Shown here: piece by piece, positions 1 through 64,000 of the stretch
Layout of the letters: every line of letters begins with the position of its first letter
How positions within the stretch are numbered: the stretch's first letter is position 1
NCBI RefSeq assembly: GCF_900099835.1
Contig: NZ_FNKP01000001.1
Location: 806,001 to 870,000, forward strand
Reading direction: 5' to 3'
From: Paraburkholderia fungorum
GTDB taxonomy: Bacteria; Pseudomonadota; Gammaproteobacteria; Burkholderiales; Burkholderiaceae
Length of the DNA stretch: 64,000 nucleotides
The notes under the pieces: model-generated
Seen by the model: the letters and a program-made list of their open reading frames with translations, nothing else
What the model was told of the DNA's origin: nothing
Databases searched by the model: none
Translations under genes and position numbers: made by a program

Positions 1-934
1 TGGTGAGGCCGGGCACACCGTGCACCGGATTGCCGAGCATCGGGAAACCGAGCTTTTCACGCGACTCGTAGTAAGCCTGCGCGACCAGGCGAGACAGCGC
101 GCGAATCCGGCCGATATAGGCCGCGCGTTCCGTGACCGAAATCGCGCCGCGTGCGTCGAGCAGGTTGAACGTATGACCAGCCTTCAGAACCAGTTCGTAG
201 GCGGGCAGCGCGATCTGTGCTTCGATCATGCGCTTCGCTTCGGCTTCGTAGCTGTTGAAGAACGTGAACAGCAGGTCGACGTTCGCGTGCTCGAAGTTGT
301 ACGTGGACTGTTCGACTTCGTTCTGGTGATACACGTCGCCGTAAGTCAGACGACGGATTTCCGGGCCGTTCGGGCCTTGCTCTTCCCACTCGGTCCACAC
401 CAGGTCGTAGACGTTTTCGACCTTCTGCAGATACATGGCGAGGCGTTCGAGGCCGTAGGTGATTTCGCCGAGCACCGGCTTGCAGTCGAGACCGCCGACT
501 TGCTGGAAGTATGTGAATTGCGTCACTTCCATGCCGTTCAGCCACACTTCCCAGCCGAGACCCCACGCGCCGAGCGTCGGGTTTTCCCAGTCGTCTTCGA
601 CGAAACGCACGTCGTTCTGCTTCAGGTCGAAGCCGAGTGCTTCGAGCGAGCCGAGGTACAGGTCGAGGATATTTTCCGGCGCCGGCTTGAGCACCACCTG
701 GTACTGGTAGTAATGCTGCAGACGGTTCGGGTTCTCGCCATAACGGCCGTCTTTCGGACGACGCGACGGCTGCACATAAGCGGCGCGCCACGGCTCGGGG
801 CCAATGGCGCGCAGGAACGTATGAACATGGGACGTGCCAGCGCCGACTTCCATGTCGATCGGCTGGAGCAACGCGCAACCCTGCTTGTCCCAATAGGACT
901 GCAGTGTCAGGATGATTTGCTGAAACGTGAGCAT
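1..934 (-). CDS. glyQ: Glycine--tRNA ligase alpha subunit (3' end outside window)
   Basis: Charges tRNA-Gly with glycine in the cytoplasm as the alpha chain of the bacterial alpha2beta2 enzyme. The reverse-strand product starts [20 protein letters not shown] and contains [16 protein letters not shown] and [20 protein letters not shown], which are hallmark GlyQ segments, followed by the [20 protein letters not shown] stretch. About 311 codons are visible before the frame runs off the window edge. The E. coli protein is 303 residues, so only a short C-terminal extension is missing. glyS is expected next, outside the window. The ATG at 934 is chosen because the family begins at this conserved helix. 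Confidence 0.96.
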
Positions 935-1087
935 GAAGTGCCTTTCGGGCAGTGGGCCGACCCGTAAGCGCCGAAGCGCTCGGGATGGCCGTGGAGCGAA
1001 GTGCTAAACCGTAGATTTTAACGGAAAGGGAAGGGGGTGTCCGTTTTGCGGGGTCGGACGCGAACGTGTGCGGTTTTTGATCGACAA

Positions 1088-1108
1088 GGGGCCGCATGGT
1101 GCGGCCCC
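1088..1108 (-). terminator. Hairpin downstream of the glutamate-synthase-like gene
   Basis: A perfect 9-bp inverted repeat GGGGCCGCA/TGCGGCCCC with a 3-nt loop lies 24 nt beyond the stop codon at 1133. The T tract after it on the minus strand is weak (TTGT), so intrinsic termination is plausible but not certain. Confidence 0.4.
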
Positions 1109-1132
1109 CGGCTCATCGGTCGCGGCGTGCGG

Positions 1133-2743
1133 TCAGGTCGCCGCCAACTCCACCTTCGGCGAAAACGAATCGCTTTGCGCGACCGGCCAGTACTTCTCGA
1201 ACAGCGAATAACGATATTTGTTGTTCAGCAGATCGTTCGGTTCCAGATACTTCAGCAGTTCCGACATCAACCGCACTTCATGCGACGACACGCGCCGCAC
1301 GATGTGATGCGCGCGCAATTCCGCCGGATGCTTCAATCCGGCAGCCTGAATGATTTCCTTCAGCGCGTGCAGCGTGTTGTGGTGGAAGTTGAACACGCGG
1401 TCGGCCTTGTCCGGCACGACCAGCGCGCGCTGACGCACCGGATCCTGAGTCGCGACGCCGGTTGGGCAGCGTCCGGTGTGGCAGGTTTGCGCCTGGATGC
1501 AGCCCACCGCGAACATGAAGCCGCGCGCCGCGTTGACCCAGTCGGCGCCGATCGCGAGCGTCTTTGTGATATCGAACGCGGTGATCATCTTGCCGCTCGC
1601 GCCGATCCGGATACGCTGACGCAGGCCGATCCCGACCAGCGTGTTGTGGACCAGCAGCAGCCCTTCCTGCAACGGTACGCCGACGTGATCGGTGAATTCC
1701 AGCGGCGCGGCGCCGGTGCCGCCTTCCGCGCCATCCACGACGATGAAGTCCGGCAGGATGCCGGTTTCCAGCATCGCCTTCGCAATGCCGAAGAACTCCC
1801 ACGGATGTCCGATACACAGCTTGAAGCCGGTCGGCTTGCCGCCCGACAGCGTGCGCAGGCGATCGACGAATTCGAGCAGCCCGCGCGGCGTCGAAAACTC
1901 GGAGTGCGTGGCGGGCGAGATGCAGTCGCGGCCCATCGGCACGCCGCGCGTTTCCGCGATTTCCGGCGTGATCTTCGCGGCGGGCAGCACGCCGCCGTGA
2001 CCGGGCTTCGCACCCTGCGACAGCTTCACTTCGATCATCTTCACTTGCGGCTCGGCGGCCTGCTTCGCGAATTTTTCCCCGCTGAAGGTGCCGTCGTCGT
2101 TGCGGCAGCCGAAGTAGCCCGACGCGATTTCCCAGATGATGTCGCCGCCATGTTCGCGGTGATATTTCGACATCGAGCCTTCGCCGGTGTCGTGTGCGAA
2201 GTTGCCTTTTTTCGCGCCGAGATTCAGCGCCATGATCGCGTTCGCCGACAGCGAGCCGAAGCTCATCGCCGACACATTGAAGATCGACATCGAATACGGT
2301 TGCGCGCGATCGGGGCCGACGACGACACGGAAGTCGTGGTTATCGAGCGTGGTCGGTGCGAGCGAGTGGCTGATCCATTCGTGCGCGACGGCTTTGACAT
2401 CGAGTTCGGTGCCGTACGGGCGGCTGTCCACGTCATTCTTTGCACGCTGATAAACGATGCTGCGCTGAACGCGCGAGAAAGGTTTTTCGTCGGTATCGTT
2501 TTCAACGAAATACTGGCGGATTTCCGGTCGAATAAATTCGAACATGAAACGGAAATGGCCCCACAGCGGATAGTTGCGCAGAATCGCGTGACGTTGCTGG
2601 GTGAGATCGAACACGCCGAGCGCGACGAGCGCGAGCGGCACGATCACGCACAGCCACGAAAGATGATGATTGACGGCGAGCACCGCGCAGACGGCCAGCA
2701 GCGCAACTGCGCACCACATGGCCAGATAACGTCGAGAAAACAT
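1133..2743 (-). CDS. FMN-binding glutamate synthase family protein, membrane-anchored
   Basis: A 536-residue relative of the synthase (FMN) domain of glutamate synthase, without the glutaminase domain. Two hydrophobic N-terminal segments (about residues 7-25 and 31-50) suggest a membrane anchor. The central part shows GEGSMSKYHREHGGDIIWEI, KPGHGGVLPAAKIT, VDGAEGGTGAAP and the three-cysteine pattern CIQAQTCHTGRCPTG, which in GOGAT binds the 3Fe-4S cluster. Start: ATG at 2743 follows CTGGAG; the frame stays open upstream to 2929 but has no better start. It stands alone between glyQ and mnmA. Such stand-alone proteins are common in Burkholderiaceae and their substrate is not established, so glutamate synthesis should not be assumed. 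Confidence 0.85.
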   Translation of the reverse strand: MFSRRYLAMWCAVALLAVCAVLAVNHHLSWLCVIVPLALVALGVFDLTQQRHAILRNYPLWGHFRFMFEFIRPEIRQYFVENDTDEKPFSRVQRSIVYQRAKNDVDSRPYGTELDVKAVAHEWISHSLAPTTLDNHDFRVVVGPDRAQPYSMSIFNVSAMSFGSLSANAIMALNLGAKKGNFAHDTGEGSMSKYHREHGGDIIWEIASGYFGCRNDDGTFSGEKFAKQAAEPQVKMIEVKLSQGAKPGHGGVLPAAKITPEIAETRGVPMGRDCISPATHSEFSTPRGLLEFVDRLRTLSGGKPTGFKLCIGHPWEFFGIAKAMLETGILPDFIVVDGAEGGTGAAPLEFTDHVGVPLQEGLLLVHNTLVGIGLRQRIRIGASGKMITAFDITKTLAIGADWVNAARGFMFAVGCIQAQTCHTGRCPTGVATQDPVRQRALVVPDKADRVFNFHHNTLHALKEIIQAAGLKHPAELRAHHIVRRVSSHEVRLMSELLKYLEPNDLLNNKYRYSLFEKYWPVAQSDSFSPKVELAAT

Positions 2744-2971
2744 GGGGACTCCAGTGCAGTGAAGATCGTCACGGCGGGATCGTCGACGCTGTCGGCACAG
2801 ACGGAATCCACCGCGCGGGAAAACTGGCGACTGCTTGTTATGGTGAAGCTGCCCTCGACCAGGAGCGCCGGGGCGTGGGTGCGGCGCGAAGAAAATACGC
2901 CAGGTTGAAAACGAAACGCTTGAACGCAAAAAAGGAAACTGCGGCGGCGAACGTGACCAGACCTCACGATT

Positions 2972-3005
2972 CGCTGCCGCTGCCGCTGCCGCTGCCGCTG
3001 CCGCT
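2972..3005. repeat. Hexanucleotide tandem repeat (CGCTGC)5 plus partial copy
   Basis: Five perfect copies of CGCTGC run from 2972 to 3001, followed by CGCT. The array abuts the mnmA stop codon (TAA, 3007-3005 on the minus strand), so it lies in the 3' untranslated side of mnmA. The rest of the 261-bp space between 2744 and 3004 shows no gene. Confidence 0.85.
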
Positions 3006-4147
3006 TAGCGCCCGCCCAGCAGCGCCGCTTTTTGCGGCTGACGCGCGACCGGCTGCCCCGTCACCGCATGTTCGATAATGCCGCCGCCCAGGCACACGTC
3101 GCCATCGTAGAGCACGGCCGATTGCCCTGGTGTGACAGCCCACTGCGCGGCGTCGAAAGTCAGTTCGAAGAGGCCTTCGCTGGCCGCCGTGTTGAACGTG
3201 CACGGCGCATCCGCCTGGCGGTAACGCGTTTTCGCGCCGCACGCGAAGCCGTCCGCCGGCGGTTCGCCCGCGACCCAGCTTGTGTTGCCCGCGCTCAGCG
3301 TGTGGCTCAGCAGCCACGAGTGATCGTGCCCTTGCGCGACGTACAGCGTGTTCGACGGAATGTCTTTGCCGGCCACAAACCACGGTTCGCCGCTGCCTTC
3401 CTTGCTGCCGCCGAGGCCGATGCCCTTGCGCTGACCGAACGTGTAGAACGCGAGTCCGATGTGTTCGCCGACGAACTTGCCGTCGGTGGTTTTCATCGGG
3501 CCGGGTTGGGTCGGCAAATAGCGGTTCAGGAAGTCGCGGAACGGCCGTTCGCCGATAAAGCAGATGCCGGTCGAGTCCTTCTTTTTTGCATTCGGCAAAG
3601 CGATCTGTTCGGCGATTTCACGCACCTTGGTCTTCGGAATCTCGCCGAGCGGGAACAGCGTTTTCGACAACTGCGCCTGATTCAGCCGATGCAGGAAGTA
3701 CGACTGATCCTTCGTATGATCGAACGCTTTCAGCAGTTCGAAGCGGCCATTGTTCTCGCGCACGCGCGCATAGTGGCCGGTCGCGATGGTTTCCGCGCCG
3801 AGCGACATTGCGTGATCGAGGAAGGCCTTGAACTTGATTTCGGCGTTGCACAGCACGTCCGGATTCGGCGTGCGGCCGGCCGAGTATTCGCGCAGGAATT
3901 CGGCGAACACGCGGTCCTTGTATTCGGACGCGAAATTGACCGCTTCGACGTCGATACCGATCAGATCCGCCACCGACACCACGTCGATCCAGTCCTGCCG
4001 CGTCGAGCAGTATTCGCTGTCGTCGTCGTCTTCCCAGTTTTTCATGAACAGGCCGACCACGTCGTAGCCCTGTTCTTTCAGCAGCCACGCGGTAACCGAC
4101 GAATCGACGCCGCCCGACATGCCTACTACGACTTTCTGCTTGCTCAT
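3005..4147 (-). CDS. mnmA: tRNA-specific 2-thiouridylase MnmA
   Basis: Thiolates U34 of the tRNAs for Lys, Glu and Gln, using sulfur relayed from IscS/TusE and ATP. The 380-residue product starts [20 protein letters not shown], with the PP-loop SGGVDSS at residues 10-16. It contains the catalytic Cys contexts [12 protein letters not shown] (about 100) and [13 protein letters not shown] (about 200), and the C-terminal [13 protein letters not shown] segment [12 protein letters not shown]. The ATG at 4147 places the PP-loop at the usual distance from the N-terminus; longer frames upstream cross low-complexity Arg-rich sequence. A Nudix gene lies 59 bp upstream on the same strand and may be co-transcribed. 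Confidence 0.97.
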
Positions 4148-4206
4148 AAGGTGCTCACTGGGTGCTGCATCACTGCATGGATCGTGGGGATGGCCGCTCG
4201 TGACGG

Positions 4207-4686
4207 CTACCTTTTTTGCCCGACCGAATGCGTATGCACGAAGTCGAGCGGGAAACGCCGGCCTGCGAGGTAATCGTCGATGCACTGCATGACGAGCGGC
4301 GTGCGATGCCGTTCGGGACACGCGCGCAGTTCGTCGGCGCTCATCCACAACGTACGGACGATATCGGGGTCGAGTGCGCGCGCCGCGTCGGGTTCGCCGC
4401 TCGCGCCGCAATAGGTGAAGCGCAAATACGTGACGCCCTCACTGCCGGGACGCTCGAAATGGGTCATGTACATGCCGACCAGCGCCTCGGGCGCGAACGG
4501 ATGGGCCGTTTCTTCGAGCGTTTCGCGGATCACCGCGTCCAGCAGCGATTCGCCCGCCTCCAGGTGGCCGGCGGGCTGGTTCAGGCGCAAGCCGTCGACG
4601 GTATGTTCCTCGACGACGAGGAAGCGCCCGTCACGCTCGACAATCGCCGCCACAGTGACGTGCGGCAGCCAGGTTTCCGGTTTCAT
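4207..4686 (-). CDS. Nudix hydrolase, NudJ-like
   Basis: A 159-residue Nudix-fold pyrophosphohydrolase. The Nudix box is [20 protein letters not shown] (about residues 41-60); the usual Gly at the end of the box is replaced by Ala (TA). The N-terminal [20 protein letters not shown] and the C-terminal [12 protein letters not shown] resemble NudJ (thiamine pyrophosphate and nucleoside diphosphate phosphatase). It sits directly upstream of mnmA, an arrangement known from E. coli (nudJ-mnmA). The exact substrate is inferred, so no symbol is given. Confidence 0.88.
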
Positions 4687-4896
4687 GGGTGCGCATTTTA
4701 CCGTTTATAGGCCGGGGCTGCCGGGAAGCGGGTTGGGCGTCGCGATGCCCCTCGCATCCGCCGAAGCCCCCGTATTGTCCCCGGTTTTGGCGAACAGACG
4801 GTTTCGGTTAAAGTGGGGCGTTAGCCGTTGCACTTGCAAGCCGGCGTGCCTCGTCGGCGGAACTGTCGTCAAACAGGAAGTCGAGGAGGAACAACG

Positions 4897-6039
4897 ATGC
4901 ACATCGGAGTGCCAGCCGAGACGCGCGCGCACGAAACCCGTGTCGCCGCGACGCCTGAAACGGTCAAGAAATACGTGGGCCAGGGTCATCGGGTCACGAT
5001 CCAGAGCGGCGCCGGTACCGGTGCAAGCTTTCCTGACGACGCCTTTACAGCCGCCGGCGCGGAAATCGTCGACGCGGCAAGTGCTTTCGGCGCCGATCTC
5101 GTCCTCAAAGTCCAGTCCCCGACCGATTCCGAACTGCCGCTGCTAAAACGCGGCGCTGTCCTGGTCGGCATGCTCGACCCGTTCAATACCGAAAATTCCG
5201 CAAAACTCGCCGCAGCGGGCGTCACCGCGTTCGCGCTGGAAGCCGCGCCGCGCACCACGCGCGCGCAGAGCCTCGACGTGTTGTCGTCGCAGGCAAATAT
5301 CGCCGGGTACAAGGCGGTGTTGCTGGCGGCGACGCTGTATCCCCGCTTCATGCCGATGCTGATGACCGCCGCCGGCACCGTCAAAGCCGCGCGCGTGCTG
5401 ATTCTCGGCGCGGGCGTCGCCGGCTTGCAGGCGATCGCGACGGCCAAGCGCCTGGGCGCGGTGATCGAGGCGTCGGACGTGCGTCCGGCAGTGAAAGAGC
5501 AGATCGAATCGCTCGGCGCGAAGTTTCTCGACGTGCCTTACGAAACCGATGAGGAGCGCGAAGCCGCGCAGGGCGTCGGCGGCTACGCTCGGCCGATGCC
5601 GCCGTCGTGGCTCACGCGGCAGTCGGAGCTGGTCCACGAGCGGGCCAAACAGGCCGACGTGGTGATCTCCACCGCGCTGATCCCCGGGCGCGCTGCACCC
5701 ACGCTGATTTCCGTCGACACCGTGCAGGCGATGAAACCCGGCTCTGTGCTGGTCGATCTCGCCGCCGGACGCGGTGCGGAATACGAAGGCCGGCGCGGCG
5801 GCAATTGCCCGCTCACCGAAGCGGACCAGGTGGTGACCAGACATGGCGTGCAGATCGTCGGCTATACGAATCTGGCGTCGATGGTGCCTGCCGACGCGTC
5901 GTCTTTATATGCGCGCAACCTGCTCGACTTCCTCAAGCTGATCATCACGAAGGAAGGCACGTTGAACATCGATCTCGCGGACGACATCGTCGCGGCCACG
6001 CTGCTGGCCCGCGACGGCGAAGTCACGCGCAAGGGCTGA
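4897..6039 (+). CDS. pntAA: NAD(P) transhydrogenase alpha-1 subunit (domain I)
   Basis: NAD(H)-binding, peripheral cytoplasmic part of the proton-translocating transhydrogenase, which reduces NADP+ with NADH at the expense of the proton gradient. The product (380 residues) starts [20 protein letters not shown]. It carries [20 protein letters not shown] (GxGxxG Rossmann motif, about residues 165-184) and [20 protein letters not shown] strong GAGGAGG precedes the ATG at 4897. The alpha chain is split into two genes, as in many alpha- and betaproteobacteria; the membrane half follows 101 bp downstream. Confidence 0.95.
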
Positions 6040-6140
6040 GCAACAGTGATGCATGGGACCGGCGCAGGTGCGTTGCAAAGTCGAACGCGAACCCGCTAAC
6101 TCCGGTCGACCGCTATAAATTGCATGGGAGGAGAGTGGCA

Positions 6141-6473
6141 ATGGAAGTCATCAACCACACCGTCATCAACCTGATCATCTTCGTGCTGGCTATTTACGTC
6201 GGCTACCACGTCGTCTGGAACGTCACGCCCGCGCTGCACACGCCGCTGATGGCCGTGACCAATGCGATTTCGGCGATCGTGATCGTCGGCGCGATGCTCG
6301 CTGCGGGTCTCACGCTCGGCACGCCCGGCAAGTTCTTCGGCACGCTCGCGGTCGCGCTCGCGGCGGTCAACGTGTTCGGCGGTTTTCTCGTCACGCGGCG
6401 AATGCTGGAGATGTTCCGCAAAAAAGAACCGAAGAAGCTCATCGCCGATAAGACCGCCAAGGAGAACGCGTAA
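6141..6473 (+). CDS. pntAB: NAD(P) transhydrogenase alpha-2 subunit (membrane part)
   Basis: A 110-residue inner-membrane subunit forming the alpha half of the proton channel. It has three hydrophobic segments (about residues 8-25, 33-53 and 58-78) and ends in a basic cytoplasmic tail ([14 protein letters not shown]). ATG 6141 follows GGAGGAG. The stop codon overlaps the pntB start in TAATG, so the two are translationally coupled. Confidence 0.93.
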
Positions 6474-7927
6474 TGAGCCTGAACGTCGTCACGCTGCTTT
6501 ATCTGGTCGCGTCGGTCTGCTTCATTCAGGCGCTTAAGGGGCTCTCTAATCCGAAGACGGCGCGCGTCGGCAATACCTTCGGCATGGTCGGGATGGCGAT
6601 TGCGATTCTCACGACCATCGCGCTGATCATCAAGGAAGCCAACGCGCTCGGTTCGAACCTCGGGCTTGGACTCGGCCTGCTGCTGGTCGCATTGGTGGTC
6701 GGCGGCGCGGTCGGCTCGTTCGTCGCCGCGCGCGTCGAGATGACCAAGATGCCGGAACTGGTCGCGGCCATGCACTCGCTGATCGGTCTCGCAGCCGTGT
6801 GCATTGCCTATGCGGTGGTCTCGGAACCGGCCGCATTCGGCCTCGTCGATCCCGAGTATCCGGTGCCGGGCTTCCTGCCGTTCGGTAACCGCATCGAACT
6901 GTTCATCGGCACCTTCGTCGGCGCGATTACGTTTTCGGGCTCGGTGATCGCGTTCGGCAAGCTGTCGGGCAAATACAAGTTCCGGCTGTTTCAAGGCGCG
7001 CCGGTCGTGTACAGCGGGCAGCATCTGATCAACCTGATGCTCGCCATCGCAATGCTCGGCTTCGGCGTGATCTTCTTTCTCACGCAGTCGTGGCTGCCGT
7101 TCATCATCATGACGATCATCGCGTTCGTGCTCGGCGTGCTGATCATCATCCCGATCGGCGGCGCGGATATGCCGGTCGTCGTGTCGATGCTGAATTCGTA
7201 TTCGGGCTGGGCGGCGGCGGGCATCGGCTTCTCGCTGAACAATCCGATGCTGATCATTGCGGGCTCGCTGGTCGGCTCGTCGGGCGCGATCCTGTCGTAC
7301 ATCATGTGCCGCGCGATGAACCGCTCGTTCTTCAACGTGATTCTCGGCGGCTTCGGCAACGAAGCGGGCGCGGCGGCCGCAGGCGGATCGGCGGAACAGC
7401 GTCCGGTCAAATCCGGTTCCGCCGACGACGCGTCGTTCATGCTCGGCAACGCCGAAACCGTGGTGATCGTGCCGGGCTACGGGCTCGCCGTGGCACGTGC
7501 ACAACATGCGCTGAAGGAGTTGACCGACAAGCTGGTCGAGAAGGGCATCGAGGTGAAGTACGCGATTCACCCGGTGGCCGGACGCATGCCCGGCCACATG
7601 AACGTGCTGCTCGCCGAAGCCGAGGTGCCGTACGACATGGTGTTCGAGATGGACGACATCAACGGCGAGTTCGGCCAGGTGGACGTGGTGCTGGTGCTCG
7701 GCGCGAACGACGTGGTGAATCCGGCGGCGAAGAACGATCCGAAGTCGCCGATTGCGGGCATGCCGATCATCGAGGCCTATAAGGCGCGCACGGTCATCGT
7801 GAACAAGCGCTCGATGGCGGCGGGTTATGCCGGGCTCGACAACGATCTGTTCTACATGGACAAGACGATGATGGTGTTCGGCGATGCGAAGAAGGTGATC
7901 GAAGACATGGTGAAGGCGGTGGAGTGA
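6473..7927 (+). CDS. pntB: NAD(P) transhydrogenase beta subunit
   Basis: A 484-residue subunit that combines the multi-helix proton-translocating domain II (about residues 1-280) with the NADP(H)-binding domain III (about 300-484). Domain III shows VPGYGLAVARAQHALKEL, HPVAGRMPGHMNVLLAEAEV, VVLVLGANDVVNPAAKNDP and KRSMAAGYAGLDNDLFY, all diagnostic of PntB. It overlaps pntAB by one base. A hairpin with T-run follows (7936-7971), so pntAA-AB-B appears to be a complete operon. Confidence 0.97.
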   Translation: MSLNVVTLLYLVASVCFIQALKGLSNPKTARVGNTFGMVGMAIAILTTIALIIKEANALGSNLGLGLGLLLVALVVGGAVGSFVAARVEMTKMPELVAAMHSLIGLAAVCIAYAVVSEPAAFGLVDPEYPVPGFLPFGNRIELFIGTFVGAITFSGSVIAFGKLSGKYKFRLFQGAPVVYSGQHLINLMLAIAMLGFGVIFFLTQSWLPFIIMTIIAFVLGVLIIIPIGGADMPVVVSMLNSYSGWAAAGIGFSLNNPMLIIAGSLVGSSGAILSYIMCRAMNRSFFNVILGGFGNEAGAAAAGGSAEQRPVKSGSADDASFMLGNAETVVIVPGYGLAVARAQHALKELTDKLVEKGIEVKYAIHPVAGRMPGHMNVLLAEAEVPYDMVFEMDDINGEFGQVDVVLVLGANDVVNPAAKNDPKSPIAGMPIIEAYKARTVIVNKRSMAAGYAGLDNDLFYMDKTMMVFGDAKKVIEDMVKAVE

Positions 7928-7935
7928 GCGGAGGG

Positions 7936-7971
7936 AAATCGCGGGCTGCGTGATTGCGGCTCGCGATTTTT
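7936..7971 (+). terminator. Probable terminator after pntB
   Basis: AAATCGCG (7936-7943) pairs with CGCGATTT (7962-7969), followed by a short T-run, 8 nt after the pntB stop. Confidence 0.5.
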
Positions 7972-8079
7972 GCGATGCGGAGCGGGGCGCGAGGGCGAGC
8001 CCAGAGATCGCGGCGGGCCGGGCTCCTGCGATGTATTTCCGCTAGCTTAGACCAGGCTACTGAACCGAAAAACCGCTGC

Positions 8080-8766
8080 TCACCGCGGCTTCGCATTCAC
8101 ATGCCGCAACAGATCAGCGAGCCGTCTGCCTTCCTGATCCGGGTACTGCTCCAGCACCCGCAAATCGCGCATCTTCTCCAGCGAAAAGTTGCGGAAATCG
8201 CCGCGCAATTCGCACCATGAGCCGAGCGTCCAGCGTGCGCCCCAGTAGGCGAGCGCGAGCGGCCAGACGCGCCGCTCGGTCGCCGCGTGATTCGCATCGA
8301 CGTACGCGAAACTCACCACGTGGCGTGCGTCGATCGCGCGATGCAGCGTGTCCAGTTGCGCGGAAAACGCTTCCTTGATGTGAAACGACGGCGCGAAGAT
8401 CGCCAGCTTGTCGATGGTCGCGCGCTTGTCGGCAGGCATTGCCGATGCGATCTTCGCAAGCGCCCCGCGCGCGCCGCTCGCGAAATCCGCGCCGCCCCAC
8501 GATTCGAGCATGCGTGCGCCTGCGGCCAGCGCGGCGAGTTCATCGACGGTGAAGGTAAGCGGCGGCAGGCTCGCCGCGCGGCTCAGCCGGTAGCCGATGC
8601 CGGCCTCGCCCTCGATCGGCACGCCCGACAGTTGCAGATCGCGGACATCGCGATAAACCGTGCGCAGCGAGATGTTCAGCCAGTCCGCGAGTTGCTGCGC
8701 GGTGGTCAGGCGGCGTCCGCGCAGCAGTTCGGCAATCTGGAACAGGCGGTCGGCGCGGCGCGTCAT
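8080..8766 (-). CDS. YafY-type transcriptional regulator (HTH + WYL domain)
   Basis: A 228-residue DNA-binding regulator. Residues 1-60 form a DeoR/HTH_11-like helix-turn-helix (TTAQQLADWLNISLRTVYRD). The C-terminal half is a WYL domain (VSFAYVDANH, WPLALAYWGARWTLGSWCEL), which in relatives senses a ligand. ATG 8766 (MTRRADRLFQIAELL) is the family-typical start; the longer in-frame start at 8820 adds residues unlike the family. It lies downstream of a VOC gene on the same strand. YafY-like regulators are often found next to glyoxalase/VOC genes, so that gene is a possible target, by inference only. Confidence 0.88.
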   Translation of the reverse strand: MTRRADRLFQIAELLRGRRLTTAQQLADWLNISLRTVYRDVRDLQLSGVPIEGEAGIGYRLSRAASLPPLTFTVDELAALAAGARMLESWGGADFASGARGALAKIASAMPADKRATIDKLAIFAPSFHIKEAFSAQLDTLHRAIDARHVVSFAYVDANHAATERRVWPLALAYWGARWTLGSWCELRGDFRNFSLEKMRDLRVLEQYPDQEGRRLADLLRHVNAKPR

Positions 8767-9001
8767 CGTGGGCGTCTTGTAAAAAAGGACGGGAACGGTC
8801 CCGCGATGATAGCGCCGCATGGTGCGCTCCGGTCAAGGGTCGCTGGGGCGGGGGCTTTGTCATGCCGGCCTCATCGGGCGCTGTGTCACGTCGCTCCACG
8901 GCTCGGTGCGTTACAGGTCCGGTACTGCACTGCACGCCCGCAGCCATGCACAGGCGAAGGCTCACGCAAGCACCGCCCGCCGCCGCAAACCGCCACGCAT
9001 T

Positions 9002-9385
9002 TCACCCTTTAGTCAGCGAATGCAGCCCGACGCGATTGCCTTCCGTATCGGTAAAAAACGCGATGTAGCCGATATCCTGCGGCAACTGGATCACCGGCCC
9101 GTCGGTCTTGCCGCCGGCTTTTTCGATACGGGCGAGGACGGCGTCGACATTCGGCTGCGCAGTCAGATAAACGCAGACGCCGCCGCTGGCGGGCTTCATC
9201 GACGGATTGTGGACGATTGCGCCGCCGGTGGCCGGGTCGTCGTAGCTGAACACGGCAATCGGCTGATCGCCGAATTGCTGGCGATTGAGTTTGACGTCGA
9301 GCGCGGTTTCGTAGAAGCGGACGGCGCGATCGAAGTCGACGGAAGGAATTTCGAACCAGGCAATGACTTTCGATGATGCGGACAT
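9002..9385 (-). CDS. VOC family protein (glyoxalase/bleomycin-resistance fold)
   Basis: A 127-residue cytoplasmic protein with two betaalphabetabetabeta modules. The sequence begins MSASSKVIAWFEIPSVDFDR, followed by AVRFYETALDVKL, and contains GGVCVYLTAQPNVDAVLARI and IGYIAFFTDTEGNRVGLHSL, which match the VOC superfamily. The ATG at 9385 is preceded by AGGGAGAG. The reaction cannot be read from sequence: such proteins may be lyases, dioxygenases or binding proteins. The WYL-type regulator gene follows 235 bp downstream. The space from 8767 to 9001 holds no gene that I can see. Confidence 0.85.
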   Translation of the reverse strand: MSASSKVIAWFEIPSVDFDRAVRFYETALDVKLNRQQFGDQPIAVFSYDDPATGGAIVHNPSMKPASGGVCVYLTAQPNVDAVLARIEKAGGKTDGPVIQLPQDIGYIAFFTDTEGNRVGLHSLTKG

Positions 9386-9504
9386 GACACTCTCCCTGCA
9401 AGGTGGACGGCGGGTAAGCCGCGAAAATCGCCGGATGGCGTGAAGAGGAGTGTGCAGGGGGGCTACTGACAGCGTGGTGTCAGCAGGGTGAGTGGGCATC
9501 AGAC

Positions 9505-9541
9505 GAAAAAAAACCGCAGAGCCAAAAGCCCCACGGTTTTC
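9505..9541 (-). terminator. Terminator after the RNA methyltransferase gene
   Basis: On the minus strand AAAACCG (9540-9534) pairs with CGGTTTT (9516-9510) and an eight-T run follows. It lies 45 nt beyond the stop at 9585. The remaining intergenic sequence (9386-9504) has no visible gene. Confidence 0.6.
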
Positions 9542-9584
9542 ATTGCATCGACAAAACCAGCACGTGCGCAAGAAGCGCTTGGCT

Positions 9585-10877
9585 TTACTCCGCCGGCGTA
9601 TCGTTCTGCGGCCGCTGACGCACGCTGCCCGCGATCAGATCGAAGCGGAACAACCGGCATTCCAGCGCGCCGTTGAACAGCGGCGTTTTCGTCGATTCGC
9701 GCAAACGCAACTGCCCCGGCAACTTACGATCCGACGTCAGAATGAACGCGTGCCAACCGGTGAAGCGCTGCTTCAACGCGTCGCCGAGCAACTTGAAAAA
9801 CTCGCTGTCCGGCGCTTCTTCCTGAATGCGGTGGAAGCTGTCGTCGTCGCGATTCTCACGATTGCCGCGACCTTCGCGAATCTCGCCGCGCGCATTGCGC
9901 CCGCGCACTTCGATCCGCTCGCCATACGGCGGATTCGCCACGAGAATGCCCGCGTCCGAACCCGGCGGCGTCATGCCGCGCGCGTCGACCTGCTTCAGCG
10001 GAATGTTCGGCAAGCCGGCGCGCTGGAAGTTGGCGCGCGCCTTGTCGAGCATGTCGCCGGAAATATCACTGCCGAAAATCTGCAGATCGGCACGCGAAGT
10101 GCGCGCTGCGTGTCTGGCGTCCAGCGCGGCGCCCTTCAGCGCCTGCCAGGTTTTCGTTTCGAATTGCTTGAAGCGCTCGAAGCCGAACATCCGGTCCGCG
10201 CCCGGCGCAATGTTCAGCGCGACCTGCGCGGCTTCCGCGAGGAACGTTCCGCTGCCGCACATCGGGTCATACAGCGGCGTGCCGGCGGTCCAGCCGGTCA
10301 GACGCAGGATGCCTGCGGCGAGGTTCTCGCGCAGCGGCGCCGCGCCCTTGTCGAGACGCCAGCCGCGCTTGAACAGCGGATCGCCCGAGGTGTCGAGATA
10401 GAGCGTGCAATCGGTCGCGGTCAGGAAGGCGAACACGCGGACATCGGGGTTGCCGGTGTCGATGCTCGGCCGCGCGCCGCTGACTTCGCGCAGACGGTCG
10501 CAGATCGCGTCTTTCACACGCAGTGTCGTGAATTCGAGGCTGCGCAGCGGCGACTTGATCGCGGTGACGTCCACCCGCAGCGTTTCGTTCGCCGAGAACC
10601 ACTGTTCCCAGCGCTGTTCGACGGCGAGCGCGTAAATATCCTGTTCGTTGCGATACGGCCGATGCGCGATTTTCAGCAGCACACGGCTCGCGAGACGCGA
10701 ATGCAGGTTGGCGGCCATGCCGGCGGCCCAGCCTCCGCGGAAATGCACGCCGCCCGGCACCTGCGCGCCGGCGATGAATTGTGCGCCGTTCAGATGTTTG
10801 GCGGCAATTTCGGCGAGTTCGGTCGCGAGCGAGGCTTCAAGGCCGCGAGGGCAAGGGAGGAAGAAATCGAAGGACAT
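9585..10877 (-). CDS. THUMP-domain class I SAM-dependent RNA methyltransferase (RlmL N-terminal-half type)
   Basis: A 430-residue predicted rRNA guanine-N2 methyltransferase. It starts MSFDFFLPCPRGLEASLATE, typical of the YcbY/RlmL N-terminal half with its ferredoxin-like and THUMP domains. SAM motif I is LYDPMCGSGTFLAEAA (about residues 202-217), and the catalytic NPPYGER is at 315-321. The RlmK half present in the fused E. coli protein is absent. Right after NPPYGER is an Arg/Glu-rich insert (about residues 322-350) of low complexity. The gap to the next gene (10878-11097) contains nothing recognisable. Confidence 0.88.
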   Translation of the reverse strand: MSFDFFLPCPRGLEASLATELAEIAAKHLNGAQFIAGAQVPGGVHFRGGWAAGMAANLHSRLASRVLLKIAHRPYRNEQDIYALAVEQRWEQWFSANETLRVDVTAIKSPLRSLEFTTLRVKDAICDRLREVSGARPSIDTGNPDVRVFAFLTATDCTLYLDTSGDPLFKRGWRLDKGAAPLRENLAAGILRLTGWTAGTPLYDPMCGSGTFLAEAAQVALNIAPGADRMFGFERFKQFETKTWQALKGAALDARHAARTSRADLQIFGSDISGDMLDKARANFQRAGLPNIPLKQVDARGMTPPGSDAGILVANPPYGERIEVRGRNARGEIREGRGNRENRDDDSFHRIQEEAPDSEFFKLLGDALKQRFTGWHAFILTSDRKLPGQLRLRESTKTPLFNGALECRLFRFDLIAGSVRQRPQNDTPAE

Positions 10878-11097
10878 TGAGGTTGCCGGAAGGCGTTAGA
10901 TAAGGCGCTATTGTACGCGGTCGAGGTGGCGCGCCATGGGGGATTGCGTGGAGGGCCGCGCAAGCAGTGCGGCGCGGCGCATGCCGATCGGGACCGGCGA
11001 CGCCGCGGGCGCGTTCCACGCTTGAGCTTCATGGCTGCGCACGAGCACAACGCAGCGGCCCCGTTCATTCGTTAGAGCCGCCGCGCCCGGGTTTGCC

Positions 11098-13251
11098 TTA
11101 CCGCGCTTCGCGCTCCGCTTTCGCCGGCCACACCAGTTCCAGCGGATGCCGGAACACCCGCTGCCAGATCGCACCGCGCAGCGAGCGCACCGCATTGCGC
11201 CGCAGATCGCGCGATTTCACCGCCATGTAGAACGCGAGCGCGAAACTCACGGCGACGTTGAGAATCGCCATGCTGCCGACACCCGCCACCGCCCACCACA
11301 ACTCCGGCAGCTTCAGCGCCCCCTTGCCGAGCACGCCGAGCGCGACGCCGATCGAACCGGCGCTGAGCGTCACGTGACGCACTTCGAACGAGAAGGCGAA
11401 GGCGGTCAGGATCGCGGGCACGAGTCCGAGCATCAGGCCGAGCGTGATATTGCCGACGACCCCTGCCACGTTCGCCCGGCAAAAGTGTGCGATCCGGTCG
11501 GCCCCCGCTGCGCCGAGCGTGATCCGCAGACGGCGGTTGTAGGCGAGCGCATCGGCGACGCGATGCAACACGAACCAGTTGTCCGCCCAGCCCGCGAGCA
11601 GACTCGACGACCACAGCAGTACGCCGGTCAACGCGGCGTAGAACGGCGTCGGTCCCCAAAGCGAGAACGAGTGCAGTGTGGCGTGCGCTTTTTCCGGCGA
11701 AATGATGTCGGCATGAAACAGCGCATGCCACAGCAACTGCACGCCGAGACACACGGGAAACACCAGCAGAACGTTGCCGAGCACGGCGGCGGCTTGCGTG
11801 CGCATCAGCGCGGTCACCGAACTCACGAAACTGTCGACACCCGCAGGTGTGCCCACGCCGTCGAGTTCGCGAGCGAGGGTGGGTGCGGTCATCGCCGGCT
11901 GCTTGGTGGCGAGCGAGAAGTGCAGGAAGTGCATCAGCAGGAAGCTGGCCGCGTAGTTGATGCCGGCCAGCAGTCCTTCGAACATCGCGTGGAAATGCGC
12001 GCCGGTAATCGCGAACTTCACGCAGACCGTGACGACGGTGACGAGTCCGCCGCCGGCCGCCATCCGCAGCATCTTCAGATACTCGGCGCGGTCGCGGGCG
12101 ATGTAGTGCTCGCCGGTATCCGCGCTGTATTCGACGACCTTGCGCGCGAGCAGCGAAAAGTTGCTGCGCATCAGGTGCGCGACGCTCTGGCTCGCATGAT
12201 TCGCGTTGACGAGTTCGGCGGTCAGACGTGCGCTCGCATGCGGATCGTCGTGCGCCATCCAAGCATTCAGCAGATGCTCGGCGCGCACGATCCGCATGCG
12301 CATCCGTTCGACCTGGAACACGATGTCGACGCTCACGCCGTTGCGGTACAGGTGCGCGAAGACTTTGTCGGTGGCGCCACGGCATTCGTCGAGCAGCAGG
12401 CGCAGGTAGTTCACTTCGCGCAGCAGCTGATCCTGCGGACCACCGGCCGCGAACGCGTGATGCGCGGCTTCGACGGCGAGCATCGCGCGCGTGAGGCGGT
12501 AGAACGGCTGCTTTTCCATCGCCACGCGGACGTCGCTGGCGTCGCTCACGTCGTGCGAGTCGTGCACGTTGTCGCCACTGTCGTGACCGGCGCGCGTGCC
12601 GCCCAGGCGGCTGCGCACCGTTTGCGACAACCCCGTCGAACTGATCTGGCAGGTCAGGTTGTGCAGCGCGGCCAGCAGGTCGAGCGAAAACGGCGTGGCG
12701 TCGCGCTGCTCGTCGCCGTCGGCGGCGTAGTCGAACAGCGCGTGAATGCGTATCAGCAGATCGGTGGGCAGCGCGGCGATCCATTCGGCGTCGCGCTCCG
12801 AGCTGAACATCAGTGTGACGATCGCGGTGAGGTCGCGGCGGTTCGGCGCGGGCGGGATCAGCGACGCTTCGAGGCGCTCGAACAACGCGCCGAAGAAGCC
12901 CGAATGCACCGGCATGCCGGCGTCGCAGAGCAGCGAGAGGCCGTCGCTTTCACGCAGCAGCCTGCGCAGAATGCCGGCGACGTTCGCTTTCCACGCGGGA
13001 TTGCGGTCCAGCACATGGAGCAGGTAACGGATGCGCGTATGCGGCGGGGTCGATTGAGATGGCGTGTTTTCAGCGGCGGCGGGTTGCACCGCGCGGCCCC
13101 GGCGAATCCAGTGCGCCAGTTCGATCAGCCATTCGCTGCGTTCGGGGTAGGGCGCGGTGCGGTCGGCGATCGCCAGCAACGCATCGAGCTGGTGACCGCC
13201 GTCGCGTGAAGCACGCCATTTCTTGATGAATCGTTTGATCGAATCGAACAC
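11098..13251 (-). CDS. Gcr-family membrane protein (annotated elsewhere as 'site-specific recombinase')
   Basis: A 717-residue protein of the family named after Neisseria gcr. The first ~390 residues are soluble and helical (VERMRMRIVRAEHLLNAW, HLMRSNFSLLARKVVEYSAD). The rest contains several hydrophobic segments, such as AASFLLMHFLHFSL, AAAVLGNVLLVFPVCLGVQL and GNITLGLMLGLVPAILTAFA, so it is an inner-membrane protein. No tyrosine- or serine-recombinase catalytic pattern is visible. It starts with GTG at 13251, one base after the pqiC stop codon, which implies translational coupling to the Pqi genes. A role in the cell envelope is my inference. Confidence 0.82.
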   Translation of the reverse strand: MFDSIKRFIKKWRASRDGGHQLDALLAIADRTAPYPERSEWLIELAHWIRRGRAVQPAAAENTPSQSTPPHTRIRYLLHVLDRNPAWKANVAGILRRLLRESDGLSLLCDAGMPVHSGFFGALFERLEASLIPPAPNRRDLTAIVTLMFSSERDAEWIAALPTDLLIRIHALFDYAADGDEQRDATPFSLDLLAALHNLTCQISSTGLSQTVRSRLGGTRAGHDSGDNVHDSHDVSDASDVRVAMEKQPFYRLTRAMLAVEAAHHAFAAGGPQDQLLREVNYLRLLLDECRGATDKVFAHLYRNGVSVDIVFQVERMRMRIVRAEHLLNAWMAHDDPHASARLTAELVNANHASQSVAHLMRSNFSLLARKVVEYSADTGEHYIARDRAEYLKMLRMAAGGGLVTVVTVCVKFAITGAHFHAMFEGLLAGINYAASFLLMHFLHFSLATKQPAMTAPTLARELDGVGTPAGVDSFVSSVTALMRTQAAAVLGNVLLVFPVCLGVQLLWHALFHADIISPEKAHATLHSFSLWGPTPFYAALTGVLLWSSSLLAGWADNWFVLHRVADALAYNRRLRITLGAAGADRIAHFCRANVAGVVGNITLGLMLGLVPAILTAFAFSFEVRHVTLSAGSIGVALGVLGKGALKLPELWWAVAGVGSMAILNVAVSFALAFYMAVKSRDLRRNAVRSLRGAIWQRVFRHPLELVWPAKAEREAR

Positions 13252-13252
13252 T

Positions 13253-13999
13253 TCAGGCGCCAGTGCCCGTGCTGCCGGCTGCCGACGGACACGCCGGCAC
13301 GATCACGTTCGCCTTGGCCGAAGACGAAGAAGACGAAGACGCCTGTGAATTCACCGCCGCCATCGCCTTCACCGCCGACGCAACCTGCACGGAAATCTGC
13401 TGCAACGCCTGCCGATGACCATCGACCAGCGCGTCATACCCGCCGCTGACCGGCTGATTGACCACACTGCGGCACGTCATCACTGCGTTGCTGCTGACCG
13501 AACGCACGCTCCACACCGCGTCGATCAACGCGTGCGAGCCGGGCCACGACTCGAAGCGCTGCACGTTCATGCTGACCCGATACACCGGCGTCGCATTCGG
13601 ATGAGCCGTGCCGTACACGTCGATGGTGCCGAGCTGCTGCGTCAGGTCGGTCGACAACGCACGCCGGATTTCGTCGCCGGGCAGCGACGCCCAGCGCTCC
13701 TCTTCGAGCACCCGGACCTGGGTCGGGCCGGTTTGCACGACCAGCTGATTCTTCGCGACTTGCGGCGGCACGTCGATCGGCGCGACTTCGATCATCCATG
13801 CCGGAGCGGCCGAGGTTCGGGCCGTGGCGAGCGGAGCCGGGGCTGCGGCGGACGCCGACGCGCCGTCCGCGCCCAGCGTGTAAAAGCGGCTCGCCGGCGA
13901 CGAACACGCGGCCATGGCGACCAGCGCGGCCAACGCGCCGGCATACACAGCGCCGCGGACGAGCCCGCGCGGCGGGCGGGGGGGCCGGGCAAACATCAT
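13253..13999 (-). CDS. pqiC: PqiC-like ABC-transport auxiliary lipoprotein
   Basis: A 248-residue outer-membrane lipoprotein partner of the PqiB MCE tunnel. The N-terminus has a signal segment ending in a lipobox (ALVAMAAC, Cys at about 32), followed by SSPASRFYTLG, the family's opening motif. Further on, VAPIDVPPQVAKNQLVVQTG and WASLPGDEIRRALSTDLTQQ match the PqiC/DUF330 fold. The C-terminal end is Ser-rich. Its start overlaps the pqiB stop by 4 bases, and it ends one base before the Gcr gene. Confidence 0.88.
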   Translation of the reverse strand: MMFARPPRPPRGLVRGAVYAGALAALVAMAACSSPASRFYTLGADGASASAAAPAPLATARTSAAPAWMIEVAPIDVPPQVAKNQLVVQTGPTQVRVLEEERWASLPGDEIRRALSTDLTQQLGTIDVYGTAHPNATPVYRVSMNVQRFESWPGSHALIDAVWSVRSVSSNAVMTCRSVVNQPVSGGYDALVDGHRQALQQISVQVASAVKAMAAVNSQASSSSSSSAKANVIVPACPSAAGSTGTGA

Positions 14000-15657
14000 G
14001 GTTTATCTCCTGATTTACCGCGCAACAGCGATTCGGGATGACGCTCGAGGTAATCCGACAGCGCGTTCAGCGACTGCAACGTGCGCGTCAATTCCTGCAA
14101 CGCCTGATGAACATCCGACTGCAACGGCGAGTCCTGCTGCAACGTCGCCTGTGCCGAGCCGAAGGTCTGCTTGGCCGCCGCGAGCGTGTCGCGGGCTTCC
14201 GGCACGACTTCCTTGTCGAGCCGCTTGAACAGGCCGTCGGCGTTCTTCAGCGCGCTGTTCAGGTTGTCGCCGATCTGATCGAACGGAACCTTGTCGAGCT
14301 TCTTCGCGATATCGGCGACCTGCACCTGCAACTCGTCGAGCGTGTTCGGAATGGTCGGCAATTCGAGCGGATCGCTGGCGACATCAACCGTAGCTGGCGG
14401 CGCCTTCGGGAAGATATCCAGCGCGACGTACAACTGGCTCGTCAACAGATTGCCGGTGCGCAACTGCCCGCGCAGACCATGCTTGACGAGCGCCTGCAAC
14501 AGGCTCTGGCCCGCCAGGCTGCCCGGCTGCGGCGCAGTCTCGCGGAAGCGCTTGCCGAGGCGGTCGGGGTAGATGTTCATCGTCACCGGCATCGTGAAGC
14601 TGCGCGTCTTCGGGTCGTAGTCGATGCCGATGTTGGTCACCTGGCCGAGCACGATGCCGCGGAAATCGACCGTTGCGCCGATCGACAGCCCGCGCAGCGA
14701 CTGGTTGAAGTTCATCACCACGCGCAGCGGCACGCCGTCCGGCTCGCGCATCGCGTCCGATTCGTCCGAGCCGAGGCGGAACGTCATGTTGTTCGGCGCC
14801 TGCGCGCCGACGCCCTGACCCGGCGGCGACTGGAACGACAGACCGCCGACGATCACCGTCGCGAGCGATTGCGTGTTCAGCTTGAAGCCGCTCGAATCCA
14901 GCCGCAGATCGACGCCGCTCGCGTGCCACCAGCGCGAGTTGGTGCCTACGTACTGGTCGAACGGCGCGGACACGAACACTTGCATGGTCACGCCGGTGCC
15001 GTCCTTATCCAGTGAGAAGCCGACCACCTGGCCGACCTGCACGCGCCGATAGAAGATCGGCGAGCCGATGTCGATCGAGCCGAGCGAGTCGCCGTGCAGG
15101 ATGAACTGATGGCCCTTCTGGTCGCCGGTAATGGGCGGCGGCGTTTCGAGGCCGACGAAGTTTTTCTCGGAATCGGTCGAACGGCCCGCGTCGGTGCCGA
15201 TGTAAGCGCCGGAAAGCAACGTGGTCAAACCCGACACGCCGCTCGCGCCGACCCGTGGCCGCACCACCCAGAAGCGCGAATCCTTGACCGCAAAGTGTTC
15301 GCCTTCCTTGGTCAGTTGCACTTCGACGAGAACGTGCGACAGGTCTTTCGACAGCGTGATGGTCTTCACCGAGCCGACCGTCACGTCCTTGTACTTGACC
15401 TGGGTCTTGCCGGGTTCGAGACCTTCGGCGCTGATGAAACTGATCGTGATGGTCGGGCCTTTTTCCGTGACCGATTTGATCACGAGCGCGATGCCGATCA
15501 GCGCGGCGATCAGCGGAATCACCCAGACGAGCGACGGCAGCCAGCGGCTGCGCGGCTCGATCTCGGGGTCCGGCAATTGCGGCGGCAGCTTCGGTCCGTT
15601 CGAATCGCTGCGCGGCGCATCGCTGGAAGCGGGCGTCGGTCCTTGCGGGCTAGTCAT
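13996..15657 (-). CDS. pqiB: Intermembrane transport protein PqiB (three MCE/MlaD domains)
   Basis: A 553-residue protein anchored by one N-terminal helix (LPSLVWVIPLIAALIGIALV, about residues 40-59). Three MCE domains follow: TISFISAEGLEPGKTQVKYK; QFILHGDSLGSIDIGSPIFY; and LRVVMNFNQSLRGLSIGATV. A helical C-terminal tail (about 440-553) follows, as in PqiB, where it forms the needle spanning the periplasm. The family moves lipids between inner and outer membrane. The start overlaps the second pqiA gene by 8 bases. Confidence 0.93.
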   Translation of the reverse strand: MTSPQGPTPASSDAPRSDSNGPKLPPQLPDPEIEPRSRWLPSLVWVIPLIAALIGIALVIKSVTEKGPTITISFISAEGLEPGKTQVKYKDVTVGSVKTITLSKDLSHVLVEVQLTKEGEHFAVKDSRFWVVRPRVGASGVSGLTTLLSGAYIGTDAGRSTDSEKNFVGLETPPPITGDQKGHQFILHGDSLGSIDIGSPIFYRRVQVGQVVGFSLDKDGTGVTMQVFVSAPFDQYVGTNSRWWHASGVDLRLDSSGFKLNTQSLATVIVGGLSFQSPPGQGVGAQAPNNMTFRLGSDESDAMREPDGVPLRVVMNFNQSLRGLSIGATVDFRGIVLGQVTNIGIDYDPKTRSFTMPVTMNIYPDRLGKRFRETAPQPGSLAGQSLLQALVKHGLRGQLRTGNLLTSQLYVALDIFPKAPPATVDVASDPLELPTIPNTLDELQVQVADIAKKLDKVPFDQIGDNLNSALKNADGLFKRLDKEVVPEARDTLAAAKQTFGSAQATLQQDSPLQSDVHQALQELTRTLQSLNALSDYLERHPESLLRGKSGDKP

Positions 15658-16300
15658 GGTGAAGATCCTGAGGTTTTTGAGTACTGCCTTCCACGTGGTC
15701 CCAGATAAGGCGTGGATCGAATTGCATGGATGCCAGCATGGTCAGAATCACCACCGAACCGAAGGCGATCGCCCCCGGCCCGGCGGTAATCACGGCAAGC
15801 GATTTGAAGCGCACCAGCGCCACGGTCAGCGTGACGACGAACACGTCGAGCATCGACCAGCGGCCGATCCGCTCGACCATCCGGTACAGCGTGGTGCGCT
15901 GGTCGGGCCGCCAGCGCGAGCGGCGCTGCGCGGTGACGGTGAGCAGCACGAGCACGGAGAGCTTGAGCATCGGCACCATGATGCTGGCGACAAACACGAT
16001 GATCGCGAGCGGCCAGTCGCCCGAGGTCCAGAAATACACGACGCCGCTCATGATGGTGTCGTCTTCGGAACCGAGCAGCGACGCCGTGTGCATGACCGGC
16101 AACAGATTCGCCGGAATATACAGCAGTGCGGCGGCGATCAGCAGCGCCCATGTGCGCATCAGGCTGTCGGGGTTGCGCGAGTGAAGCTGCGCGCCGCAGC
16201 GGGTGCAGTGCTGCGGCGTGATGGAGCGGATGCGCGGTTCGACGCGTCCGCACGCGTGGCAGGAAACGAGGCCCGCGCGCCGGGCAGTGACGTATTTCAT
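15650..16300 (-). CDS. pqiA: PqiA-type membrane protein (second copy)
   Basis: A 216-residue inner-membrane protein. A zinc-ribbon-like N-terminus (SCHACGRVEPR and HCTRCGAQLHSR) is followed by four hydrophobic segments (first LLIAAALLYIPANLLPVMHT). It corresponds to the C-terminal repeat of E. coli PqiA, which is one double-length protein; here the two repeats are separate genes seven bases apart. With PqiB and PqiC it probably forms the Pqi lipid-transport assembly. Confidence 0.9.
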   Translation of the reverse strand: MKYVTARRAGLVSCHACGRVEPRIRSITPQHCTRCGAQLHSRNPDSLMRTWALLIAAALLYIPANLLPVMHTASLLGSEDDTIMSGVVYFWTSGDWPLAIIVFVASIMVPMLKLSVLVLLTVTAQRRSRWRPDQRTTLYRMVERIGRWSMLDVFVVTLTVALVRFKSLAVITAGPGAIAFGSVVILTMLASMQFDPRLIWDHVEGSTQKPQDLHHD

Positions 16301-16307
16301 CGCGATG

Positions 16308-17099
16308 TCATCCCTGATGAGGCGCGGGCGGCACGCCGCCCGGCGCAGCGGGTTTCGCGTCCGGCTGAGCGGCGGTTTGCGTCGTCGGCGGCAGATCGTG
16401 CGGCAGATCGTGCGGTGCAGGCGGCCCGGCGACCGAGCCGACGGCGACCGCCGCGCTGTCCGCCGAAGTGCGCGGCAATGGCCGCTGACTGCGATCGCCG
16501 AGTTCGTCGGCGAGATCCCACAGCACGCGCGGATCGAACGTGACGACCACCGCGAACATCAGCGTCAGCACCCCGAACGCGAACAGCGCCGCTTCCGGGA
16601 TCACGCGCGCGAGGCTGATCATCTTCACGATGGTGATCAGCACGCCGAGCATGAACACTTCGATCATTCCCCACGGCCGCACGAACTGGATCGCGCGCAG
16701 CACCCGGTTGAACGCGGGCGGCACATAACCCGCGCGCAGCGGGATCAGCACGTAAAGCAGTGCAAGCAGTTCGGTGAGCGGGAAGAGGATGGTCGAGCAG
16801 AACACCATCACGGCGACGATCTGCATGTCCTCGTCCCACAGCGCGATCAGCGCGCCGAACAAGGTAGTTTGCGAGGTGATGCCGTTTGTTTCGAGTTCGA
16901 CGATCGGGAAGCCCTGGGCGATCAGAAAGGTGATCAGCGCGGCCAGCGTCATCGCGCAGATGGCGTCGAGCTTGCGCGCCACGCCGCGATAGAGCGTCGC
17001 TCCGCAGCGCGGACAGCGCGCGGACACGCGCCCCACAAGCCGTGGCTTGCGGAACAGCGTATCGCACTCATGGCACGCGATCAGGTTGTCATGTTCCAT
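16308..17099 (-). CDS. pqiA: PqiA-type membrane protein (first copy)
   Basis: A 263-residue first gene of the pqi operon. The N-terminal paired CxxC motifs (ACHECDTLF, ARCPRCGATLYR) precede four membrane segments (AICAMTLAALITFLIAQGFP and others) and a Pro/Ala-rich C-terminal tail of about 55 residues. ATG 17099 is chosen over a non-ATG start at 17114 because MEHDNLIACHECD matches the family's N-terminus. Operon order is pqiA-pqiA-pqiB-pqiC-gcr, with overlaps or gaps of 1-8 bases throughout. Confidence 0.9.
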   Translation of the reverse strand: MEHDNLIACHECDTLFRKPRLVGRVSARCPRCGATLYRGVARKLDAICAMTLAALITFLIAQGFPIVELETNGITSQTTLFGALIALWDEDMQIVAVMVFCSTILFPLTELLALLYVLIPLRAGYVPPAFNRVLRAIQFVRPWGMIEVFMLGVLITIVKMISLARVIPEAALFAFGVLTLMFAVVVTFDPRVLWDLADELGDRSQRPLPRTSADSAAVAVGSVAGPPAPHDLPHDLPPTTQTAAQPDAKPAAPGGVPPAPHQG

Positions 17100-17523
17100 A
17101 CGGCAGAAGGGCAAACGACGTGAGGAGAAGCGTGCAAGGCCGGTTTTTATACGGGTCGGACGAAAGTGTGGAGCAATAGTACCAAACGCGGCTTCCAGGC
17201 CGCACCGGGCCTTGCTCCGCGCGCGGACGAACGGATCTTATACCGTGCGCAAGTACCGGACGACATGGCTCTGACAACCTCCGTCCCTAATTGTTCAGCC
17301 GCCGCCTGCTCCCTTTGCAAAATTCGGACCAGCCCGTCTCCATCAGAGTGCAGCCAGCTTTTTGCGCTTGCGGTAGCATGGCGCCCTTGACGTGTACCGC
17401 AGCGCGCCGCAGCAGACCTATGCCCGCTTCCGAGCCGCCGATGCCTCGTGCATCGACGTTGGAAACCAGGGAATAGCAGGGCAAGTTGCGTCGTTAACCT
17501 CTCTTAGCTTGCGTTGATCAGTC
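17100..17523. other. Divergent intergenic region between pqi operon and cytochrome b561 gene
   Basis: No gene is visible here. On the minus strand a possible pqi promoter has -10 TATAAA (17151-17146) and a -35-like TTGCTC (17176-17171), with a long 19-bp spacer. The b561 gene start (17524) has no clear Shine-Dalgarno sequence. Confidence 0.4.
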
Positions 17524-18084
17524 ATGGCACTCAATCCTTCATTTGGCGGCAGGGAGTCGTACACGCGCACGGCCATTGCATTTCACTGGCTGATCGCGCT
17601 GCTGATCGTCTGCGGCTTCGCGCTCGGCTGGGTGATGACCGACATCCCCGGCTTCACGCCCACCAAGCTGCGCTACTTTTCCTGGCATAAATGGATCGGC
17701 GTGACCGTCTTCGCGCTCGCGATCCTGCGCATTCTGTGGCGCGCGACTCACACCGCCCCGCCGATGCCGCGCCGCATGCCCATGTGGCAGCGCGGCGCCG
17801 CGCATCTCGTGCATCTGCTGTTGTATGTGCTGATGGTCGCGATTCCCGCCTCGGGTTACCTGTATAGCTCGGCGGCCAATGTGCCGGTGGTCTACCTCGG
17901 GCTGATTCCGCTGCCGCGTCTGATCGCTCCGGACCCGCATCTCAAGGAATTGCTGAAAACCGTTCATATCACGCTGAATTACACGTTGCTCGTGCTGGTC
18001 GCGCTGCATGTGCTGGCGGCGCTCAAGCATCAATGGCTGGATCGCGACGGCCTGCTGTCGCGCATGCTCCCTTTCCTCAAGTAA
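17524..18084 (+). CDS. Cytochrome b561 (CybB type)
   Basis: A 186-residue inner-membrane dihaem b-type cytochrome of the bacterial b561 family, which passes electrons from ubiquinol to acceptors such as superoxide. Four helices are visible, with histidines in HWLIALLIVCGFALGWV, SWHKWIGVTVFALAILRILW, HLVHLLLYVLMVAIPASGYL and LLVLVALHVLAALKHQW. It is followed 10 bp downstream by a YceI gene, a very common pairing (E. coli yceJ-yceI). Confidence 0.92.
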   Translation: MALNPSFGGRESYTRTAIAFHWLIALLIVCGFALGWVMTDIPGFTPTKLRYFSWHKWIGVTVFALAILRILWRATHTAPPMPRRMPMWQRGAAHLVHLLLYVLMVAIPASGYLYSSAANVPVVYLGLIPLPRLIAPDPHLKELLKTVHITLNYTLLVLVALHVLAALKHQWLDRDGLLSRMLPFLK

Positions 18085-18094
18085 AAGGATCCCC

Positions 18095-18655
18095 ATGAAG
18101 GTCTCGTTTTATCGCTATATGCTCGCCGCGTTCGCCGCGGCCTCGCTGACCGCAGCCGGCAGCGCGCTGGCTCAGGTCGATGTCGCGAAGAGTTCCGTGA
18201 CGGCGACCTCGAAGCAGATGAACGTGCCGGTGGAAGGCAAGTTCAAGAAATTCACCGCGCAGATCAAGTTCGATCCGGCGAAGCCCGCCGACGGCAGCGC
18301 GCAGTTGACCATCGACGTGGGCAGCTACGATCTCGGCGACGAAAGCTACAACGACCAGGTGCGTGGCAAGGACTGGTTCGACGCGAAGACTTTCCCGAAC
18401 GCGACGTTCGTGTCGAGTGCGATTGCGGCGGCGGGCGGCAACCAGTTCAAGGTGACGGGCAAGCTGACCATCAAGGGCAAATCGCAGACGGTGACCGTGC
18501 CGGTCACGGTGACGCAGCAGGGCGGCACGCAAACCTTCGACGGTTCATTGCCGATCAGGCGTTTGCAATTCGATATCGGTACGGGCGAGTGGAAAGACAC
18601 GTCGGTGGTCGCCGACGATGTGGTGATCAAGTTTCATATCGTTTCAAGCAAGTGA
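18095..18655 (+). CDS. YceI family periplasmic lipocalin-like protein (1)
   Basis: A 186-residue exported protein. The signal peptide is MKVSFYRYMLAAFAAASLTA with predicted cleavage after GSALA. The mature part has the YceI beta-barrel pattern: SSVTATSKQMNVPVEGKFKK, YNDQVRGKDWFDAKTFPNAT and KGKSQTVTVPVTVTQQGG. Family members bind polyisoprenoid lipids such as quinones, fitting co-expression with the upstream b561 cytochrome. ATG 18095 follows AAAAGGAT. A terminator lies shortly after the stop. Confidence 0.92.
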   Translation: MKVSFYRYMLAAFAAASLTAAGSALAQVDVAKSSVTATSKQMNVPVEGKFKKFTAQIKFDPAKPADGSAQLTIDVGSYDLGDESYNDQVRGKDWFDAKTFPNATFVSSAIAAAGGNQFKVTGKLTIKGKSQTVTVPVTVTQQGGTQTFDGSLPIRRLQFDIGTGEWKDTSVVADDVVIKFHIVSSK

Positions 18656-18674
18656 CGTTCGTGAAGTCGTGACA

Positions 18675-18703
18675 CTCGCCGCGCGGTTCGGCGAGGCTTT
18701 TTT
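18675..18703 (+). terminator. Terminator between the two yceI genes
   Basis: CTCGCCG (18675-18681) pairs with CGGCGAG (18689-18695), followed by GC and six T. This is a canonical intrinsic terminator, so the second yceI gene may be expressed at a lower level or from its own promoter. Confidence 0.65.
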
Positions 18704-18724
18704 ACAGATACCCAGGAGCATGAA

Positions 18725-19303
18725 TTGAAGACATCCCTGTTGATCGCGGTTGGCGCGCTGGCTTCTTCGTTGTCGCTCGGCGCGTTTGCCGCCGACACTT
18801 ACCAGCTCGACCCGACCCACACGTATCCGAGTTTCGAGGCGGATCACTTCGGCGGCCTGTCGGTGTGGCGCGGCAAGTTCACGAAAAGCTCCGGCACGGT
18901 GACGCTCGACCGCGCAGCCAAAACCGGCTCCGTGGATGTGACCGTCGATCCCGCTTCGGTCGACACCGGCAATGCCAAACTCGATGAGCATCTGAAGACG
19001 GATGCGTTCTTCGACGTCGCCAAATATCCGTCTGTGACTTACAAGGGCACCGATATCAAGTTCGATGGCGACAAGCCGGTCGAAGTGATCGGCAATCTGA
19101 CGATTCGCGGCGTGACGAAGCCGGTGAATCTGAAGATCGAATCGTTCAAGTGCATGCAGCATCCGATGCTCAAGCGTGAAGTGTGCGGCGTGGAAGCAAG
19201 CGCGCAATTCAATCGCGCCGATTTCGGTATGGATTTCGGTGTGAAATACGGTTTCAGCATGGAAACGAAGCTGCATATCCAGACTGAAGGAATCAAGCAG
19301 TAA
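18725..19303 (+). CDS. YceI family periplasmic protein (2), TTG start
   Basis: A 192-residue exported protein. The signal peptide [20 protein letters not shown] ends before [10 protein letters not shown]. The mature region [20 protein letters not shown] and [20 protein letters not shown] is typical YceI. The start must be TTG at 18725: AGGAG at 18714-18718 is correctly spaced for it. The nearer ATG at 18720 reads ATG-AAT-TGA and stops at once. It is a diverged paralogue of the preceding gene. Confidence 0.92.
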
Positions 19304-19613
19304 GCGCTTCTTTTCTGCTTCTGCATGACGGCTTTTAATACCGTTATCGAATAGCGCAGCGCATTGCGCCGCAACACAAAACCGCTTCATCCGCATTCGC
19401 GATGAAGCGGTTTTTTATTGCCTGTGCGGCCTGATAACGCAAATTAAAGCCGTATGCGGCAGTGCTTTCAATTTGCCACTCGCATTGGATTAATTTTCAA
19501 GTTAAATAGAGCGCTGAAGCCGAACCGGTTATGCGCGTATCCGGTTCGGACAAAGTCGGGTTATCAGAGGAAAGGCCCGCATCAAAAATATGGCGCGCAA
19601 ACTGGAGATCTCG
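19304..19613. other. Intergenic region before the MHS transporter gene
   Basis: It holds the terminator at 19380-19416 and about 200 bp of sequence that is AT-richer than its surroundings (19430-19510). No gene was found. This stretch probably contains the promoter of the transporter gene. Confidence 0.5.
19380..19416 (+). terminator. Terminator after the second yceI gene
   Basis: AACCGCTTCATC (19380-19391) pairs perfectly with GATGAAGCGGTT (19401-19412) and a T6 run follows. Confidence 0.85.
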
Positions 19614-20891
19614 ATGAACGCAACGACAGCAACAAGCATCGCGGGGAGCCGACAGAATTCATGGCGGGCAGTAGTCGCCGCGTCGATCGGCAATGCGCTG
19701 GAATGGTTCGACCTGGTGGTGTACGGCTTCTTCGCAGTGATCATCTCGAAGCTGTTTTTTCCGGCCGGCAACGACACGGTCTCGCTGCTGCTGACGCTCG
19801 GCACCTTCGGCGTGTCGTTCTTCATGCGGCCGCTCGGGGCGATCGTGATTGGCGCGTACGCCGATCGCGCCGGACGCAAAGCTGCGCTCACACTGTCGAT
19901 CCTGCTGATGATGAGCGGCACGCTGATCATCGCCATCTTGCCGACCTACCAGAGCATCGGCCTTGCCGCGCCAGTGATCCTCGTGATTGCGCGTTTGATG
20001 CAGGGCTTCTCGGCGGGCGGCGAATTCGGCAGCGCGACCGCCTTTCTCGCGGAACACGTGCCGGGGCGGCGCAGCTTCTTCGCGAGCTGGCAGGTGGCGA
20101 GCCAGGGGCTGACCACGCTGCTGGCGGCGGGCTTCGGTGTGTTGCTCACCGGCCAGTTGTCGCCGGAACAGATGACCACCTGGGGCTGGCGTGTGCCGTT
20201 CTTTTTCGGTCTGCTGATCGGGCCGGTCGCCTGGTACATTCGCACGAAGCTCGACGAGACGCCCGAGTTTCTCGCGGCGGAAACGACGGACACGCCGCTG
20301 CGCGACACCTTTGCGAGCCAGAAGCTGCGGCTCCTGATTGCGATCGGCGTGGTGGTGCTGGGGACCGTATCGACCTATCTCGTGCTGTTCATGCCGACTT
20401 ATGGCGTGAAGCAACTGGGGCTGGCGCCGTCGGTGGCGTTCTCGGCGATTGCGCTGACCGGTGTGATCCAGATGGTGTTCTCGCCAGTGGTCGGGCATCT
20501 GTCGGACCGGCGCGGGCGGACGACGATCATGCTCGGCTCGGCAGTGCTGCTGCTCGTGCTGATCAATCCGGCCTTCGTGTATCTGGTCGCGCATCCGACC
20601 TTTGGCACGCTGATCGCGTTGCAGATCGTATTCGGCTTTCTGATGACCGGTTACTTCGCCGCGTTGCCGGGCCTGCTGTCGGAGATGTTCCCGGTGCAGA
20701 CGCGCACGACCGGCATGTCGCTCGCCTATAACATCGCGGTGACGATTTTCGGCGGCTTCGGGCCGTTTATCATCGCGTGGCTGATCAGTGTGACGGGATC
20801 GAAGGCCGCGCCGAGTTACTACATGATTTTTGCGGCGCTGGTGAGTCTGGTGGCGTTGATCGCCGCGCGGCGCAAGCTGGGTTTCCGTTGA
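19614..20891 (+). CDS. MFS transporter, metabolite:H+ symporter (MHS) type
   Basis: A 425-residue inner-membrane carrier with twelve predicted helices. SIGNALEWFDLVVYGFFAVI near the N-terminus and FFMRPLGAIVIGAYADRAGR are signatures of the MHS family, which imports organic acids or osmolytes with protons. The central GHLSDRRGRTTIML is the second MFS loop motif. ATG 19614 has GGAG at a spacing of 6; an alternative ATG at 19590 would add eight residues. The substrate cannot be predicted from the sequence. No obvious catabolic neighbours are present. Confidence 0.9.
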   Translation: MNATTATSIAGSRQNSWRAVVAASIGNALEWFDLVVYGFFAVIISKLFFPAGNDTVSLLLTLGTFGVSFFMRPLGAIVIGAYADRAGRKAALTLSILLMMSGTLIIAILPTYQSIGLAAPVILVIARLMQGFSAGGEFGSATAFLAEHVPGRRSFFASWQVASQGLTTLLAAGFGVLLTGQLSPEQMTTWGWRVPFFFGLLIGPVAWYIRTKLDETPEFLAAETTDTPLRDTFASQKLRLLIAIGVVVLGTVSTYLVLFMPTYGVKQLGLAPSVAFSAIALTGVIQMVFSPVVGHLSDRRGRTTIMLGSAVLLLVLINPAFVYLVAHPTFGTLIALQIVFGFLMTGYFAALPGLLSEMFPVQTRTTGMSLAYNIAVTIFGGFGPFIIAWLISVTGSKAAPSYYMIFAALVSLVALIAARRKLGFR

Positions 20892-20940
20892 CTGTTATCT
20901 TGAGAGTCTTGAAAGCGCGGCTGTAAAACGCGGCTGTAAA

Positions 20941-20976
20941 AGCAGAAGGCCGGTTCTTTCGAACCGGCCTTCTGCT
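20941..20976. terminator. Bidirectional terminator between transporter gene and secF
   Basis: AGCAGAAGGCCGGTTC (20941-20956) pairs with its perfect complement (20961-20976) around a 4-nt loop. Convergent genes end on both sides (20891 and 20997). A 13-bp tandem duplication (20916-20941) sits immediately before it. Confidence 0.75.
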
Positions 20977-20996
20977 TTGCACCGTCTATCTAAAAA

Positions 20997-21947
20997 TCAG
21001 ACTTGCGCGCCCGCATTCGGGTCGTTCGGATCAGCCCGGTCTTTCTTGTCCTTCAGCAGATCTTCGCGCTTCACGCCGAGCCACATGGCCAGCGCCGCAG
21101 CGACGAACACCGACGAATAGATACCGAACAGAATACCGACCGTCAGCGCCAGAGCGAAGTAGTGCAGCGTCGGACCGCCGAACAGGAACATCGACAGCAC
21201 CATCATTTGCGTACAACCGTGCGTGATGATGGTTCGCGACATCGTGCTGGTGATCGCGTGGTTGATGACTTCGGCCACGGTCATCTTGCGTTCGCGACGG
21301 AAGGTCTCACGAATCCGGTCGAAAATAACGACCGATTCGTTCACCGAGTAGCCGAGCACGGCAAGCACCGCAGCCAGCACCGACAACGAGAACTCCCACT
21401 GGAAGAATGCGAAGAAACCGAGAATGATCACCACGTCGTGCAGGTTGGCGATCACGCCGGCTACTGCGTACTTCCATTCGAAGCGGAACGACAGGTAAAT
21501 CACGATACCGATCACCACGCAGGCGAGCGCCATCAGGCCGTCGGTGGCGAGTTCCTTGCCGACCTGCGGGCCGACGAACTCGACGCGCTGCAACTGCACC
21601 TCAGGCGTGTCGGCCTTCAGCGCGCCCATCACCTGGTCGCTCTGTTGCGCGGACGTGAAGCCCTGCTTGAGCGGCAGACGGATCAGCACGTCGCGCGAGG
21701 TGCCGAAGTTCTGCACCTGAGCGTCGGCGTAACCGAGTTTGGCCAGCGTGTTGCGCACCGGATCGAGCGGCGCGGTGCCCGGATATTGCACCTCGACAAC
21801 CGTACCGCCGGTGAATTCCACCGACAGATGCAGCCCGCGATGCGCGAGGAAAAACACAGCAGCAAGGAACGTCAGCAGCGAAATCACGTTGAAAATCAAC
21901 GCACGCTGCATGAACGGAATGTCTTTGCGAAAACGGAAAAATTCCAT
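20997..21947 (-). CDS. secF: Protein translocase subunit SecF
   Basis: A 316-residue inner-membrane partner of SecD; SecDF uses the proton gradient to pull preproteins through SecYEG. It has an N-terminal helix (LIFNVISLLTFLAAVFFLAH), the periplasmic P4-type domain (HLSVEFTGGTVVEVQYPG) and five further helices, with the RND-type VLGYSVNESVVIFDRIRETF motif at about 200-220. It starts 18 bp after the secD stop. The operon order is yajC-secD-secF. Confidence 0.97.
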   Translation of the reverse strand: MEFFRFRKDIPFMQRALIFNVISLLTFLAAVFFLAHRGLHLSVEFTGGTVVEVQYPGTAPLDPVRNTLAKLGYADAQVQNFGTSRDVLIRLPLKQGFTSAQQSDQVMGALKADTPEVQLQRVEFVGPQVGKELATDGLMALACVVIGIVIYLSFRFEWKYAVAGVIANLHDVVIILGFFAFFQWEFSLSVLAAVLAVLGYSVNESVVIFDRIRETFRRERKMTVAEVINHAITSTMSRTIITHGCTQMMVLSMFLFGGPTLHYFALALTVGILFGIYSSVFVAAALAMWLGVKREDLLKDKKDRADPNDPNAGAQV

Positions 21948-21965
21948 GGTCTTGTTCTCCGGGAC

Positions 21966-24053
21966 TCAGCGGGATGAACCCGGTTTCTGCGGCGTGCTCG
22001 ACGAACCTTGCGTCGAACCCGACGTCTGGTCCGACGTGCCCGGCGCATTGCGGCGACGCACGGTCGGCTTGCCGCCGCGCGCCTGCTCGATGGCTTGCTG
22101 CGCCTTCGACTTGCCCTTGGTCACCGCGGCGACTGCCTGTGCGGTGTCGGTGGCGGCATCGTCGTTACCGAGGTAAGCGTTCGAGCCTGCGGGTGCCGTT
22201 TCCGGACGCCATACCTGACCGATCGCCAGCGACTTCAGCTTTTTCTTGCCGCCGTACCAGAGGTTGACGAGGCCACGCGAGAAGAACACCGCCGAGAACA
22301 TCGACGTCAGAATGCCGATACAGTGAACCATCGCGAAGCCGCGCACCGGGCCGGAGCCGAACGCGAGCAGCGCGAGGCCGGCGATCAGCGTCGTCACGTT
22401 CGAGTCGAGAATCGTTGCCCATGCATGCGCGTAGCCGTTCTGGATAGCCAGTTGCGGCGGCGCGCCGTGGCGCAGTTCTTCACGCACCCGTTCGTTGATC
22501 AGCACGTTCGCGTCGATCGCCATACCGAGCGCGAGCGCGATAGCGGCGATACCCGGCAGTGTGAGCGTGGCCTGCAGCATCGACAGCACCGCGACCAGCA
22601 GCAAGAGGTTCACCGACAGACCGATCACCGAGATCACGCCGAACAGCATGTAGTACGCGATCATGAAGACGGCGATCGCTACGAAGCCCCACACGACCGA
22701 ATGGAAGCCCTTGTTGATGTTGTCCGCCCCGAGGCTCGGGCCGATCGTGCGTTCTTCGATGATTTCCATCGGTGCCGCGAGCGAACCGGCGCGCAGCAGC
22801 AGCGCGAGGTCGGCGGCGGCTTGCGGGTTAGGCTGGCCGGTAATCTGGAAGCGGTCGCCCAGTTCCGACTGGATGGTCGCCACCGTCAGCACTTCGCCCT
22901 TGCCCTTTTCGAACAGCACCATCGCCATCGGCTTGCCGATGTTGTCGCGCGACACGCTCGCCACCGCACGGCCACCGGCCGAGTCGAGGCGAATGTTGAC
23001 CGACGGACGCTGATGTTCGTCGAAGCCTGCCGACGCGTCGATAATCCGGTCGCCGGTGAAGATCACCTGCTTGCGCAGCATGACGGGCGCCTGATTGCCT
23101 TGCGTGAACAGTTCGTCGCCCGGCGGAACCGGGTCGTTCGGGTTCGGATGCAGATTGTTCGGATCGGCGAGGCGCGCTTCGAGCGTGGCCGTGCGGCCGA
23201 TGATGTCCTTCGCCTTCGCCGTGTCCTGCACGCCCGGCAGTTCGACCACGATGCGGTCGGCGCCTTGCTGCTGGATCACCGGCTCGGCGACGCCGAGTTC
23301 GTTCACGCGGTTATGCAGCGTGGTGATGTTCTGCTTGAGCGCGGCGTCCTGCACGGCGCGCTGCACGGCCGGCGTGAACGTGCCGACCAGTTGCAGACCA
23401 CCGTCCTGACCCGGCTGCGTCGCCCACTGGAGTTCGCTGATGCCGCGGCCGAGCAGCTTGAGCGCTGCGTCCGCCGTGGCCTGATCCGCCACGTTGACCA
23501 CCACCGACTGGTTCACGCGATTCACGCCGCCGTCGCGGACATTGTTGTCACGCAGCAGCGTGCGCACGTCCGATGCGTCCGAATCGAGCTTCTTGTTCAG
23601 CGCGCCTGCCATGTCGACTTGCAGCAGGAAGTGGACACCGCCGCGCAGGTCGAGACCGAGGTACATCGGCAGAGCGTGCAGCGCGGTCAGCCAGTTCGGC
23701 GACGCGCTTTGCAGGTTCAGTGCGACGACATATTGCGGATCGGTCGGGTCGGCGTTCAGCGATTTTTGCAGCAGGTCCTTCACGCGCAATTGCGTGTCGG
23801 TGTCCGGCAGACGCACGCGGATGTTCGCGTTGGTCGACGAGTTGTCGAACGTGACGCCGTCCGGCTTGATCTGATTGGCGGCGAGCGCGGCTTCGACCGA
23901 AGCCAGCGTGGTCGAGTCGAGCCTGACCGTTGCCTTGCCGCTCGACACCTGCACCGCCGGCGCTTCGCCGAACAGGTTGGGCAGCGTGTACACGAGACCG
24001 ATGACCAGAGCCACCAGCATCACGGCGTATTTCCAGAGGGGGTAACGATTCAT
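21966..24053 (-). CDS. secD: Protein translocase subunit SecD
   Basis: A 695-residue inner-membrane protein. An N-terminal helix (YAVMLVALVIGLVYTLPNLF), the large periplasmic P1 region (LGLDLRGGVHFLLQVDM at about 115-131) and a C-terminal six-helix membrane domain (ALALGMAIDANVLINERVRE) give the normal SecD architecture. It is longer than E. coli SecD (615) because of a hydrophilic, Ser/Thr-rich C-terminal tail of about 90 residues after the last helix. YajC lies 115 bp upstream. Confidence 0.97.
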   Translation of the reverse strand: MNRYPLWKYAVMLVALVIGLVYTLPNLFGEAPAVQVSSGKATVRLDSTTLASVEAALAANQIKPDGVTFDNSSTNANIRVRLPDTDTQLRVKDLLQKSLNADPTDPQYVVALNLQSASPNWLTALHALPMYLGLDLRGGVHFLLQVDMAGALNKKLDSDASDVRTLLRDNNVRDGGVNRVNQSVVVNVADQATADAALKLLGRGISELQWATQPGQDGGLQLVGTFTPAVQRAVQDAALKQNITTLHNRVNELGVAEPVIQQQGADRIVVELPGVQDTAKAKDIIGRTATLEARLADPNNLHPNPNDPVPPGDELFTQGNQAPVMLRKQVIFTGDRIIDASAGFDEHQRPSVNIRLDSAGGRAVASVSRDNIGKPMAMVLFEKGKGEVLTVATIQSELGDRFQITGQPNPQAAADLALLLRAGSLAAPMEIIEERTIGPSLGADNINKGFHSVVWGFVAIAVFMIAYYMLFGVISVIGLSVNLLLLVAVLSMLQATLTLPGIAAIALALGMAIDANVLINERVREELRHGAPPQLAIQNGYAHAWATILDSNVTTLIAGLALLAFGSGPVRGFAMVHCIGILTSMFSAVFFSRGLVNLWYGGKKKLKSLAIGQVWRPETAPAGSNAYLGNDDAATDTAQAVAAVTKGKSKAQQAIEQARGGKPTVRRRNAPGTSDQTSGSTQGSSSTPQKPGSSR

Positions 24054-24168
24054 GAGTGGTCCAACGGGAAGGTTGGCTTGGAAGCGATGCGTCCGGCGAT
24101 GAGCGCGGGCGATTCAGCAGATTTGCGTGAATCGCCGCGAGGCCGCGCCGGACGCGAGAGAGCCGGCC

Positions 24169-24498
24169 TTACAGCGACTTGATCGTGCCCTTCGGGAGAA
24201 TCGTCGTGACCGACGCTTTTTGCACGGTGATTTCCGTGCCTTCCGAGATTTCGACGCCGACGTAAGCCTCACCCACCTTGGTGACCTTGCCCACGATGCC
24301 GCCGTTCGTCACCACTTCGTCGCCCTTGGCCATGGCTGCGAGCATGTTGCGGTGCTCTTTCTGGCGCTTCATTTGCGGGCGAATCATGATGAAGTACAGC
24401 ACGCCGAACATCAGGATCAGCGGCAGGAAGCTCATCAGGTTCGATTCAATGCCACCTGTTGCTGTGCCTTGGGCAAAGGCATTGGAAATGAACGACAC
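24169..24498 (-). CDS. yajC: Sec translocon accessory protein YajC
   Basis: A 109-residue single-span membrane protein that co-purifies with SecDF. SFLPLILMFGVLYFIMIRPQ and MKRQKEHRNMLAAMAKGDEV are the defining YajC segments, followed by the small beta-rich domain VVTNGGIVGKVTKVGEAYVG. The likely start is GTG at 24498, preceded by GGAGAG; an upstream in-frame ATG at 24522 has no binding site and would add eight residues. It heads the yajC-secD-secF operon. Confidence 0.94.
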   Translation of the reverse strand: MSFISNAFAQGTATGGIESNLMSFLPLILMFGVLYFIMIRPQMKRQKEHRNMLAAMAKGDEVVTNGGIVGKVTKVGEAYVGVEISEGTEITVQKASVTTILPKGTIKSL

Positions 24499-24696
24499 GT
24501 TGGTCTCTCCGTTATCAGTCAAACGATCAAAAAAATCAGCCGATTATTCTACCACCGGCCAGTTAGGCGTCGGGACGGCGAATCGGCTTTGCGATCAACC
24601 GTTTAAAGCCTTTTTCGCCCGACGACGAAAGTAAATTGTAAGGTTTTCTTCGGCAGCGACAGCGGATTCTTCTGTGGAATCCGCCGTCGAGCCGCG

Positions 24697-25911
<1,215 letters not shown>

Positions 25912-26041
25912 CTAAAAAACTCCTGTGCTACCGGAGAACAGTCCGGCGCAAATGTTGAAACGCCGCCGGAAGGATCGCGGCGGCTGGGGAACTGCAAAAA
26001 CTTGAAAAACAGCGCGGTTGGCGCGCGGGCGGCGTTGGCGT

Positions 26042-27097
26042 TCAGTCGTCGCGGCGCGTCAGCAGCATCGCGTCGCCGTAACTGAAAAAGCGGTAACGCT
26101 GCTCGATCGCGTGACGATACGCGGCGCGGATCGTTTCCACGCCCGCGAACGCTGAAACCAGCATCAGCAACGTCGATTTCGGCAGATGGAAATTCGTCAC
26201 CAGCCGGTCGACCACGCGGAATTTATACCCCGGCGTGATGAAAATATCGGTTTCGGTGCTGGCCGCGCCCAGCGGACGGCCGGCGGCGTCGGCATCGCGC
26301 GCGGCGGCTTCGAGCGCGCGCATCGAGGTCGTGCCCACCGCGATCACGCGATTGCCGCGCGCTTTGGTCGCGGCAATCTTGTCGGCCAGCGACTGCGGCA
26401 GGTGATACCACTCGCTGTGCATCTTGTGTTCGTCGAGATTCTCGACCCGCACCGGCTGGAACGTGCCCGCGCCGACGTGCAGCGTGAGCGTCGCGCGCTC
26501 CACGCCGTGGGCGTCGAGTTTCGCGAGCAGCGCTTCGTCGAAATGCAGGCCGGCCGTGGGCGCCGCGACTGCGCCTGGATTCTGCGCGAACACGGTCTGG
26601 TAGCGGGTTTCGTCGGTCGAATCGGGATCGTGCTCGATGTACGGCGGCAGCGGCAGACGGCCGAACTGCTCGATCAGCGTCAGGCAGTCGTCGGGGAAAT
26701 GCAGCGTGTAGAACGGCTCGACGCGCTCGCCGAGCGTGACGTCGAAGGCGTCGGCCAGACGGATCGTCGTGCCCGGCTGCGGGCTCTTGCTCGCGCGGAT
26801 CTGCGCGAGCGCGGTGCGCTCGCCGGTCAGGCGCTCTACCAGCACTTCGACCTTGCCGCCACTGGCCTTCTGGCCGAGGAAGCGCGCCTTCAGGACTTTG
26901 GTATCGTTGAAGACCAGCAGATCGCCGGGCGCGATGCACTCGGGCAGCTCGGCAAAGCGGCGGTCGATCAGACGCGCGGTGTCGGCGGAAACGGAGTTGT
27001 CCACCTCGAGCAGACGGCTGGCGCTGCGCTCGGGCAGCGCAACTTGCGCGATCAGCTCGGGTGGCAGATCGAAATCGAAATCGGAAAGCGTAAGCAT
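26042..27097 (-). CDS. queA: S-adenosylmethionine:tRNA ribosyltransferase-isomerase
   Basis: Transfers and isomerises the ribose of SAM onto preQ1-tRNA to make epoxyqueuosine. The 351-residue product starts [20 protein letters not shown] and shows [60 protein letters not shown] and [20 protein letters not shown], all QueA signatures. It lies 130 bp upstream of tgt on the same strand and diverges from recG. Confidence 0.97.
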
Positions 27098-27245
27098 GCG
27101 AACGACTGGATGCGAATTGAGACTGAATTGAGCCGAAGCCTAAGCCGGGCGGCTATGATTGCGGGACGCTGAACAGCCCGCGAGCCCGCGCGCTGTATGG
27201 CGTGCGAACCCTTTGACAGCCGATATTGTACTTGCGAAGCAGCCC

Positions 27246-29645
27246 ATGCCTTTGTCCGACCGCCGATTGCCCTCCGCTAACGATGAACCGGGCGCCGAAC
27301 CGAAGCGCCGCGTCGCACGGAAGGGTGAGGCGGTTGAGGTGGCGGTGGCCGCCGGTTTGACGGCGCACAGGCGCGGGGGCACGTCCGCGGACGGCCAGCC
27401 TGATATCGAGCCGGAGGCGAACCCAGGCGACACGTCAGTTGACGCATTGAGTCATGCATCGAGCCATTCGTCGGGTGAAGCATCGAGCAAGGTCCCGCCA
27501 AACGAATTCGGCGACAAGCCAGCAGGCAGTTCCGCTGGCCGCTCGACCTCGAAGTCCTCCAGCAAATCCGCCGCCAAGGCTCCCGTCAAAACCGTCGACA
27601 AGCTCGCCAAGCTCGGCCTCACCCGCGACATCGATCTCGTGCTGCATCTGCCGATGCGCTACGAGGACGAAACCTCGCTGACGCCGATCGGACACCTGCT
27701 GCCAGGCGGCATTTCACAAACCGAAGGCGTGGTGTTCGACAACGAGATCGCGTATCGCCCGCGCCGTCAGTTGCTGGTGAAACTGCACGACGACGCCGGC
27801 GACGAACTCGTGCTGCGCTTCCTGAATTTCTACGGCTCGCAGGTCAAGCAGATGGCAATCGGCGCGCGGCTGCGGGTGCGCGGCGACGTGCGCGGCGGTT
27901 TCTTCGGCATGGAGATGGTCCACCCGGCCGTGCGCGTCGTCGATGAAGACACGCCGCTGCCGCAGGCGCTGACGCCGGTCTATCCGAGCACCGCAGGCGT
28001 GACGCAGGCGTATCTGCGTAAATCGATCGATAACGCGCTGTCGCGCACGTCGTTGCCGGAACTGCTGCCCGAGTCGATCGCGCGAACTTACATGCAGCCG
28101 CTCGGCGTGCCGTCGCTGATGGACGCCGTGCGCACGCTGCATCATCCGGGCGTGCAGTCCGACGAGACTGCGTTGATCGACGGCACGCATCCGGCGTGGG
28201 TGCGCATCAAGTTCGAAGAGTTGCTCGCGCAGCAGATGTCGTTGAAGCGCGCGCATGACGAGCGCCGCACGCGCGCCGCGCCGGCCATGCCGCGCCGCAA
28301 GCTGGGCGACGAAGCGGCGCTGGTCGCGCGTCTGTTGAAGGCGTTGCCGTTTGCGTTGACGAAGGCGCAGGAGCGCGTCGGCGGAGAAATTGCGCTCGAT
28401 CTGACACAGCCGCATCCGATGCAGCGTCTGCTGCAAGGTGACGTCGGTAGCGGCAAGACGATCGTGGCCGCGCTGGCCGCCGCGCAGGCGATCGACGCCG
28501 GTTACCAGGCCGCGCTGATGGCGCCGACCGAAATCCTCGCCGAACAGCACGCGCGCAAATTGCGCGGCTGGCTGGAACCGCTCGGTGTGAGCGTCGCGTG
28601 GCTGGCGGGCAGCCTGAAGACCAAAGAAAAGCGCGCCGCAATCGAAGCCGCCGCGCTCGGCACTGCGCAACTCGTGATCGGCACGCACGCGATCATTCAG
28701 GACGCGGTGGAGTTCGCGCGCCTCGGGCTCGTGATCGTCGACGAACAGCACCGTTTCGGCGTCGCGCAGCGGCTCGCGTTGCGCGCGAAGGCGCAGAACG
28801 CCGCCGATGGCGCGCGCGACTTCCAGCCGCATCAACTGATGATGTCCGCGACGCCGATTCCGCGCACGCTCGCGATGACCTATTACGCCGACCTCGACGT
28901 ATCGACCATCGACGAGTTGCCGCCCGGCCGCACGCCGATCCTGACCAAGCTCGTGTCCGACGCGCGCCGCGAAGAGGTGATCAGCCGCGTGCGCGAGGCC
29001 GCGCTGACGGGGCGTCAGGTGTACTGGGTGTGTCCGCTGATCGAGGAGAGCGAGACCTTGCAGTTGCAGACCGCGGTCGAGACTTACGAGACGCTGGTCG
29101 CGGCGCTCCCGGAACTGAAGGTCGGCCTCGTGCATGGACGCCTTGCGCCCGCCGAGAAAGCCGCCGTGATGGACGCGTTCACGCGCAACGAAGTGCAGTT
29201 GCTGGTCGCGACGACGGTGATCGAAGTGGGCGTCGACGTGCCGAACGCATCGCTGATGGTGATCGAACATGCCGAGCGCTTCGGCCTCGCGCAGTTGCAC
29301 CAGTTGCGCGGACGGGTGGGGCGAGGCAGCGCGGCATCGGTATGCGTGCTGCTCTACACCGGCCCGCTGTCGATGACCGCCCGGGCACGTCTGCAAACCA
29401 TGCGCGAAACCGCCGACGGCTTCGAGATCGCCCGCCGCGATCTGGAAATTCGCGGCCCCGGTGAGTTCCTGGGCGCGCGGCAATCGGGCGCGGCCATGCT
29501 GCGTTTCGCCGATCTCGAAAACGATCAATGGCTGATCGAACCGGCGCGCGAGGCGGCTGCGGCTCTCCTCGAAAAATATCCCGAGGTGGTGATCCAGCAT
29601 CTGGCGCGCTGGCTCGGTGCGCGTGAGCAGTATCTGAAGGCATGA
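27246..29645 (+). CDS. recG: ATP-dependent DNA helicase RecG
   Basis: A 799-residue branch-migrating helicase that remodels stalled replication forks and Holliday junctions. The wedge domain starts around VDKLAKLGLTRDIDLVLHLP. Helicase motifs are LLQGDVGSGKTIVAALAAAQ (Walker A), VIVDEQHRFGVAQR (motif II as DEQH), MSATPIPRTLAMTYYADLDV and RGRVGRGSAASVC. The N-terminus carries a ~110-residue Ser/Lys/Ala-rich extension absent from E. coli RecG (693). ATG 27246 was chosen over an upstream frame start at 27159. A 15-bp-arm hairpin follows at 29652-29687, then oxyR, a neighbourhood usual in betaproteobacteria. Confidence 0.96.
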   Translation: MPLSDRRLPSANDEPGAEPKRRVARKGEAVEVAVAAGLTAHRRGGTSADGQPDIEPEANPGDTSVDALSHASSHSSGEASSKVPPNEFGDKPAGSSAGRSTSKSSSKSAAKAPVKTVDKLAKLGLTRDIDLVLHLPMRYEDETSLTPIGHLLPGGISQTEGVVFDNEIAYRPRRQLLVKLHDDAGDELVLRFLNFYGSQVKQMAIGARLRVRGDVRGGFFGMEMVHPAVRVVDEDTPLPQALTPVYPSTAGVTQAYLRKSIDNALSRTSLPELLPESIARTYMQPLGVPSLMDAVRTLHHPGVQSDETALIDGTHPAWVRIKFEELLAQQMSLKRAHDERRTRAAPAMPRRKLGDEAALVARLLKALPFALTKAQERVGGEIALDLTQPHPMQRLLQGDVGSGKTIVAALAAAQAIDAGYQAALMAPTEILAEQHARKLRGWLEPLGVSVAWLAGSLKTKEKRAAIEAAALGTAQLVIGTHAIIQDAVEFARLGLVIVDEQHRFGVAQRLALRAKAQNAADGARDFQPHQLMMSATPIPRTLAMTYYADLDVSTIDELPPGRTPILTKLVSDARREEVISRVREAALTGRQVYWVCPLIEESETLQLQTAVETYETLVAALPELKVGLVHGRLAPAEKAAVMDAFTRNEVQLLVATTVIEVGVDVPNASLMVIEHAERFGLAQLHQLRGRVGRGSAASVCVLLYTGPLSMTARARLQTMRETADGFEIARRDLEIRGPGEFLGARQSGAAMLRFADLENDQWLIEPAREAAAALLEKYPEVVIQHLARWLGAREQYLKA

Positions 29646-29651
29646 AAGCGG

Positions 29652-29687
29652 CCCGCGCGCCTTGCTACGACAAGGCGTGCGGGCCGA
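29652..29687 (+). terminator. GC-rich hairpin after recG
   Basis: GGCCCGCGCGCCTTG pairs with CAAGGCGTGCGGGCC with one mismatch around a 6-nt loop, 7 nt after the recG stop. No T tract follows, so termination is possible but not proven. Confidence 0.45.
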
Positions 29688-29719
29688 TGCGCCCGAAACC
29701 AGAGGTTGGCGAACCGACC

Positions 29720-29750
29720 CTATCGGTGTATAACTAGAACCTATCGAATT
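29720..29750. promoter_or_regulatory. Candidate regulatory site upstream of oxyR
   Basis: Two CTATCG elements lie 21 bp apart (29720 CTATCGG and 29741 CTATCGAATT), just ahead of the oxyR start at 29773. The second shares nine bases with the inverted repeat ahead of the catalase region (30854-30895). OxyR autoregulation through such a site is inferred. Confidence 0.45.
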
Positions 29751-29772
29751 CACAACACTGATTGGTCCCCGA

Positions 29773-30732
29773 ATGACGCTCACCGAATTGAAATACATCG
29801 TTGCGGTTGCCCGCGAGCGGCACTTTGGCCGGGCTGCCGAAGCGTGTTTCGTCAGCCAGCCGACCCTGTCGGTGGCGATCAAGAAGCTCGAAGACGAACT
29901 CAACGTGCAGATTTTCGAGCGCGGCACCAGTGAAGTCAGCGTCACGCCCATCGGTGAACAGATCGTCACGCAAGCTCAGCGCGTGCTGGAGCAGACGCTG
30001 GCCATCAAGGAAATCGCGAAGCAGGGCAAAGATCCGCTGGTCGGACCGTTGCGGCTCGGCGTGATCTACACGATCGGACCGTACCTGCTGCCCACGCTCG
30101 TCAAGCAGATGATCAAGCGCGTCCCGCAGATGCCGCTGATGCTGCAGGAAAATTACACGCTCAAGCTGATCGAACTGCTCAAGCAGGGCGAAATCGACGT
30201 CGCCATCATGGCGCTGCCGTTTCCCGAAACCGGGCTGATGCTGCGTCCGCTGTACGACGAGCCGTTTGTCGTCGCGTTGCCGTCGGGTCATGCGTGGGAA
30301 AACCGCCCGAAAATCGACGCCGACGATCTGAAGCAGGAAACCATGCTGCTGCTCGGAAGCGGTCACTGCTTCCGCGATCACGTGCTGGGTGTGTGCCCTG
30401 AACTGATGCGTTTTTCGCAGAACGCGGACGGTATCCAGAAGACGTTCGAGGGTTCGTCGCTCGAGACGATTCGCCATATGGTCGCGAGCGGCGTTGGAAT
30501 TACCGTGCTGCCGCGCATGTCGGTGCATGAGGTTAAGCCGCACGCAGGCGGTATCGACGCCGGTCTGCTCAGCTACGTCGCGTTCGACGAGCCCGTGCCG
30601 GATCGCCGCGTGGTGCTCGCGTGGCGCAAGAGCTTCACGCGGATGCCTGCTATCGATGCGATTTGCGACGCGATCAGTGCGTGCGATCTGCCGGGCGTCA
30701 AGAAGCTGGACCTGCCCGTCGCCGTCAACTGA
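29773..30732 (+). CDS. oxyR: Hydrogen peroxide-sensing LysR regulator OxyR
   Basis: A 319-residue LysR-type activator that forms an intramolecular disulfide in response to H2O2. The N-terminal helix-turn-helix is AAEACFVSQPTLSVAIKKLE. The redox cysteines fall exactly at Cys199 (LLGSGHCFRDHVL) and Cys208 (GVCPEL), the numbering known from E. coli. ATG 29773 gives the usual MTLTELKYIVAVARERHFGR. It is followed by the catalase and dps genes on the same strand, which are classic OxyR targets. Confidence 0.97.
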   Translation: MTLTELKYIVAVARERHFGRAAEACFVSQPTLSVAIKKLEDELNVQIFERGTSEVSVTPIGEQIVTQAQRVLEQTLAIKEIAKQGKDPLVGPLRLGVIYTIGPYLLPTLVKQMIKRVPQMPLMLQENYTLKLIELLKQGEIDVAIMALPFPETGLMLRPLYDEPFVVALPSGHAWENRPKIDADDLKQETMLLLGSGHCFRDHVLGVCPELMRFSQNADGIQKTFEGSSLETIRHMVASGVGITVLPRMSVHEVKPHAGGIDAGLLSYVAFDEPVPDRRVVLAWRKSFTRMPAIDAICDAISACDLPGVKKLDLPVAVN

Positions 30733-30780
30733 TTCGGTGACTGTTCTGGCAATGCCTTCAGCGCTTGCCATCGGCAATAG

Positions 30781-30819
30781 TTCGGGCTGACCGCACGTTC
30801 CTTGCGCAGTCAGCCCGAA
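30781..30819. repeat. 11-bp inverted repeat after oxyR
   Basis: TTCGGGCTGAC (30781-30791) is complementary to GTCAGCCCGAA (30809-30819) with a 17-nt loop. On the plus strand it is followed by A rather than T residues, so it is not a standard intrinsic terminator in that direction. Confidence 0.5.
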
Positions 30820-30853
30820 AAAAGTTGCCCACCAAACAGGCAACAGCCCCGCC

Positions 30854-30907
30854 CTATCGAATAGATAAAATTAATCAAACACGATTATTCGATAGCATTG
30901 TTATAGT
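30854..30907 (+). promoter_or_regulatory. Inverted repeat and extended -10 promoter ahead of the catalase cluster
   Basis: CTATCGAATA (30854-30863) is repeated in inverse as TATTCGATAG (30886-30895) in an AT-rich segment. It is followed by an extended -10, TG-T-TATAGT (30899-30907). No good -35 is visible, and the inverted repeat occupies that region, as expected for an activator-dependent promoter. OxyR is the obvious candidate because the same CTATCGAAT string occurs upstream of oxyR. The site does not match the E. coli OxyR consensus in all four elements. Confidence 0.55.
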
Positions 30908-30958
30908 TTCCTCCATGGATCGCCCGATCCCAAGTCTCACAAGACACCGGAGGAACTC

Positions 30959-31099
30959 ATGACGCAACCGAACCCGCAGCAAATCCAGGCTCTCGCCGCT
31001 CAGTCGGTCCGCGCAACCGCCCGCGGATTCAGCGCGTCGATCAGGGGCGTGCGTACCGTCGCGATGTCCTTGCTGGTTGACCGGGCTCTGTCCGCGTAA
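30959..31099 (+). CDS. Small ORF between the candidate peroxide promoter and the catalase gene
   Basis: A 46-codon frame starting [20 protein letters not shown] and ending LLVDRALSA. It has a good ribosome binding site (CCGGAGGA, 6 nt before the ATG at 30959) and lies about 45 bp after the extended -10 element. The peptide is Ala/Gln/Arg-rich, with an amphipathic look and no cysteine or signal peptide. I do not recognise a family. It could be a translated leader or a genuine small stress protein; the catalase start is 92 bp downstream. Confidence 0.45.
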
Positions 31100-31191
31100 A
31101 GCCGCTGAACGGCAACCCCGGGCAACGCCGGCATCAGGTGCCGCGCCTCTCTCCCCAATCTCATCCGATAAAAATCAAGCAGGAGTACCGC

Positions 31192-32646
31192 ATGTCCGAA
31201 CAGAAGCTCACCAACGCCGCTGGCGCACCCGTCGCCGATAACCAGAATTCGATGACCGCAGGCGTGCGCGGTCCGGTCGTTCTGCAAGATGTCTGGCTGC
31301 TCGAAAAGCTCGCCCATTTCGACCGCGAAGTGATTCCCGAGCGCCGCGTTCACGCGAAGGGTGCGGGCGCGTTCGGCACACTGAAGGTCACGCACGACAT
31401 CTCGCGCTACACGAAAGCCAAAGTGTTCGCCGAAGTCGGCAAGGAAACGCCGCTTTTCATGCGCTTTTCGACGGTGGCGGGTGAGCGAGGCGCAGCCGAC
31501 GCCGAGCGCGACGTGCGCGGCTTCTCGATCAAGTTCTACACGGAAGAGGGCAACTGGGACGTGGTCGGCAACAACACGCCGGTGTTCTTCATTCGCGATC
31601 CGCTGAAGTTTCCGGACTTCATCCACACGCAAAAGCGCGACCCGTACACCAACATGCGCAGCAACGTCGCTGCGTGGGATTTCTGGTCGCGTCACCCTGA
31701 ATCGCTGCATCAGGTGACGATTCTGATGAGCGACCGCGGCATTCCGCAGAATTTCCGGCAGATGCACGGTTTCGGCTCGCACACGTACTCGTTCATCAAC
31801 GCGAGCAACGAGCGCTTCTGGGTGAAATTCCACTTCAAGTCGATGCAGGGCATCGAGAATTTCACCGATGCCGAAGCCGCCCAGGTCGTCGCGCAGGACC
31901 GTGAAAGCGCGCAGCGCGATCTGCTCGGCAACATCGACGCGGGCAATTTTCCGAAGTGGCGTTTTGCGATTCAGATCATGCCGGAAGCGGATGCCGCGAC
32001 GTATCGCTTCAATCCGTTCGACATCACTAAGGTGTGGTCGCAGAAAGACTATCCGCTGATCGACGTCGGCACAATCGAGTTGAATCGCAACGCGCAAAAC
32101 TATTTCGCGGATGTCGAGCAGGCTGCGTTCACGCCCGCCAATGTCGTACCGGGAATCGGCTTTTCGCCGGACCGCCTGTTGCAAGGCCGCCTGTTCTCGT
32201 ACGGCGATACGCAGCGTTATCGCCTCGGCATCAACCACCATCAGATCCCGGTGAATGCGTCGCGGGTGGCCAATCCGCATTCGTTCCATCGCGATGGCGG
32301 CATGCGTGTGGATGGCAATCTCGGCGGCAACGTGAACTACGAGCCGAACCGTTTCGGCGACTTCGCTCAGGACGCGAGCGCGTCGGAACCGCCGCTCGCG
32401 GCAGGCACGGTGGATCGCTACGACCATCGCGCGGACGACGATTACTACACGCAGCCGGGCATGCTGTTCGCGCTGTTCGACGACGCGCAACGTGAGCGTC
32501 TGTTCGGCAATATCGCGCGCCATATCGATGGCGTGCCGCAGGACATCGTCGCGCGGCAGATCGAGCATTTCCGCCGCGCCGACCCGGCTTATGCGGAGGG
32601 TGTCATCGCCGCACTGGCCCGGTTGCAGGAAGGCCGCACGAAGTAA
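31192..32646 (+). CDS. Monofunctional haem catalase
   Basis: Breaks down H2O2 to water and oxygen. The 484-residue protein belongs to the small-subunit haem catalases. The distal His is in [19 protein letters not shown] (His54), the distal Asn in [20 protein letters not shown], and the proximal haem Tyr in [18 protein letters not shown] (about residue 337). Start ATG 31192 follows GCAGGAG. Position between oxyR and dps, and the inverted repeat upstream, indicate peroxide-inducible expression. A kat symbol (katA or katE) cannot be assigned from sequence alone. Confidence 0.95.
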
Positions 32647-32727
32647 AGCACTGAAGCAATGCAGCAAGGCGGGGCGCAGCGGCGTCCCGCCGGTATCGAT
32701 ACGAACCTGAGTACGCGGAGCACGTTC

Positions 32728-32886
32728 ATGATCCAGATGATGATGGCCACAATCGGCGCGCCGGCCGCACGCGGCGCACAACAGCGTCACGCGTTGACAT
32801 GGCGCAAGGCGATGGGATTCGCGATCGTCGCGAGCGGGCTGGCGGTGGTCGTCATGCAGGCGCTGCAACACGCGCTGGGCGGGTGA
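32728..32886 (+). CDS. Small predicted membrane protein between catalase and dps
   Basis: A 52-residue ORF starting [20 protein letters not shown], with one hydrophobic segment ([19 protein letters not shown], about residues 28-46) after a basic stretch. GCGGAG lies about 7 nt before the ATG at 32728. It begins 81 bp after the catalase stop on the same strand. I do not recognise a family. Its position suggests co-transcription with the catalase gene. Confidence 0.5.
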
Positions 32887-33038
32887 TTGCAGCCGCACCG
32901 CGAATGCGGCAAGCGACCACGGTGCGCGCGAACGCCACGGATTTCAGGCTAAACTGTCGATCGTTCGATGTGTCAGGTTCGCTTTACGCAAACCGTCATT
33001 TTGCCGACCGGTTCGTATCACTCTTCAAAGGAGTCATC

Positions 33039-33539
33039 ATGGCCAAGAAAGAAGCCACAGTCGCAGCCGTACAGCACGTCAATATCGGAATCAGCGACAA
33101 GGATCGCAAGAAGATCGCAGAAGGTCTGTCGCGTCTGCTCGCCGACACCTACACGTTGTATCTGAAGACCCACAACTTCCACTGGAACGTGACGGGTCCG
33201 ATGTTCAACACGTTGCACCTGATGTTCGAAACGCAATACAACGAACTGGCGCTCGCGGTCGACTCGATCGCTGAACGTATCCGCGCGCTGGGCGTGCATG
33301 CGCCGGGCAGCTACAAGGAATTCGCGAAGCTGTCGTCGATCCCGGAAGCGGACGGCGTGCCGGCTGCCGAAGAAATGATCCGCCAGCTGGTGGAAGGTCA
33401 GGAAGCCGTGGTGCGTACCGCACGCGCGATTTTCCCGTCGACGGAAGCAGCGAACGACGAACCGACCGCCGACCTGCTGACGCAACGCATGCAAACGCAC
33501 GAAAAGACCGCGTGGATGCTGCGCTCGATGCTCGCTTGA
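33039..33539 (+). CDS. dps: Dps family DNA-binding ferritin-like protein
   Basis: A 166-residue protein. Members form dodecamers that oxidise Fe(II) with H2O2 and store the iron, protecting DNA. The ferroxidase residues are in [20 protein letters not shown] and [20 protein letters not shown], the Dps signature. The N-terminal Lys-rich tail (MAKKEA) may contact DNA. AAAGGAG lies upstream of ATG 33039. It closes the peroxide-response cluster and is followed by a strong terminator. Confidence 0.95.
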
Positions 33540-33910
33540 GATCGATCGCCGATCGACCGTTTTGCCCGGCCAGCATTTGAATGCCGGGGCGAAAAGTCGA
33601 AAAAACCTCCCTTCGCGGGAGGTTTTTTTTCGCGTGCGCGATTTTGCTCGCCACACTGTGGCGCTCCTGACAATGTGCCGTCGGGCGGCGTAGCCTGCAT
33701 TGAAACTGGCGCCAAACCGGTCCCGAACGCATCGTCGTGACGCATTTCGCAGCTAACTCACTCCCGCCGCCCTGAGCAACACACCCCTACTGCCTGTGGG
33801 ATAATCGCGGTTTGCCCAGAGCGCGGCTCACAAGGTTGTTCGCACGGGCGCACGAGGGCCTTTATTCCCACGGCCCGCTTCCTTACTGCGATATTTCTCC
33901 CACAACCACA
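33540..33910. other. Intergenic region between dps and ilvD
   Basis: It contains the terminator (33600-33630), a second weaker hairpin just before it (TTTGCCCGGC / GCCGGGGCGAAA, about 33561-33594), and a possible extended -10 for ilvD (TGGGATAAT, 33797-33805) giving a leader of about 100 nt. No leader peptide rich in Ile, Val or Leu codons was found here, and no gene. Confidence 0.5.
33600..33630. terminator. Bidirectional terminator after dps
   Basis: ACCTCCC (33605-33611) pairs with GGGAGGT (33617-33623), with an A-run before and a T8 run after. This is canonical. Confidence 0.9.
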
Positions 33911-35770
33911 ATGCCCGTATACCGTTCCAGAACCACTACCGCCGGCCGCAACATGGCAGGGGCACGCTCGCTGTGGCGCGCCACCGGCATGAAAGACGAA
34001 GATTTTTCGAAGCCGATCATCGCGGTCGTCAATTCGTTCACCCAGTTCGTGCCCGGTCACGTTCACCTGAAAGACCTCGGCCAGCTCGTCGCGCGCGAAA
34101 TCGAAGCTGCGGGTGGCGTCGCCAAGGAATTCAACACCATTGCCGTCGACGACGGCATCGCCATGGGCCACGACGGCATGCTGTATTCGCTGCCGAGCCG
34201 CGACATCATCGCGGATTCGGTCGAATACATGGTCAACGCGCACTGCGCGGACGCGATGGTGTGCATCTCCAATTGCGACAAGATCACCCCGGGCATGCTG
34301 ATCGCGGCGATGCGCCTGAACATTCCGGTGATCTTCGTGTCCGGCGGCCCGATGGAAGCCGGCAAGACGAAGCTCGCGAATCCGGTCACGAAGACGCTCG
34401 AATTCAAGAAGCTCGACCTCGTCGACGCGATGGTGATTGCAGCGGATTCGTCGTATTCCGACGCCGACGTGGCCGAAGTGGAACGCTCGGCATGCCCGAC
34501 CTGCGGTTCGTGCTCGGGCATGTTCACGGCCAACTCGATGAACTGCCTGACCGAAGCGCTGGGTCTGTCGCTGCCGGGTAACGGCACGGTGGTCGCCACG
34601 CACGCCGACCGCGAGCAACTGTTCAAGCGCGCTGGCCGCCGTATCGTCGAACTGGCTCGCCAGTACTACGAAGAGGAAGTGGAAAGCATCCTGCCGCGCG
34701 CAGTGGGCTTCAAGGCGTTCGAAAACGCAATGACGCTCGACATCGCGATGGGCGGTTCCACCAACACCATCCTGCACTTGCTGGCGATTGCACGCGAAGC
34801 CGAAATCGACTTCACGATGGACGACATCGACCGTCTGTCGCGTATCGTGCCGCAGTTGTGCAAGGTCGCGCCGAACACGAACAAGTACCACATCGAAGAC
34901 GTGCATCGCGCGGGCGGCATCATGGCGATCCTCGGCGAGCTGGATCGTGCGGGCAAGCTGCACACCGACGTGCCGACCGTGCACGCGCCGACGCTGAAAG
35001 ACGCGCTGGATCAGTGGGACATCGTCCGTACGCAGGACGAAGCCGTGCGCACGTTCTATATGGCGGGACCGGCAGGAATTCCGACGCAGGTCGCGTTCAG
35101 CCAGAACACGCGCTGGCCGAGCCTCGATACGGATCGCGCCGAAGGCTGCATCCGTTCGTACGAGCACGCGTTCTCGAAGGAAGGCGGCCTGGCCGTGCTG
35201 ACCGGCAACATCGCGCTGGATGGCTGCGTGGTGAAAACCGCGGGCGTCGACGAAAGCATTCTGGTGTTCGAAGGCACGGCTCACGTGACCGAGTCGCAGG
35301 ATGAAGCGGTCGAGAACATCCTGAACGACAAGGTCAAGGCCGGCGATGTCGTGATCGTCCGCTACGAAGGCCCGAAGGGCGGCCCCGGCATGCAGGAAAT
35401 GCTTTACCCGACGAGCTACATCAAGTCGAAGGGTCTGGGCAAAGCCTGTGCGCTGCTGACGGACGGCCGTTTCTCCGGCGGTACGTCGGGTCTGTCGATC
35501 GGTCACTGCTCGCCGGAAGCGGCAGCGGGCGGCGCGATTGGTCTGGTGCGCGACGGCGACAAGATCCGCATCGACATTCCGAACCGTACGATCGACGTGC
35601 TGCTGTCCGACGAGGAACTCGCGCGTCGTCGCGAAGAGCAGAACGCGAAGGGCTGGAAGCCGGCGAAGGTGCGTCCGCGTAAGGTGTCGGCGGCGCTGAA
35701 GGCGTATGCGAAGCTGGTGATGTCCGCGGATAAGGGCGCGGTGCGCGACCTGTCGCTGCTGGACGATTGA
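33911..35770 (+). CDS. ilvD: Dihydroxy-acid dehydratase
   Basis: Third enzyme of valine and isoleucine synthesis: dehydrates 2,3-dihydroxy-isovalerate and -methylvalerate using an Fe-S cluster. The 619-residue protein matches the length of E. coli IlvD (616). Cluster ligands are in [10 protein letters not shown] (Cys122) and [20 protein letters not shown] (about residues 194-213), and [19 protein letters not shown] is conserved. ATG 33911 gives the typical [20 protein letters not shown]; no strong Shine-Dalgarno precedes it. It is flanked by terminators and therefore monocistronic. Confidence 0.97.
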
Positions 35771-35807
35771 TACGGCGGCGGCCTTTTTTAGCCTGTGTCT
35801 GCTGATG

Positions 35808-35835
35808 AAGCCGCCCTTCGGGGCGGCTTTTTTTA
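35808..35835 (+). terminator. Terminator after ilvD
   Basis: AAGCCGCCC (35808-35816) pairs with GGGCGGCTT (35821-35829) around a 4-nt loop, followed by a T-run. Confidence 0.9.
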
Positions 35836-36058
35836 TTGGCGCTGGGGGTAGGGCGTTTGAGCGCGGCTGGTTTTTGGGTGGTGTGCTGAGCCAGCACGCC
35901 ATGCCGAATTGCGCCGCCGGGTGGGCCCACGGCTGGCTACGCTAGGCGTGACCGAGCTAAGCCGAATCGAGCCAACCCCTCCCGCGCACGCCAAAGCTCC
36001 CCGCACTCCGCATCCCGTAAAATAGCCGGACCCTCTTTGCACTCCACCGACTCCGCCC

Positions 36059-36922
36059 ATGTTCGCCCGACTTCCCCTGTATTTGCGGCTCGTCCGCATG
36101 GACAAGCCGATCGGCAGCCTGCTGCTGCTGTGGCCGACGCTCAACGCGCTGTGGATCGCGTCCGACGGGCATCCGTCGTGGCCGCTGCTGGTGATTTTCA
36201 CGGTGGGCACGGTGCTGATGCGCTCGGCGGGCTGCGCGATCAACGATTACGCGGATCGCGATTTCGACCGCTACGTCAAGCGCACCGAAAATCGGCCGAT
36301 CACGTCGGGCAAGATCAAGGCATGGGAAGCCGTGGCGCTGGCGGCAGGCTTGTCGTTGCTGGCATTTCTGCTGATTCTGCCGCTGAATACGCTGACCAAG
36401 GAGTTGTCGGTCGCGGCACTGTTTGTCGCCGGCTCGTATCCGTTCACCAAGCGCTTCCTCGCCATTCCGCAGGCCTATCTGGGCATTGCTTTCGGCTTCG
36501 GCATTCCGATGGCGTTCGCGGCGATCCAGGATCACGTGCCGATACTCGCTTGGGTGATGTTGCTCGCCAACGTATTCTGGTCGGTCGCGTACGACACCGA
36601 ATACGCGATGGTCGATCGCGACGACGACATCAAGATCGGCATTCGCACGTCCGCGCTGACGTTCGGCCGCTTCGACGTCGCGGCGATCATGCTGTGCTAC
36701 GCGGCGACGCTGGGCATTTACGTCGGCATCGGCGTGATGCTGGGGTTCGGCGTGCTGTACTGGCTGGGATGGGCGGTGGCCGTGGGCTGCGCGATCTATC
36801 ACTACACGCTGATTCGGAACCGCGACCGGATGGCGTGTTTCGCGGCGTTCCGGCATAACAACTGGCTCGGCGGCGCGCTGTTTGTCGGGATTGCCGCGCA
36901 TTATGCGGTGGCTGCGATTTGA
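36059..36922 (+). CDS. ubiA: 4-hydroxybenzoate octaprenyltransferase
   Basis: Inner-membrane prenyltransferase that attaches the polyprenyl tail to 4-hydroxybenzoate in ubiquinone synthesis. The 287-residue product has the first Asp motif NDYADRDFD at residues 62-70 and the second [20 protein letters not shown] at about 180-199, with seven or more hydrophobic helices. The N-terminal [20 protein letters not shown] is characteristic. It converges with proC. A possible -10 (TAAAAT) lies near 36018. Confidence 0.96.
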
Positions 36923-37235
36923 GACAGGTGAGCGCCGATTGCTGCATTTTTTCGGCAGTCGCCGCGGTCTTGATTTGAAGCAGGGCGGCGCTTGTCAACG
37001 CGGGGTACGCGAGAGGTGAAGCGCAAAACACGCCTTCGACAGATTTTGCCGCTGGCCTGGCTTCCCGCATGCGCCGGGGTGGCAAGCACGCCAGCCAGTC
37101 ATCCACGGCGGCTCGATGGGAGCGTAGTCCCCACTCGAGCCAAAGCTCCGCGTTCGGTTGCGTAGCTGTATTTCCCGCCGCCCCTTCATCGCAAGACGAT
37201 GAAGGGGCGCGGATGAACGTCCTCAGTCCCGGCGC
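36923..37235. other. Gene-free convergent region between ubiA and proC
   Basis: No coding sequence is convincing on either strand; the open frames here lack start signals and recognisable sequence. The only structure is the 13-bp-stem hairpin at 37179-37209. Confidence 0.6.
37179..37209 (-). terminator. Strong hairpin downstream of proC
   Basis: CGCCCCTTCATCG (37179-37191) pairs perfectly with CGATGAAGGGGCG (37197-37209) around a 5-nt loop, 26 nt beyond the proC stop. No T tract follows on either strand. Confidence 0.55.
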
Positions 37236-38051
37236 TTACTGCTTACCAAACTCCTCGCCCATTTCCTTCGCGCGCGCATCGGCAGCGAGCACGCCACGCA
37301 CGATCGCATCCTTGATCGCGCTGGCGTCGAACGATGCCAGTGCCGCCGCCGTCGTGCCGCCCTTCGACGTCACGCGTTCACGCAGCAGGCTCGGCGGTTC
37401 GTCGGAATTCGCGGCCAGTTGCGCGGCGCCGGTGAAGGTCGCGACAGCCAGCGCGCGGCCCTGTGCTTCGTCCATGCCGAGCTGGCGCGCGGCTTCCTGC
37501 AGCGCCTCGATGAAATAGAACACGTAGGCCGGTCCGCTGCCCGAGATCGCGGTGACGGCGTCGATCTTCGCTTCGTCGTCGAACCAGACCGTTTCGCCGA
37601 CCGCACCCAGCACTTGCGACGCGAGCGCGCGGCCCGCTTCGTCGACGCTCGCGGTCGCGACCAGCCCGGTTACGCCCATGCCGATCAGAGCGGGCGTGTT
37701 CGGCATCACGCGGACAATGCGGGCGTGGCCGTTCAGCCAGCGCGACATGTCGTCCATGCGAATGCCCGCGACGATGCTCACCACCAGTTGCGACGCATTC
37801 AGATGCGGTGCAATTGATTCGGCGACGGCTTTCAGGATTTGCGGCTTGACCGCCAGCACGACCGCGTCATACGCGGCGAGCGCCTCGTCCGCCGCTGCGC
37901 CGGTGCGCACACCGAACTGATCTTCATTGCGCTTGCGCGCGTCTTCGTTGGGATCGATCGCGTAGAGGTCGGCGGGCGCGACGCCACGCTTGATGAGGCC
38001 GCCGATCAACGCCGCGGCCATGTTGCCACCGCCGATAAAAGCAATTTTCAT
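37236..38051 (-). CDS. proC: Pyrroline-5-carboxylate reductase
   Basis: Last step of proline synthesis, NAD(P)H-dependent. The 271-residue protein opens MKIAFIGGGNMAAALIGGLI (Rossmann GxGxxA/G) and carries RVMPNTPALIGMGVTGLVA, ISGSGPAYVFYFIEALQEAA and TSKGGTTAAALASFDASAIK, the P5CR signature. It follows yggS by 57 bp on the same strand, a widespread pairing. Confidence 0.97.
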   Translation of the reverse strand: MKIAFIGGGNMAAALIGGLIKRGVAPADLYAIDPNEDARKRNEDQFGVRTGAAADEALAAYDAVVLAVKPQILKAVAESIAPHLNASQLVVSIVAGIRMDDMSRWLNGHARIVRVMPNTPALIGMGVTGLVATASVDEAGRALASQVLGAVGETVWFDDEAKIDAVTAISGSGPAYVFYFIEALQEAARQLGMDEAQGRALAVATFTGAAQLAANSDEPPSLLRERVTSKGGTTAAALASFDASAIKDAIVRGVLAADARAKEMGEEFGKQ

Positions 38052-38108
38052 GATGTTCCGGATGAGGTTTCGTGAAGCGCCCCGGAGGCCGCGAAGGCCT
38101 GCCAAGGG

Positions 38109-38807
38109 TCAGTTAGAGTAATCTCGCGCGCCGAAAATCGCGGTGCCGACCCGCACGATCGTCGCGCCTTCCAGTACGGCTGCTTCGAGGTCGCTCGACA
38201 TGCCCATCGACAGCGTGTCGAGTTCGAGCCCGTCGTCGCGCAGACGCTCGAACAACTCGCGCAGCGCACGATGCGGCGCGCGTTGTTCTTCGATGCCGCC
38301 GCCAGGCTCGGGAATCGACATCAGTCCGCGCAGAGTCAGCTTCGGCAACGCGGCGATCGCCTGTGCGACTTCGACCGCCTCGGCAATGCTCACGCCGCTT
38401 TTCGACGCCTCGCCGCTCACGTTCACCTGCAGGCACACGTTCAGCGGCGGCAGATTATCGGGACGCTGCTCCGACAGCCGCTGCGCAATTTTCAGCCGAT
38501 CGACCGAATGCACCCAATCGAAATTCTCGGCAACCGGCCGCGTCTTGTTCGATTGCAGCGGCCCGATGAAATGCCATTCGAGCGACGCGCGCAGATCGGC
38601 GAGCGTCTCGATCTTGGTCAGCGATTCCTGCACGTAGTTTTCGCCGAATGCACGCTGACCACAGGCATGCGCGGCGCGAACGTCTTCGGCGGGGAAGGTC
38701 TTGGAGACCGCGAGCAACGTGACCGAACGCGCATCGCGTCCGGCCGCCTGCGCGGCCACGGCGATGCGCTGCTGCACCGCTGCGAGATTGTGAATCAGAT
38801 CGGGCAT
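38109..38807 (-). CDS. yggS: YggS-type pyridoxal phosphate homeostasis protein
   Basis: A 232-residue PLP-binding single-barrel protein without known catalysis that buffers cellular PLP. LLAVSKTFPAEDVRAAHACG contains the PLP lysine; FGENYVQESLTKIETL, WHFIGPLQSNKTRPVAENFD, LSMGMSSDLEAAVLEGATIV and VRVGTAIFGARDY are family signatures. It lies between glcF (39 bp) and proC (57 bp) on the same strand, so the three may share a transcript. Confidence 0.95.
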   Translation of the reverse strand: MPDLIHNLAAVQQRIAVAAQAAGRDARSVTLLAVSKTFPAEDVRAAHACGQRAFGENYVQESLTKIETLADLRASLEWHFIGPLQSNKTRPVAENFDWVHSVDRLKIAQRLSEQRPDNLPPLNVCLQVNVSGEASKSGVSIAEAVEVAQAIAALPKLTLRGLMSIPEPGGGIEEQRAPHRALRELFERLRDDGLELDTLSMGMSSDLEAAVLEGATIVRVGTAIFGARDYSN

Positions 38808-38846
38808 GGAACGGAACCGGTAGTCCAGCGAAAGGCAATGACTGGA

Positions 38847-40073
38847 TTATACGGACAGCATGTGCTCGACCAATTCGATCCAATGCGCGACCGGCGTTCC
38901 CGTGCCGCTTTGCAAATGTGCAATGCAGCCGACGTTCGCCGACACGATGACCTGCGGTTCCTGCGCCTGCAGGCGCTCCAGCTTCTGATCGCGAAGTGCG
39001 TACGACAACCTGGGCTGCGTCAGCGAATACGTGCCCGCCGAGCCGCAGCATAGATGACTGTCGGCGGGCAGGCGCACTTCGAGGCCGAGCGCGGCCAGCA
39101 GATGTTCGACCTTGCCGCGAACCTGCTGACCATGCTGCAACGTGCAGGGCGGATGAAAGGCGACCGTGTGAACCGAGCGGCGGCGCGTTTGCGCGACCAG
39201 CGCTTCTTCGAACTCGGGCAGGATCTCCGAGATATCACGGGTCAATTCGACAATACGGCGCGCCTTTTCCGCGTAAGCCGGGTCGTGGCGCAGCAGGTGC
39301 GCGTATTCCTTGACCGTCGCGCCGCAGCCCGACGCGTTCATCACGATCGCTTCGGCACCCTGCTCGACAAACGGCCACCATGCGTCGATGTTCGCGCGCA
39401 GGTCGTCGAGCGCGTCGTCGTTGTAGCCGAGATGCAGGCGGATCGCGCCGCAGCAGCCGGCATCGGGCGCGATCACGGTTTCGACGCCGAGTGCGTCGAG
39501 CACCCGCGCGGTCGCGATGTTGACGTTCGGCATCATCGACGGTTGCACGCAACCCGCCAGCATCAGCATTTTTCGCGGATGTTTCGCGGTCGGCCATTCG
39601 AGCGGACGCTGACGCGCGGGCACCTTGTCGCGCAATTTCTTGGGCAGAAGCGGGCGGAAACGCTGACCGAGTTTCATGGTCGGCGTGAAGATCGCGCTGT
39701 TCGGCACGACGCTCGCGAGCAGGCGGCGTGTGAGCCGCTGCCCGAGCGGACGCGTCACTTTTTCTTCGGTGATCTTGCGGCCGATTTCCACCAGCCGCCC
39801 ATATTGCACGCCGGACGGGCAGGTCGTTTCGCAATTGCGGCAAGTCAGGCAACGGTCGAGGTGAACCTGCGTGCTACGCGTGACCGGCGCGCCTTCCACC
39901 ATCTGCTTGATCAGATAGATGCGCCCACGCGGGCCGTCGAGTTCGTCGCCGAGCAACTGGTAGGTCGGGCAGGTGGCCGTACAGAAACCGCAGTGCACGC
40001 AATTGCGCAGGATGGCGTCGGCTTCGTCGCCATCGGGCGTGTTGCGAATGAAGTCCGCGAGGTTGGTTTGCAT
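38847..40073 (-). CDS. glcF: Glycolate oxidase iron-sulfur subunit
   Basis: Electron-transfer subunit of membrane-associated glycolate oxidase. The 408-residue protein has two 4Fe-4S motifs: NCVHCGFCTATCPTY (Cys25, 28, 31 and 35) and CLTCRNCETTCPSG (about 78-91). Two CCG domains follow (LMLAGCVQPSMMPN with DAGCCGAIRLHLG; FHPPCTLQHGQQVRG with DSHLCCGSAGTYSLTQP). It begins 8 bp after the glcE stop. Start ATG 40073 agrees with the family N-terminus MQTNLADFI. Confidence 0.95.
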   Translation of the reverse strand: MQTNLADFIRNTPDGDEADAILRNCVHCGFCTATCPTYQLLGDELDGPRGRIYLIKQMVEGAPVTRSTQVHLDRCLTCRNCETTCPSGVQYGRLVEIGRKITEEKVTRPLGQRLTRRLLASVVPNSAIFTPTMKLGQRFRPLLPKKLRDKVPARQRPLEWPTAKHPRKMLMLAGCVQPSMMPNVNIATARVLDALGVETVIAPDAGCCGAIRLHLGYNDDALDDLRANIDAWWPFVEQGAEAIVMNASGCGATVKEYAHLLRHDPAYAEKARRIVELTRDISEILPEFEEALVAQTRRRSVHTVAFHPPCTLQHGQQVRGKVEHLLAALGLEVRLPADSHLCCGSAGTYSLTQPRLSYALRDQKLERLQAQEPQVIVSANVGCIAHLQSGTGTPVAHWIELVEHMLSV

Positions 40074-40081
40074 CGCGTCGC

Positions 40082-41170
40082 TCAGAAGTCGGAGTAGAGA
40101 CGGCCGCGATTGAAGATGCGGGCCGGGTCGAAAGCGTTTTTCAGGCCGCGATGGATTTTCATCAGCGGGGCGGGCAGTGGGGTGAACACGCCGGCGCTGC
40201 GGTCGTAGCCGTGGCCGGTGCGGAAAATCGTGGCATGGCCGCCAGCCTGTTTCGCGCTGATGCGCACGGTTTGCGCGTCGGTGTCGGTGATCCACCAGCG
40301 CTGACCGCCGCCCCATTCCATCAGTTGCGCGCCGGGCAGTTGCAGCGGTTCCGTAATCGACGGCAATGCAAGACGCCAGAGCGCGGCCTTCGGCGGGATG
40401 CCCGAGAAAAACGAGTCGGTCTGCTCGCGCAAGCCGGTCCAGAAACGTTCCGCTTCGACAGCATCGACCACTTCGCCGCCGAGCGACGTACGCGCCGACT
40501 TCACCGCCGCTTCGGCGCCGGCCAGCCGCACGACGAGCGTGCCGTGACGCCACGCACTAGCGGTAATTGGCAACGGTCGGCCGCCCCATTCGTTGAGCTT
40601 GCGGACGGCATCGGTGCCGTTCATGTCGAACTTGATGGTGGCTTCGGCCTGCGGCAACGGCAGCACCTTCACCGACAATTCGAGGATCAGGCCGAGCGTG
40701 CCGAGCGAGCCGGCCAGCAGACGCGAGACGTCATAGCCGGCGACGTTCTTCACGACCTGTCCGCCGAAATGCAGTTTCTGGCCTTGCCCGTTCATAACGA
40801 CCGCGCCGAGCACGAAGTCGCGCGCCGCGCCCGCAGCGGGGCGGCGCGGACCGGAAATGCCGGCCGCGATGCAGCCGCCCAACGTGGCCTGCGGGCCGAA
40901 ATGCGGCGGCTCGAACGCGAACATCTGGTGGTGCTCGGCGAGTGCGGCTTCGATCTCCAGCAGCGGCGTGCCCGCCCGCGCGGTGATGACGAGTTCCGCC
41001 GGGTCGTACGCGATGATGCCGCGATAAGCGCGCGTGTCGAGGATGTCACCTTCCAGCGCCTGGCCGTACCAGTCTTTGGTGCCGCCGCCGCGGATGCGCA
41101 ACGCGCGTCCTTCGGCGCTGGCCGAACGCACGCGTTCCGACCATACGGCGACGATGTCGTCCTCTTCCAT
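40082..41170 (-). CDS. glcE: Glycolate oxidase FAD-binding subunit
   Basis: A 362-residue subunit with a PCMH-type FAD-binding domain. RIRGGGTKDWYGQALEGDIL near the N-terminus, TPLLEIEAALAEHHQMFAFE and GGCIAAGISGPRRPAAGAARDFVLG fit GlcE, as does GGQVVKNVAGYDVSRLLAGS. It lies between glcD (139 bp gap) and glcF (8 bp gap). The intergenic stretch 41171-41309 contains a 6-bp GGTGGC/GCCACC hairpin and no gene. Confidence 0.94.
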   Translation of the reverse strand: MEEDDIVAVWSERVRSASAEGRALRIRGGGTKDWYGQALEGDILDTRAYRGIIAYDPAELVITARAGTPLLEIEAALAEHHQMFAFEPPHFGPQATLGGCIAAGISGPRRPAAGAARDFVLGAVVMNGQGQKLHFGGQVVKNVAGYDVSRLLAGSLGTLGLILELSVKVLPLPQAEATIKFDMNGTDAVRKLNEWGGRPLPITASAWRHGTLVVRLAGAEAAVKSARTSLGGEVVDAVEAERFWTGLREQTDSFFSGIPPKAALWRLALPSITEPLQLPGAQLMEWGGGQRWWITDTDAQTVRISAKQAGGHATIFRTGHGYDRSAGVFTPLPAPLMKIHRGLKNAFDPARIFNRGRLYSDF

Positions 41171-41309
41171 GGTGTCCTGCTTCGTTGTGTTTCGATCGAT
41201 TGTACCTGGCAGGGGCCCGCTGACAACCAGGAGCGGACCCGCATCGGGTAATCAGGGTGGCAGGGCTTAAGACCCGCCACCGAAGCAGTTTTACGTTTCT
41301 TTCGCCGTC

Positions 41310-42803
41310 TTAAAAGCGCGGCAATTCCGGGTGCGGCAGCAAGCCGCCACGCACGTGCATCTTGCCGTACTCCGCGCACCGCGCTCGCGTGGGAATGCCT
41401 TTGTCGGGGTTGAGTAGGCCCGGTGAGTCGAAGGCTCGCTTGACGGCGTGAAAGGTGTCGCGCTCTTCGGGCGAAAACTGCACGCACATCGAATTGATCT
41501 TTTCGATGCCGACGCCATGCTCGCCCGTTACCGTGCCACCCAGTTCCACGCATGCTTCGAGGATGTCGGAACCGAACGCCTCGGCCCGGTGCCACTCGTC
41601 CTGGTCGTTGCCATTGAAGAGAATGAGCGGATGCATGTTGCCGTCGCCCGCATGGAACACGTTGATGCAGCGCAGGCTGTAGCGCTTCTCCATTTCTTCG
41701 ATACGTGCGAGAAGCGGCCCGATACTGCGGCGCGGCACGGTGCCGTCCATGCAGTAGTAGTCGGGTGAGATGCGGCCGGCGGCCGGAAAGGCGTTCTTGC
41801 GGCCGGACCAGAAGCGCAACCGTTCGGCCTCCGAGCGTGAAATCTGGATGCGGGTTGCGCCCTGTTCGCGCAGCACTGCCGTCATGCGCACGATTTCGTC
41901 GGCGACTTCTTCGGGCGTGCCGTCCGATTCGCACAGCAGGATCGCCGCCGCGTCGAGGTCGTAACCCGCGTTGACGAACTCTTCGACCGCGCGCGTGGCC
42001 GGTTTGTCCATCATTTCGAGGCCCGCCGGAATGATGCCCGCCGCGATAATGCCTGCCACCGCATCGCCGCCTTTCACGACGTCGTCGAAACTGGCCATGA
42101 TGACCTGCGCCATTTGCGGTTTCGGGATCAGCTTGACGGTGACCTCGGTGACGATCGCGAACATGCCTTCGCTGCCGATCAGCACCGCCAGCAGATCGAG
42201 GCCGGGCGAGTCGGGCGCGAGCGAGCCGAACTCGACGATCTCGCCTTCCATTGTCACCGCGCGGACGCGCAGCACGTTGTGCACGGTGAGGCCGTACTTC
42301 AGGCAATGCACGCCGCCCGAGTTCTCCGATACGTTGCCACCGATCGTGCAGGCGATCTGCGACGAAGGGTCGGGCGCGTAGTAAAGGCCATATGGCGCGG
42401 CTGCTTCAGAAATGGACAGATTGCGCACGCCCGGCTGCACGGTGGCGGTTCGCGCATACGAGTCGACTTCGACGATTTTTCTGAAGCGTGCAAGCGACAC
42501 CACCACGCCATGACGGATCGGCATGGCGCCGCCCGACAAGCCGGTGCCCGCACCACGCGGCACGATCGGCACTTCGAGACGATGGCAGATCTGCACAATG
42601 CGTTGCACTTGCGATTCCGTTTCCGGCAACGCAACCGCAAGCGGCAGACGCCGGTACGCAGCGAGCCCGTCGCATTCATAAGCGACGGTATCTTCTTCGC
42701 GGTACAGCAGACAGTGGGTCGGCAATACGGCCATCAGCGCCTGTACGACTTCGCGCTGGCGCTGGGCGAGTACTTCAGCCGTCAGTTCAGCGGGTGCGTT
42801 CAT
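41310..42803 (-). CDS. glcD: Glycolate oxidase catalytic subunit GlcD
   Basis: A 497-residue flavoprotein oxidising glycolate (and D-lactate in vitro) to the keto acid. FAD-binding motifs are VPRGAGTGLSGGAMPIRHGV and CTIGGNVSENSGGVHCLKYG; the C-terminal domain carries VFHAGDGNMHPLILFNGND and TVTGEHGVGIEKINSMCVQF. ATG 42803 follows GGAGGAG. It is the first gene of the likely glcD-glcE-glcF unit. A paralogous flavoprotein gene lies 106 bp upstream on the same strand. Confidence 0.96.
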   Translation of the reverse strand: MNAPAELTAEVLAQRQREVVQALMAVLPTHCLLYREEDTVAYECDGLAAYRRLPLAVALPETESQVQRIVQICHRLEVPIVPRGAGTGLSGGAMPIRHGVVVSLARFRKIVEVDSYARTATVQPGVRNLSISEAAAPYGLYYAPDPSSQIACTIGGNVSENSGGVHCLKYGLTVHNVLRVRAVTMEGEIVEFGSLAPDSPGLDLLAVLIGSEGMFAIVTEVTVKLIPKPQMAQVIMASFDDVVKGGDAVAGIIAAGIIPAGLEMMDKPATRAVEEFVNAGYDLDAAAILLCESDGTPEEVADEIVRMTAVLREQGATRIQISRSEAERLRFWSGRKNAFPAAGRISPDYYCMDGTVPRRSIGPLLARIEEMEKRYSLRCINVFHAGDGNMHPLILFNGNDQDEWHRAEAFGSDILEACVELGGTVTGEHGVGIEKINSMCVQFSPEERDTFHAVKRAFDSPGLLNPDKGIPTRARCAEYGKMHVRGGLLPHPELPRF

Positions 42804-42909
42804 GTGACTTGTCTCCTCCAGCTTTGACTGATCGTGCTTGTCGGGTTGGCGCGGACGTTTTTGATCAACGCCCCGCGCGCCATGCAATATCTCGCAGTAC
42901 CTCGATACC

Positions 42910-44325
42910 TCAGGCCGCCCAGGCGAAAATCTTTCCCGGATTCATCAGGTTATGTGGATCGAGCGCGTGCTTGATCGAGCGCATCGTATCCACCGCGACG
43001 TCGCCGTGTTCTTCGAGCAGGAAGCCCATCTTGTGAAGGCCGACACCGTGCTCGCCGGTACACGTGCCGTCCATGCGCAGCGCGCGCTGCACGATGCGGT
43101 GGTTGAGCCGCTCGGCTTCGACGAGTTCTTCCGGCTGGTTGGGATCGATCAGGATTGCGACGTGGAAATTGCCGTCGCCGACGTGGCCGACGATCGGGCA
43201 GGGCAGCGGTGACGCGTTCAGATCCTGCTCGGTTTCCATCACGCACTCGGCGAGGCGCGAGATCGGCACGCAGACGTCCGTGGTGACTGCGCGGCAACCG
43301 GGCTTCAACTGGATCATCGCGAAATAGGCGTTGTGACGCGCATTCCACAGCCGGCTGCGGTCTTCCGGCCGGGTCGCCCACTCGAAATCTTCGCCGGAAT
43401 TTTGGGCGGCGATTTCCTGTACCAGTTCGGCCTGTTCCTTGACGCCGGCCTCCGTGCCGTGAAATTCGAAGAACAGCGTGGGCGCTTCACGAAGCGTCAG
43501 ATTCGAATGGCGATTGATCGAGCGGATCGCGAGCGAGTCGACGAATTCGACGCGCGCAATCGGCACACCCATCTGGATTGTCTCGATGACGGAGCGCACT
43601 GCATCGCCCATCGACGGAAATGCGCAGATGGCGGCCGACACCGCTTCCGGTTGCGGATAAAGGCGCACGGTGATTTCCGTGATGACGCCGAGCGTGCCTT
43701 CCGAACCGACAAAGAGACGCGTGAGGTCGTAACCCGCCGACGATTTGCGCGCCCGCGTGCCGGTTTTGATCACGCGGCCGTCTGCCAGAACCACGGTGAG
43801 GCCGAGCACGTTCTCCCGCATCGTGCCGTAGCGCACGGCATTCGTGCCCGACGCGCGCGTGGCCGCCATGCCGCCGATGCTCGCATCCGCGCCGGGGTCG
43901 ATCGGGAAGAAGAGGCCGGTGTCGCGCAGCGCTTCATTCAACTGCTTGCGGGAAATGCCCGGCTCGACGGTGACGGTCAGGTCTTCGGCGTTAATCGACA
44001 GGACCCGGTTCATTTCGGACAGATCGATCGACACGCCGCCTTGCACGGCCAGCAAATGCCCTTCGAGAGATGAACCGTTGCCGTATGGAATGATCGGTAC
44101 GTTGTGCTGGCCGCACAGCTTGACGACGGTTTGCACGTCTTCGGTGTTGCGTGCGAACACGACGGCGTCGGGCAGTTGGGGATCGAACGGCGATTCGTCG
44201 CGGCCATGGTGCGCGCGAACGGCCTCGGCGGTTGACACGCGCTCACCGAAAGCGGCTTGGAGCGCGCCCAGCAACTCGGCGGGAAACGGCCGGCGCAGCG
44301 GGGCCGGCGGCACGGGATGGTTCAC
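42910..44325 (-). CDS. FAD-binding oxidoreductase, D-lactate dehydrogenase (cytochrome)-like
   Basis: A 471-residue member of the same FAD-oxidase C family as GlcD, but closer to mitochondrial-type LDHD proteins. It shows PIIPYGNGSSLEGHLLAVQG, GGMAATRASGTNAVRYGTMR, PIVGHVGDGNFHVAILIDPN and GTCTGEHGVGLHKMGFLLEE. The likely activity is oxidation of D-lactate or another D-2-hydroxyacid; the substrate cannot be fixed from sequence. It precedes glcDEF on the same strand and may be co-regulated with it. Confidence 0.88.
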   Translation of the reverse strand: MNHPVPPAPLRRPFPAELLGALQAAFGERVSTAEAVRAHHGRDESPFDPQLPDAVVFARNTEDVQTVVKLCGQHNVPIIPYGNGSSLEGHLLAVQGGVSIDLSEMNRVLSINAEDLTVTVEPGISRKQLNEALRDTGLFFPIDPGADASIGGMAATRASGTNAVRYGTMRENVLGLTVVLADGRVIKTGTRARKSSAGYDLTRLFVGSEGTLGVITEITVRLYPQPEAVSAAICAFPSMGDAVRSVIETIQMGVPIARVEFVDSLAIRSINRHSNLTLREAPTLFFEFHGTEAGVKEQAELVQEIAAQNSGEDFEWATRPEDRSRLWNARHNAYFAMIQLKPGCRAVTTDVCVPISRLAECVMETEQDLNASPLPCPIVGHVGDGNFHVAILIDPNQPEELVEAERLNHRIVQRALRMDGTCTGEHGVGLHKMGFLLEEHGDVAVDTMRSIKHALDPHNLMNPGKIFAWAA

Positions 44326-44580
44326 GCTTGTCTCCTGATCTTTGGGGCAATGCTGTTTGCAGCAGGTGTTTCATTTTACGCCGATCGCCCGTGAACCGGC
44401 GTCGGGGCCGGCTCGCGCTCCTATAATGGCGGCGACCTCACGATGCGCGCAATATGGATAAACGCGGTGACCGACCTGGCCGTTTCAGACTACGTACGGC
44501 GGTGATTTGCGGTGTTTTCTTTTAAAGCCTACTTGAACTGTATTGCATGGCCGCATCGTTACTGAATGCAGGGAGAAATG

Positions 44581-45144
44581 ATGGGTAACCGTTTGAGCAA
44601 GATCGCCACCCGTACCGGTGATGACGGCACCACCGGTCTCGGCGACGGCCGCCGCGTACGCAAGGACAGTGCGCGCATTGCCGCGATTGGCGATGTGGAT
44701 GAACTCAATTCGAACCTCGGCGTGCTGCTGTGTGAAAACCTGCCGGACAACGTGCGCGCGGCGCTGGTCGCGATCCAGCATGACCTGTTCGATCTTGGCG
44801 GCGAGCTTTGCATTCCCGGCCACACGATGATTACCGGCGAGCACCTTGCCCGACTGGACAGTTGGCTTGCCGATTACAACGCTGCACTGCCGCCACTGAA
44901 GGAGTTCATTTTGCCGGGCGGGTCGCGCGCTGCCGCGCTTGCTCACGTTTGCCGCACGGTTTGCCGTCGCGCCGAACGGGCGATTGTCGCGCTCGGTGAA
45001 AACGAGACTGGGGACGAGACGATCAACGCAGCGCCGCGCCAATATGTAAATCGGCTGTCGGACCTGCTGTTCGTGCTCGCGCGCGTGCTCAATCGTGTGG
45101 ACGGCGGCACCGATGTACTTTGGCAGCACGACCGCACAGCGTAG
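44581..45144 (+). CDS. PduO-type cob(I)alamin adenosyltransferase
   Basis: Transfers adenosyl from ATP to cob(I)alamin. The 187-residue trimeric PduO-type enzyme shows the N-terminal ATP site IATRTGDDGTTGLGDGRRVR, AIGDVDELNSNLGVLLCENL, and the C-terminal RTVCRRAERAIVALGE. Of two adjacent ATG codons (44578 and 44581), the second has better spacing from GGGAGA. The gene diverges from the D-lactate-dehydrogenase-like gene. A TATAAT at 44422-44427 is a possible -10. It ends 9 bp from the convergent antitoxin gene. Confidence 0.93.
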   Translation: MGNRLSKIATRTGDDGTTGLGDGRRVRKDSARIAAIGDVDELNSNLGVLLCENLPDNVRAALVAIQHDLFDLGGELCIPGHTMITGEHLARLDSWLADYNAALPPLKEFILPGGSRAAALAHVCRTVCRRAERAIVALGENETGDETINAAPRQYVNRLSDLLFVLARVLNRVDGGTDVLWQHDRTA

Positions 45145-45153
45145 GTCCGGCTG

Positions 45154-45486
45154 TTACCCAATCGCCAGAGTGACCGGCTTGCCGATCCGGCTCATCATTT
45201 CCACCAGTGTGTCGATGGTGAACTTCGTGGTTTTCTTGTTGACCACGTCGGACACGCGTGGGCGCGACACCATCAGAATCTCGGCCGCCTCGGCCTGCTT
45301 CAGATGATGCTGTTCGATCCAGCTCGACAGCTCGGTCATGAGTTGCTCCTTGAGCAGTCGCGTGTCGTTGATCTGTTTCTGCGACGCGGCATACAGACGC
45401 TTCGCCTCGTCGGGTGAAAAGCCCAGTTCGGTGAACAGATTCGCACCAGGCTTTGTCACGTGACGAATTTTTGTGTCGGTCGTCAT
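45154..45486 (-). CDS. HigA-like antitoxin, XRE-type helix-turn-helix
   Basis: A 110-residue protein with a C-terminal helix-turn-helix (LKQAEAAEILMVSRPRVSDV, about residues 61-80) of the XRE/HTH_37 type and a helical N-terminal region that probably contacts the toxin. It overlaps the upstream toxin gene by four bases (ATGA). Toxin-first order is the HigBA arrangement. It should repress its own promoter. Low-level non-TA regulatory roles cannot be excluded. Confidence 0.85.
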   Translation of the reverse strand: MTTDTKIRHVTKPGANLFTELGFSPDEAKRLYAASQKQINDTRLLKEQLMTELSSWIEQHHLKQAEAAEILMVSRPRVSDVVNKKTTKFTIDTLVEMMSRIGKPVTLAIG

Positions 45487-45827
45487 TGTTCAGTTTTCCT
45501 ATCAGTGATGATCGCGCGGTACCGCATCTCGGCAATCTTTTTATCGAGCGGACCCAGCTTTTGCGTTTTCTTCTGGAAGCAGTGCAGGACGTAGAGCGCT
45601 TCGACGAACTTCGTCACATACATCACGCGAAAAATGCCTTCGGATTCCCGAATGCGAATTTCGCGCGTTCCTGCGCCAATAGAATCGAACGGCTTCCAGT
45701 CGTCAGGGTCGAGACCTGCCTGAATCTTGCGAAGCTGAAACCCTGCGCGACGCCGTGGTTCTTCGGGAAATGCAAGTAAATCGCGAAAGCTGGAGCCTAG
45801 CCAGCGTATTTCTTTTTCATGCTCCAT
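45483..45827 (-). CDS. HigB/Gp49-like toxin of a type II toxin-antitoxin system
   Basis: A 114-residue RelE-superfamily (phage Gp49-like) protein. FPEEPRRRAGFQLRKIQAGL, the SIGAGTREIRIRESEGIFRV strand pair and KFVEALYVLHCFQKKTQKLG are typical of this family, whose members usually cleave mRNA at the ribosome. It is the first gene of the pair and overlaps the antitoxin start. The surrounding sequence is more AT-rich than its neighbours, suggesting acquisition. Toxicity is inferred from family membership. Confidence 0.85.
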   Translation of the reverse strand: MEHEKEIRWLGSSFRDLLAFPEEPRRRAGFQLRKIQAGLDPDDWKPFDSIGAGTREIRIRESEGIFRVMYVTKFVEALYVLHCFQKKTQKLGPLDKKIAEMRYRAIITDRKTEQ

Positions 45828-45849
45828 AGCCGCCTTTCGTGTACAAAAT

Positions 45850-45876
45850 ATTATACGTAACGTACCGCCCGGTCAA
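45850..45876 (-). promoter_or_regulatory. Candidate promoter and operator of the toxin-antitoxin pair
   Basis: On the minus strand a perfect -10 TATAAT (45855-45850) lies 15 bp after TTGACC (45876-45871). An imperfect palindrome TACGTAACGTA (45854-45864) overlaps the -10, where an autorepressor would bind. Confidence 0.5.
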
Positions 45877-45977
45877 GTAGCATCCGACTTGGAAGTGACC
45901 CGGCGGATGAGTTGTTACGGTACAGAGGCCGCTCGCGAAGCACCATTCGTCCGTTCGGCTAATGCAAGCACAGAAAA

Positions 45978-46009
45978 CAAAAAGCCCGGCCCGAATGAGC
46001 CGGGCTTTC
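45978..46009. terminator. Terminator after aroG
   Basis: AAAGCCCGGC (45981-45990) pairs with GCCGGGCTTT (45999-46008). On the minus strand it is followed by TTGTTTT, so it best serves aroG, which ends at 46053. Confidence 0.8.
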
Positions 46010-46052
46010 TACGGTCTACGAAGCGGTTGCCGATGCAGCCGCTCAAGCGTTT

Positions 46053-47126
46053 TTAGTTGCCGCTGCCGCGCGCAACACGGCGTTGCTTGACCGATTCCGC
46101 GAGACCCTCCAGCACTGCAACGCTTTCATCCCAGCCGATGCACGCGTCCGTGACGCTCTGGCCGTACGTCAGCGCGCAGCCTTCCTGCAAGTCCTGACGC
46201 CCCGCCACCAGGTGCGATTCCACCATCACGCCGACAATCCGTTCGTCGCCCGAAGCAATTTGACGGCCGATATCCGCGCACACCGGAATCTGGTTCTCAT
46301 GCTTCTTCGAGCTATTCGCGTGACTCGCGTCGATCATCAGACGCGCCGCGAGACCGGCCTTGCCGATGTCCGCGCAGGCCGCGTTCACGCTGTCCGCGTC
46401 GTAGTTCGGCGTCTTGCCGCCGCGCAGAATGATGTGGCAGTCCTCGTTGCCCGCCGTCGACACGATCGCCGAGTGGCCACCCTTCGTCACCGACAGGAAA
46501 TGGTGCGGCTGCGATGCGGCCTTGATGGCGTCGACGGCGATCTTCACGTTGCCGTCCGTACCGTTCTTGAAGCCGACCGGGCACGACAGGCCCGACGCGA
46601 GTTCGCGGTGCACCTGCGACTCGGTGGTCCGTGCGCCGATCGCGCCCCACGAAATCAGATCGGCGATGTATTGCGGGCTGATCATGTCGAGGTATTCGGT
46701 GCCCGCCGGCAGGCCGAGTTCGTTGATGCGCAACAGCAGTTCGCGCGCGGCGCGCAGGCCGTCGTTGATCTTGAAGCTGCCGTCCATGTGCGGATCGTTG
46801 ATGAGACCCTTCCAGCCCACAGTAGTACGCGGCTTTTCGAAGTACACGCGCATCACGATTTCGAGTTCGCCGGCGAAGCGCTTGCGTTGCTCGATCAGGC
46901 GGCCCGCGTATTCCATCGCCGCTTTCGGATCGTGAATCGAGCACGGCCCGATGATGACGATCAGGCGGTCTTCCATGCCGTGCAGGATCCGGTGCATCGC
47001 ATTGCGCGAGTTGTAGATCACGTTGGACACCGTTTCATCGCAGGCGAATTCGCGGATCAGATGAGCGGGGGGCGTGAGTTCTTTCAATTCGCGAATACGG
47101 ACATCGTCGGTGTTGTGCGGGGGCAT
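46053..47126 (-). CDS. aroG: 3-deoxy-7-phosphoheptulonate (DAHP) synthase, class I AroG type
   Basis: First committed enzyme of the shikimate pathway: condenses phosphoenolpyruvate with erythrose 4-phosphate. The 357-residue protein resembles E. coli AroG (350). LIVIIGPCSIHDPKAAMEYA, IVMRVYFEKPRTTVGWKGLI, GSFKINDGLRAARELL, GARTTESQVHRELASGLSCP and the metal-site segment MIDASHANSSKKHENQ are diagnostic. CAGGAG precedes ATG 47126. The 298 nt upstream carry a promoter, a Phe/Tyr-rich leader peptide and a terminator, so expression is probably controlled by attenuation (see 47234-47424). Confidence 0.97.
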   Translation of the reverse strand: MPPHNTDDVRIRELKELTPPAHLIREFACDETVSNVIYNSRNAMHRILHGMEDRLIVIIGPCSIHDPKAAMEYAGRLIEQRKRFAGELEIVMRVYFEKPRTTVGWKGLINDPHMDGSFKINDGLRAARELLLRINELGLPAGTEYLDMISPQYIADLISWGAIGARTTESQVHRELASGLSCPVGFKNGTDGNVKIAVDAIKAASQPHHFLSVTKGGHSAIVSTAGNEDCHIILRGGKTPNYDADSVNAACADIGKAGLAARLMIDASHANSSKKHENQIPVCADIGRQIASGDERIVGVMVESHLVAGRQDLQEGCALTYGQSVTDACIGWDESVAVLEGLAESVKQRRVARGSGN

Positions 47127-47233
47127 GTTGTTCTCCTGAATCAGTTCTTAGCGTGTTCGCCTGCGTAGCGGCAGACGGCAATCAAAAAGTGTTCAACGAC
47201 TAAATTTCAGATACGGTTCAAATGAATGGGGCG

Positions 47234-47262
47234 AAAAAAAACCGCCAGACTTAGCTGGCGGT
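47234..47262 (-). terminator. Attenuator terminator in the aroG leader (segments 3:4)
   Basis: On the transcript ACCGCCAG (47262-47255) pairs with CTGGCGGT (47248-47241) around a 6-nt loop, followed by a T8 tract (47241-47234). It lies 107 nt upstream of the aroG start codon and downstream of the leader peptide stop. Segment 3 can instead pair with segment 2 (47315-47308), which would prevent the terminator forming. Confidence 0.88.
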
Positions 47263-47356
47263 TTTTCGGGAATTCTTGGTGTTTCGTGCACTAACACCCC
47301 TCTCGATCCGCCAGCGGTCTGAGATAGCCAAAAAAGTAAAAATAAAACTTGGCGGA
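47254..47356 (-). promoter_or_regulatory. aroG attenuator: mutually exclusive RNA segments 1, 2 and 3
   Basis: Segment 1 TCCGCCA (47356-47350) is complementary to TGGCGGA in segment 2 (47313-47307). Segment 2 as GCTGGCGG (47315-47308) is also complementary to CCGCCAGC in segment 3 (47261-47254). Segment 3 alternatively forms the terminator with segment 4. This is the textbook 1:2/3:4 versus 2:3 arrangement of ribosome-mediated attenuation. Confidence 0.82.
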
Positions 47357-47359
47357 CAT
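47291..47359 (-). CDS. Phe/Tyr-rich leader peptide of the aroG attenuator
   Basis: A 22-residue frame beginning MSAKFYFYFFGYL and ending with TAG at 47293-47291. Codons 5-12 read Phe-Tyr-Phe-Tyr-Phe-Phe-Gly-Tyr, so four Phe and three Tyr codons are clustered. Codons 2-4 contain RNA segment 1 (TCCGCCA) and codons 15-18 segment 2 (TGGCGGA), so ribosome stalling on aromatic codons would mask segment 1 and free segment 2. The Shine-Dalgarno sequence is weak. The frame is too short for ordinary gene finding; its composition and position directly ahead of aroG carry the assignment. Confidence 0.82.
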   Translation of the reverse strand: MSAKFYFYFFGYLRPLADREGC

Positions 47360-47395
47360 GGCGAAATAGGTCGCTGGTCAAAAAGGGTGAGTGAC

Positions 47396-47424
47396 TTTAT
47401 ACCCCGCTGAGGCTCGGGTGACAA
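47396..47424 (-). promoter_or_regulatory. Promoter of the aroG leader transcript
   Basis: TTGTCA (47424-47419), a 17-bp spacer and TATAAA (47401-47396) on the minus strand match a sigma-70 promoter. Predicted initiation near 47389 is about 30 nt before the leader peptide ATG. Confidence 0.7.
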
Positions 47425-47440
47425 GCTGCAGTGGGTAAAA

Positions 47441-47486
47441 ATGCGGAAAATCCGCATACTTCGCGCTTTCTGTGCGCGAAGTATGC
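47441..47486 (-). terminator. Overlapping hairpins downstream of tldD
   Basis: A perfect 13-bp stem (GCATACTTCGCGC 47454-47466 with its complement 47474-47486) begins 14 nt after the tldD stop. Its far arm overlaps a second hairpin ATGCGGA/TCCGCAT (47441-47457), so the two cannot form together. Probably the tldD transcript end. Confidence 0.6.
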
Positions 47487-47499
47487 ATTTGCTGCAAAA

Positions 47500-48966
47500 T
47501 CAGGCAGTGCCGCCAACCGTCATCCGGTCGATACGCAGCGTGGGTTGGCCGACGCCCACCGGCACGCTTTGGCCTTCCTTGCCGCACACGCCAACGCCCG
47601 AATCGAGCTTCATGTCGTTGCCGATCATGCTGACGTATTTCAGCGATTCCGGGCCGCTGCCGATTAGCGTCGCGCCCTTCACCGGATACGTGATCTTGCC
47701 GTTTTCGATCATGTACGCCTCGGACGCCGAGAACACGAACTTGCCGTTCGTGATGTCGACCTGGCCGCCGCCGAAATTCACCGCGTACAAGCCGTTCTTC
47801 ACCGACTCGATGATTTCCTGCGGGTCCTTGTCGCCGTTGAGCATGTACGTATTGGTCATGCGCGGCATCGGCAATGCAGCGTACGACTCGCGGCGCGCGT
47901 TGCCCGTGACCGGCATCTTCATCAGACGCGCGTTCAGCGTGTCCTGGATGTAGCCCTTCAGGATGCCGTCTTCGATCAGCGTCGTGCACTGGGTCGGGTT
48001 GCCTTCGTCGTCGATATTGAGCGAGCCGCGGCGATTCGGCAGCGTGCCGTCGTCGACCACCGTCACGCCCTTGGCTGCAACCTGTTCGCCGATCCGTCCC
48101 GCGAACGCCGACGAGCCCTTGCGATTGAAGTCGCCTTCCAGACCGTGGCCGATCGCTTCGTGCAGCAGCACGCCGGGCCAGCCCGGTCCGAGTACGACGG
48201 TCATCGCGCCGGCCGGAGCCGGACGCGCGTCGAGGTTCACCAGCGCCGCATGCACTGCGTCGTCGACGTAACGCGACAGCACTTCGTCGGTGAAATAGCC
48301 GTAGTCGAAGCGGCCGCCGCCGCCGCCGCTGCCGATCTCGCGGCGGCCGTTCTGTTCGGCGATCACGGTGACCGACACGCGCACCAGCGGTCGGATGTCG
48401 GCCGCGAAGCCGCCGTCGCTGCGCGCGACCAGCACCACGTCGTATTCACCGGCGAGGCCCGCCATCACTTGCTGGATGCGCGGATCGCGGCCGCGCGCCA
48501 TCTTTTCGATGCGTTCGAGCAGCTTGACCTTGGCGGTCGCGTCGAGCGAGTGGAGCGGATCGGACGGCAGGTACAGATCGCGCCCGGCAATGCCGGTCAG
48601 CGACGAGGCCGCCTTGATCTTCTGCTTGCCGCCGCCCGCCTTGGCGATCGAGCGCGTGGCGAGGGCCGCCTGACGGATCGCTTCGGGCGACAGGTCGTCC
48701 GAATACGCGAAGGCCGTGCGGTCGCCCGACACGGCACGCACGCCGACGCCCTGGTCGATGCTGAAGCTGCCCGATTTCACGATGCCTTCTTCGAGACTCC
48801 ACGCTTCGCTGCGCGTGTACTGGAAGTACAGGTCGGCGTAGTCGATCTTGTGCGTGAAGATTTCGGCGAGCGTGCGGGTGAGCAGGGATTCGTCGAGACC
48901 GTAGGGCGTCAGGAGGATGTCCTTGGCGGTGGCGAGATTACGGATACCGGGTTCGATGATGTTCAT
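47500..48966 (-). CDS. tldD: Metalloprotease TldD
   Basis: A 488-residue subunit of the TldD/TldE (PmbA) protease, which degrades unfolded peptides and matures some modified peptides. The zinc motif is [12 protein letters not shown] (about residues 265-276), with further conserved [15 protein letters not shown] and [13 protein letters not shown] segments. Start ATG 48966 gives the usual N-terminus. It follows the nitrilase-family gene by 85 bp. The partner tldE/pmbA is not in this window. Confidence 0.96.
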
Positions 48967-49051
48967 GCGAAGTATGTTCTGCTCGATACGGAGGATTCGG
49001 TTAGCGCCCGGTCGCTATATGCGTGACGGGCGCCGCAGTTTCAATGTCGTT

Positions 49052-49915
49052 TCAGCTCAGCACGCGATGACGCCACGCGGGCAGGCTCTGTCGCACCTCG
49101 TCGATGCGCGCACGGTCAAGATTGCCGGCGACCACGCCGGCCCCTTCGTCGCGCACTGCAACGATCTCGCCCCACGGGTCGATCAGCATGCTGTGGCCCC
49201 ACGTGCGGCGGCCGTTTTCATGTTGGCCGCCTTGCGCGGCGGCCAGCACGTAACACTGGTTTTCAACCGCCCGCGCGCGCAGCAGCAACTCCCAATGCGC
49301 GCGGCCGGTGGTGTAAGTGAACGCGGACGGCACCACGATCAGCGCGCAGTCGCCCATGCGCCGGTACAACTCGGGGAAGCGCAAATCGTAGCAGACCGAC
49401 AGCCCGACCCGTCCGAACGGCGCCTCGAAGCTGCGGACCTCGTCGCCGGGACGGATGGTGCGCGCCTCGTCGAACGATTCCTGGCCTTTTTCGAAGTTGA
49501 ACAGGTGGATCTTGTCGTAGCGCGCGACTTCGTTGCCCTGCGGGTCGAACACCAGCGTGGTGTTCAGCACGCGCGACGGTTCCGGTGCCGTGACCGGCAA
49601 GGTGCCGCCGATCACCCAGACCTTGTGCCGGCGCGCGGCATCGGCGAGAAAACGCTGGATCGGGCCGTCCTGCCAGGGCTCGCGCACGGCCAGCTTGTCC
49701 GTGTCCTTGAAACCCATGAAGCAGAAGTATTCGGGCAGCAGCACGAGTTGCGCGCCGTCGGCGGCGGCTTCGGCGATCAGGCGTTCCGCGTCGGCCAGAT
49801 TGCGTTCGCGATCCGGCGTGCTCACCATCTGCAATGCGGCGACACGGAAGCTGCTGGCAGGAGAGCCGCTGGACCCCGCGGTGGATGAAAGTGGAGAGAC
49901 GTGTGTTTCGCTCAT
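49052..49915 (-). CDS. Carbon-nitrogen hydrolase (Nit family)
   Basis: A 287-residue nitrilase-superfamily amidase. The Glu-Lys-Cys triad is visible in QLVLLPEYFCFMG (Glu), RYDKIHLFNFEKG (Lys) and VGLSVCYDLRFPELYR (Cys). The sequence resembles Nit1/NitA enzymes that hydrolyse deaminated glutathione and related omega-amides. A short Ser-rich N-terminal extension precedes FRVAALQMVSTPDRERNL. It lies between yhdP and tldD on the same strand, a conserved order in related genomes. Confidence 0.9.
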   Translation of the reverse strand: MSETHVSPLSSTAGSSGSPASSFRVAALQMVSTPDRERNLADAERLIAEAAADGAQLVLLPEYFCFMGFKDTDKLAVREPWQDGPIQRFLADAARRHKVWVIGGTLPVTAPEPSRVLNTTLVFDPQGNEVARYDKIHLFNFEKGQESFDEARTIRPGDEVRSFEAPFGRVGLSVCYDLRFPELYRRMGDCALIVVPSAFTYTTGRAHWELLLRARAVENQCYVLAAAQGGQHENGRRTWGHSMLIDPWGEIVAVRDEGAGVVAGNLDRARIDEVRQSLPAWRHRVLS

Positions 49916-50064
49916 GAGCGTTTCGAAAAACTCCCGGCAAGGCGGTGGCGCGGACTGCGGGCGCCACTTACGTCGTTGATGTCGTTCAGGACTGGCTGGG
50001 ACCGCTGGGGCCGTACCGACTTTTTGAGACCGGCCCGACGCGCAGGCAAAGGGCCAGATAAAGT

Positions 50065-53000
50065 TCAGTTCGCTTCCACGGTCGAAGCGGGAGCGTCCAT
50101 CTTACCGCGATCGCTCTTCACCCGCTCGACGTGCGGCTTCGCCCACGAACCGGTGATCGCATAGTCGCGCGCGAACATGTGCGACACCGAGTGCGACAGC
50201 GCCAGATCGGCCACCAGCGCACCCAGCCCGAACAGCGGATTGATCACCGTCGCGGCGATTACGCCCGCCCCAGCGCTGACAGTAGGGACGAGATGCACAT
50301 GCAGATCCTGGGTTTCCTGCGCGAGATCGATCGATCCCTTCATCTCGGCGCGCGCCGGGGCGGTCACCAGTTTGAAGTTGTCCGTGCGGCCGATGCCGTC
50401 GTGAATCTGCGCGGTGCCGCTCACCTGCTTGAACGGCAGACCTTCGCCGATCACGTCGCGGAAATCGAGCGTGACGACGCGCGCCAGGCTTTGCAGACTC
50501 AGCACGCCCAGCAGCGTAGCCACACCTTGATCGATCTTCAGGATCTGGCCGTGACGCAGATCGACGGCGAGATTGCCGTTGAGCGTCGGATAGTCGATCG
50601 CGGTCGGGCCGCCGCGCCATACCATGCGGCCGGCCAGCGAACCTTCGCCGGCCTTGATCGTGCGCGGCTTGCCGAACTGTTCGAGCAACGCGCCCGCGTC
50701 CTTGATATCGAGCTTGAAATCGAACACCGTGCGGCGCTGGGCGGCTTCGTCGGCGGAATTGTCCGCGCCGGTCGAGGTGCGCCAGTTCGCGGTCGCGGTC
50801 AGCTTCGCGGCGGCGTTGGTGACGTCGAGCTTGTCGAGTTGCCAGACCGGCACGCCGTCTTCGGTGAAATTGTGCGCGTTGACTTCGAGCTTGCCGATGT
50901 TGCGGTCGCGCACGATCAGCTCGTTCACGATCAGATCGATCGACGGCATGTTCTGCGCGGGCGCCGACATCGCCGGGCCGAGCAGATCCTTGTCGGCCAC
51001 CGATGGAATCACCACGCGGGCAAAGCGCGCCTGCAACTCGCCGGGCGACTCGCGGGTCGCGCCCGGTAGCCACGACACATGGCCGGACACCTGGTTCGAC
51101 GCGATGTTCGCCTGCCACTGGCGATCCGCATGCGACGCGCCGACGATCACGTTGTCCCAGTGGCGTTTGAGCAGCGTCAGCGTGTCGATGTGCAGCGCGA
51201 AGCGGCTGGGCAGAAATTGCGCGACGGCCGGGTTCGGCGTAGCGGCGGTAGCGGGCGCGGTGGCGGTAGCGGACGTGACGGGCGCGGTGGCGGGGGTGTC
51301 GCGGTTGCGCATCTGCGTGACGAGCGCGCGCCATGCGTCGGCGTCAAACTCGGGTATGTCGATATTGGCGACTACCCCTTGCGACGGCAGATCCGCTGGC
51401 TTATTAACGCCGATCGCGCCGCGCACGACTGTCGGCGCGGCTTTCGGCTGATAGCGCAGCACATAGGTCGCGGCGATCGGCCCGAAGGTCAGGTCGGCGC
51501 GTTCCAGACCCGCTTCGCCGGGAGCCGGCGACGGGTTGACCGCGAAGTGCAGCGGCATGGCCGTGCCGAGCGGTTTGTCGAACGGCGCGGGGAAGTCGAG
51601 CCCGAGGCCGGTGAGGTCGGAATTCGCCGTCACTTCCGGCAACTGCCCTTTCGCGCCGCGCACGTTCAACGCGTACGGCGCGCTGCCGCTCATGCGCATC
51701 AGCACCTGCGCAGCGGGGCCATGCAGATTGAGGCCGCGTGCGGCATCGACGGCGATATGGCCGTTCAGGTTCAGCGCGTACGTGCCGTTCTGCCGGAAGC
51801 CGCCGTTCGCGTGCACGTCGCCGCCGAGGAACTGCCCGGAGAGCCGGTCGACCTCCGCCGTATGCTCGGTGAACTTCACGCGGCCGTTCAGTTGCGATAG
51901 CGGCGGCACGTTGTCTACGCTCAGCCGGTTGTTCAGGAAGCCCACCGCGCCTTCCACGCCGATGTGCGGTTTCGGCGTACGCGGAATGGTCAGTTTCAGC
52001 GCGAGCGACGCCGGTCCCTCGGCGCGAATCTTCTCGGTCTGGTGTTTGGCCATGATGCCGAGCGAGCTGTCGTTCACGTAATCGAGCATGTCGGCGAGCG
52101 GCCCGCGCCCGTTGCCCTGGATGATGAGGTTCGACGCCTTGGTGCCCAGGTCGTCGATCTTGCCGTTGACGCCGGTGAGCGCGACCCGCTTGTAACGTCC
52201 ACGGTCGATATCGAAGCGCATCACGTTCTGCTTGAGTTCGAACACGCCGTCGATGTCGTCGAGCGGCGGCCACACGTTCGGCGTGCCGTTGCGCATGTTG
52301 CGCGGCGGGTAGGGCGACGGGTCGAACTTGCCGCCTTTGAACGGCGCATAGACGCGGAAAATCCCGGCGCTGGGGTCGCGCGCGTACGGGAACTTGGTCA
52401 GGTCGCCGTGTATTTCGATCGTCGCGCCATGCGACATGCCGGCCTGCAGGCCGTGGCTCAGATAGATACGCAGCTTCTCGCTGATGCTGGTCGGCAGATA
52501 GCGGTAAATGCGCGTGACCTGCGCGCGCTGGAAGTCGGCTTTGAGGTCGAGCGAGCCGCGTCCGTGGCCCGGATTGCTGTAGTCGGCGGAGGCAGTGGCC
52601 GCGACGTCCGCGTTCGACACGCCGAAGTCGGCCAGCTTCACCGTGAACGCCGGACGGTTTTCGCCCGGCGCTTTGGTACCCATGGTCCAGTCGGCGCGGC
52701 CATGCAGACGGTCGAGCTTCAGGCGCGGATCGTCGAATACGCCCGGCAGCGTGATGGCCACGTTGGAGGTGTCGAGAATCGCGGTGCCGTGGTTTTCGTC
52801 GGCATCGACGCTGCCCCACAGATTTTCGATCCCGGGGATGCCCGCGCGCGGGTGATTCAGCGGCGTCAACCCGGGCGGTGGCTCCTGGGCGGCCACGCTG
52901 ATGCCTTGCAGATCGCCCTTGAAACGATAGCGCTCGATCGGCTCCGCGCCGGTCGGCCGATGATCGCTGCCCGCCTCGCCGGACTCCGGCTTGCCGCGTT

Positions 53001-54282
53001 CCACTTCGATCACATAGTTGGCAACGAGTCCGCGTGGATTGAAGCGCACGAGGCTGTTCAGCAGGGGTTTAGGCAACGGCAGCGCGCGGCTGAATTCCGC
53101 GAGAATGCCCAGATCGACGCGATCGCCGCTGACGCTGAGCAGTTGTCCGTGCTGCTGCGAGGCCATCCGGTAACGCCCGTTCAGCGTCGCGAACGCGAGC
53201 GTGCGGGTGAGCGGAGTGCCGTCGTCGAGCGGCGGCTGGCCGAGTTCGGCGCGCAGATTTTTTAGTTGCAACTGATAGTCGTCGCCATCGGCTTCGACGC
53301 GCCACGAGAAGTGAGCGACGGGCAGCAGCAGCTTCGGTTGCGTCGGACGAACGCGCAGCGCCACGTCCATGCCGGTGAGTTGCCCGCTCGCCGCCTTCAT
53401 GCGGCCATCGGAGAAATCAATCCAGATAGCGTTGCCGATGCGCCCCGCGTAGGTCTCGATCGGGAAGTTGACGTAACGCGCGAGGGTCGGCAGATCGACG
53501 GGACCGGTCGAGACATACGCCTGCCCGGTCCAGTTGACCGGCTTGCCGATCGCGGAGAGCGGCGCGTGCCGGAAGTTCGTGCGGAAATCGATCGGACCGT
53601 GCAGCACCTGGCCGTCCGGCGGCGCCTGCAGCGCGAGCCGGTGGTCGTAGCCGTCGTTGAGAATCGCAATGCGGATGTCGCGCAGCGCGAGTTCGGGCGC
53701 GTCGTGCTGCGCATCGCGCCAGCGCAGTACGCCGCCGCGCAGCACGATGGCCTGCTGACGCAACAGCCAGGTGGACAAGGTGTCGTTGCCGCTATGCCGG
53801 GTCGGCACCGGCACGCCCGCCACCGACATCACGCCGTCGCTGCTGCGCGACACCAGCACGTCCGGCTGATCGACGATCAGGCTCGACAACGCCGGATGAA
53901 ACTGCCACAGCGACTTCCACGACAGCGTGGCGGTGGCGTGCGGGATGGTCAGCGCGGGCCGCCCTTCGTGATCGCGAATCACCAGGTTGGTAACGTCGAG
54001 CCCCGGCTGAAATCCGCTCCAGTAAGGCGCGAGCTTGCCGATAGTGAATTGCGTGCGCAGCTTTTCGGAAACTGCTGCCTCGATGCGCGGCCGGAACGAA
54101 TCGACGCGCGGCAGCACGACATAGCGCAAGCCGAGGAACAGCCCCGTTGCAATAAAGTAGAGGACCAGCGCGAGCGCCAGTGCCACGCGAAAAATCCGAC
54201 GCAGCACGATGTGGTCGCTTCCGCTCACAGGCCGGACCTGCCCGGTTACGTGCGGGTCGGCGGATTCGTTTCGCTCGGACAT
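50065..54282 (-). CDS. yhdP: YhdP family AsmA-like protein
   Basis: A 1405-residue envelope protein. One N-terminal helix (IFRVALALALVLYFIATGLF, about residues 30-49) anchors a long periplasmic region rich in beta strands, typical of the AsmA-like/TAM-like family that bridges inner and outer membrane and supports phospholipid transport. The C-terminal part FKQVSGTAQIHDGIGRTDNF and DLHVHLVPTVSAGAGVIAAT is characteristic of YhdP. Start ATG 54282 (MSERNES) is chosen; a start at 54378 would add 32 residues, and neither has a clear binding site. It diverges from glnE. Confidence 0.92.
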   Translation of the reverse strand: MSERNESADPHVTGQVRPVSGSDHIVLRRIFRVALALALVLYFIATGLFLGLRYVVLPRVDSFRPRIEAAVSEKLRTQFTIGKLAPYWSGFQPGLDVTNLVIRDHEGRPALTIPHATATLSWKSLWQFHPALSSLIVDQPDVLVSRSSDGVMSVAGVPVPTRHSGNDTLSTWLLRQQAIVLRGGVLRWRDAQHDAPELALRDIRIAILNDGYDHRLALQAPPDGQVLHGPIDFRTNFRHAPLSAIGKPVNWTGQAYVSTGPVDLPTLARYVNFPIETYAGRIGNAIWIDFSDGRMKAASGQLTGMDVALRVRPTQPKLLLPVAHFSWRVEADGDDYQLQLKNLRAELGQPPLDDGTPLTRTLAFATLNGRYRMASQQHGQLLSVSGDRVDLGILAEFSRALPLPKPLLNSLVRFNPRGLVANYVIEVERGKPESGEAGSDHRPTGAEPIERYRFKGDLQGISVAAQEPPPGLTPLNHPRAGIPGIENLWGSVDADENHGTAILDTSNVAITLPGVFDDPRLKLDRLHGRADWTMGTKAPGENRPAFTVKLADFGVSNADVAATASADYSNPGHGRGSLDLKADFQRAQVTRIYRYLPTSISEKLRIYLSHGLQAGMSHGATIEIHGDLTKFPYARDPSAGIFRVYAPFKGGKFDPSPYPPRNMRNGTPNVWPPLDDIDGVFELKQNVMRFDIDRGRYKRVALTGVNGKIDDLGTKASNLIIQGNGRGPLADMLDYVNDSSLGIMAKHQTEKIRAEGPASLALKLTIPRTPKPHIGVEGAVGFLNNRLSVDNVPPLSQLNGRVKFTEHTAEVDRLSGQFLGGDVHANGGFRQNGTYALNLNGHIAVDAARGLNLHGPAAQVLMRMSGSAPYALNVRGAKGQLPEVTANSDLTGLGLDFPAPFDKPLGTAMPLHFAVNPSPAPGEAGLERADLTFGPIAATYVLRYQPKAAPTVVRGAIGVNKPADLPSQGVVANIDIPEFDADAWRALVTQMRNRDTPATAPVTSATATAPATAATPNPAVAQFLPSRFALHIDTLTLLKRHWDNVIVGASHADRQWQANIASNQVSGHVSWLPGATRESPGELQARFARVVIPSVADKDLLGPAMSAPAQNMPSIDLIVNELIVRDRNIGKLEVNAHNFTEDGVPVWQLDKLDVTNAAAKLTATANWRTSTGADNSADEAAQRRTVFDFKLDIKDAGALLEQFGKPRTIKAGEGSLAGRMVWRGGPTAIDYPTLNGNLAVDLRHGQILKIDQGVATLLGVLSLQSLARVVTLDFRDVIGEGLPFKQVSGTAQIHDGIGRTDNFKLVTAPARAEMKGSIDLAQETQDLHVHLVPTVSAGAGVIAATVINPLFGLGALVADLALSHSVSHMFARDYAITGSWAKPHVERVKSDRGKMDAPASTVEAN

Positions 54283-54468
54283 GCTGCGGCGGGTGGGCGT
54301 ATGGTAGTTTTGCGAATTAACGACGAAATGTAACACACGAGAAAGCGTCGGCGGACTTCCGGCAAACCCTGTCTGCATGCCGCGTCGCCGCTTGCAGAGC
54401 CGTCAACTTTCCGTCGTGTTACAGCGAACTGAATAACGCTAACAAGCAACGAGCGAGCCCGACCCCTG

Positions 54469-57261
54469 ATGACCGACGCCACTCTCCTGAGTTCCAGCTA
54501 TTCCCACTACGCCGCGCGTGCTGTGGCAGCCCGTCCGCAACTCGTTGCGCATGTCACGGCGCTGGCGTCGGCGCCATTGAGCCGCGAGCGTATCGACGCG
54601 CGTTTCGATGCGTTGTGTACGGAAGCGGCGGGCGCGGCTGGTACGCCATTGAGCGAGGACGCGCTCAAACGGGCGTTGCGCCAGTTGCGCACCGAAGTGT
54701 TCTGCGCGGTGATGGAGCGCGACCTGGCGGGCGAAGCCGACATCGCCGAAGTCACCGGCGCGATGACCGATCTCGCGGAGACGACGATCCAGCGCTCGCT
54801 CGCGGTGTTGTCGGCGGAACTCGAAGCGCTTTACGGCGAGCCGCGCGGACCGCAAGGCGAGCGGCTCGCGCTCGGCGTGGTGGGCATGGGCAAGCTGGGC
54901 GGGCGCGAGTTGAACGTGTCGTCGGATATCGATCTGATCTTCGTCTATGAAGAAGACGGCGAGACGGCCGGCGGCCAGCGCTCGCCGATCGCCACGCAGG
55001 ACTTTTTTACGCGACTCGGTAAGCGGCTCATCGGCGCGCTCGCCGAAGTCACCGCCGATGGTTACGTGTTCCGCGTCGATATGCGTCTGCGGCCGAACGG
55101 CGATTCGGGGCCGCTGGTGTGCAGTCTCGGCATGCTCGAAGAATATTTCTACGTGCAGGGCCGCGAATGGGAGCGTTATGCGTGGATCAAGGGGCGGCTG
55201 GTGTCCGAAGGCGCGAGTCCTGCCGCGCAACGCTTGCAGAAACAACTCGACGCGATCGTCACGCCGTTCGTCTACCGCCGTTATCTCGACTTCGGCGTGA
55301 TCAGCGCGATTCGCGCGCTGCATCTGCAGATCCGCCAGGAAGCGCAGCGCCGCGCGTCGATGCGTCCCGACAAGGCCGACGACATCAAGCTCGGGCGCGG
55401 TGGTATCCGCGAAATCGAATTCAGCGCGCAGGTTTTTCAACTGATTCGCGGCGGCCAGGATGCGGGTTTCCGCGTGCGTCCGACGCTCGCCGTGTTGCGG
55501 CACGCAGCCACGCATGGGCTGCTGGACCCGTCGGTGTGCGTGAAGCTGTCGCAGGCTTACCGGTTCCTGCGCGAACTCGAACATCGTCTGCAATACCGTA
55601 ACGACGCTCAGACGCACGCGATGCCGGTCGATCCCGACGAGCGCATTGCGCTGGCGCAAGCGATGGGTTGCGACTACGTGACCTTGATGACCCGGCTCGA
55701 CGCGCATCGCGAATTCGTCGAGCAGCAGTTCGACCAGATTTTCGCCGACAAGGTGAGCGGCCGCGACGGCTGCGGCGCGCCGGAAGACGGCGCGGCCGCG
55801 TGGGTCTGGAGCAGCGCGCTCGCCGACGACAGCGCCGACGAAGCATTGCGCGCGCGCCTCGTCGAACTGGGTGTAGCCGAGCCAGGCGATTTGCTGTCGC
55901 GGCTGCGTGCGGTCTGGCAGTCGTCGCGTTACACGGGGCTTGCCGAGCGGAGCCGGCAACGCTTCGACATCGTCGCGCAACGGGCGCTGGAAGCCGCGCG
56001 CACGCTGGAGCCGGAGGCGCGGCGCGGCAATACGATCATGCGGTTTTTCGATCTGCTCGAAGCGGTCAGCCGGCGCGGCGCTTATCTGGCGCTGCTGACC
56101 GAGTATCCGCAGGCGCTGCATCAGGTGCTGTCGGTGCTGGGCGGCTCGCGCTGGGCGGCGGGTTATCTGATCCGCCATCCGCAATTGCTCGATGAACTGC
56201 TCGATGAAGAGGCGATCAACAGCCCGTTCGACTGGCCCGAATTCAAGCGTACGCTGCGCTTGCGCCTCGCGGCCGCCGACGGCGTCGAACAGCAGATGGA
56301 CCTGCTGCGCCACGCTCACCAGGCCGAGGTGTTCCGCATTCTGCTAATCGACCTTGCGGGCAAGCTGAGCGTCGAGCATGTGAGCGACCGGCTGTCCGAG
56401 CTCGCCGACGCCGTGCTCGACGTGACGCTCGAAGCGGTCTGGAAACAGTTGCCGAAGCGCCATCGCGAGGTGCCGCGCTTCGCGGTGATTGCGTACGGCA
56501 AGCTGGGCGGCAAGGAACTGGGCTATGCGTCCGATCTCGACGTGATCTTCCTGTACGACGATCCCGACGATGTCGCCGCCGATGTCTACGCCACTTACGC
56601 CCGTCGCCTGATCACATGGCTGACCATGGCGACCGGCGCGGGCACCCTGTTCGATGTCGACTTGCGGTTGCGGCCGAACGGCGAGTCGGGGCTGCTCGTC
56701 ACCGATCTGGACGCGTTCCGCCGCTACCAGTTGCGCGAGGGCGATGCCGCCAACACCGCGTGGGTGTGGGAGCACCAGGCGCTGAGCCGCGCGCGCTTCT
56801 GTGCCGGCGATGTCGACATCGGCGCGAAATTCGAGGCGATCCGCGAACGGGTGCTGACCACGCCGCGCGAGGCCGAGCCGCTCGCCAAGGAGATCGTGGA
56901 GATGCGCGCGCGGGTCGAGGCGGGGCATCCGAACCATACGCCTGGCCTGTTCGATCTGAAGCACGATCGCGGCGGCATGGTGGATATCGAATTCACCGTG
57001 CAGTACTGGGTGTTGCTGCATGCGGCGAGCGATCCCGAGCTGATCCGCAATACCGGGAATATCGCGTTGCTGCGCGAGGTGTCGCGCTTCGGGCTGATGA
57101 GCGAGGCGGAGGCGGAGACGGTGGGCGCCGCGTATCGGACGTATCGCAAGTTGCAGCACAAGCTGCGGCTGGACGGGATGGAGAAGGCGCGGGTCGATCC
57201 CGGGTTGGTGACGACCGAGCGTGAGGTGGTGCTGGGGTTGTGGAGGCGGGTGTTTGGGTGA
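54469..57261 (+). CDS. glnE: Bifunctional glutamine synthetase adenylyltransferase/deadenylase
   Basis: Adenylylates and deadenylylates glutamine synthetase in response to PII and glutamine. The 930-residue protein (E. coli 946) has two nucleotidyltransferase domains: GMGKLGGRELNVSSDIDLIF (about residue 138) for deadenylylation and AYGKLGGKELGYASDLDVIF (about 673) for adenylylation. RLRPNGDSGPLVCSLGMLEE and LRLRPNGESGLLVTDLDAFR complete the two sites. ATG 54469 lies 187 bp from the divergent yhdP start. Confidence 0.97.
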   Translation: MTDATLLSSSYSHYAARAVAARPQLVAHVTALASAPLSRERIDARFDALCTEAAGAAGTPLSEDALKRALRQLRTEVFCAVMERDLAGEADIAEVTGAMTDLAETTIQRSLAVLSAELEALYGEPRGPQGERLALGVVGMGKLGGRELNVSSDIDLIFVYEEDGETAGGQRSPIATQDFFTRLGKRLIGALAEVTADGYVFRVDMRLRPNGDSGPLVCSLGMLEEYFYVQGREWERYAWIKGRLVSEGASPAAQRLQKQLDAIVTPFVYRRYLDFGVISAIRALHLQIRQEAQRRASMRPDKADDIKLGRGGIREIEFSAQVFQLIRGGQDAGFRVRPTLAVLRHAATHGLLDPSVCVKLSQAYRFLRELEHRLQYRNDAQTHAMPVDPDERIALAQAMGCDYVTLMTRLDAHREFVEQQFDQIFADKVSGRDGCGAPEDGAAAWVWSSALADDSADEALRARLVELGVAEPGDLLSRLRAVWQSSRYTGLAERSRQRFDIVAQRALEAARTLEPEARRGNTIMRFFDLLEAVSRRGAYLALLTEYPQALHQVLSVLGGSRWAAGYLIRHPQLLDELLDEEAINSPFDWPEFKRTLRLRLAAADGVEQQMDLLRHAHQAEVFRILLIDLAGKLSVEHVSDRLSELADAVLDVTLEAVWKQLPKRHREVPRFAVIAYGKLGGKELGYASDLDVIFLYDDPDDVAADVYATYARRLITWLTMATGAGTLFDVDLRLRPNGESGLLVTDLDAFRRYQLREGDAANTAWVWEHQALSRARFCAGDVDIGAKFEAIRERVLTTPREAEPLAKEIVEMRARVEAGHPNHTPGLFDLKHDRGGMVDIEFTVQYWVLLHAASDPELIRNTGNIALLREVSRFGLMSEAEAETVGAAYRTYRKLQHKLRLDGMEKARVDPGLVTTEREVVLGLWRRVFG

Positions 57262-57381
57262 GGAGGTGCTGCCTGCTGATTGGGCGGTGGCCGGGCCTTT
57301 GCGACGGATTTTTCGTGAGACGTGATGCGCGGAGGGCGGCTACGAATCTCGGCTGGCGTGTTGCCTTTCCACTCTAGAGAC

Positions 57382-57411
57382 AGACCGGGACTTCATATGC
57401 TGTCCCGGTCT
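57382..57411. terminator. Hairpin between convergent glnE and recN
   Basis: AGACCGGGAC (57382-57391) pairs perfectly with GTCCCGGTCT (57402-57411) around a 10-nt loop. No T tract is present. The 213-bp interval holds no gene. Confidence 0.5.
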
Positions 57412-57474
57412 CGTGCTGGTTCTAACTCGTGCAATCGCTCACGCAGGCTGCGGGGCGCTCAGGCTGTCCACTAG

Positions 57475-59145
57475 CTAAGCCGCCAGCATTTCCTTCGCGT
57501 GCTTGCGCGTGGTCGCGGTGATTTCCAGACCGCCCAGCATCCGCGCGACTTCTTCGACGCGGCTCGCCTTGTCGAGCGAAATCACGCTGCTCACCGTACC
57601 GCCCTTGCCATTACCCGCTTTCGCGACCTGAAAATGATGGTCGCCGCGCGCGGCTACTTGCGGCAGGTGGGTCACGCACAACACCTGGCGCGCTTGCCCA
57701 AGCTGATGCAACAACCGTCCCACCACTTCGGCGACGCCGCCGCCGATGCCGGTATCCACTTCGTCGAAAATCAGCGTGGGTGTCGGGCTTGCCGCGCTGG
57801 CAATGACCGCAAGCGCGAGGCTGATCCGCGCCAGTTCGCCGCCCGACGCAACCTTTGCCAACGGCCGCAGCGGCACCCCCGCATGACCGGCGACGCGGAA
57901 CTCGACCTGCTCCAACCCGTGCGCGCCGCCTTCGGGCAGCGGCACCAGCGCGACTTCGAAGCTGCCGCCTTTCATCGACAGTTCCTGCATGCCGGTGGTG
58001 ACCGCCGCGCCTAGCGCGTTGCCCGCTTTGGCTCGTGCCTTCGACAGTTTCCTGGCTTCGGTCAGGAAGGCTTCTTTAGCCTTGGCTTCTGCTGCGTGCA
58101 GGCTGTCGAGATCTGCCGCGGCGTCGAGCGCGGCCAGTTGCGCGCGGCGAGCCTGATGTTCTTCGGGCAGCGTTTCCGGCTGAAGGCGGAACTTGCGTGC
58201 CGCCGAGTGCAATGCATCAAGGCGTTTGTCGACCTGCGCGAGCCGGTCCGGATCGAGTTCGAGCCGCTGCGCGTAATGACTCAGCGAATACGCGGCTTCC
58301 TGCAACTGGATTTCAGCGGGTTCGAGCGCGGCCAGCACGTCGTTCAATGCCGGATCGATTTCCGCAAGATCGCGCACCTTCGACACGATCGAGGCCAGAT
58401 GCGTGATCATCGCCTCGTCCGATTCCGACAGCGCGCCGAGCGCCCCTTGCACGCCATCGATCAGATTCGCCGAATGCGACAGCCGCCGATGCTCAGCGTT
58501 GACCTCTTCCCATTCGCCCGGCTGCGGCGAGAGTTTGTCCAGTTCGGTGAGCTGCCAGGCGAGCCGTTCGCGTTCCAGTTGCAACTCGCGGTCGCGGGTC
58601 TTTGCGTGCTCGACCGCCTGCACCTTCTCGCGCCACATGCGCCACGCCCGCGTAACGGTCGCGGCGGTGTCGGAAAGCCCGGCGTGCGTGTCGAACAGTT
58701 CGCGTTGCGCGTCCGGGCGCATTAGCAACTGGTGCGCATGCTGGCCGTGAATGTCCACCAGCATTTCGCCGACTTCGCGCAACTGCGCGAGCGTCGCCGC
58801 CGTTCCGTTGATGAAAGCCCGCGAGCGGCCGTTCGCATCGATTACGCGCCGCAACATGACGGTGCCACCGTGATGGCCGTCGTCGGCGGCCGGCCCGAGT
58901 GCCTGTTCGTCGAGCCATTGCTCGACCTGAGCATGGGTTTCGAATTCGGCCGTGATGTCGGCGCGGGTCTCGCCGGTGCGCACGACGTTCGCGTCGGCGC
59001 GTGCACCGAGCGCGAGTGCCAGCGCGTCGATCAGGATCGACTTGCCGGCGCCGGTTTCGCCGGAGAAAACAGTAAAGCCGCCGTCGAATTCGAGATCGAG
59101 CGCGGCGACGATGACGAAGTCGCGTATCGAGAGGTGGCGAAGCAT
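57475..59145 (-). CDS. recN: DNA repair protein RecN
   Basis: A 556-residue SMC-like ATPase acting in double-strand break repair. Walker A is TVFSGETGAGKSILIDALAL (about residues 25-44). A long coiled-coil middle follows, then the ABC signature and Walker B region VASGGELARISLALAVIASA and TLIFDEVDTGIGGGVAEVVG, and LCVTHLPQVAARGDHHF. It lies 81 bp downstream of nadK on the same strand. No LexA-type operator is visible in that gap. Confidence 0.97.
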   Translation of the reverse strand: MLRHLSIRDFVIVAALDLEFDGGFTVFSGETGAGKSILIDALALALGARADANVVRTGETRADITAEFETHAQVEQWLDEQALGPAADDGHHGGTVMLRRVIDANGRSRAFINGTAATLAQLREVGEMLVDIHGQHAHQLLMRPDAQRELFDTHAGLSDTAATVTRAWRMWREKVQAVEHAKTRDRELQLERERLAWQLTELDKLSPQPGEWEEVNAEHRRLSHSANLIDGVQGALGALSESDEAMITHLASIVSKVRDLAEIDPALNDVLAALEPAEIQLQEAAYSLSHYAQRLELDPDRLAQVDKRLDALHSAARKFRLQPETLPEEHQARRAQLAALDAAADLDSLHAAEAKAKEAFLTEARKLSKARAKAGNALGAAVTTGMQELSMKGGSFEVALVPLPEGGAHGLEQVEFRVAGHAGVPLRPLAKVASGGELARISLALAVIASAASPTPTLIFDEVDTGIGGGVAEVVGRLLHQLGQARQVLCVTHLPQVAARGDHHFQVAKAGNGKGGTVSSVISLDKASRVEEVARMLGGLEITATTRKHAKEMLAA

Positions 59146-59226
59146 GGAGGTCGTCTGATGAGCTTGAAATTCAGGTTCCGGCAGCGGCGACTACGATGGC
59201 GTTGGTGTCCAGCGTTGCTTCGCCGC

Positions 59227-60129
59227 TCAGGGCTTGGTGTCTTCTTCGTGCGACGGGTATTCGTTCCAGTGCAGCTTTTTGCGCAGCGTGGCGTAGTGGC
59301 TATAGCCGACCGGATGAAGCATGGGCACCGTATGGCGTGAGCGGCGCACCTCGATCGTGTCGCCCAATTCGAGCGACGTGAACGACTGCATGTCGAAATT
59401 GACGTTCACTTCACGCCCGGACACGATCTGGATGCTGACCTTCGAGTCGTCCGGCAGCACGATGGGGCGGTTCGACAGCGCATGCGGCGCGATCGGCACC
59501 AGCACGATGCCCTGCAATTGCGGATGCAGAATCGGCCCTTGCGACGACAGCGCGTAAGCGGTCGAGCCGGTCGGCGTGGCGACGATCAGGCCGTCCGAGC
59601 GCTGGTTGTACATGAAGCGGCCGTCCACCGACACATGCAGTTCCGCCATACCGGAGAAGCCGCTGCGGTTGACCACGACGTCGTTGAAGGCCAGCGCGTG
59701 ATAGATCGGCGTGCCGTCGCGCATGATTCGCGCTTCGAGCAGCACACGTTCTTCGCGCTCGAATTTGCCGGCCAGCATTTGCGGCACGATCTCGCGCATG
59801 TCGGAGATCGGGATGTCTGTAATGAAGCCCAGCCGCCCGTGGTTGATGCCGATGAGCGGCGTGCGGTACGGCGCGAGCTGGCGGCCGATGCCGAGCATCG
59901 TGCCGTCGCCGCCCAGCACCACGGCCACGTCGGCGCGCGCGCCGATTTCGGCAGGGCGGAGCGCCGGATAGTCGGTGATGCCGATTTCGGCCGCGGTGTC
60001 GGCTTCGAATACGACTTCGAAGCCGCGCTTTGCGATGCACGAGGCGAGCGCGGTCAGCGGCTCACCGATGCCCGGCGTATTGTTGCGCCCGACGAGCGCG
60101 ACGGTCTTGAACTGGCTGGTCACTTGCAT
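59227..60129 (-). CDS. nadK: NAD kinase
   Basis: ATP-dependent phosphorylation of NAD to NADP. The 300-residue protein has the GGDGT motif in [20 protein letters not shown] (about residue 73), [18 protein letters not shown], and the second motif [23 protein letters not shown] 60129 gives the typical [15 protein letters not shown]. It diverges from hrcA and precedes recN; nadK-recN is a frequent pairing. Confidence 0.97.
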
Positions 60130-60339
60130 GCCGGCATTACACCATAGGTAGGGCCTGAAAAGAACCGCTGACAGACGCGGTAGCGAGCCGGCTCGCACGG
60201 GCTGTCAGCGCATCTCGCGATTATCGTTAGAATGGTGAAGCCTTGATGACATGCACGCCGGCAACAGCCTGCATATTCGTCAGGAGTGGGCGCGGTTGGC
60301 GCTCGCCGTCGTCGCGTCATTGAGCTAAAATTTTCCCTC

Positions 60340-61359
60340 ATGCTAGATCCTCGCGCACAAACCCTCCTAAAAACGCTGATTGAGCGCTACATCGCCGAAG
60401 GTCAGCCGGTCGGCTCGCGCACGTTGTCACGTTATTCGGGCCTCGAACTGAGCCCGGCCACGATCCGCAACGTGATGTCCGATCTCGAGGACCTGGGGCT
60501 CGTGATCAGCCCGCACACTTCCGCAGGCCGCATTCCCACGCCGCGTGGCTATCGTCTCTTTGTCGACACCATGCTGACGGTCGAATCCGCGGCCGACGAA
60601 GAAGCCGTGATGCGCACCGTCAAAACCACGCTGCAGGCTGGCGAGCCGCAAAAGATTGTCGCGGCGGCGGCCAGCGTGCTGTCCAACCTGTCCCAGTTCG
60701 CCGGCGTGGTGCTGACGCCTCGCCGCAGCCACGTGTTCAAGCAGATCGAATTCATGCGTTTGTCCGACAAACGCATTCTGTTGATCATCGTGACGCCCGA
60801 GGGCGACGTGCAGAACCGCATTATGGCCACCCAGCGCGACTTTTCGCCGTCGCAACTGGTCGAGGCCTCCAATTACATCAACGCACATTTCGCGGGCCTG
60901 TCGTTCGACGATGTGCGCCGCCGTCTGCGTGAAGAAATCGACGAGCTGCGCGGCGACATGACCACGCTGATGCACGCCGCCGTCACCGCGAGCACCGACG
61001 AGGCCGACACCGGCGAGACCGTGCTGATTTCCGGCGAGCGCAATCTGCTCGAAGTCGCCGATCTTTCGTCTGACATGGCGCGACTGCGCAAGCTGTTCGA
61101 TGTGTTCGATCAAAAAACCAGTCTCCTTCAGTTACTCGACGTGTCGAGTCACGCGGCGGGCGTGCAGATTTTCATCGGCGGCGAGTCGAATCTCGTGCCG
61201 ATCGAAGAAATGAGCGTGGTCACCGCGCCGTACGAAGTGAACGGCAAGATCGTCGGCACGCTCGGCGTGATCGGGCCGACTCGCATGGCCTACAACCGCG
61301 TGATTCCGATTGTCGACATCACCGCGCGGTTGCTCTCGCTGACGCTCAGCCAGCAGTAA
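60340..61359 (+). CDS. hrcA: Heat-inducible transcription repressor HrcA
   Basis: Represses groE/dnaK-type operons by binding CIRCE elements. The 339-residue protein starts [20 protein letters not shown], with the winged helix ([26 protein letters not shown]-like [20 protein letters not shown]). The C-terminal [20 protein letters not shown] and [20 protein letters not shown] are family marks. ATG 60340 is used; the frame is open upstream to 60286 without a better start. A TAGAAT at 60228-60233 is a possible -10. No CIRCE sequence was seen in the window. Confidence 0.96.
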
Positions 61360-61478
61360 CCATCGCGGTTCCAACCCGAGGCCCGAAGCCGTGCCGCAAA
61401 TAATGCGCGAGCCGGCGCCGCTTGCCAATCGGCCGAATAGCCAGGGGTGCCTGGGGCGGCGGGCACGAACCGCGCCGC

Positions 61479-61484
61479 TATAAT
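61479..61484 (+). promoter_or_regulatory. Possible -10 element ahead of hemH
   Basis: A perfect TATAAT occurs 52 nt before the hemH start. No convincing -35 lies at the right distance. Confidence 0.3.
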
Positions 61485-61535
61485 GAATCTCTCCTGAATC
61501 CGACTCGCCGCCTCAAGCGGTGACCCCTGCTGCCT

Positions 61536-62615
61536 ATGCGCTTCGACCTCGAGCGGCCCTCACAGAACGCCACGTCACATCGTGTCGCCGTGCTGCTGAT
61601 CAATCTCGGCACGCCCGACGCGCCGACGCCGCGCGCGGTCCGACGCTATCTCGCGCAGTTCCTGTCTGATCCAAGGGTGGTCGAGATCCCCGCGCTGCTC
61701 TGGCAGATCATCCTCCGGATGCTGATTTTGCCGTTCCGCAGCCGCAGCTCGGCGAAGAAATACGCGGCAGTCTGGATGCCGGAAGGCTCGCCGCTGCGTG
61801 TCTACACGGAAAAGCAGGTGGAGGGTTTGCGCCACCTGCTGCACTTGAACGACTACACCGTGCTGGTCGACTACGCGATGCGCTACGGCACACCGGGCAT
61901 CCCCGCAATGCTGAACCAGTTGAAGCTGGCGGGCGTCGAGCGCGTGCTGCTGATGCCGATGTATCCGCAATATTCATCGTCGACCACGGCCACGGCTTTC
62001 GACGACGCCTTCTCGGCGATGAAGCGCATGCGCAATCAGCCGGAAGTCCGCACGGTGCGCCAGTACGCCGATCATCCCGCGTACATTGCCGCGTTGGCTG
62101 CGCAGGTGCATCAATATTGGCATCAGCATGGCCGGCCCGACTTTGCGGCAGGCGACAAGCTGGTGCTGAGTTTTCACGGCGTGCCCAAGCGCACGCTCGA
62201 TCTGGGCGACCCCTACCATGAACAATGTCAGCAGACTGGCGCGTTGCTGATGCAGGCGCTCGAACTGACGCCGGTGGAATGCCGTATCACCTTCCAGTCG
62301 CGTTTCGGCAAAGCCGAATGGCTGCAGCCGTACACGGCGCCTACGCTTAAGGAGTTGGGCGCGGCAGGTGTGCGACGCGCCGACGTTTTTTGCCCGGGTT
62401 TCACCGCCGACTGTCTTGAAACGATTGAAGAAATCGGCATGGAAGTGCGCGACGAGTTTCTGCACGCGGGCGGCAAGGAGTTTCACCGGATTGCCTGCGT
62501 GAACGCATCACAGCCGTGGATCGCCGCGCTTGGTGAAATCGTCGCGCAGAATCTGCAGGGCTGGCCGGTGCAGACGGTGCCTGTGCCGCACACCAGCGGC
62601 AGTGGAGCAAGCTGA
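61536..62615 (+). CDS. hemH: Ferrochelatase
   Basis: Inserts Fe(II) into protoporphyrin IX in the last step of haem synthesis. In the 359-residue protein [60 protein letters not shown] (catalytic His) and [20 protein letters not shown] (catalytic Glu) are all present. The stop codon overlaps the hslR start in ATGA, so the pair is coupled. Confidence 0.97.
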
Positions 62616-63022
62616 TGAACTACCAGATATCTACGGAAGCGGGCGCGAAGCTACGCATAGACAAATGGCTTTGGGCTGCGCGCTTTTTCAAGACTCGTTC
62701 GCTCGCGGCGGACGCGGTCGACAAAGGTCATGTGCGGATCGGCGGCGCCAGCGTCAAACCGGCGAAGGACGTGCGGGTCGGCGACCTGGTCGAGATCGAA
62801 ATCGAGCGGATTGTGTGGCAGGTGGAAGTGCTGGGAGTGTGCGATGTGCGTGGTCCTGCTAGCGTCGCGCAAACGCTTTACGCTGAGACCGAAGAGAGCA
62901 AGGTAAAACGGCAGGTGGAGCAGGAGCGGCGCAAGACGTATCGCGAACCGGCCGCCGCTTTGCACGGCCGGCCGACCAAGCGCGACCGGCGCACTATCGA
63001 CAGATTTTCTGGTGGGGATTGA
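62615..63022 (+). CDS. hslR: Heat shock protein 15 (S4-domain RNA-binding protein)
   Basis: A 135-residue Hsp15 homologue, which binds 50S subunits carrying a stalled nascent chain and helps recycle them. The S4 domain LRIDKWLWAARFFKTRSLAA, VDKGHVRIGGASVKPAKDVR and VGDLVEIEIERIVWQVEVLG covers residues 12-75. The C-terminal tail is highly basic. It overlaps hemH by four bases and its 3' end is overlapped by a small ORF on the other strand. Confidence 0.94.
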   Translation: MNYQISTEAGAKLRIDKWLWAARFFKTRSLAADAVDKGHVRIGGASVKPAKDVRVGDLVEIEIERIVWQVEVLGVCDVRGPASVAQTLYAETEESKVKRQVEQERRKTYREPAAALHGRPTKRDRRTIDRFSGGD

Positions 63023-63155
63023 ACAACTGCTCGATGGTCGCGTGCACACCGCCGTATTCCGTGGTGTGATCGTTGACCGCCCCGGACATGCAGATTGTGG
63101 TGGTGCCCGCAATCAGAACCAATGCGACCACCCCGATTGCAAAGGTCAGTTTCAC
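62994..63155 (-). CDS. Small predicted exported or membrane-anchored protein, antisense to the hslR 3' end
   Basis: A 53-residue ORF starting GTG (MKLTFAIGVVALVLIAGTTT) with a hydrophobic N-terminal segment that looks like a signal peptide or anchor, followed by a hydrophilic tail with two cysteines overall (Cys22 and Cys52). AAGGGGG lies 4 nt before the GTG at 63155. Its last 29 bases overlap the hslR end in the opposite direction. I do not recognise a family; Cys22 lacks a good lipobox. Confidence 0.45.
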   Translation of the reverse strand: MKLTFAIGVVALVLIAGTTTICMSGAVNDHTTEYGGVHATIEQLFNPHQKICR

Positions 63156-63539
63156 GGTGCCCCCTTGGGAAGATTCTTTATTGAAACGGGCGAATCAGGT
63201 GGAAATTCAATAAACGCAAAGAGCCGGTAAGGTAGACGTCAGATTAGGGTTAACGTGTCTTTTCCGATGCTTTAATGGAGCATAGGTCACTTGCCGGCTT
63301 CCCTCAATCTCTATCTGATTGCGCCGCAATAATGGTTGTAACGGCGGATTTCGACTGAATCCCGCTAGTGTGAAAAGAGCGGGCAGACCCGCTTGAAATG
63401 GGTCTTTCCGGCCCCATCTGCCGTTTCGTTATGCGAATGTACGTCGGACGATGTGTCGCGATTTTGCAACGCACAAATCGCACTATGTTCACGTATCGCC
63501 GCCACTGTTGGCTTTTACTTTTTAACGACTTTCAGCGAC
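63156..63539. other. Intergenic region upstream of grpE
   Basis: It contains the heat-shock-type promoter at 63392-63417 and an inverted repeat GCGGG-caga-CCCGC (63379-63392) that touches its -35 element. No CIRCE repeat and no convincing gene were found. Confidence 0.6.
63392..63417 (+). promoter_or_regulatory. Sigma-32-type heat-shock promoter of grpE
   Basis: CTTGAAA (63392-63398), a 13-bp spacer and CCCCAT (63412-63417) match the sigma-32 consensus. The grpE start codon is about 120 nt downstream. Confidence 0.82.
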
Positions 63540-64000
63540 ATGGAAAACACGCAAGAGAACCCGACGAGCCCGAATCCCACGCCCGCCGACGAAACCACGC
63601 GCCAGGCCGCGGAGGCTGCGGCATCCCAGCAGGACGCGGCTGCTAACGCCGGTGAGCCGGCGCCGGAAAGCGCTGAGCAGATCGCGCTGGCCGAAGCTCA
63701 GGCGAAGATCGCCGAATTGCAGGAAAGCTTCCTGCGCGCGAAGGCGGAGACCGAAAACGTGCGCCGCCGTGCTCAGGAAGACGTCGCCAAGGCCCATAAA
63801 TTCGCGATCGAGAGTTTCGCCGAGCATCTGCTGCCGGTGGTCGACAGCCTCGAAGCCGCGGTCGCTCACTCGTCCGACGATCTGCAGAAAGTGCGCGAAG
63901 GCGTCGAACTTACGCTGCGCCAATTGAGCGGCGCGCTGGAAAAGGGCCGCGTCGTCGCCCTGAATCCGGTCGGCGAGAAGTTCGACCCGCATCGCCACCA
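63540..64000 (+). CDS. grpE: Nucleotide exchange factor GrpE (3' end outside window)
   Basis: Co-chaperone that releases ADP from DnaK. The visible product starts [20 protein letters not shown], an acidic disordered N-terminus, then the long coiled-coil helix [20 protein letters not shown] followed by [20 protein letters not shown] and [20 protein letters not shown]. 153 codons are present and about 30 remain beyond the window edge. A sigma-32-type promoter precedes it; dnaK is expected downstream. Confidence 0.95.

What the first reader, a model, noticed from the sequence alone, without database searches (positions are those of the whole stretch)
47234..47424. Ribosome-mediated attenuator with a Phe/Tyr leader peptide in front of aroG
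Seen in the sequence (minus strand): promoter TTGTCA-N17-TATAAA; a 22-codon ORF with Phe-Tyr-Phe-Tyr-Phe-Phe-Gly-Tyr at codons 5-12; segment 1 (TCCGCCA, codons 2-4) complementary to segment 2 (codons 15-18); segment 2 complementary over 8 bp to segment 3; segments 3 and 4 forming an 8-bp GC-rich stem followed by T8; then aroG 107 nt later. Known biology: stalling on scarce-amino-acid codons in such leaders frees segment 2 and prevents termination. The target, DAHP synthase, is the pathway's first enzyme. In E. coli aroG is controlled mainly by the TyrR repressor, so control by a mixed Phe/Tyr attenuator would be a different solution. I cannot tell whether it has been described before.
Basis: partly seen in the sequence, partly recalled or inferred. 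Interest (0 to 1): 0.9.

Follow-up and report, generated by a model that had tools for sequence, protein, structure and literature searches.

The report
Aromatic leader-peptide attenuator before aroG
A short stretch of RNA in front of the first gene for making aromatic amino acids encodes a tiny peptide full of those same amino acids, very probably so that the gene is switched on only when they run short; the same arrangement is found in many related bacteria and matched none of the family libraries searched.

Summary
In front of aroG (DAHP synthase) in this Paraburkholderia-like genome lie a promoter-like site, a 22-codon ORF with Phe-Tyr-Phe-Tyr-Phe-Phe-Gly-Tyr, alternative RNA pairings and a terminator. 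Comparison makes ribosome-mediated transcription attenuation very likely. An aromatic leader precedes aroG in all 80 named relatives fetched. Codons 5-10 stay aromatic in 459 of 467 cells while third positions drift. The antiterminator segment keeps its RNA sequence although read in all three frames, and the terminator stem covaries. A covariance model also finds the element in 12 further families of the order, one other family of the class (plus one genome of a second) and two families outside the class. Of 79 matches fetched (of 108), 74 precede aroG. Many relatives add a Trp codon (88 of 137 leaders have Phe, Tyr and Trp); this window does not. The aroG tree suggests that copies outside the order arrived with their leader. 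Rfam, Pfam and NCBIfam gave no match, and ten paper searches found no description in these bacteria. DAHP-synthase attenuators are, however, known in Corynebacterium (aroR/aroF) and proposed elsewhere, so this is a new, widespread member of a known kind. Regulation itself is untested.

The parts
47396..47424 (-). sigma-70-like promoter TTGTCA-N17-TATAAA
   Evidence: read; a promoter-like pair upstream of the leader start in 61 of 136 leaders against 9 of 1360 mononucleotide shuffles; not listed by the stricter scan; transcription start not mapped
47291..47359 (-). leader ORF MSAKFYFYFFGYLRPLADREGC with stop TAG (47291-47293)
   Evidence: codons 5-10 aromatic in 459 of 467 cells of 78 alignment rows; no clear Shine-Dalgarno sequence
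47324..47347 (-). regulatory codons 5-12: Phe-Tyr-Phe-Tyr-Phe-Phe-Gly-Tyr (codon 11 is Trp in 57 of 78 alignment rows, Gly here)
47350..47356 (-). segment 1 (TCCGCCA), pairs with segment 2 (protector)
   Evidence: 89.0% of cells paired, no two-sided change: weakest element
47307..47317 (-). segment 2 (CCGCTGGCGGA), antiterminator half, inside the leader ORF
   Evidence: 98.4% of cells paired with segment 3 in A1; read in all three frames across lineages
47255..47265 (-). segment 3 (AAAACCGCCAG), shared by antiterminator and terminator
47234..47248 (-). segment 4 (CTGGCGGTTTT) and T tract: terminator 3' arm
   Evidence: 99.3% of cells paired, 2 covarying pairs in 78 rows; 96.4%, 4 covarying pairs, 36 two-sided cells in 81 diverse rows
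46053..47126 (-). aroG, 3-deoxy-7-phosphoheptulonate (DAHP) synthase, 357 aa, the regulated gene
   Evidence: NCBIfam NF006723 above its cut-off (593.7 vs 568 bits); Pfam PF00793

Best explanation
A canonical ribosome-mediated transcription attenuator controlling aroG. Transcription starts about 30 nt upstream of a leader ORF (inferred). If aromatic aminoacyl-tRNAs are plentiful, the ribosome runs through the Phe/Tyr codons to the stop codon. Segment 2 is then covered, kept apart from segment 3, or re-paired with segment 1; segments 3 and 4 form the terminator and transcription ends before aroG, leaving an RNA of roughly 155 nt. If charged tRNA-Phe or tRNA-Tyr (in many relatives also tRNA-Trp) is scarce, the ribosome stalls on codons 5-12, upstream of segment 2. 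Segments 2 and 3 pair, the terminator cannot form and aroG is transcribed. Shown here: the elements, their conservation and geometry. Inferred: the response to amino acids, the transcription start and the dynamics.
For: Leader in 80/80 named relatives. Over all 78 alignment rows codons 5-10 are aromatic in 459 of 467 cells; third positions carry 113 minority letters, first and second together 38, mostly Phe/Tyr/Trp exchanges. GGCGG of segment 2 found in 130 of 137 leaders, read in frame 2 (113), 0 (10) and 1 (7), including four named loci (L010, L011, L022, L048) with a frameshift after the run. Terminator covariation; weaker 2:3 covariation (10 two-sided cells against 5.2 in shuffles, reached in 6/500). 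2:3 duplex at rank <=0.05 among shuffles in 23 of 54 non-redundant leaders. Geometry: GGCGG starts 8-24 nt after the first base of the last aromatic codon of the run (130 of 130) and the stop codon 10-32 nt after GGCGG (129 of 130); with a ribosome on the run and no pairing across it, segment 3 is sequestered with mean P 0.99 against 0.63 in shuffles. Of 79 fetched model matches 74 lie before aroG, which the model does not contain. Run F 0.45, Y 0.24, W 0.064 against 0.021, 0.011, 0.007 elsewhere in the leaders. Target is the pathway's first enzyme.
Against: No transcription or translation data. Plain equilibrium folding does not show a switch: in ten leaders tried, 3:4 has P >= 0.996 in the full transcript in every ribosome state, and with a masked footprint but pairing across it allowed, segment 2 stays mostly paired upstream (mean over 130 leaders 0.90 free, 0.79 stalled). 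Only the steric version gives the expected outcome, it assumes part of the answer, and shuffled RNA still sequesters segment 3 with mean 0.63. 1:2 has no covariation, nor has 2:3 in A1; 31 of 54 leaders do not beat shuffles at 0.05 in the duplex test. SD-like motif before the start codon in only 9 of 136 leaders. Distant matches were chosen with a model containing the terminator and segment 2, and leader ORFs were picked by aromatic content, so these features are partly built in for them. The 66 rows were pre-selected by their peptide; the unselected count is used instead.
Confidence: 0.93

Rival explanations
1. The hairpin is only a terminator (of tldD or of a short RNA) and the aromatic ORF is accidental, U-rich sequence.
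For: U-rich DNA encodes Phe easily. Terminators also occur before some leaderless aroG genes (10 of 60 regions have a terminator-like hairpin with a non-aromatic ORF).
Against: tldD seems to have its own hairpin plus short T run upstream of the promoter (about 47457-47437, read by eye, not listed by the scan). Codons 5-10 stay aromatic in 459 of 467 cells while third positions drift. Leaders with quite different sequences (YFFWYWF, FFFFFYFSYS, FYFWYY) keep aromatic residues before aroG.
Confidence: 0.03
2. The peptide or the terminated leader RNA acts in trans (as reported for peTrpL/rnTrpL in Sinorhizobium meliloti), and attenuation of aroG is secondary.
For: Precedent (PMC7298713, abstract start in the listing; passages on the same system in PMC10117765). 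The peptide is strongly conserved within Burkholderiaceae.
Against: The peptide's C-terminal half is frameshifted in L010, L011, L022 and L048 while the RNA stays, and peptides of other families share little beyond aromatic content. A role besides attenuation is not excluded.
Confidence: 0.03
3. A riboswitch or protein-binding leader controls the terminator and the ORF is incidental.
For: A terminator/antiterminator layout is shared by such elements.
Against: No Rfam family matched. What is conserved is the codon run plus the pairing segments, and the codon pattern points to translation.
Confidence: 0.01

Closest known systems
aroR/aroF attenuator of Corynebacterium glutamicum (Neshat et al. 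2014, not read; described in passages of PMC11802643 and PMC4046766)
   Same: Leader peptide with Phe-Tyr-Phe before a DAHP synthase; ribosome-mediated attenuation, reported to respond to Phe but not to Tyr.
   Different: Actinobacterium; a Phe-Tyr-Phe triplet is described, against 4-8 aromatics in 9 residues here, often with Trp; common descent not tested.
pheA (pheL) and trpE (trpL) attenuators of Escherichia coli (passages of PMC11802643 and PMC11878033)
   Same: Same mechanism: leader ORF with codons of the end product and transcription attenuation.
   Different: They control terminal-branch genes and sense one amino acid each; here the common-pathway gene carries a mixed aromatic leader.
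uORFC-13-1 motif before aroF in Acholeplasma (PMC8632094, passages)
   Same: Computationally proposed Phe-sensing uORF before a DAHP synthase gene.
   Different: Acholeplasma and environmental sequences, 24 representatives, at least one Phe codon; no in vivo test in the passages seen.
Shewanella aroF cis-regulatory RNA, listed as 'Attenuator sensing tyr-tRNA' (PMC2659441, passages, citing Camakaris 1980 on E. coli aroF-tyrA, not read)
   Same: Attenuation suggested for a DAHP synthase gene in Proteobacteria.
   Different: Listed with a QRNA hit but no terminator or attenuator flag; Tyr-sensitive isozyme; no aromatic leader described in the passages seen.
ilvGMEDA- and thr-type multivalent attenuators (recalled, no call)
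   Same: One leader with codons for several end products.
   Different: Branched-chain or Thr/Ile codons instead of Phe/Tyr/Trp.

Membership tests
Ribosome-mediated transcription attenuator (trp/phe/his type) | Short upstream ORF with a run of codons for the pathway's products | tested here: met
   7 aromatic codons in 8; 80/80 named relatives with 5-8 in 9; unique among 409 window ORFs
Ribosome-mediated transcription attenuator (trp/phe/his type) | The leader ORF is translated | tested here: inconclusive
   Aromatic codons kept, third positions drifting, in 78 unselected rows implies translation; no ribosome profiling; SD-like motif in only 9 of 136
Ribosome-mediated transcription attenuator (trp/phe/his type) | Intrinsic terminator between leader ORF and structural gene | tested here: met
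   (99.3% and 96.4% of cells paired, covariation); termination itself not measured
Ribosome-mediated transcription attenuator (trp/phe/his type) | Mutually exclusive antiterminator 2:3 | tested here: met
   Shares segment 3 with the terminator; 98.4% of cells paired in A1 without covariation; modest covariation in A3; duplex test 23 of 54; sequestration 0.99 vs 0.63
Ribosome-mediated transcription attenuator (trp/phe/his type) | Protector pairing 1:2 | tested here: inconclusive
   89.0% paired, no two-sided change; folding simulations ambiguous
Ribosome-mediated transcription attenuator (trp/phe/his type) | Codons, segment 2 and stop codon spaced for ribosome masking | tested here: met
   8-24 nt in 130/130 and 10-32 nt in 129/130 (7 of 137 leaders without an exact GGCGG left out)
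Ribosome-mediated transcription attenuator (trp/phe/his type) | Read-through rises when the cognate charged tRNA is scarce | not testable with these tools
   needs fusions or RNA-seq
Rfam leader families (Phe_leader, Trp_leader and the rest of Rfam 15; the two names recalled) | Covariance-model match above the gathering score | tested here: not met
   window 45000-49000: only two matches, both below their gathering scores and elsewhere; 20 related loci, 18 of them with aroG: 0 matches
Pfam/NCBIfam leader-peptide families | Profile match of the peptide | tested here: not met
   0 families at E<=1 for the window peptide and four relatives
Corynebacterium aroR/aroF attenuator | Common descent or sequence similarity | not tested
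   sequence not fetched; resemblance of design only,

The most novel reading that the evidence does not exclude
A largely undescribed family of aroG attenuators that, in many lineages, read all three aromatic amino acids in one leader (Phe, Tyr and Trp codons), so that a single DAHP synthase gene integrates the supply of all end products without TyrR/TrpR-type repressors. Gene and attenuator travel together as a self-contained cassette, having moved from Betaproteobacteria into a gammaproteobacterial family and into families outside that class.
Probability: 0.55. Interest if true: 0.65.

Novelty: new member of a known kind. Interest (0 to 1): 0.5.

Why it matters
DAHP synthase is the gate of aromatic biosynthesis. 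A regulon survey found TyrR and TrpR conserved in many gammaproteobacterial groups but absent from other classes (PMC5343134, passages), so how betaproteobacteria control this gate at the gene level is a practical open question. The element gives a concrete, testable answer for Burkholderia, Cupriavidus, Ralstonia, Herbaspirillum and relatives. It matched nothing in Rfam 15, so annotation by Rfam would miss it, and short leader RNAs from this site could be mistaken for independent small RNAs. Mixed Phe/Tyr/Trp leaders would allow tests of how one attenuator weighs several amino acids.

Tried and rejected
Accidental ORF plus ordinary terminator: rejected on the codon pattern and the recurring association with aroG. 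Known Rfam family: none matched; the Thr_leader match at 45975-46048 is sub-threshold (26.5 vs 55 bits) and lies behind aroG. Known peptide family: none. A second copy in the own genome: the next best model match has E 0.48, and by eye no such leader stands before the second DAHP synthase gene (L082). Five of 79 fetched model matches are not before aroG (L127, L144, L145, L146, L215; E 3.5e-4 to 2.1e-3): looked at once (L215 only), not pursued; 29 of 108 match places outside the own genome were not fetched as matches. Equilibrium folding did not reproduce a switch; told as evidence against. Universality was tested and rejected: of 60 aroG upstream regions (40 from the order, 20 from the class, chosen mostly from genomes without a model match; G097 had one), only L149 and L185 show a leader with 4 or more aromatics in 9 and a terminator; the same scan finds 137 of 137 known leaders, though those were defined by similar rules. 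L174 has a terminator but no leader. Codon-position counts used rows pre-selected by peptide; replaced. Ten paper searches found no description in Burkholderiales, but most subscription papers (e.g. Vitreschak 2004, Neshat 2014) are not held, supplements were not available, and three B. cenocepacia transcript papers were only searched for terms.

Full report
What is there. On the minus strand between tldD (47500-48966) and aroG (46053-47126) one search shows TTGTCA-N17-TATAAA (47424-47396), an ATG at 47359 opening MSAKFYFYFFGYLRPLADREGC, a stop at 47293-47291, a GC-rich hairpin with eight T (47265-47234) and the aroG ATG 107 nt further on. A hairpin with a short T run just upstream of the promoter (about 47457-47437, read by eye; not listed by the scan) may be the tldD terminator, so the leader seems to start its own transcription unit. 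The protein is AroG by NCBIfam (NF006723, 593.7 bits against a cut-off of 568). The genome has a second DAHP synthase gene on another contig, before which I saw no such leader (by eye), and a third PF00793 match that I did not identify further.

More than chance. Among 409 ATG-started ORFs of 10-45 codons in the window it is the only one with 5 or more aromatic residues in 9. Against dinucleotide shuffles the region folds with z -2.43.

Conservation in named relatives. A capped scan of named genomes gave 80 loci with aroG, 79-99% identical in protein: among them Paraburkholderia, Burkholderia, Caballeronia, Trinickia, Mycetohabitans, Pandoraea, Robbsia, Ralstonia, Cupriavidus and four genera of Oxalobacteraceae. 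All 80 have a leader ORF with 5-8 aromatic residues in 9 before aroG. In L048 (Candidatus Burkholderia humilis) a frameshift makes the ORF run through the terminator. Over all 78 distinct rows of alignment A1, without selection, codons 5-10 are aromatic in 459 of 467 cells (one gap). Third positions carry 113 minority letters, first and second positions together 38, mostly exchanges among Phe, Tyr and Trp: the mark of selection on amino acids. An earlier count gave the same picture but on 66 rows pre-selected by their peptide. The leaders of the named loci use TTT for 83% of Phe codons, the aroG genes of the same loci for 8%.

RNA constraint. Terminator pairing is kept in 99.3% of cells with two covarying pairs. 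In 81 diverse rows it is 96.4%, with four covarying pairs and 36 two-sided cells against 9.8 in shuffles (this alignment was fitted to that stem). The antiterminator 2:3 is kept in 98.4% of cells but without covariation in the close set, and in 87.4% with modest covariation in the diverse set. The protector 1:2 is kept in 89.0%, without covariation. Segment 2 lies inside the ORF; its GGCGG is read in frame 2, 0 and 1 in 113, 10 and 7 of 130 leaders (7 further leaders lack an exact GGCGG). It is unchanged in L010, L011, L022 and L048, where a frameshift follows the aromatic run. So the first half of the ORF is held as peptide and the second half as RNA.

Geometry and folding. GGCGG starts 8-24 nt after the first base of the last aromatic codon of the run (130 of 130) and the stop codon follows 10-32 nt later (129 of 130), as needed for a ribosome that leaves segment 2 free when stalled and covers or isolates it when at the stop codon. 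If pairing across the ribosome is forbidden, a ribosome in the middle of the run leaves segment 3 sequestered with mean probability 0.99 (137 of 137 above 0.5) against 0.63 with shuffled RNA. In a duplex test 23 of 54 non-redundant leaders reach rank 0.05 among shuffles. Without the steric assumption, equilibrium folding does not show a switch. I regard folding as supportive at most.

Spread. A covariance model from the 78 rows finds only this site in the own genome at a convincing score. It matches 81 of 399 genomes drawn across the order (E<=0.01), 8 of 369 across the class (E<=0.001, three of them of the own order), 14 of 60 in one other family of the class (f63) and 24 of 299 across the phylum (15 of these already seen). 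These calls name 108 distinct places outside the own genome; 79 were fetched and 74 lie directly before aroG (56 of 60, 18 of 19). The five others have E 3.5e-4 to 2.1e-3. The aroG-linked ones come from 12 other families of the order (f3, f4, f8, f10, f11, f12, f20, f23, f30, f39, f43, f49), from f63 and f68 in the class, and from f253 and f256 outside it. Their leaders differ widely in sequence but hold 4-8 aromatic residues in 9. In contrast, 58 of 60 aroG upstream regions, taken mostly from genomes without a match, show no such leader, with a scan that finds 137 of 137 known leaders. The element is common but lineage-specific.

Which amino acids. Of 137 leaders, 137 have Phe and 136 Tyr in the run, and 88 have all three aromatics within the first 20 residues; among 54 non-redundant leaders 29 have all three. 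Trp makes up 6.4% of run residues against 0.7% elsewhere in the leaders. In one search, by eye, 17 of 18 aroG-linked leaders carry Trp. This window, with Gly at codon 11 where 57 of 78 rows have Trp, is a Phe/Tyr-only version.

Descent. In an aroG tree of 133 rows (quick method, SH-aLRT only, 48 of 130 inner branches open) the leader-bearing proteins from outside the order form one group (22 rows, support 99) placed among mostly leader-bearing lineages of the order, while 20 leaderless proteins from elsewhere in the class form another group (98). This suggests transfer of gene plus leader. Caveats: the leader-bearing rows from outside the order were picked with the leader model, leaderless proteins from outside the class were not sampled, leaderless rows of the order are scattered among the others, and the root is arbitrary.

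What is known. DAHP-synthase attenuation is reported for C. glutamicum aroR/aroF (passages of PMC11802643 and PMC4046766), proposed for Acholeplasma aroF (passages of PMC8632094), listed for Shewanella aroF with reference to a 1980 E. coli study (passages of PMC2659441), and database-predicted for an aroA-I-alpha(Y)-tyrA operon of Vibrio (passages of PMC1173090). A regulon survey says TyrR and TrpR are conserved in many gammaproteobacterial groups but absent in other classes (passages of PMC5343134). Ten searches for the Burkholderiales element returned no description, within a library that lacks most subscription papers. Rfam, Pfam and NCBIfam gave no match.

Verdict. A real, canonical attenuator as far as sequence can show; new in its target lineage and in its mixed aromatic leader, but a member of a long-known kind. 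Regulation remains to be shown.

Noticed in passing
window 45154-45827, minus strand: Behind aroG lie two overlapping genes, a Gp49-like (PF05973) protein and an HTH_37 protein: a likely HigBA-type toxin-antitoxin pair (type name recalled).
   Followed up: partly
L010, L011, L022, L048 (upstream of aroG): Leader ORF frameshifted after the aromatic run while the RNA pairing segments are unchanged; in L048 the shifted ORF runs on through the terminator.
   Followed up: yes
leaders, and the window leader: An SD-like motif precedes the leader start in only 9 of 136 leaders, and in the 80 named loci Phe is mostly TTT in the leader, rare in the same loci's aroG (83% vs 8%).
   Followed up: partly
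L207-L214, L216-L225, L140-L143: Leader-bearing aroG from outside the order forms one group placed among lineages of the order in the tree, suggesting transfer of gene and attenuator together.
   Followed up: partly
L082 (own genome, second contig): Second DAHP synthase gene (NF009395) without an aromatic leader seen by eye; how it is controlled is open.
   Followed up: no
L127, L144, L145, L146, L215: Weak model matches not next to aroG (E 3.5e-4 to 2.1e-3); perhaps terminator look-alikes, nature not settled.
   Followed up: partly
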